Under the pieces are notes generated by a model that was not told where the DNA came from, searched no databases, and saw only the letters and a program-made list of their open reading frames with translations. A stretch of DNA of 20,859 nt from the IMG/VR virus record IMGVR_UViG_3300046804_001922, positions 1 to 20,859 of that record; one strand, written 5' to 3'. The position numbers and the translations under genes are program-made. Positions 1 through 20,859 of the stretch are shown piece by piece; within the stretch, counting starts at the first letter, position 1, and each line of letters starts with the position of its first letter. Source of the DNA: a virus.

Positions 1-2
1 CA

Positions 3-263
3 GATAAAGCATTTATAGTCAAGAATGGCTTAATCGTTAATAACAATCTTATTTATACTCTTGGATCAAATGTTGGTATTATGACAGCTACTCCAGGGGC
101 GACACTGGCCGTAAACGGAAATATTTCGGCTACAGCTAATATTCAGGTTGGTAATGTCAATATAAATACTACTATGGTGACTGTGTCTTCTTCAAATGTT
201 ATGACATATGCTACCACATTAAAAGTTTATTACGCTAATAATGCAGTAGCATTCCCAACTTAA
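3..263 (+). CDS. C-terminal end of a tail-fibre-type structural protein (5' truncated)
   Basis: The reading frame is open from the left edge of the window to a TAA at 261-263, so the gene starts outside the window; the first internal ATG at 81 is not the true start. The visible 86 residues include a segment NVGIMTATPGATLAVNGNIS, resembling the VGIGTTTP-x-AxLxVxGN motif common in phage tail fibres and bacterial beta-rich adhesin tails. The rest is rich in Asn, Thr, Val and Ala with alternating hydrophobics, as expected of a beta-solenoid or triple-beta fibre. The next gene on the same strand is also fibre-like and begins 21 bases later. I infer a distal tail structural protein. Which T4 counterpart, if any, it matches cannot be decided from this fragment. 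Confidence 0.7.
   Translation, partial: DKAFIVKNGLIVNNNLIYTLGSNVGIMTATPGATLAVNGNISATANIQVGNVNINTTMVTVSSSNVMTYATTLKVYYANNAVAFPT
161..168 (+). promoter_or_regulatory. Possible internal late promoter -10 octamer (TATAAATA)
   Basis: An exact T4 late-promoter octamer lies inside the 3' part of the first gene, about 115 bases before the repeat-rich fibre gene at 284. Late promoters inside upstream genes are known in T4. In DNA this AT-rich a few chance matches over the window are expected, so this is weak evidence by itself. Confidence 0.25.
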
Positions 264-283
264 TTTATGTATAAGGTGCATTA

Positions 284-1492
284 ATGGCAAGACCACTTAA
301 AATAGATACTTCAACATCGCCTATCTCTTTTAAAGAGATGAGTGATTCAGATTATGATTATCTTACACATATAATTCTAACCAAGTTTGCAGCGTCAAAT
401 ACTGGTGTTGGAACTGTATCATCTAATAGCAGTTTTACATTAATAGGTACCTTTTCTGATACATATAGACCTTATACTGTTAATCAACATCCTGTCGGAA
501 CAGATATTACAACAGTAACTTACAATTTCTACCAAGATTATGGAACTGCTACAGAAAACTTGACTAGACCAGTTCATTATAATTTGGGTGCAAATACATT
601 TGAACAAGATGATACTACATTAAACACGACAGTAATGTCAAATGCTTTATCAAATCTTGTTAACTATGGTGTTGGAAGTTATTCACTATCACCAACAACT
701 CCTGTTGGTGGCACATGGGTAGCAGAAAGAACAATTCAAAATACTACTTCTGCTGCAAATAACGTTACATATCTTTGGAGAAAGACTGGAGCCACAGCAC
801 CAAGTGTTGTTAGACCACTTAAAGTAAATTCTACATCACCAATATCTGTAAAAGAAATGAGTGATTTAGAAATAGAAACATTAGCGGATAGATTAAGAAA
901 CAGAATAGTATCTACCGGCATAGGTAAATACGCAGTACAAACATCTGCACCTGTTTCTGGTGGAACATGGGTGACAAGAGGATCTGCATTCTCTGACACA
1001 AGAGAAACAACTTCTACAGTATCATACACAGCAACTTATACTGGTTCATATACTGGTTATTATGCTGGAACATTTACTGGAAATTATACTGGAACATTTG
1101 CAGGATCATATTCTGGTTCATATGCAGGAACATATACTGGAAATTATACCGGAAGTTACACCGGAAATTATTCCAGAGCTTTTACTGGTAATTATACAGG
1201 AACATATGTTCTTTATTATGCTGGAAGAGTTGGTGGTTATTATACTGGAACATATGCTGGTTATTATACTGGAACATTTACAGGATCATATTCTGGTTCA
1301 TATTCTGGTAATTATATAGGAAATTATACCGGAAGTTACACCGGAAATTATTCCACAACTTTTACTGGTAATTATACAGGAAACTTTGCTGGAACATATT
1401 CTGGTGGATACTCAGGTTCATATTCTGGTTTAACTTTAAATGCAACTACAGAAACCGTTTCTACGGTATCATTATGGGTAAGGACAGCTTAA
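284..1492 (+). CDS. Tail-fibre-like protein with Tyr/Phe-x-Gly-x tetrapeptide repeat tract
   Basis: 402 residues. An AAGGTG ribosome site five bases upstream supports the ATG. The N-terminal module begins RPLKIDTSTSPISFKEMSD and recurs at about residue 177 as RPLKVNSTSPISVKEMSD; each copy is followed later by a PV-x-GGTWV segment (residues around 140 and 230), so the first 250 residues are an internal duplication. Residues 252-382 are almost entirely tetrapeptides of the form aromatic, Thr/Ser/Ala, Gly, then variable (YTGS, YTGN, FTGN, YSGS), broken by SRAF, a VLYYAGRVGG stretch and STTF. The last 20 residues form a non-repeat cap ending SLWVRTA. Similar Gly/aromatic tracts occur in virion proteins of marine T4-like phages. 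I infer an elongated, repeat-built fibre or adhesin at the distal tail. There is no enzymatic motif. Confidence 0.75.
   Translation: MARPLKIDTSTSPISFKEMSDSDYDYLTHIILTKFAASNTGVGTVSSNSSFTLIGTFSDTYRPYTVNQHPVGTDITTVTYNFYQDYGTATENLTRPVHYNLGANTFEQDDTTLNTTVMSNALSNLVNYGVGSYSLSPTTPVGGTWVAERTIQNTTSAANNVTYLWRKTGATAPSVVRPLKVNSTSPISVKEMSDLEIETLADRLRNRIVSTGIGKYAVQTSAPVSGGTWVTRGSAFSDTRETTSTVSYTATYTGSYTGYYAGTFTGNYTGTFAGSYSGSYAGTYTGNYTGSYTGNYSRAFTGNYTGTYVLYYAGRVGGYYTGTYAGYYTGTFTGSYSGSYSGNYIGNYTGSYTGNYSTTFTGNYTGNFAGTYSGGYSGSYSGLTLNATTETVSTVSLWVRTA
1037..1429 (+). repeat. Tetrapeptide-coding tract with a 180-base higher-order repeat
   Basis: This stretch encodes about 33 tetrapeptides with aromatic residues every fourth position and Gly two residues later. 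A longer period sits on top: 1081-1260 and 1261-1440 align without gaps at an offset of 180 bases (60 residues). The subsegment 1141-1200 matches 1321-1380 at 58 of 60 bases, while flanking parts have diverged more. This indicates a recent unit duplication or local conversion inside an older repeat. Confidence 0.85.
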
Positions 1493-1493
1493 C

Positions 1494-1913
1494 ATGAGAA
1501 TTATTAAAAATCCACGTTGGGGTAACACAGAAAAAACACATATTATATGTCAGTTCGAATATGATGATGGTAGATTATTAACAGCCAGTGTTACCGATAC
1601 AGAAGAAGGTAATCCTGATTGGAAAGAAATATTAGAATCATATCCAATAGAAAAGATTGATGAAAATACTACTAAAGATTTAGCACAACATCGTGAAAGA
1701 AAGCTTCAAAGAGAAGAACAAAAAAGACAAGAAGAAGAAATTGCTAAGCAAAATATTTTGTTCTTAGCAAAATCTGAAGCTTTTGATATGCCTATAATCA
1801 GAGATTCAGAATACACTGAACTTAAATCAAACTTAAGAAAAGCTTCTACTATTATGGAAGTTCATTCTTATGCTGGAGCTATTGTAGCTTTAGAAACACT
1901 TAAGAATTCTTAA
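1494..1913 (+). CDS. Small coiled protein downstream of the fibre gene, function unknown
   Basis: 139 residues, starting one base after the fibre stop codon, so probably translated as a unit with it. Residues 1-50 look like a compact beta domain (IICQFEYDDGRLLTASVTD). Residues about 60-90 form a highly charged helix rich in Glu, Lys, Arg and Gln with no Pro or Gly, likely a coiled coil. The C-terminal 45 residues look helical. I do not recognise the family with certainty. Its position immediately after a fibre gene fits either a fibre-assembly chaperone or a small structural partner of the fibre, but nothing in the sequence proves this. There is no signal peptide or membrane segment. Confidence 0.6.
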   Translation: MRIIKNPRWGNTEKTHIICQFEYDDGRLLTASVTDTEEGNPDWKEILESYPIEKIDENTTKDLAQHRERKLQREEQKRQEEEIAKQNILFLAKSEAFDMPIIRDSEYTELKSNLRKASTIMEVHSYAGAIVALETLKNS

Positions 1914-1928
1914 TATAATATTTTTGTT

Positions 1929-2645
1929 ATGAAAAAAGGTATTGTTCTTATAGCATCATTATCATCTGCATATTATGATTCTGCAGTTAGATGCGCTATC
2001 TCTATAAGAGATTATTCTCCAAAAACAAGTATCACGCTCTTTACACATGAAGAATTTATAAAAGAGCGTGATCGTAAATACTTTGATTATATTAGCTTTG
2101 ATATTCCTTATCATAAAAGAGCTAAGATGAAAGGTATGTATTTAAGTCCATATGATGTTACTGCATATCTTGATGCAGACATGGAAGTTATGTCTTCTGA
2201 GTTCTCAACTATATTTGATCACTTTTGTGACAATGAGATAATGATGACAAAAATCAGACCACATGTAAGTAAAGAAGTTTTTATTGATAAAAATAAAACC
2301 GAGAAGATGGAATATCACGGTGGTTTTATGCTTTATAAAAAGAATGATAATACTATTAAACTTCTTAAAAATTGGTATGAAGAATACTTAATTCAAGATA
2401 GCACGGAATGGAAATATCAAGATTATTTTTCTTCAATGAAACAATGGGATCAATTTACATTATGGAGATTATTAAAAGAAAGTGAATATAAATTTAAAAT
2501 AGGAATTATGCCAGATGATTATAGATGGAATTATATCTGGCTTTACGATTCTAAAGGAGTTGACGGTGATAAGTCACCTATTATATATCATCACACTATA
2601 CCAATTGGATTAGTACATGCAGGTCATATCAAAAATAAATCCTGA
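1929..2645 (+). CDS. GT-A type glycosyltransferase
   Basis: 238 residues. The N-terminus (KKGIVLIASLSSAYYDSAVRC) is a Rossmann-like nucleotide-sugar entry strand. Residues 78-87 read TAYLDADMEV, the D-x-D motif (D82-A-D84) that binds the metal and nucleotide-sugar diphosphate in GT-A enzymes. Later features (GGFMLYKKND near residue 135 and a HH dipeptide near the C-terminus) fit a GT8-like arrangement. The predicted role is transfer of a sugar from a nucleotide sugar to an unknown acceptor in the cytoplasm. It follows the fibre gene pair by 15 bases without a clear Shine-Dalgarno, and overlaps the next gene by 29 bases. Acceptor and sugar cannot be inferred. Confidence 0.7.
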   Translation: MKKGIVLIASLSSAYYDSAVRCAISIRDYSPKTSITLFTHEEFIKERDRKYFDYISFDIPYHKRAKMKGMYLSPYDVTAYLDADMEVMSSEFSTIFDHFCDNEIMMTKIRPHVSKEVFIDKNKTEKMEYHGGFMLYKKNDNTIKLLKNWYEEYLIQDSTEWKYQDYFSSMKQWDQFTLWRLLKESEYKFKIGIMPDDYRWNYIWLYDSKGVDGDKSPIIYHHTIPIGLVHAGHIKNKS

Positions 2646-3291
2646 ACTAAAAAATATTTTAGAAGATTATAGTTCATGGTTTTTTAATAGTAACTACAAT
2701 GAAGAGCTTATTCCTACAGAGAAAAAAGATGATGATAGAAAAGGATTCTATGCAACATCTGATGAGTATCTTAAAGAAGCCCTAAAAGATCCTTTTAATT
2801 ATGGTTATCCAAGGCATATGTTTGGTGCTATAATGGAAAATAGAGTTGAACCAAGAGAATTGCAAGCAAAGAAGTATAGAGCTGCGTGTGATGAACTTGA
2901 TAAAAAACTTATTAATTATTTTGGTGCAAGAAATAATGCTTTAAGAGCTTATTATCCAGTTAATGGGTATATTGGTTGGCATAATAATGCTAATGCACCT
3001 GGTTATAATATTATTATAACGTGTAATCCTGAAGGTAATGGTGAATTTGTCCACTATGATATTAATACCAACACAATAATAACTTATCCCGATAAAAAAG
3101 GTTGGTTTGTTAAAGTTGGTTATTTCGGTTCATTTGAAGAGAAAGAAAAAATTTATTGGCATTGTGCAAGAACAAGATCACCAAGACTAACAGTCAGTTA
3201 TATAATTCCACATTTATCGATATGGGAATCTATGATTGATGATATTGGTATTCCGGATACGTCTCCACAAACAATCTGTAGTACTCTCTAG
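2617..3291 (+). CDS. 2-oxoglutarate/Fe(II)-oxygenase-like protein with an H-x-N motif
   Basis: 224 residues from the ATG at 2617, which overlaps the glycosyltransferase by 29 bases. The C-terminal half has the double-stranded beta-helix pattern: GYIGWHNNANAPGYNIIITC at 118-136 supplies H122 in the first metal-ligand position, and WHCARTRSPRLTVSYI at 181-196 supplies H182 and R190, the usual distal His and 2-oxoglutarate-binding Arg. The second ligand of the normal H-x-D is Asn (N124). From memory, GWHTNSN-type motifs are common in cyanophage homologues, so this may be a subfamily trait. Likely role: hydroxylation of a protein or glycan, if metal binding is retained. The 3' end overlaps a gene on the opposite strand by 62 bases. 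Confidence 0.65.
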   Translation: MQVISKINPELKNILEDYSSWFFNSNYNEELIPTEKKDDDRKGFYATSDEYLKEALKDPFNYGYPRHMFGAIMENRVEPRELQAKKYRAACDELDKKLINYFGARNNALRAYYPVNGYIGWHNNANAPGYNIIITCNPEGNGEFVHYDINTNTIITYPDKKGWFVKVGYFGSFEEKEKIYWHCARTRSPRLTVSYIIPHLSIWESMIDDIGIPDTSPQTICSTL

Positions 3292-3898
3292 AATAGAACT
3301 TCTTCATACTGTTTAATAAACAAATCTTTTTTTCTGGTTTATAATAACGAGTTTTTGTTTTTTCTTCACCATATACTCTTGAATAAAACCAGTCTTGTTG
3401 ATAATGATCAAACTCAAAATTCTTAAATAGAAAGTCATCATCACCAACATTCTTACACATGTGATAATCAGGATTTTCTATAAATTTTTGCCAGATATAT
3501 CCATCTCTGTTTGGATTTATAGACATAACGCTTGAGTTATAAGTATTATTCCATATCTCAGATTTTTTCCACCAAGCCTTTATTAGTGTTAATCTTGATT
3601 CATAGTTTAAAATATCATCAATGTTATTCTGAATAACTATATCTAAATCCATGTATGTAAAATTATTTAAAAGCATTATATCTTTATTGAATAGATAAAG
3701 TTTATTCCAATGACCCTCAAGATTATTATCTTTTGAAAAAGATATTATTTCAATGCTTCTGTTAATATTAAATGGGTTATCAGTCAAACAATATAGTTGA
3801 AACTGATGTGTAGTATTGTGTTTTATCATATACTCAAGCATATTAACATCTTCAGCTGAGTACATATCACCCCATTTTAAACAAACTATATTCTTCAT
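3230..3898 (-). CDS. Glycosyltransferase-like protein (paralogue of the gene at 4595-5317)
   Basis: 222 residues. The N-terminus (IVCLKWGDMYSAEDVNMLEYM) matches the N-terminus of the gene at 4595-5317 (VYCFKWGTKYGPEYVNRLLN). Both continue with a C-(L/I)-TD-(N/D)-P strand near residue 37-43, and then an acidic D-x-D: here YMDLDIVI with D84-L-D86. This is the order of a GT-A fold enzyme. A later VGDDDFLF (about 150-157) could be the second acidic element. It is the last gene of the leftward cassette. Its ATG overlaps the preceding stop by four bases (ATGA type). Predicted function is sugar transfer in a decoration pathway; donor and acceptor are unknown. Confidence 0.62.
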   Translation of the reverse strand: MKNIVCLKWGDMYSAEDVNMLEYMIKHNTTHQFQLYCLTDNPFNINRSIEIISFSKDNNLEGHWNKLYLFNKDIMLLNNFTYMDLDIVIQNNIDDILNYESRLTLIKAWWKKSEIWNNTYNSSVMSINPNRDGYIWQKFIENPDYHMCKNVGDDDFLFKNFEFDHYQQDWFYSRVYGEEKTKTRYYKPEKKICLLNSMKKFYSREYYRLFVETYPEYQYHQS

Positions 3899-4602
3899 AC
3901 TTTTCCTAACACTACATACACATTAGTTCCACAAACATTATATTTCTCAGCTAAAATAACTTCACTAAAGTTACATTGTTCAACTAAATCTTGAACACAA
4001 AAGGCAGTATTAACTTTTCTTCTTTCTTCATCTTCTTTTTGATTAAAAACTATTACATATTGATCTTTATTAAAGATATTAAGTTCATTTAGTATATAAA
4101 GATACTCGCTATATGGTATAATAACTAAACTATCATTTGTTATATCTCTAATATCTTCAAAATTAACATTTCTATTATAGAATTCAAAATCTATATTTTC
4201 AAAATATTTTGAAACAAATGAGTATGATGATTTAACTAATGGACTATAATCTATCAATTTAATTTTATTTGTTATACTACTATGTTTCTGTGTTTCAGAT
4301 GAAAGATTATTAATAAATGTAATTTCTATAAGCTCATTATCTTTTTTTACACTTTTTTTACTTGCATTTAACATATTTAAATCTGATACATATCTCGTAT
4401 TTAAAACGTCAAACATATAAAACGGAAGTCCACTTGCTACGAATGTAACATTTTGATTTTTGATAAAATCAAAATCTGTTAATATATTACTAAAAATTTT
4501 TGATCTTGCCTTTTCATAATCAGATAAAAATATCTTAAGTCTAGGTATTGCATACTTATTATTTTTTTCTATATTTTGTTTTAAACTGTTTATACTAAAC
4601 AT
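3895..4602 (-). CDS. Unknown protein between two glycosyltransferase-like genes
   Basis: 235 residues, Lys/Asn/Ile-rich and soluble. Alternating beta-like strands (NVTFVASG, LIEITFINN, IKLIDYSP, SLVIIPYSEY, YVIVFNQKE) and a terminal hairpin (VYVVLGKV) suggest a Rossmann-type alpha/beta fold, conceivably a divergent methyltransferase. However, I see no Gly-x-Gly-x-Gly loop and no catalytic motif, so I do not assign a function. It overlaps the upstream glycosyltransferase gene by eight bases and the downstream one by four, so it is almost certainly co-translated with both and probably serves the same pathway. Confidence 0.6.
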   Translation of the reverse strand: MFSINSLKQNIEKNNKYAIPRLKIFLSDYEKARSKIFSNILTDFDFIKNQNVTFVASGLPFYMFDVLNTRYVSDLNMLNASKKSVKKDNELIEITFINNLSSETQKHSSITNKIKLIDYSPLVKSSYSFVSKYFENIDFEFYNRNVNFEDIRDITNDSLVIIPYSEYLYILNELNIFNKDQYVIVFNQKEDEERRKVNTAFCVQDLVEQCNFSEVILAEKYNVCGTNVYVVLGKV

Positions 4603-5317
4603 CGTTTAATTTCCAAAGATTATTAGCCCATCCACCTGCTTCATGAAGTTCTTTTCCAATACCATGCGATGTATTAAATAAACAAAAATAATAATTATCT
4701 CTAAGAACTTCTGTTTTCATATCATCTCTATAATCTGCACCAAAATTATAAGCATAGACAACATTCTTTGGATGATATTTTAGTTTATCTCTAAAAATAC
4801 CAAATAAAGATTTATCAAAACTAGTAAAAAGAAAATTAATCTTTTTCTTATTATCTATATAAAATTTATAGAGATCTTCTAATTGATCATCTTGCCATGT
4901 TATAAATGAGCTGTTTATATCACACGCACCTTTATGAAAATATGCATCGCATTGATCAGGGTCAGCCCAATAGTTCTTAATAAATCTAGGTTCTTTAAAG
5001 TCATAATCATTTAAATAATCGGTAAAGTCCTTTAAACATAATAAATCAATATCAAATATTATATTTTTTCCATGGCCAATAAAGTTTGGATCAAAAAGTC
5101 TTAACTTTTCAATAGTAAAAATATTATTAAGGCCTGGTATTTTACTATCATTATAATCAATAATATTGATACTTTTATCAAGTCCAGTTGGATCATCGGT
5201 TATACATGTAAACATTACATTTCCTCCGTAATTTTTAAGAACAGAGTTTAGTAATCTATTAACATACTCGGGGCCATATTTTGTTCCCCATTTAAAACAA
5301 TAAACTTTAATATTCAT
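4595..5317 (-). CDS. Glycosyltransferase-like protein
   Basis: 240 residues. The N-terminal strand VYCFKWGTKYGPEYVN is shared with the paralogue at 3230-3898, followed by FTCITDDP (36-43) and the acidic motif IIFDIDLLCL with D89-I-D91, typical for metal and nucleotide-sugar binding in GT-A enzymes. A second feature, FNTSHGIGKELHEAGGWANN near the C-terminus, has a His that may complete the donor site. The start codon overlaps the stop of the radical SAM gene by one base (TAATG), which indicates translational coupling. Likely adds a sugar in the same product pathway as its neighbours. The sugar and acceptor are not evident. Confidence 0.65.
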   Translation of the reverse strand: MNIKVYCFKWGTKYGPEYVNRLLNSVLKNYGGNVMFTCITDDPTGLDKSINIIDYNDSKIPGLNNIFTIEKLRLFDPNFIGHGKNIIFDIDLLCLKDFTDYLNDYDFKEPRFIKNYWADPDQCDAYFHKGACDINSSFITWQDDQLEDLYKFYIDNKKKINFLFTSFDKSLFGIFRDKLKYHPKNVVYAYNFGADYRDDMKTEVLRDNYYFCLFNTSHGIGKELHEAGGWANNLWKLNDV

Positions 5318-5949
5318 TATACACTACTATATGATGATATCAAAGATCTATCTGTTGGAAGATAAGGATCTGAAGGACCATCCCATCTAGAAGATTTCTT
5401 AATTTCGAAAGTTATACCAATATTATCTGCCAAGTTCCTAGCTTCTTCTAGTTGATGCTCATTGGTTTTAAATGGTATAAAAACCCAACGAGATCTAAAC
5501 TTATAGTTCTTGGTTATTTTCATAACTTCAATTATTTGATCATGATCTTCTGGAGTCATGTTAACTCTATAAAGACCAGCTGTATCTCTTAAACCATCAA
5601 CAGAAAAAATAACTTCATCTCTTTCTTTTAACATTGAAAAGAAAGTTTTCCACCAATCAATTGTTTTTCCTGAACCATTAGTATGAATCTTAATAGCTTT
5701 ATTATTATCTTTAAATAATTTAATAATTTCTATAAATTTTGGATGATATATTGGATCACCGTATGTTCCGCAGAACATAAAACTTTCATAGAAACTTTCT
5801 GCATACATTTTACATGCTTCTATCGACAGATCTTGACGTGTTAATTCACCCTTTTTAACAAGTATAGTTCTAATACATTTAGGACAAGAAATCCTACATC
5901 TATTTGTAAGTTCAATATGAATACTATTTCTCATAGCGAAGTATCTCAT
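5317..5949 (-). CDS. Radical SAM protein lacking its own C-terminal SPASM-like part
   Basis: 210 residues. HIELTNRCRISCPKC carries the C-x3-C-x2-C cluster motif (C18, C22, C25) that binds the [4Fe-4S] cluster and S-adenosylmethionine. The GGE-like SAM contact appears as FCGTYGDP (59-66), and strand residues such as IHTNG and VIFSVDG follow the TIM-barrel order. The protein ends at about residue 210, right after SSRWDGPSDPYLPTD, where SPASM-type relatives usually continue into an auxiliary-cluster domain. That domain appears as a separate gene immediately upstream (5924-6262). Start choice is uncertain: ATG at 5949 (26-base overlap) or at 5934 (M6, 11-base overlap). Chemistry is probably radical modification of a peptide or sugar; the substrate is unknown. 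Confidence 0.8.
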   Translation of the reverse strand: MRYFAMRNSIHIELTNRCRISCPKCIRTILVKKGELTRQDLSIEACKMYAESFYESFMFCGTYGDPIYHPKFIEIIKLFKDNNKAIKIHTNGSGKTIDWWKTFFSMLKERDEVIFSVDGLRDTAGLYRVNMTPEDHDQIIEVMKITKNYKFRSRWVFIPFKTNEHQLEEARNLADNIGITFEIKKSSRWDGPSDPYLPTDRSLISSYSSV

Positions 5950-6262
5950 GGTTATGACTTGTATTTTTTGAAGCGTTTACACCACATTTTTTTTGACAGC
6001 ATTTTGGTGCATCATAGTATGACTTAGAAATATAATTTAACCACTCTAAGTATTTTAGATCCAAATGAAACGCATGTATATCATTTGTTTCATTTATATT
6101 ATATCTATCATCATTGAAAATAGATGCTTCGTATTGATGACCATGTGTCGGAAACACACAACATGGTAACCATCTACCATTTGCTGCAACAAAATGTTCA
6201 GAATTATTTCTGCATTTTGGTATTATTTTTTTTTGTTGTTGCTCCTCATCATCATATTCCAT
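5924..6262 (-). CDS. Small Cys-rich SPASM-like protein, detached from its radical SAM partner
   Basis: 112 residues with a good Shine-Dalgarno (GGAG, seven bases before the ATG). After an acidic/Gln start come KC (C17), then VAANGRWLPCCVF (C34, C35), and near the C-terminus KCCQKKC (C88, C89, C93). A Cys followed by a strand ending in PCC and a C-terminal C-x3-C is the pattern of the SPASM/twitch extension that binds auxiliary iron-sulfur clusters in radical SAM enzymes. It is translated just before, and overlapping, the gene for a radical SAM core that lacks this part. The likely product is a separate subunit working with that core. The alternatives are a degraded remnant of a second radical SAM gene, or an unrelated zinc-binding protein. 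Confidence 0.6.
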   Translation of the reverse strand: MEYDDEEQQQKKIIPKCRNNSEHFVAANGRWLPCCVFPTHGHQYEASIFNDDRYNINETNDIHAFHLDLKYLEWLNYISKSYYDAPKCCQKKCGVNASKNTSHNHEILRYEK

Positions 6263-6263
6263 A

Positions 6264-6968
6264 TTAAATCTCCATATTATAAAAACACATTAGTGTCCTA
6301 AAATCAGGATCACCTTCACCACTTTGTGGTAATAATTGTATAGCTTTAATATATTCACTAACAGGATCTTTAGTAATATCTATATCAAGTTTTTTACTAA
6401 AAAACGAATTTGTTGGAGCATACAATGGGTAATCACAATTATTAATAAATTTTTTGATATTAAACTGCTGTTTATTAAATTCTTTTTTAAGATCTTTGTT
6501 TTTATACCAATCATACTTTGGATAAGTTATATCAAAACCACCAGCACTATGCCACCACTCTAAACATTCTTCAATTGGTTGTTTTACTACAAATATTATT
6601 TTACTTGTTGGGAAGTTTTCAATAAGCCAGTCTAAAGAATAAGCTAGAGAATGACTCTTGATTAAGTAATTTCTAAAGTCATCATGTTCTGTAAACGCTT
6701 TTGATATTTCTTTTTTAAAAGAAAATTTATTATAATAATCTTGAGGAGTCTCAAACTTATATCCAAACTCCATTCCAGTTCCAAAATAAGAACCTTGATG
6801 ATTCACTAGATGTGACCATGATTTACTATTTTTAATATAATATTCTCTCTCAGGAGAATGATCTGAGAGATTTAATAAAAGTTTTGGTGAGTGCTCTAAT
6901 ATTGATGCTATGCGAGACCAAGAGCTGCCTGGTGCACCAATAAAGAAAATAAGTTGATCATCTCTCAT
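6264..6968 (-). CDS. Sulfotransferase-like protein
   Basis: 234 residues. The N-terminus IFFIGAPGSSWSRIASIL places a P-loop-like GAPGSSWSR at 11-19, corresponding to the 5'-phosphosulfate-binding loop of PAPS sulfotransferases. KSH at 104-106 and SKIIFVVKQPIEECLEWWHS at about 122-141 occupy the position of the 3'-phosphate-binding strand, but Lys replaces the usual Arg of the RDP motif and the usual Ser is missing. The WWHxxGG segment is shared with the paralogue at 7609-8475. If active it would transfer sulfate from PAPS to a hydroxyl on a glycan or Tyr. One base separates its stop from the next gene. Family level is well supported; activity is not certain. Confidence 0.65.
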   Translation of the reverse strand: MRDDQLIFFIGAPGSSWSRIASILEHSPKLLLNLSDHSPEREYYIKNSKSWSHLVNHQGSYFGTGMEFGYKFETPQDYYNKFSFKKEISKAFTEHDDFRNYLIKSHSLAYSLDWLIENFPTSKIIFVVKQPIEECLEWWHSAGGFDITYPKYDWYKNKDLKKEFNKQQFNIKKFINNCDYPLYAPTNSFFSKKLDIDITKDPVSEYIKAIQLLPQSGEGDPDFRTLMCFYNMEI

Positions 6969-6992
6969 AATAAAAACAAATCAAAAAATATA

Positions 6993-7619
6993 TTAAGGAG
7001 CTGTGTACACTCTTGCCTTTAAAGCAGTATCTGCTGTTGTTGTCCCGGATAGATACGCAGTTTGGTCAAAATCATCATTGCTGGATGCACCAATACTTGA
7101 GAAGTATGTATCAATAAAATTAAGAGTTTCATACAAAGCATCTTCAATTTGTTGTGAAGTAAGTGTCTCATGTGGCTGACAATATAATCTTCTTCTTTTA
7201 GCAACTGCTTTTCTATCAATTGATCCAGTTAGAGAGTTATATTCATCAATATAATGTTGAATAACAGAGTTCATATCCTGATTTTTAACTAGAAAGAGTC
7301 TAGAACCAGATGGAAGATTATCCTTAAATGCCGAGATAAGACGACTTGTTGGTGTAAGACTATTATTAATAATTCTTAAACCATAATTAACTTCATCCTT
7401 TCCTGTGCAATCAAATAGAGTATTTGTTAAAGTTGATAATTGTCCTGCTTCAATAGCTGGGACATATACTTTACCACTTATAACATTTATATTCTGTAAA
7501 GCAAACGAATAGAGTCCATCTGACTGGTCTTCAACAATATCGGCAACAGTCGGGTGTTCAAGAATACCGTCTAATTCTTGAAATAATGGGTCGAATGTCA
7601 CAAAAGCATTAATTCTCAT
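6993..7619 (-). CDS. Unknown 208-residue protein within the decoration cassette
   Basis: I do not recognise this protein. It is 208 residues, soluble and Asp/Ser/Thr-rich, with no Cys motif, P-loop or membrane segment. Two extended stretches (VISGKVYVPAIEAGQLSTL and GSRLFLVKNQD) and a helical part around 120-185 are the visible features; the tail (DQTAYLSGTTTADTALKARV) is low-complexity. It looks more like a structural or scaffold-type protein than an enzyme. It begins with GGAG nine bases before the ATG and overlaps the upstream sulfotransferase-like gene by 11 bases. It separates the two sulfotransferase-like genes. A possible late octamer lies about 60 bases upstream, inside that gene. Confidence 0.6.
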   Translation of the reverse strand: MRINAFVTFDPLFQELDGILEHPTVADIVEDQSDGLYSFALQNINVISGKVYVPAIEAGQLSTLTNTLFDCTGKDEVNYGLRIINNSLTPTSRLISAFKDNLPSGSRLFLVKNQDMNSVIQHYIDEYNSLTGSIDRKAVAKRRRLYCQPHETLTSQQIEDALYETLNFIDTYFSSIGASSNDDFDQTAYLSGTTTADTALKARVYTAP

Positions 7620-8475
7620 CTGATCTTTCTCCGGATTCTATTATACCCTGTATGGTATTATACCAGTCTTTTCCATAACTATTTATAAGCATTTCATCGA
7701 CACCTAAAGACTGATGTCTTAATCTTATTTTGCTATTTATTATATCCAGACTCTCATTCAAATTATCATTAATATTAAGGTCAGGATTATATGCCCCAAC
7801 AACAGTTCCTATTGTATAATTCCCTCGGCTATATGCCAAATCATCTTCTGTTTCTTTTAATTCATTATAAAATGATAAGTCATTACCAAGTCCGAGATAA
7901 TTAATCAATGTATGAAAATCTTTAGTATTAAAAGATATCTTGTTTCTTTTCATAAAATCAAGCATTAATCTATTTTCAACACAGATTCTTTCATATAACC
8001 TCTCATTAGTTTCATACCAGGAATAATTTGGAAACTTGATATTCCATCCACCTACAAGATGCCACCATTTAAATGCTTCTTCATTTCCATTATACACAAA
8101 TATAAATTTGGCTTTAGGAAAATTATCTTTTAGCCAATCTAAATTATAAGAAAACCAATGTGATTTAATAATCTTAATTCCAGAATCAAAATCATCAAAC
8201 GCTGTAGAAACTTCTTGTATAAATGATTCTTTTGTTAACTTTTTTAAAAGATGAAAGTCCTCACCTATACCATTTCCTGGACCGAAGTAAGCAGACGAAT
8301 GCATACCAACCTTTTTTGTTTTACCATTTGGAAAGGTTGCTTCAGTACTATAAGTAGGAAACTTTTCTTTATCGCTTGAATTAATATCTTGATGATGTGA
8401 TAGAATACTTAATACTCTACTCCATTTACTACCAGGTGCACCTGTAGCAAATATTAAATCACTTCCATCTGTCAT
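7609..8475 (-). CDS. Sulfotransferase-like protein, divergent paralogue
   Basis: 288 residues from the ATG at 8475. This start forms an ATGA overlap with the preceding stop and aligns MTDGSDLIFATGAPGSKWSR with MRDDQLIFFIGAPGSSWSR of the paralogue at 6264-6968. Upstream alternatives are ATG at 8484 and TTG at 8490. The PAPS 5'-binding loop GAPGSKWSR is intact, as are KSH and the shared WWHxxGG. The expected 3'-phosphate strand reads AKFIFVYNGNEEAFKWWH, with Asn in place of both Arg and Pro of the RDP motif. The 70-residue C-terminal extension is absent from the shorter paralogue. The protein is either a sulfotransferase with altered cofactor contacts or a catalytically reduced partner of its paralogue. 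Confidence 0.62.
   Translation of the reverse strand: MTDGSDLIFATGAPGSKWSRVLSILSHHQDINSSDKEKFPTYSTEATFPNGKTKKVGMHSSAYFGPGNGIGEDFHLLKKLTKESFIQEVSTAFDDFDSGIKIIKSHWFSYNLDWLKDNFPKAKFIFVYNGNEEAFKWWHLVGGWNIKFPNYSWYETNERLYERICVENRLMLDFMKRNKISFNTKDFHTLINYLGLGNDLSFYNELKETEDDLAYSRGNYTIGTVVGAYNPDLNINDNLNESLDIINSKIRLRHQSLGVDEMLINSYGKDWYNTIQGIIESGERSDEN
7680..7687 (-). promoter_or_regulatory. Possible internal late promoter octamer on the minus strand
   Basis: The plus strand reads TATTTATA, giving TATAAATA on the minus strand inside the 3' end of the long sulfotransferase-like gene, about 60 bases before the start of the unknown 208-residue gene. It could provide late expression of the distal half of the cassette. 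A chance match is possible in AT-rich DNA. Confidence 0.25.
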
Positions 8476-9071
8476 TTCTGCCATATCCAAAAAAGCCTCA
8501 TATTAGTTCTGTGGTTCATACCTGTCTTTTCAGAAACTCTATCAATCCATTCATAATCAATTGACCCATCTCTTTTTAATCTATGAATAATATTTGGTTT
8601 AACTATTAATTTTAAGTTTAATGTGTCTGTCCAATATTGAACAAGCATTTCATTCCATCCATAATACATATCATCAGCATGTTCGTTCATATTTCCTCTA
8701 AAAACTGCTATACCATTTTTCTTTAAAACTCTTATCATTTCTTTTAATTGATGTTCTATAGTAATATCATCTCCAAAGTTAATACTACCATAACATAAAC
8801 AAGCATCAACAGTTTCATCATTATAAGGTAAGTGAGATATATCAGCTTTTATATCTGCTCTTCTGTTTGTTATATCAATACCTACTAAATTTTTAATATG
8901 ATCTTTATATTGGTTATCACCACATCCAAGATCTAATACTAGAGAAGGATTTAAATTATTAATTCTTTCTATAGTTTCTGTTCCACATCTCTCAAACTTA
9001 TTAATATCATGTGGTTTTCTTCTTAAATTTTTATCAAAAGCTCTTATTATATTTGAATTATTTTCTGACAT
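8472..9071 (-). CDS. Class I SAM-dependent methyltransferase
   Basis: 199 residues. Motif I is LVLDLGCGDNQY (44-55), the glycine loop that binds S-adenosylmethionine, followed by the acidic strand end VGID (motif II), a DISHLPY segment (motif III-like), and a DACLCYGSINFGDD motif IV region. The protein shares LDxGCGDN-x-YKD-x-IKNL and GS-x-NFG-x-D with the larger methyltransferase at 9840-10550, so the two are paralogues. The substrate is not evident; small-molecule, sugar or lipid O-/N-methylation are all possible. The start overlaps the 2OG oxygenase gene by 25 bases; the stop overlaps the sulfotransferase-like start (ATGA). Its co-translation with sugar and sulfate enzymes suggests a role in capping a glycan. 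Confidence 0.78.
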   Translation of the reverse strand: MSENNSNIIRAFDKNLRRKPHDINKFERCGTETIERINNLNPSLVLDLGCGDNQYKDHIKNLVGIDITNRRADIKADISHLPYNDETVDACLCYGSINFGDDITIEHQLKEMIRVLKKNGIAVFRGNMNEHADDMYYGWNEMLVQYWTDTLNLKLIVKPNIIHRLKRDGSIDYEWIDRVSEKTGMNHRTNMRLFWIWQK

Positions 9072-9850
9072 GTTCTAAGAAATTCCCAACTTTCAGCAGT
9101 CATAGTACCTGTTATATTAAGTGTCGGTCTTGGTTCATGACCAAAGTTACATGTTCCATGGGGAATATCTCTCCATGGCCATGTCATGCAATCACCACGT
9201 TTCCATGTTAAAAATTCATTTCCTTGTTTCCAAACTTGACCTTGTTTTTGATCATCTAAAAATATAATCACACGCATAAGTTTTCTTTGATCATGATCAC
9301 ATTCGGCAAACTGATTATAATCATCTCTTAGATTTCTAAGCAAACCACCAAAATTATCTAGATGCCAATAAAACATTTGACCTGGAAGTTGAACATCAAA
9401 CTTAACATTAGGCCCACCCTTTTTACCACCCGGGTGTTTGAATTTAAACATATCAACAATTTTCTGAATTTTTTCAGGCAATTCAAAGTGTCTTGTTCTA
9501 TTTAAAATAACATATTGATTTTCACCACCATCAACATTATAACCCCATTTTTTGAAGTCATTATATTCCATATTGTTATTATTATCTTTGCGTGGATCTG
9601 CTCTATAATCAAACGTCGCCGGTTCTGTTTGATTAATTAGTTGTTTTACTTCTTCGTCCCAATCACCCTCAAATCTACAAATTGGAATATGTGTTGGTGG
9701 AATACAATTTGTATCATCTATATTATCATCAAAATGATATAGAGATGTGGCTTTACAAAATTCAAACAATCCATTATAATCTTTATATGAAACAGGTGGT
9801 TTAGTTTTTAAATTCTTCCACTGTTCATATGGACTTTTATCAAACTTCAT
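9047..9850 (-). CDS. 2-oxoglutarate/Fe(II)-dependent oxygenase
   Basis: 267 residues from the ATG at 9850, chosen because GAGGA lies six bases before it; the frame is open to another ATG at 9868 (six residues longer). Metal-binding H-x-D is YWHLDNFGG (H163, D165 from the chosen start), the distal His is in WRDIPHGTCNFGHEPRPT (H231), and the 2-oxoglutarate-binding Arg is R241. Between them, RVIIFLDDQKQGQVW and EFLTWKRGDCMTWPW have the double-stranded beta-helix pattern. All ligands are intact, unlike the second oxygenase-like protein at 2617-3291. It lies between two related methyltransferases and overlaps both. Likely hydroxylates a peptide, sugar or small molecule in the cassette's pathway. 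Confidence 0.8.
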   Translation of the reverse strand: MKFDKSPYEQWKNLKTKPPVSYKDYNGLFEFCKATSLYHFDDNIDDTNCIPPTHIPICRFEGDWDEEVKQLINQTEPATFDYRADPRKDNNNNMEYNDFKKWGYNVDGGENQYVILNRTRHFELPEKIQKIVDMFKFKHPGGKKGGPNVKFDVQLPGQMFYWHLDNFGGLLRNLRDDYNQFAECDHDQRKLMRVIIFLDDQKQGQVWKQGNEFLTWKRGDCMTWPWRDIPHGTCNFGHEPRPTLNITGTMTAESWEFLRTCQKIIQI

Positions 9851-10550
9851 ATGAGTTCCTCTGCACAATTAAGAAATATCTTTCATCGCCTTGTTGATTT
9901 TCTTCTATAGCAAATCTGATTAACTTAAGATCATATATCTTAAAAAGTTCAAATATAAGTTCCTGTGTCCATGGAAACCAATCGATAAACATAAAGCTTG
10001 TCTTATCCTTCGGAATAGGTTTATGATCAATACCAGGATTAAATCTAAAATAGATATAACCTCCAGGCTTTGTCATGTCGACAATCTTCTCAAACATAGC
10101 TCTGATATGTTTTTCATCAGTTCCAAAATTGAGACTTCCGAGAGCTAAAACTTGATCATATGATTTCTTAGGTTGAAACTCTTCTAGTGTCTTCTTAATA
10201 TCTGCTGCTGGATGATAAGGATCTAAACCTTTTAAGTTCTTAATCTTATCTTTATAGTAATTATCACCACATCCTACATCGAGAACTGACTTAGGATTCT
10301 TTGAGTTTGCAAACTTAATTAAATATTTTCCAGATTCTGGATAGGAATGTTTAGATTTCCAAACACCAGAGAAGTACTTGGAAAGGTACAACTCATGCAT
10401 TTTTTCACAGAAATCAGCTAAATTTTCATACTTAGTAATATCAACCTCAAACATAAAATTATCATTGATCCATTCCTGGGTCAGATATTTCTTAAAGTTT
10501 TTATTGGTGATCTTTGGGAAATTAGTTTTGATATAATTAAAGATTTTCAT
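9840..10550 (-). CDS. Class I SAM-dependent methyltransferase, first gene of the leftward cassette
   Basis: 236 residues. Motif I is SVLDVGCGDNYYKD (88-101) and motif II ends GLDPYHPAADIK. A motif IV-like LALGSLNFGTD is followed by KPGGYIYFRFNPG (motif VI). The first 80 residues are an extra helical N-terminus absent from the smaller paralogue at 8472-9071. A TGGAG ribosome site lies five bases before the ATG. The minus-strand late octamer sits 34 bases upstream, so this is likely the first gene transcribed of the cassette. Substrate unknown. The stop overlaps the oxygenase start by 11 bases, which fits coupled translation. Confidence 0.8.
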   Translation of the reverse strand: MKIFNYIKTNFPKITNKNFKKYLTQEWINDNFMFEVDITKYENLADFCEKMHELYLSKYFSGVWKSKHSYPESGKYLIKFANSKNPKSVLDVGCGDNYYKDKIKNLKGLDPYHPAADIKKTLEEFQPKKSYDQVLALGSLNFGTDEKHIRAMFEKIVDMTKPGGYIYFRFNPGIDHKPIPKDKTSFMFIDWFPWTQELIFELFKIYDLKLIRFAIEENQQGDERYFLIVQRNSYEV

Positions 10551-10583
10551 GTTTTCTCCATGATGTAGGGGGTCACTTTATCT

Positions 10584-10591
10584 TATTTATA
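10584..10591 (-). promoter_or_regulatory. Late promoter -10 octamer for the leftward cassette
   Basis: The minus strand reads TATAAATA, an exact T4 late octamer, 34 bases before the ATG of the first methyltransferase. It is the left arm of the perfect palindrome TATTTATAAATA at 10584-10595 and shares four bases with the rightward octamer. Position in a divergent intergenic gap raises confidence above a random hit. Confidence 0.6.
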
Positions 10592-10595
10592 AATA
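10588..10595 (+). promoter_or_regulatory. Late promoter -10 octamer for the gp13-gp17 operon
   Basis: Exact T4-type late octamer TATAAATA, 23 bases before the gp13 ATG, with GGAG six bases before that ATG. T4 late promoters are recognised through the phage sigma factor gp55 and need no -35 element; no -35-like element was sought here. It overlaps the minus-strand octamer within a 12-base palindrome. Confidence 0.7.
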
Positions 10596-10618
10596 CTTAA
10601 AAGCATTCGGAGTTTAAA

Positions 10619-11359
10619 ATGGCAGTACCATCATCAAGATCAGAATTTAAAGAATATTGCCTTCGTACGCTTGGTAAACCGGTTTTAGAGATAAATGTCG
10701 ATGATGACCAAGCTGAAGACCGTATAGATCAGGCATTAAAATATTATTGGGACTATCATTTTGATGGTGCTGAAAAGGTATATTATAAGCATCAAGTAAC
10801 GGCTCAAGATAAGCTAAACAAATATATTACTCTTCCAGAAAATATTATTGGGGCTGTCAATATATTTGATATTGGTGATGCTTTAAACACTAATAACATG
10901 TTTAATATTAGATATCAGATTGCACTTAATGATCTTTATACATTAACATCCGTATCTATGGTGCCATATTATATGGCTCTTCAACATATACAGATGTTAG
11001 AATATTTATTAGTTGGAAGACAACCTATTAGATATAATAGACATACAGATAAACTATATGTTGATATGGATTGGAATAAACTTGAAGACAACCATTATTT
11101 AATTGTTGAAGCATATCAAGTAGTAGATCCAGATACTTACACAGATGTTTGGGGCGATCGTTGGTTAGCACAATATGCTACTGCTCTTATTAAGAGACAG
11201 TGGGGAACAAACATGAAAAAGTTTGAAGGAATGACTTTGCCAGGCGGTATTAAATTTAACGGTCAAAAAATATATGATGAAGCAGATGAAGAGATTAAAG
11301 AATTAGAAAAAGAAATGATCAGCAGCTATAGTCTGCCAGTAACAGATATGATTGGTTAA
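10619..11359 (+). CDS. 13: Neck protein gp13
   Basis: 246 residues. The N-terminus (SEFKEYCLRTLGKPVLEINV, then DDDQAEDRIDQALKYYWDYH) and the HFDGAEKVYYKH segment are characteristic of T4-like gp13, one of the two neck proteins that join the filled head to the tail and close the portal after packaging. T4 gp13 is 309 residues; the marine T4-like forms I recall are shorter. Late virion gene, first of the rightward operon, with a GGAG ribosome site. It is followed three bases later by the nuclease gene, rather than directly by gp14 as in T4. Assignment rests on remembered family sequence plus the following T4-order genes. Confidence 0.85.
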   Translation: MAVPSSRSEFKEYCLRTLGKPVLEINVDDDQAEDRIDQALKYYWDYHFDGAEKVYYKHQVTAQDKLNKYITLPENIIGAVNIFDIGDALNTNNMFNIRYQIALNDLYTLTSVSMVPYYMALQHIQMLEYLLVGRQPIRYNRHTDKLYVDMDWNKLEDNHYLIVEAYQVVDPDTYTDVWGDRWLAQYATALIKRQWGTNMKKFEGMTLPGGIKFNGQKIYDEADEEIKELEKEMISSYSLPVTDMIG

Positions 11360-11362
11360 TCC

Positions 11363-11788
11363 ATGTATGAATATTCATGTAAAGTTAATAAAATTTTAGA
11401 TGGCGATACTGTAGATATTGATCTAGATTTAGGATTTAATATAGTTCTGGCTAATCAGAGAGTTAGAATGGCAGGAATCGATACACCCGAATCTAGAACT
11501 GCAAATGCTGAAGAAAAACAAAGAGGTCTTTTATCAAAAAAGAAATTAACAGAAAAACTTGGTTCAGCAAAGTGGTGTAAAATTAGAACTTTTAAATCTG
11601 ATAATAATGATGATAAATTTGGCAGAATTTTAGGTGAATTTATTCTTGATGATGGAACAAATGTAAATCAATGGTTGATAGAAAACAATTATGCTGTATC
11701 TTATCAAGGTGAAAATAAAGATTTAGTTCAAGAATTGCATCAAAAAAATAAAGCAATATTAATCACTAGAGGTGAGTTAAAAGGTTAA
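11363..11788 (+). CDS. Thermonuclease (SNase-like) family protein between gp13 and gp14
   Basis: 141 residues. The N-terminus (KVNKILDGDTVDIDLDLGF) and RVRMAGIDTPESR form the OB-fold nuclease signature. Catalytic residues of staphylococcal nuclease are preserved: the D of DGDT (D15), R35, D40, E43 and R88 in FGRILGEF, with R35, D40 and E43 even at the same numbering. No signal peptide, so it should act in the cell or in the particle. It is inserted between the two neck genes, three bases after gp13 and two before gp14, so it shares late expression. Similar nucleases sit here in marine T4-like phages as I recall. Likely role: DNA trimming or breakdown late in infection; not proven. Confidence 0.8.
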   Translation: MYEYSCKVNKILDGDTVDIDLDLGFNIVLANQRVRMAGIDTPESRTANAEEKQRGLLSKKKLTEKLGSAKWCKIRTFKSDNNDDKFGRILGEFILDDGTNVNQWLIENNYAVSYQGENKDLVQELHQKNKAILITRGELKG

Positions 11789-11790
11789 TA

Positions 11791-12516
11791 ATGGCTACAA
11801 ACTTTTATTTTAATAACTTTCAAAATAGTCAAGAACAACTTCTCATTGAAAATCTTATCATTGAGTCCATAAAGATCTATGGGCAAGACATGTATTATGT
11901 TCCAAGAGTTATTAAGAATAAAGATGAAATCTATGGTGCTGATGACATTTCAGAATATAATAGAGCATATCCAGTAGAGTTATATATTAAATCTGTTGAT
12001 GGTTTTACAGGTGATGGAAACTTTATGTCTAAATTTGGTTTAGAAATTAGAGATCAAGTTGTGTTTTCAATTGCACAAAGAGTATTTTATGAAGAAGTTG
12101 GAATGGATAGTGCGTTGATCAGACCTAATGAAGGTGATTTAATATACTTCCCACTTAATAATAAAGTATTTAAAATAATGTTTGTCAATAAGTTTGAGAT
12201 GTTCTACCAACTTGGAGCATTACAAACATGGGAACTTACATGTGAATTATTTGAATACTCAAGTGAGAAGTTCAACACAGGAATTGCAGAAATTGATTCT
12301 ATACAAAAAAACTTTTCATTAAATGTTTATGATTGGGCACTATTAAATGAATTAAATGAAATGATAACTGATGAAAATGGTGATGTAATAGTTATGGAAA
12401 ACTTTACAATTGAAGAGATAGATGATTTAGCAGATAATAGTTTTATACAGAACGAGATCGACGAGTTCTTAGACTTTACTGAAAAAGATCCATTCTCTGA
12501 AACAGGGCAATATTAA
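11791..12516 (+). CDS. 14: Neck protein gp14
   Basis: 241 residues (T4 gp14 is 256). The N-terminus NFYFNNFQNSQEQLLIENLI followed by YGQDMYYVPR, and the later GLEIRDQVVFSIAQRVFYEE and LIYFPLNNKVFKI, are typical for the gp14 neck protein family. It builds the head completion/neck with gp13 and makes the surface to which the tail docks. The acidic C-terminal end (EEIDDLADNS ...) is low in hydrophobics. The stop overlaps the gp15 ATG by one base (TAATG), which suggests coupled translation. Gene order gp14-gp15-gp16-gp17 matches T4 and supports the call. Confidence 0.85.
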   Translation: MATNFYFNNFQNSQEQLLIENLIIESIKIYGQDMYYVPRVIKNKDEIYGADDISEYNRAYPVELYIKSVDGFTGDGNFMSKFGLEIRDQVVFSIAQRVFYEEVGMDSALIRPNEGDLIYFPLNNKVFKIMFVNKFEMFYQLGALQTWELTCELFEYSSEKFNTGIAEIDSIQKNFSLNVYDWALLNELNEMITDENGDVIVMENFTIEEIDDLADNSFIQNEIDEFLDFTEKDPFSETGQY

Positions 12517-13358
12517 TGTTTGGACATACATTTTATTTTAGTACAATAAGAAAATACGTTACTTTATTTGGAACATTATTTAATGATATTCATATCACTA
12601 GAACAGATGCAAATAATACTACTGTAGCGCTACTGAAAGTTCCTTTAGCCTATGCACCAAAAGAAAAAGTTTTAGCTAGAGTAGATGCTGATCCAAATAT
12701 TGATAGACAAGCTGCTATTATTCTTCCTAGAATGTCATTTGAAATGGTGGATATGAAGTATGATACAGCTAGAAAACTTAATACTATTGGAAGAAGAGTT
12801 GTAAAAGATGCAGACTCTACTAGTAGATTAAAGTATCAATATAATCCAGTACCTTATAATATATCATTTAGACTTTACATTTATGTAAAGAATGCAGAAG
12901 ATGGGACAAAAATAATAGAACAAATACTTCCTTTCTTTACACCTGATTGGACAACAACAGTTCAACTTATTCCAGAAATGGGAATTAATATGGATATACC
13001 TGTTGTATTAGAATCTGTAAATATAGAAGACACATATGAAGGCGATTTTGATCAAAGAAGAGCTCTTATTTGGACTCTCGATTTTACACTAAAGGGTTAT
13101 ATATATGGGCCGGTTAAGAAATCAGGTATTATTAAATTTGCAAATACTAACTTCTATATTCCAACAAACATAGAAGATGGTCAATTACAGAATGCAGTTG
13201 GTGTTACAAATACATCAGAAAGAGTAACTATTAGACCTGGTTTAACGGCAAATGGAACACCTACTTCAAACGTAGCTGAATCTGTTGCCCTATCAGTTAT
13301 TGAAGCAGATGATGATTTTGGATATTGTGTATCCATAGATACCATTATAACAGAGTGA
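12516..13358 (+). CDS. 15: Tail completion / sheath stabiliser protein gp15
   Basis: 280 residues (T4 gp15 is 272). The N-terminus GHTFYFSTIRKYVTLFGTLF and the IILPRMSFEMVDMKYD and KYQYNPVPYNISFRLYIYVK segments match the T4-like gp15 family. The protein forms a hexameric ring at the top of the tail tube and sheath and is needed for joining tail to head. Position between gp14 and gp16 agrees with T4 order. It ends seven bases before gp16, whose ribosome site (GAGAG) lies in that gap. Nothing appears truncated. Confidence 0.85.
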   Translation: MFGHTFYFSTIRKYVTLFGTLFNDIHITRTDANNTTVALLKVPLAYAPKEKVLARVDADPNIDRQAAIILPRMSFEMVDMKYDTARKLNTIGRRVVKDADSTSRLKYQYNPVPYNISFRLYIYVKNAEDGTKIIEQILPFFTPDWTTTVQLIPEMGINMDIPVVLESVNIEDTYEGDFDQRRALIWTLDFTLKGYIYGPVKKSGIIKFANTNFYIPTNIEDGQLQNAVGVTNTSERVTIRPGLTANGTPTSNVAESVALSVIEADDDFGYCVSIDTIITE

Positions 13359-13365
13359 GAGTAAA

Positions 13366-13788
13366 ATGTACACAGGAAATAATGACCCAATTGCAAATGC
13401 TTTAGGCATAACACCTATAACTCCAGCAGAAAATAATAGTGTTATTAAAAGATTAGAAAAAGAAGCCAATGATGACACTGCCAAAGAAGATTTTACTATT
13501 GCTAGATCAAACATTCATAATATAATTGATACTGGTTCCGAGGCTCTTGATAAGCTTATGCAGATTGCAGACCAATCTCAACAGGCCAGAGCCTATGAAG
13601 TTGTTGCAATACTAATGAAAAACTTATTAGATGCTAACAAAGATCTTCTTGCTATACAAAAAAGTATTAGAGAGATCAAGGATATTGAGAAGCCAACTAA
13701 CAACACCACAGTCAATCATAATAATCTATTTGTTGGCTCGACTGCGGAACTCCAAAAAGTAATTCAAGATATGAGGAAAAATGACTGA
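13366..13788 (+). CDS. 16: Small terminase subunit gp16
   Basis: 140 residues (T4 gp16 is 164). Helical throughout: a central part (SNIHNIIDTGSEALDKLMQI, then SQQARAYEVVAILMKNLLDA) has the heptad pattern of the ring-forming coiled-coil domain, and the C-terminus is basic/acidic mixed. It binds viral DNA and stimulates the ATPase of gp17 during headful packaging. Its last codons overlap the start of gp17 by eight bases, with GAGG a few bases upstream serving gp17. Family assignment comes from the helical pattern, size and position directly before the clear large subunit. Confidence 0.8.
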   Translation: MYTGNNDPIANALGITPITPAENNSVIKRLEKEANDDTAKEDFTIARSNIHNIIDTGSEALDKLMQIADQSQQARAYEVVAILMKNLLDANKDLLAIQKSIREIKDIEKPTNNTTVNHNNLFVGSTAELQKVIQDMRKND

Positions 13789-15424
13789 AGAAGTCATAGT
13801 TGAAGGCGGTTATAAGGGCAATTCTAACCTTAAGCGCCGCTCTGTAGAGATAGAATGGACTCAAGATCTCATTCAAGAATATGTAAGATGTGCTAAAGAT
13901 CCGGTATACTTTATTGAAAAGTATATGAAGATTATTAGCATTAATGAAGGTCTTATAAACTTCAATCTTTATAGTTATCAAAAAGAGATGATCACATCAA
14001 TGGCCGAGAATAGATACACGGTCATTGCAACAGCTCGTCAGGCAGGAAAGTCTACAACAACCTGTGGTTTTATTCTTTGGTATATTATATTTAATCCTGA
14101 TAAGACTGTTGCTCTTCTTGCCAACAAGGGTGATACTGCTCGTGAAATTCTTGGACGTATTCAGCTAGCCTATCAACACCTTCCAAAGTGGTTACAACAG
14201 GGTATTATTGAATGGAATAAAGGTTCATTTGTTCTAGAAAACAATTCTCGTGTTATAGCCGCCGCGACTTCATCTGACGCAATTCGTGGCTACTCAATCA
14301 ACCTTCTATTCATCGACGAAGCAGCTTTCATCGATACATGGGATGAATTCTTTACATCAGTTTATCCTACAATTTCTTCTGGTACTGATTCTAAGATCGT
14401 ACTAGTTTCTACACCAAATGGTCTTAACCATTTCCATAAAATATGGGTTGAAGCCGAACAAAAGAAAAACCAATATAACCCAATTAAGGTTATGTGGTAT
14501 GACGTCCCTGGGCGTGATGATAAGTGGAGAGAAGACACAATAGCAGCAATGAGCTTCGATTCAGAGAAGTTCGAACAGGAATATTGTGTTGAGTTTCTGG
14601 GTAGTTCTGGCACTCTTATTGCTGGTTGGAAATTAAAAGAACTAGTTTCAAAAACACCAGTGTTTGATAAAAATGGTGTTAAACAATATGTAGAACCACA
14701 AAAGGATCACGCGTATGTTTTAGTTGTTGACGTATCTAGAGGTAAAGGTTTGGATTACTCTGCATTCCAAGTTATCGATGTAACAAAGATGCCATATGAA
14801 CAAGTCTGTACTTTTAGAGATAATATGATTACACCTACAGACTATTGTTCTATTATTCATAGGATCAGCAGATCATATAATAATGCATCAGTACTTGTAG
14901 AAATCAATGATATTGGCGGTCAGGTTTCTGACATGTTATACTATGAGTATGATATGGATACCTTGCTTTCATCAGAAAATGATGGTAGAGCAGGTAAAAG
15001 AATCTCATCAGGATTTAGTGGTTCTAGTGCAGATAAAGGTATTAGAACAACCAAAACTGTGAAATCAGTCGGATGTTCAATAATGAAACTTCTTATTGAA
15101 CAAAACCAATTGATCATTAATGATCATGAAACAATACATGAATTATCTGTGTTCTCTAGAAAGGGTAAATCTTATGAAGCCGAATCAGGTAACCATGATG
15201 ACTTGGTTATGTGTTTGGTTCTTTTTGCTTGGTTATCAGACCAACACTACTTTAGAGAAATGACAGATATTAATACACTAACAAAAATTAGAGATAAAGA
15301 TGATGAACAAATAGCTAGTGAATTAACACCATTTGGATTCTTTTCAGAAGGTGAAGATGAACCAGATCTAGATTTACCTAAAGGTGAGAACTGGATGTGG
15401 GCTAATGATGAAAAAATAGTATGA
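13781..15424 (+). CDS. 17: Large terminase subunit gp17
   Basis: 547 residues (T4 610). The N-terminal ATPase domain has the Walker A-like IATARQAGKST (82-92, K90), Walker B INLLFIDEAAF (173-183, D179-E180) and the coupling motif LVSTPNG (208-214). The C-terminal RNase H-like nuclease has VVDVSRGKGLDYSAF (D317), VEINDIGG (E374) and GNHDDLVMC (D473 or D474), matching the three acidic metal ligands of T4 gp17. It drives DNA into the prohead and cuts the concatemer by headful packaging. The gene is intact, without an intron or intein. A late promoter octamer for gp18 follows the stop within 20 bases. Confidence 0.95.
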   Translation: MTEEVIVEGGYKGNSNLKRRSVEIEWTQDLIQEYVRCAKDPVYFIEKYMKIISINEGLINFNLYSYQKEMITSMAENRYTVIATARQAGKSTTTCGFILWYIIFNPDKTVALLANKGDTAREILGRIQLAYQHLPKWLQQGIIEWNKGSFVLENNSRVIAAATSSDAIRGYSINLLFIDEAAFIDTWDEFFTSVYPTISSGTDSKIVLVSTPNGLNHFHKIWVEAEQKKNQYNPIKVMWYDVPGRDDKWREDTIAAMSFDSEKFEQEYCVEFLGSSGTLIAGWKLKELVSKTPVFDKNGVKQYVEPQKDHAYVLVVDVSRGKGLDYSAFQVIDVTKMPYEQVCTFRDNMITPTDYCSIIHRISRSYNNASVLVEINDIGGQVSDMLYYEYDMDTLLSSENDGRAGKRISSGFSGSSADKGIRTTKTVKSVGCSIMKLLIEQNQLIINDHETIHELSVFSRKGKSYEAESGNHDDLVMCLVLFAWLSDQHYFREMTDINTLTKIRDKDDEQIASELTPFGFFSEGEDEPDLDLPKGENWMWANDEKIV

Positions 15425-15436
15425 AGTTAGTATTTT

Positions 15437-15444
15437 TATAAATA
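15437..15444 (+). promoter_or_regulatory. Late promoter -10 octamer for gp18
   Basis: Exact TATAAATA in the 66-base gap between gp17 and gp18, 46 bases before the gp18 ATG. A strong ribosome site GGAAGGAG at 15477-15484 precedes the start. The position between two virion genes, before a very abundant structural protein, makes a functional late promoter likely. Confidence 0.65.
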
Positions 15445-15490
15445 AATTTAAATATTACTACTAAAATTTCCATTATGGAAGGAGAGAAAA

Positions 15491-18058
15491 ATGCCATTTC
15501 AAGTTAGTCCAGGCGTAAATGTTTCTGAAATTGACCTAACTACAGTTGTGCCTGCTGTATCTACCACAGAAGGTGCTATTGCAGGCGTCTTTAGATGGGG
15601 TCCTGTTGATCAAAGAGTTTTAATTGATTCAGAAAATTCACTAGTAAATCGTTTCGGTAAGCCTTATAGAAATATGGGTGAAGAAACATGGTTCACCGCA
15701 GCAAATTTCTTATCTTACGGTAATAAACTTTATGTTGTTAGAGTAGCCAATACAACATCAACAAATGATGCTATTGGTACATTAACAGCATTTGCAAACG
15801 TAGGTACAGTTGCATCACCAGAATCCCAGGTTGTTAAGAATGATGTGGATTATGAAGATAAGGATGGAACATTTGATACAGACGTTCTTTACGTAGCTAG
15901 ATATCCTGGTTCTATCGGTAATTCTCTAAAAATTTCAGTTTGCGATAGTTCTAACGCTTATAATTCAACTATCCAGTTATCAAATACTGAAAATGATTAT
16001 AGCGGTACATTCACTGCAAATTCATCAGGTCTATCAGTAACAATAGCGGCAAACAGCGTAACATTCAATACAAATACCGGTATTGATGCAAACGGTTTCT
16101 TCTCAATTGCTACAAACCCAATTGCAAATGGAACATACGTTAAGTATATCACTGCTGCAGGAAATACTGCTCCTACTGGTTTAACAAATAATTCACTATA
16201 TCTAGTTATTTCTTCAAATACCTCAGGTATCCAGTTAGGTAACACAAGCTACTTTGCTAATGCTGTTTCATTTAATGCAAATTCTGATGTTAATAATACT
16301 GATGAAACAATTGCTATTGCTTCAGCAAGCACAAAGTATGCAGTTGGTGATAAGGTTCAGTACATTGTTGCTGCTGGTAACACAGCCATTAGCGGTCTAT
16401 CTAATGGTTCATACTACTGGATTGCAACTGCTAACTCAACAACTGTTACTCTTGCAGCAACATATGGTGGTGCTAACGTTAACATCACAAAAGGTGCAAC
16501 AGAGTCTGGTCACTCACTTACAGCAGTTGAAAGACTGGTTGTTCCAACAGCAAAAGCAAGTTCAGAAAGTCATACATTTGTTGCTTGGAGTTTAGCTCAG
16601 ACAGCTATCCTGTCACTTTCTTCTTCAATTACAACCGGCGATTTAATTAAGGTTGGTAACTCAACTGTCGGCGAACAGTATATGAAAGTTAGTGCGGTTG
16701 GTACTAATGTAACTGCAACAAATACATCACTCACTATTGATATATCAACAGAAGATAATTACAGACTTAAGTCTGCTTATACTTCAAACACAATTGATCG
16801 TTACTGGGAATTCTACAATGTAGTTGATAGAGCACCTGGACAGTCAGAATATGTTGCTTCTTTTGGTAATACTTCTGCTAACGATGAAGTTCATGTTGTT
16901 ATTGTTGATGAAGATGGCAAGTTTACTGAAACACCTGGTCAGATTTTAGAAGTTTATAAGAATCTTTCTAGAGCCGATGACGCTAAAACAGCAGATGGTG
17001 CTGCACGTTACTATAAGACTGTTATTAATGAACAGTCAAAATATATTTGGTGGGCAAATGATAGAAGCGGTGCTGCAACAGCACAGGCTGCATCTATTGC
17101 AAGTTCAACAAATGAAACTCCATTAAGTCTTTCATTTGAAGGTGCTACTGGTGGTTATAATGAACTTAATGCACCATTATCTTTAATTGCTGGAGGTTAC
17201 GATCTATTTGCTTCAGCAGAAGATGTTGATGTTTCGCTTATCCTACAGGGTAAAGCTAAATCAAATGCAACTCTCGCAAACTATATAATCGACAATATTT
17301 GCGAAGTAAGAAAAGACTGCGTAGCTTTCGTTTCACCACTTAAGAATGATGTTGTTAATAATATTGGTGGAGAACTTGATTCAGTTCTTGCATTTAAGAA
17401 CAGCGTAAGAAGTTCTTCATACGCTGTTGTTGATTCTGGTTATAAGTATCAGTACGATAAGTACAATGATGTTTATCGTTGGGTACCATTAAACGGTGAT
17501 ATCGCTGGTCTTTGTGTTCGCACAGATAATACAAATGATCCATGGTGGTCACCAGCTGGTTTCAATCGTGGTAATATCAAGAACATCGTAAAACTTGCAT
17601 ATAACCCAGGCAAAGCTGATAGAGATCAGTTATACAAAGCTGGTGTAAACCCAGTTGTTGCATTCCCTGGACAAGGAATTGTATTGTTCGGTGATAAGAC
17701 TGCTCTTAATAAGCCATCAGCGTTTGACAGAATCAATGTAAGACGTCTATTCATTGTTCTAGAAAAGGCAATTGCTACGGCTGCTAAGTTTACTCTATTC
17801 GAATTCAACGATGAATTCACTAGAGCACAGTTCAGAAACTTAGTTATTCCTTATCTGAGAGATATTAAAGGTCGTCGTGGTATCACTGACTTCTTAGTTG
17901 TTTGTGATCAGACAAACAACACAGCTGAAGTTATTGATCGTAACGAGTTTGTTGGTGATATTTACATTAAGCCAGCTCGTTCAATCAACTTCATTCAGTT
18001 GAACTTCGTTGCTGTTAGAACTGGTGTCGCATTCTCAGAAATAGTTGGCAAGTTCTAA
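15491..18058 (+). CDS. 18: Tail sheath protein gp18, enlarged by an insertion
   Basis: 855 residues against 659 in T4. The N-terminus MPFQVSPGVNVSEIDLTTVV, then VFRWGPVDQRVLIDSENSL and FLSYGNKLYVVRVAN, and the C-terminal EFNDEFTRAQFRNLVIPYLR with RSINFIQLNFVAVRTGVAF, are conserved parts of T4-like contractile sheath. The extra length lies after residue about 160: an Asn/Thr/Ser-rich, beta-like region to about 430 that holds a duplicated module (see the repeat entry). In T4, protruding sheath domains face the outside, so the insert probably decorates the tail surface. Likely the most abundant tail protein; its strong promoter and ribosome site agree. Ends before gp19. Confidence 0.92.
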   Translation: MPFQVSPGVNVSEIDLTTVVPAVSTTEGAIAGVFRWGPVDQRVLIDSENSLVNRFGKPYRNMGEETWFTAANFLSYGNKLYVVRVANTTSTNDAIGTLTAFANVGTVASPESQVVKNDVDYEDKDGTFDTDVLYVARYPGSIGNSLKISVCDSSNAYNSTIQLSNTENDYSGTFTANSSGLSVTIAANSVTFNTNTGIDANGFFSIATNPIANGTYVKYITAAGNTAPTGLTNNSLYLVISSNTSGIQLGNTSYFANAVSFNANSDVNNTDETIAIASASTKYAVGDKVQYIVAAGNTAISGLSNGSYYWIATANSTTVTLAATYGGANVNITKGATESGHSLTAVERLVVPTAKASSESHTFVAWSLAQTAILSLSSSITTGDLIKVGNSTVGEQYMKVSAVGTNVTATNTSLTIDISTEDNYRLKSAYTSNTIDRYWEFYNVVDRAPGQSEYVASFGNTSANDEVHVVIVDEDGKFTETPGQILEVYKNLSRADDAKTADGAARYYKTVINEQSKYIWWANDRSGAATAQAASIASSTNETPLSLSFEGATGGYNELNAPLSLIAGGYDLFASAEDVDVSLILQGKAKSNATLANYIIDNICEVRKDCVAFVSPLKNDVVNNIGGELDSVLAFKNSVRSSSYAVVDSGYKYQYDKYNDVYRWVPLNGDIAGLCVRTDNTNDPWWSPAGFNRGNIKNIVKLAYNPGKADRDQLYKAGVNPVVAFPGQGIVLFGDKTALNKPSAFDRINVRRLFIVLEKAIATAAKFTLFEFNDEFTRAQFRNLVIPYLRDIKGRRGITDFLVVCDQTNNTAEVIDRNEFVGDIYIKPARSINFIQLNFVAVRTGVAFSEIVGKF
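16097..16522 (+). repeat. Duplicated beta-rich module inside gp18
   Basis: Two copies lie 72 residues apart (G224 and G296 are equivalent). Copy one reads VKYITAAGNTAPTGLTNNSL then YLVISSNTSGIQLG; copy two reads VQYIVAAGNTAISGLSNGSY then YWIATANSTTVTLA and ends GHSLT. Shared core: V-x-YI-x-AAGNTA-x-(T/S)GL-x-N-x-S-x-Y. Similar AGNTA-x-GL-x-N modules occur in several phage surface and fibre proteins as I recall. The copies span roughly gp18 residues 203-344. Confidence 0.7.
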
Positions 18059-18064
18059 TAAATA
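18057..18064 (+). promoter_or_regulatory. Weak late-promoter-like octamer before gp19
   Basis: AATAAATA, one mismatch from the late octamer, overlaps the gp18 stop codon 22 bases before gp19. A good ribosome site AAGGAG lies eight bases before the gp19 ATG. No terminator-like hairpin is visible in the gap, so read-through from the gp18 promoter is as likely. Confidence 0.2.
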
Positions 18065-18086
18065 AAAATAAAAAGGAGTTTAACAA

Positions 18087-18671
18087 ATGGCTTTTAATAT
18101 TAACGAATTCTTAGGAAATGGTCTAACACTTGGCGGTGCTAGACCAAGCCTATTCAAAGTAGTAATGCAATTTCCGGACGGTGCTCCGGGAGATCCGCGC
18201 GCTGCTAGTTTCTTAATTAGAGCTGCTCAGTTGCCTGCATCAACAGTAGACTCAATCGATATTCCATATTTTGGTAGAAAGATTAAGATTGCTGGCGATA
18301 GAACATTTGCTGATTGGACGATAACTGTAATGAATGACGAAGATTTTGATCTTCGTAACTCATTTGAAGCATGGTTGAACTCAATCAATGCACACGTCTC
18401 AAACAGAATGGACTATGATTCAGCATCTCCAGCTAACTACAAAGTAAATATTGAAGTACATCAATACGGCAAGGCTGGTCCTGGTGATGAAAACGGTATC
18501 ATCAGATCATATGTTCTTATTGGTGCATTCCCTACATCTGTTGATGCTATCTCACTTGATTGGGATACAACAAACCAAGTAGAAACTTTTGATGTAACAT
18601 TTGCATATGACTATTGGGCTCCGCTTGATCCTGGTGCTAACCCAGGTTATCAGGTTGAATTACCTGCCTAA
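18087..18671 (+). CDS. 19: Tail tube protein gp19
   Basis: 194 residues (T4 163). The N-terminus FNINEFLGNGLTLGGARPSL leads to FKVVMQFPDG, AQLPASTVDSIDIPYFGRKI and KIAGDRTFADWTITVMNDED, which are hallmark strands of the T4-like tail tube protein. VETFDVTFAYDYWAP near the C-terminus is also typical. It stacks as hexameric rings forming the inner tube through which DNA passes, inside gp18. It is separated from gp18 by a 28-base gap with AAGGAG, and followed after 47 bases by the portal gene. Gene order gp18-gp19-gp20 matches T4. Confidence 0.92.
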   Translation: MAFNINEFLGNGLTLGGARPSLFKVVMQFPDGAPGDPRAASFLIRAAQLPASTVDSIDIPYFGRKIKIAGDRTFADWTITVMNDEDFDLRNSFEAWLNSINAHVSNRMDYDSASPANYKVNIEVHQYGKAGPGDENGIIRSYVLIGAFPTSVDAISLDWDTTNQVETFDVTFAYDYWAPLDPGANPGYQVELPA

Positions 18672-18718
18672 TTTTAATTAACTTTATATTATGATTAACA
18701 AACAAAAGTAGGGTTTTA

Positions 18719-20470
18719 ATGGCCGAATTATTTGGTTTTGAATTTAAAAGAAAAGAAAAAGAAGAAGCTTTCCCGTCGTTTGTTCCAAAAGAATCAGACG
18801 ACGGGGCAGTTACTATATCTGCTGGAGGTTCGTATGGAACATACGTTGACCTAGATGGAACTGTAAGAACAGAAGCAGAGTTAGTTACAAAATATAGAGA
18901 AATGTCTGTGCAGCCAGAAATTGATGCTGCAGTTGATGAGATTGTAAATGCATCTATATGTGTTGATGAAGAAGATATCCTTAAACTCGTTTTAGATGAT
19001 GTAGATATTACACCAAATGTTAAAAAAGCAATACAAAACGAGTTTAAAGAAGTCTTAAGACTCATTGATTTTAACAACCATGCTTATGATATCTATAAAA
19101 GATGGTATATCGATGGTAGATTATACTATCATGTAATTATCGATGACGTTAATGTAAGAGATGGTATTAAAGAAGTAAGATATATTGATCCTCGTAAGAT
19201 TAGAAAAGTAAAAGAAGTCTCTAAGAAGAGAGTTAAGAATAGTGAAGCAACTGTAACTAAAACAGAAGCTGAATATTATATTTTTAACGAAAGAGGATTT
19301 AATGTAGGAAATAAACAATCTGGTCCTACATCACAAACAGGTTTAAAAATTGCAAAAGATGCTGTTATCCATGTTACATCAGGTTTAACTGATACGTATG
19401 GAACAATGGTTCTATCACATCTCCATAAAGGTATTAAGCCTTTAAATCAATTACGTACATTAGAAGATGCTACAGTAATTTATCGTATATCGCGAGCACC
19501 AGAACGTCGTCTTTGGTATATTGATGTTGGTAATCTTCCAAAGATGAAAGCTGAACAATACGTTCGTGAGATTATGACTAAGCATAAAAATCGTCTTGTT
19601 TATGATGCTGCATCTGGTGAGATTAGAGACGATCGTAAATTCATGACGATGTTAGAAGACTATTGGCTTCCACGTCGTGAAGGCGGAAGAGGTACGGAGG
19701 TTACTACCCTTCCTGCCGGCCAAAATCTTGGTGAGATGGATGATGTTCTCTATTTCCAAAAGAAACTTTATAGATCACTTAATGTTCCAGTAAGTCGTAT
19801 TGAACAGGAAAATACTGCGTTCAATATCGGTAGATCATCAGAAATTACAAGAGAAGAAGTTAAGTTTGGAAAATTTGTTTCAAGACTTAGAAGAAAGTTC
19901 TCTGGTCTATTCTTTAAACTGTTAGAAAGACAATTAGTTCTTAAAGGCGTTATAACTATTGAAGATTGGAATAATATCTGTAAAGATATGAAAATCGACT
20001 TTACTAATGACGGTTTCTTTACAGAACTTAAAGACAATGAAATATTAAGTTCTAGAATAGATATCTATAATAATATTATACCTTTGATTGGCGTATACTA
20101 TTCTAATGAATGGGTTCAAAAGAATATCTTAAAACAAACAGATGAAGATATTGAAGAACAAAGAGCAAAGATAATTGAAGAACAAGAAGATGAGATCTTC
20201 AATCCGCCAATGATGGATGATGGAACTATGGATCCATCTGCTGGTGGTGGTTCAGCTCAACAAACTGGTGGTGGTGCGCCTGTTCAGCAGGATGATGGTT
20301 CTAAAAAACTTATAGACGCCCAGAATACATATCAACGTTTAATAAATAAAGATAACAAATCATTACAAGATATGGCTAAATTAAAATCTGCTTCACAGAT
20401 TATAGCTAAATCTGGTGGAGGTAAGGCTAAACAAGTCTTACAAAAATATCAAAGCGGAGTTAAACTATGA
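18719..20470 (+). CDS. 20: Portal vertex protein gp20
   Basis: 583 residues (T4 524). Landmarks of T4-like portals: the early acidic segment VTKYREMSVQPEIDAAVDEI, then KRWYIDGRLYYHVIIDD, IYRISRAPERRLWYIDVGNL with PKMKAEQYVREIM, WLPRREGGRGTEVTTLPAGQ followed by LGEMDDVLYF, and VPVSRIEQENTAFNIGRSSE. Residues about 475-540 are an acidic and Gly/Gln-rich extension (MMDDGTMDPSAGGGSAQQTG), and the C-terminus is Lys-rich and helical. It forms the dodecamer at the DNA-entry vertex, initiates prohead assembly and binds the gp17 motor. The only upstream ribosome-site-like sequence is a weak GTAGGG. The stop overlaps the next ATG by four bases (ATGA). Confidence 0.94.
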   Translation: MAELFGFEFKRKEKEEAFPSFVPKESDDGAVTISAGGSYGTYVDLDGTVRTEAELVTKYREMSVQPEIDAAVDEIVNASICVDEEDILKLVLDDVDITPNVKKAIQNEFKEVLRLIDFNNHAYDIYKRWYIDGRLYYHVIIDDVNVRDGIKEVRYIDPRKIRKVKEVSKKRVKNSEATVTKTEAEYYIFNERGFNVGNKQSGPTSQTGLKIAKDAVIHVTSGLTDTYGTMVLSHLHKGIKPLNQLRTLEDATVIYRISRAPERRLWYIDVGNLPKMKAEQYVREIMTKHKNRLVYDAASGEIRDDRKFMTMLEDYWLPRREGGRGTEVTTLPAGQNLGEMDDVLYFQKKLYRSLNVPVSRIEQENTAFNIGRSSEITREEVKFGKFVSRLRRKFSGLFFKLLERQLVLKGVITIEDWNNICKDMKIDFTNDGFFTELKDNEILSSRIDIYNNIIPLIGVYYSNEWVQKNILKQTDEDIEEQRAKIIEEQEDEIFNPPMMDDGTMDPSAGGGSAQQTGGGAPVQQDDGSKKLIDAQNTYQRLINKDNKSLQDMAKLKSASQIIAKSGGGKAKQVLQKYQSGVKL

Positions 20471-20718
20471 GTGATGCAATATTGAACATGATCAATCATT
20501 CTAAAGTGGAGAATGCTTTAGACTTCGAAGCATCGTTTAAAGATGTTATGTTAGATCGTATTACTAATGCTATAAATAATAAGAAAATAGAAGTAGCACA
20601 AAGTATATTTAGAGATTCTACAGAAGATAATGAAGAAGTTGAAGATGTAGAACAGCCTGAAGATAATGCTACGGAAGAAAATACCGAAGAGGAAGAATCT
20701 AATGGCGAAGAATCTTAA
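20467..20718 (+). CDS. 67: Prohead core protein, gp67-like
   Basis: 83 residues, close to T4 gp67 (80). The N-terminal 45 residues (SDAILNMINHSKVENALDFE, then ASFKDVMLDRITNAINNKKIEVAQSIF) are helical and resemble small prohead-core proteins found right after gp20 in T4-like phages. The remaining 35 residues are almost entirely Glu, Asp and Asn, the kind of acidic tail that is degraded by the prohead protease before packaging. It starts within the gp20 stop (ATGA). Position in the T4 order (20, 67, 68, 21) is the strongest support; sequence matching over so short a protein is weak. Confidence 0.75.
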   Translation: MSDAILNMINHSKVENALDFEASFKDVMLDRITNAINNKKIEVAQSIFRDSTEDNEEVEDVEQPEDNATEENTEEEESNGEES

Positions 20719-20859
20719 AGATATCATTAAAGACAGAGCTGGTCGAAACGTTCCAAAGGGTGAAGAAGACTTTCTTGGCGCACATCCTGTGAATGATCAT
20801 GAAGATGTCAATAAGAATAAGAATGTTTTTAAAGCTGATAATGTAAAAGCAGAACAAGA
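20702..20859 (+). CDS. Small protein after gp67, 3' end outside the window
   Basis: The frame opens at ATG 20702, 17 bases inside the end of the gp67-like gene, with GAGG nine bases before it, and is still open at the right edge; 52 codons are visible. The start MAKNLKDIIKDRAGRNVPKG is basic and the following DFLGAHPVNDHEDVNKNKNV then FKADNVK is hydrophilic. In T4 this position holds gp68, another prohead core protein. Marine T4-like phages carry a small protein here ending in similar VF-x-x-x-NVK sequences as I recall. I call it a likely head-assembly gene of unknown identity. Confidence 0.6.
   Translation, partial: MAKNLKDIIKDRAGRNVPKGEEDFLGAHPVNDHEDVNKNKNVFKADNVKAEQ

Follow-up and report, generated by a model that had tools for sequence, protein, structure and literature searches.

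The window, which is the whole stretch of DNA that was analyzed, is a 20.9-kb IMG/VR fragment of a marine T4-like virus, with T4-like genes for neck, tail sheath stabilizer, terminase, sheath, tube and portal proteins. A modification island is inserted in this structural module. It contains a glycosyltransferase-like gene, two sulfotransferase-like genes, two methyltransferase genes, an HxD-type oxygenase gene (recognized by eye) and a pair of overlapping genes, here called C and T. The features at the locus are as follows:

3230..10550, minus strand: modification island inserted in the T4-like structural module (open reading frames, profile matches and partly by eye)
4595..5317, minus strand: gene for a 240-aa protein which resembles a glycosyltransferase (by eye), in the same operon, 1-nt overlap with the stop of C
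5317..5949, minus strand: C, radical SAM core of 210 aa without auxiliary extension (PF04055)
5924..5949, minus strand: overlap between the end of T and the beginning of C, 26 nt if C starts at its first Met (open reading frame coordinates)
5924..6262, minus strand: T, free-standing twitch/SPASM-like auxiliary-cluster protein of 112 aa (match to a profile HMM of fused tails only)
6264..6968, minus strand: sulfotransferase-like gene (234 aa), upstream in the same operon (a PF13469 match at E 7e-4 that falls short of the curated cut-off)

The original prediction of a core-only radical SAM gene with an overlapping, cysteine-rich gene upstream was borne out by the open reading frames and the PF04055 match. 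The 240-aa protein had no match in Pfam or NCBIfam. Its gene is conserved in the same position in two relatives (L010 and L013), in which the 234-aa sulfotransferase-like gene, whose stop lies 1 nt ahead of the T start, is also conserved upstream. The two sulfotransferase-like genes of the window (6264-6968 and 7609-8490, minus strand) have the start motif GAPGSxWSR in common, and a 208-aa gene sits between them. On the plus strand, the window encodes a tail-fiber-like protein with many GSYTGNYTGTF-type repeats (284-1492), which is 402 aa long compared to 315 aa in L010. In a tail sheath protein of 855 aa (15491-18058, plus strand) the conserved sheath domains are confined to the two termini, which suggests a long central insertion.

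Layout of the Gene Pair

The reading frame of C is +1 relative to that of T. The start of C, and hence the length of the overlap, is uncertain because relative L013 lacks Met1 and a Met six codons into C (Met6, 5934) is conserved; a start at this alternative position would give an 11-nt overlap. The frame of C is also open for 9 codons 5' of its ATG, which results in a double frame of ~53 nt. Such a double frame could accommodate programmed +1 frameshifting in the overlap, giving a single T-C chain similar to the fused T-first chains known in the NCBIfam family NF033640. We regard frameshifting as very unlikely, since the domains of other T-first pairs are mostly ~65-110 nt apart, no obvious slippery site is common to four aligned overlaps, and both genes have plausible starts.

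The T-then-C order is kept in six other contigs at 80-88% identity. Between close relatives dN/dS was ~0.01-0.18 across the two genes (0.01-0.18 for T and 0.06-0.14 for C), which shows that selection on both is strongly purifying. Because the order is kept in six relatives and dN/dS is low, a sequencing artefact can be dismissed as the source of the arrangement.

C Is a Radical SAM Core

Protein C matched PF04055 over residues 12-169 (E 8.4e-11; 42.8 bits compared to a cut-off of 29.5). It contains the cluster motif C18-x3-C22-x2-C25, of which the three cysteines are invariant in the family alignment, so that both the CX3CX2C motif and the radical SAM domain that characterize the superfamily are present. 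The protein ends ~25-40 residues past the barrel. Sequence searches of the PDB with C and with a T profile gave no match.

T Resembles a Detached Auxiliary-Cluster Segment

Viral contigs were scanned with a core profile to collect relatives, and three kinds were obtained: single-chain (fused) proteins with a cysteine-rich tail, cores ending at ~200-220 residues, and pairs like that of the window. A profile HMM built solely from the C-terminal tails of the fused relatives matched the window T with an E value of 2.4e-10, and it also matched small genes beside other short cores. This match identifies T as a homolog of the auxiliary-cluster extension found at the C terminus of full-length C relatives, in agreement with the proposal that the small upstream gene encodes the missing extension.

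The window T is at most ~30% identical to T proteins outside its own close relatives. It was not matched by PF13186 (SPASM) or by any other profile in Pfam, PHROG or NCBIfam (the latter at E up to 1), and tblastn against phage records at E up to 1 gave nothing. This lack of a direct family-profile match would suit a zinc-ribbon protein or a regulator that has no relation to the enzyme. That explanation is highly improbable and largely refuted by the homology of T to the fused tails and by the match of PF13186 to 53 of the 68 aligned T domains (best E 3.4e-8). The matches common to many T members were to SPASM or radical SAM families, and not to an unrelated zinc protein. NF033640 was matched by 16 of the 68 domains; for the two T genes that matched it in G003, the alignment spans the first 76 positions of the family.

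SPASM and twitch auxiliary domains have a CX9-15GX4C motif followed by a later Cys pair, and full SPASM domains, which hold two auxiliary clusters, have a seven-cysteine motif. The pattern in T is C17-X11-G29-X4-C34-C35 ... C89-X3-C93, which conforms to the former motif and corresponds to the initial half of the SPASM motif followed by a single Cys pair. P33, C34, C35, C89 and C93 do not vary across the 68 aligned T domains, and P15, C17 and G29 hardly vary. Since there are ~5 conserved cysteines and not seven, "twitch-like" suits T better than SPASM, and from the resemblance to a twitch domain one auxiliary cluster would be expected. The predicted SPASM-like half was therefore right in its homology to an auxiliary extension, and is better described as twitch-like. 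An auxiliary domain C-terminal to the barrel in the same chain is not what is found here, as T is a separate upstream gene. A structure model of the window T had no PDB match by Foldseek, but because the model was weak (pLDDT 68.6), the lack of a match carries no information about the fold.

Split Cores Are Frequent Among Ocean Virus Fragments

In an enlarged set of IMG/VR loci, a T gene was located within 2 kb of 151 of the 153 distinct short cores, and the remaining two cores sit at contig edges. A neighboring T gene is thus almost universal among core relatives that likewise end at about residue 210. By position, 74 distinct cores have T upstream of them and 90 have it downstream, with array members entered in both counts. 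After clustering at 80% identity, 87 core clusters were obtained, consisting of 36 with C-T order, 20 with T-C order, 15 fused, three array members flanked by T on either side, two spaced pairs and 11 without a recognized T, most of which have long divergent tails. These proportions are biased towards split genes because the queries were mostly short cores. The split order of the window, which the original prediction had proposed to look for elsewhere, is accordingly present both in the six close contigs and in further T-C clusters.

Tandem C-T-C-T arrays were found in L044, L067, L084 and L148-L152, and other arrays consist of four T-C pairs (L193) or three C-T pairs (L101). The array copies in L193 and L101 are apparently divergent and not recent repeats. 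For cellular relatives, genome contigs gave one match only, to a Pelagibacter MAG contig which may be phage. Two-gene C/T enzymes, in either order, occur in many ocean virus fragments and look like an overlooked widespread design.

C and T Are Inherited Together

The distance matrices of C and T correlate with r 0.78 over 71 pairs and r 0.84 over the 20 T-first pairs, and none of 2000 permutations reached such values. C and T are co-inherited whichever gene leads. The correlation alone is no proof of contact because linked genes would also give correlated trees.

T might instead serve several radical SAM cores, or transfer electrons in trans, and not be a dedicated subunit of the adjacent C. 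In L119, L120 and L123 the gene of another radical SAM family lies between T and C, and at some loci the numbers of T and C are unequal (T T C in L205, L233 and L237). The 167-kb close relative G001 has three further N-terminal-twitch radical SAM proteins, each a single chain (48459-49538, 56857-58050 and 95810-96916). Such a role is nevertheless unlikely, as practically every short core has its own T nearby, C and T distances correlate closely, and one T per C is kept in the arrays of L044, L067, L084 and L193. We infer that C and T are two subunits of one radical SAM enzyme, a reading also favored by the presence of just one free T, that of the pair, in G001.

Origin of the Gene Order

In the T tree, the window groups with the fused proteins of L021, L025 and L032 (support 83) and of L023, L029 and L271 (support 81). 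In the C tree, holding the window together with these same fused proteins raised the likelihood over that of the free tree (p-AU 0.776). As both trees point there, descent of the window pair from a fused C-T ancestor has moderate support. A single origin of the T-first order was rejected (p-AU 3.8e-5). L068 (T-C) and L077 (C-T) form a sister pair in the T tree as well as in the C tree, a clear independent change of order. The trees show that order and fusion state changed several more times elsewhere in the C/T family.

A tandem duplication followed by two partial deletions is one route by which the order could change, and the tandem C-T-C-T arrays and the T-C array in L193 are possible intermediates of it. 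Remnants of a second C or T were not detected in the window at E 0.01. In L113, L119, L121 and L126 cassettes encoding a DegT aminotransferase, a MoaA-like radical SAM protein, a carbamoyltransferase and an N_Twi_rSAM protein trade places around C and T. Since whole cassettes swap at these loci, ordinary shuffling is enough to account for changes in order, and plain cassette shuffling fits L068, L119 and L121 equally well as tandem duplication with two partial deletions. A broader reading, in which marine T4-like phages have a modular radical SAM toolkit whose detachable auxiliary subunit was repeatedly fused, split and re-ordered and may be interchangeable among cores, with its cluster acting in trans, is conceivable and in our view doubtful.

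Structure and Proposed Mechanism

The fused relative L032 was modeled with AlphaFold2 at a mean pLDDT of 81.5; the core was modeled well, and residues 202-222, 246-256 and 287-300 poorly. The model aligned nearly end to end with BlsE, DesII, SuiB, SkfB, PqqE, MoaA and BtrN (Z 13.8-17.6, rmsd 3.7-4.6, 210-270 residues). The fold that L032 has in common with these SPASM/twitch enzymes does not identify the reaction.

Taken as a whole, the data are best explained by C and T forming a two-subunit twitch radical SAM enzyme with one auxiliary cluster, to which we assign a probability of about 0.8. By analogy with the superfamily, a [4Fe-4S] cluster on C18, C22 and C25 of C would bind SAM and give rise to a 5'-deoxyadenosyl radical. 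T would hold an auxiliary [4Fe-4S] cluster on C17, C34 (or C35), C89 and C93, and would dock on the open barrel end of C, which is the site of the C-terminal extension in the single-chain relatives. As in BtrN, SuiB and MoaA, the auxiliary cluster could accept an electron from the substrate radical or serve as its binding site. The gene overlap suggests that C and T are co-translated, and both trees are consistent with an origin of the window pair from a fused C-T gene that was split and re-ordered.

Well-studied SPASM/twitch enzymes carry the auxiliary cluster in the same chain as the core, and the role of this cluster is still debated. In a natural two-protein enzyme the auxiliary cluster could be added, withheld or swapped without mutating the core. 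The role of the cluster would be directly testable here, because the two-protein version separates it from the core.

Comparison to Known Systems

For C as well as for T, the closest known systems are the fused phage radical SAM-twitch proteins (L021, L025, L032, L023 and L029, together with L271, which lies in a Pelagibacter MAG). They have the same core and auxiliary segment, but in one chain with C before T, whereas the window has two genes with T first. The same two-gene split is present in an isolated virus, Pelagibacter phage Mosig EXVC030M, as Mosig_00084 and Mosig_00085. The order there is C then T, compared to T then C in the window, and identities are 33% over 209 columns (C versus Mosig_00084) and ~20% (T versus Mosig_00085). 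In the record, Mosig_00084 is called a "molybdenum cofactor biosynthesis enzyme" and Mosig_00085 a hypothetical protein, so that the split goes unmarked; Mosig_00085 was recognized as T by gene position and then by profile. Many short phage genes annotated as "radical SAM" or "hypothetical" are probably, as in Mosig, halves of one enzyme.

NF033640 (N_Twi_rSAM) has the twitch before the core, as in the window, but is a single chain of ~400 aa and not two genes. The pair does not belong to this family, for which a single chain scoring above 170 bits is expected: C reached 20.3 bits, far under that cut-off, and T was unmatched. The order that the original prediction called swapped is indeed the reverse of that in the closest fused relatives; since single-chain T-first proteins exist in NF033640, it is unusual and not unheard of.

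The structural neighbors of the fused relative, auxiliary segment included, are the twitch enzymes BtrN and MoaA and further SuiB, PqqE, anSME, SkfB, BlsE and DesII. In contrast to the window pair, all are single chains with a C-terminal auxiliary domain and known substrates. GeoRSP_SPASM (NCBIfam TIGR04304, 293 positions) is a SPASM protein encoded apart from a radical SAM partner. It did not match the window T (NCBIfam, E up to 1), and the name of the partner family, GeoRSP_rSAM, already includes radical SAM/SPASM, unlike the core-only C. BtrN and MoaA have one auxiliary cluster each (PMC9012708).

The occurrence of several radical SAM genes in one phage has already been described (PMC5332604; PMC2853527; PMC7029224). 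Papers describing SPASM radical SAM enzymes that are split or free-standing were not found in the open-access library searched, and a phage radical SAM enzyme whose twitch/SPASM domain has a gene of its own is apparently undescribed. The earlier statement that no phage case is known holds in this sense, but this phage is not alone in having the split, which recurs in Mosig and in IMG/VR.

Genomic Neighborhood and Likely Function

Of the neighbors of other C/T pairs that were identified, DegT sugar aminotransferases belong to the most frequent, as do additional radical SAM genes (13/89 and 6/81 neighbor proteins). A DegT partner is absent from G001. DegT and radical SAM genes side by side recall the DesI/DesII and BtrN pathways. 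In pelagimyophages, radical SAM cassettes occur in a hypervariable region, and glycosyltransferases were proposed to alter the host surface (PMC7029224). A surface-sugar role is favored because of the glycosyltransferase-, sulfotransferase- and methyltransferase-like neighbors in the window, the DegT genes beside other pairs and this published proposal. From the neighboring genes we assign, with modest confidence, a role in sugar or surface modification to the C/T pair, in which the enzyme would probably oxidize or rearrange a sugar or other small molecule.

The split pairs lie in variable islands, and the fused genes of L021 and L023 in a replication module: in L021 (1310-4644) and L023 (2995-6326) the fused core-twitch gene is located between DnaG-like primase and DnaB-like helicase genes. 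Fusions to carbamoyltransferase-like domains were also observed, with a radical SAM core in L043 (3923-6295, 790 aa) and with N_Twi_rSAM-type proteins in L105 (1324-4221) and L119 (3994-6900), the latter proteins being ~966 aa long.
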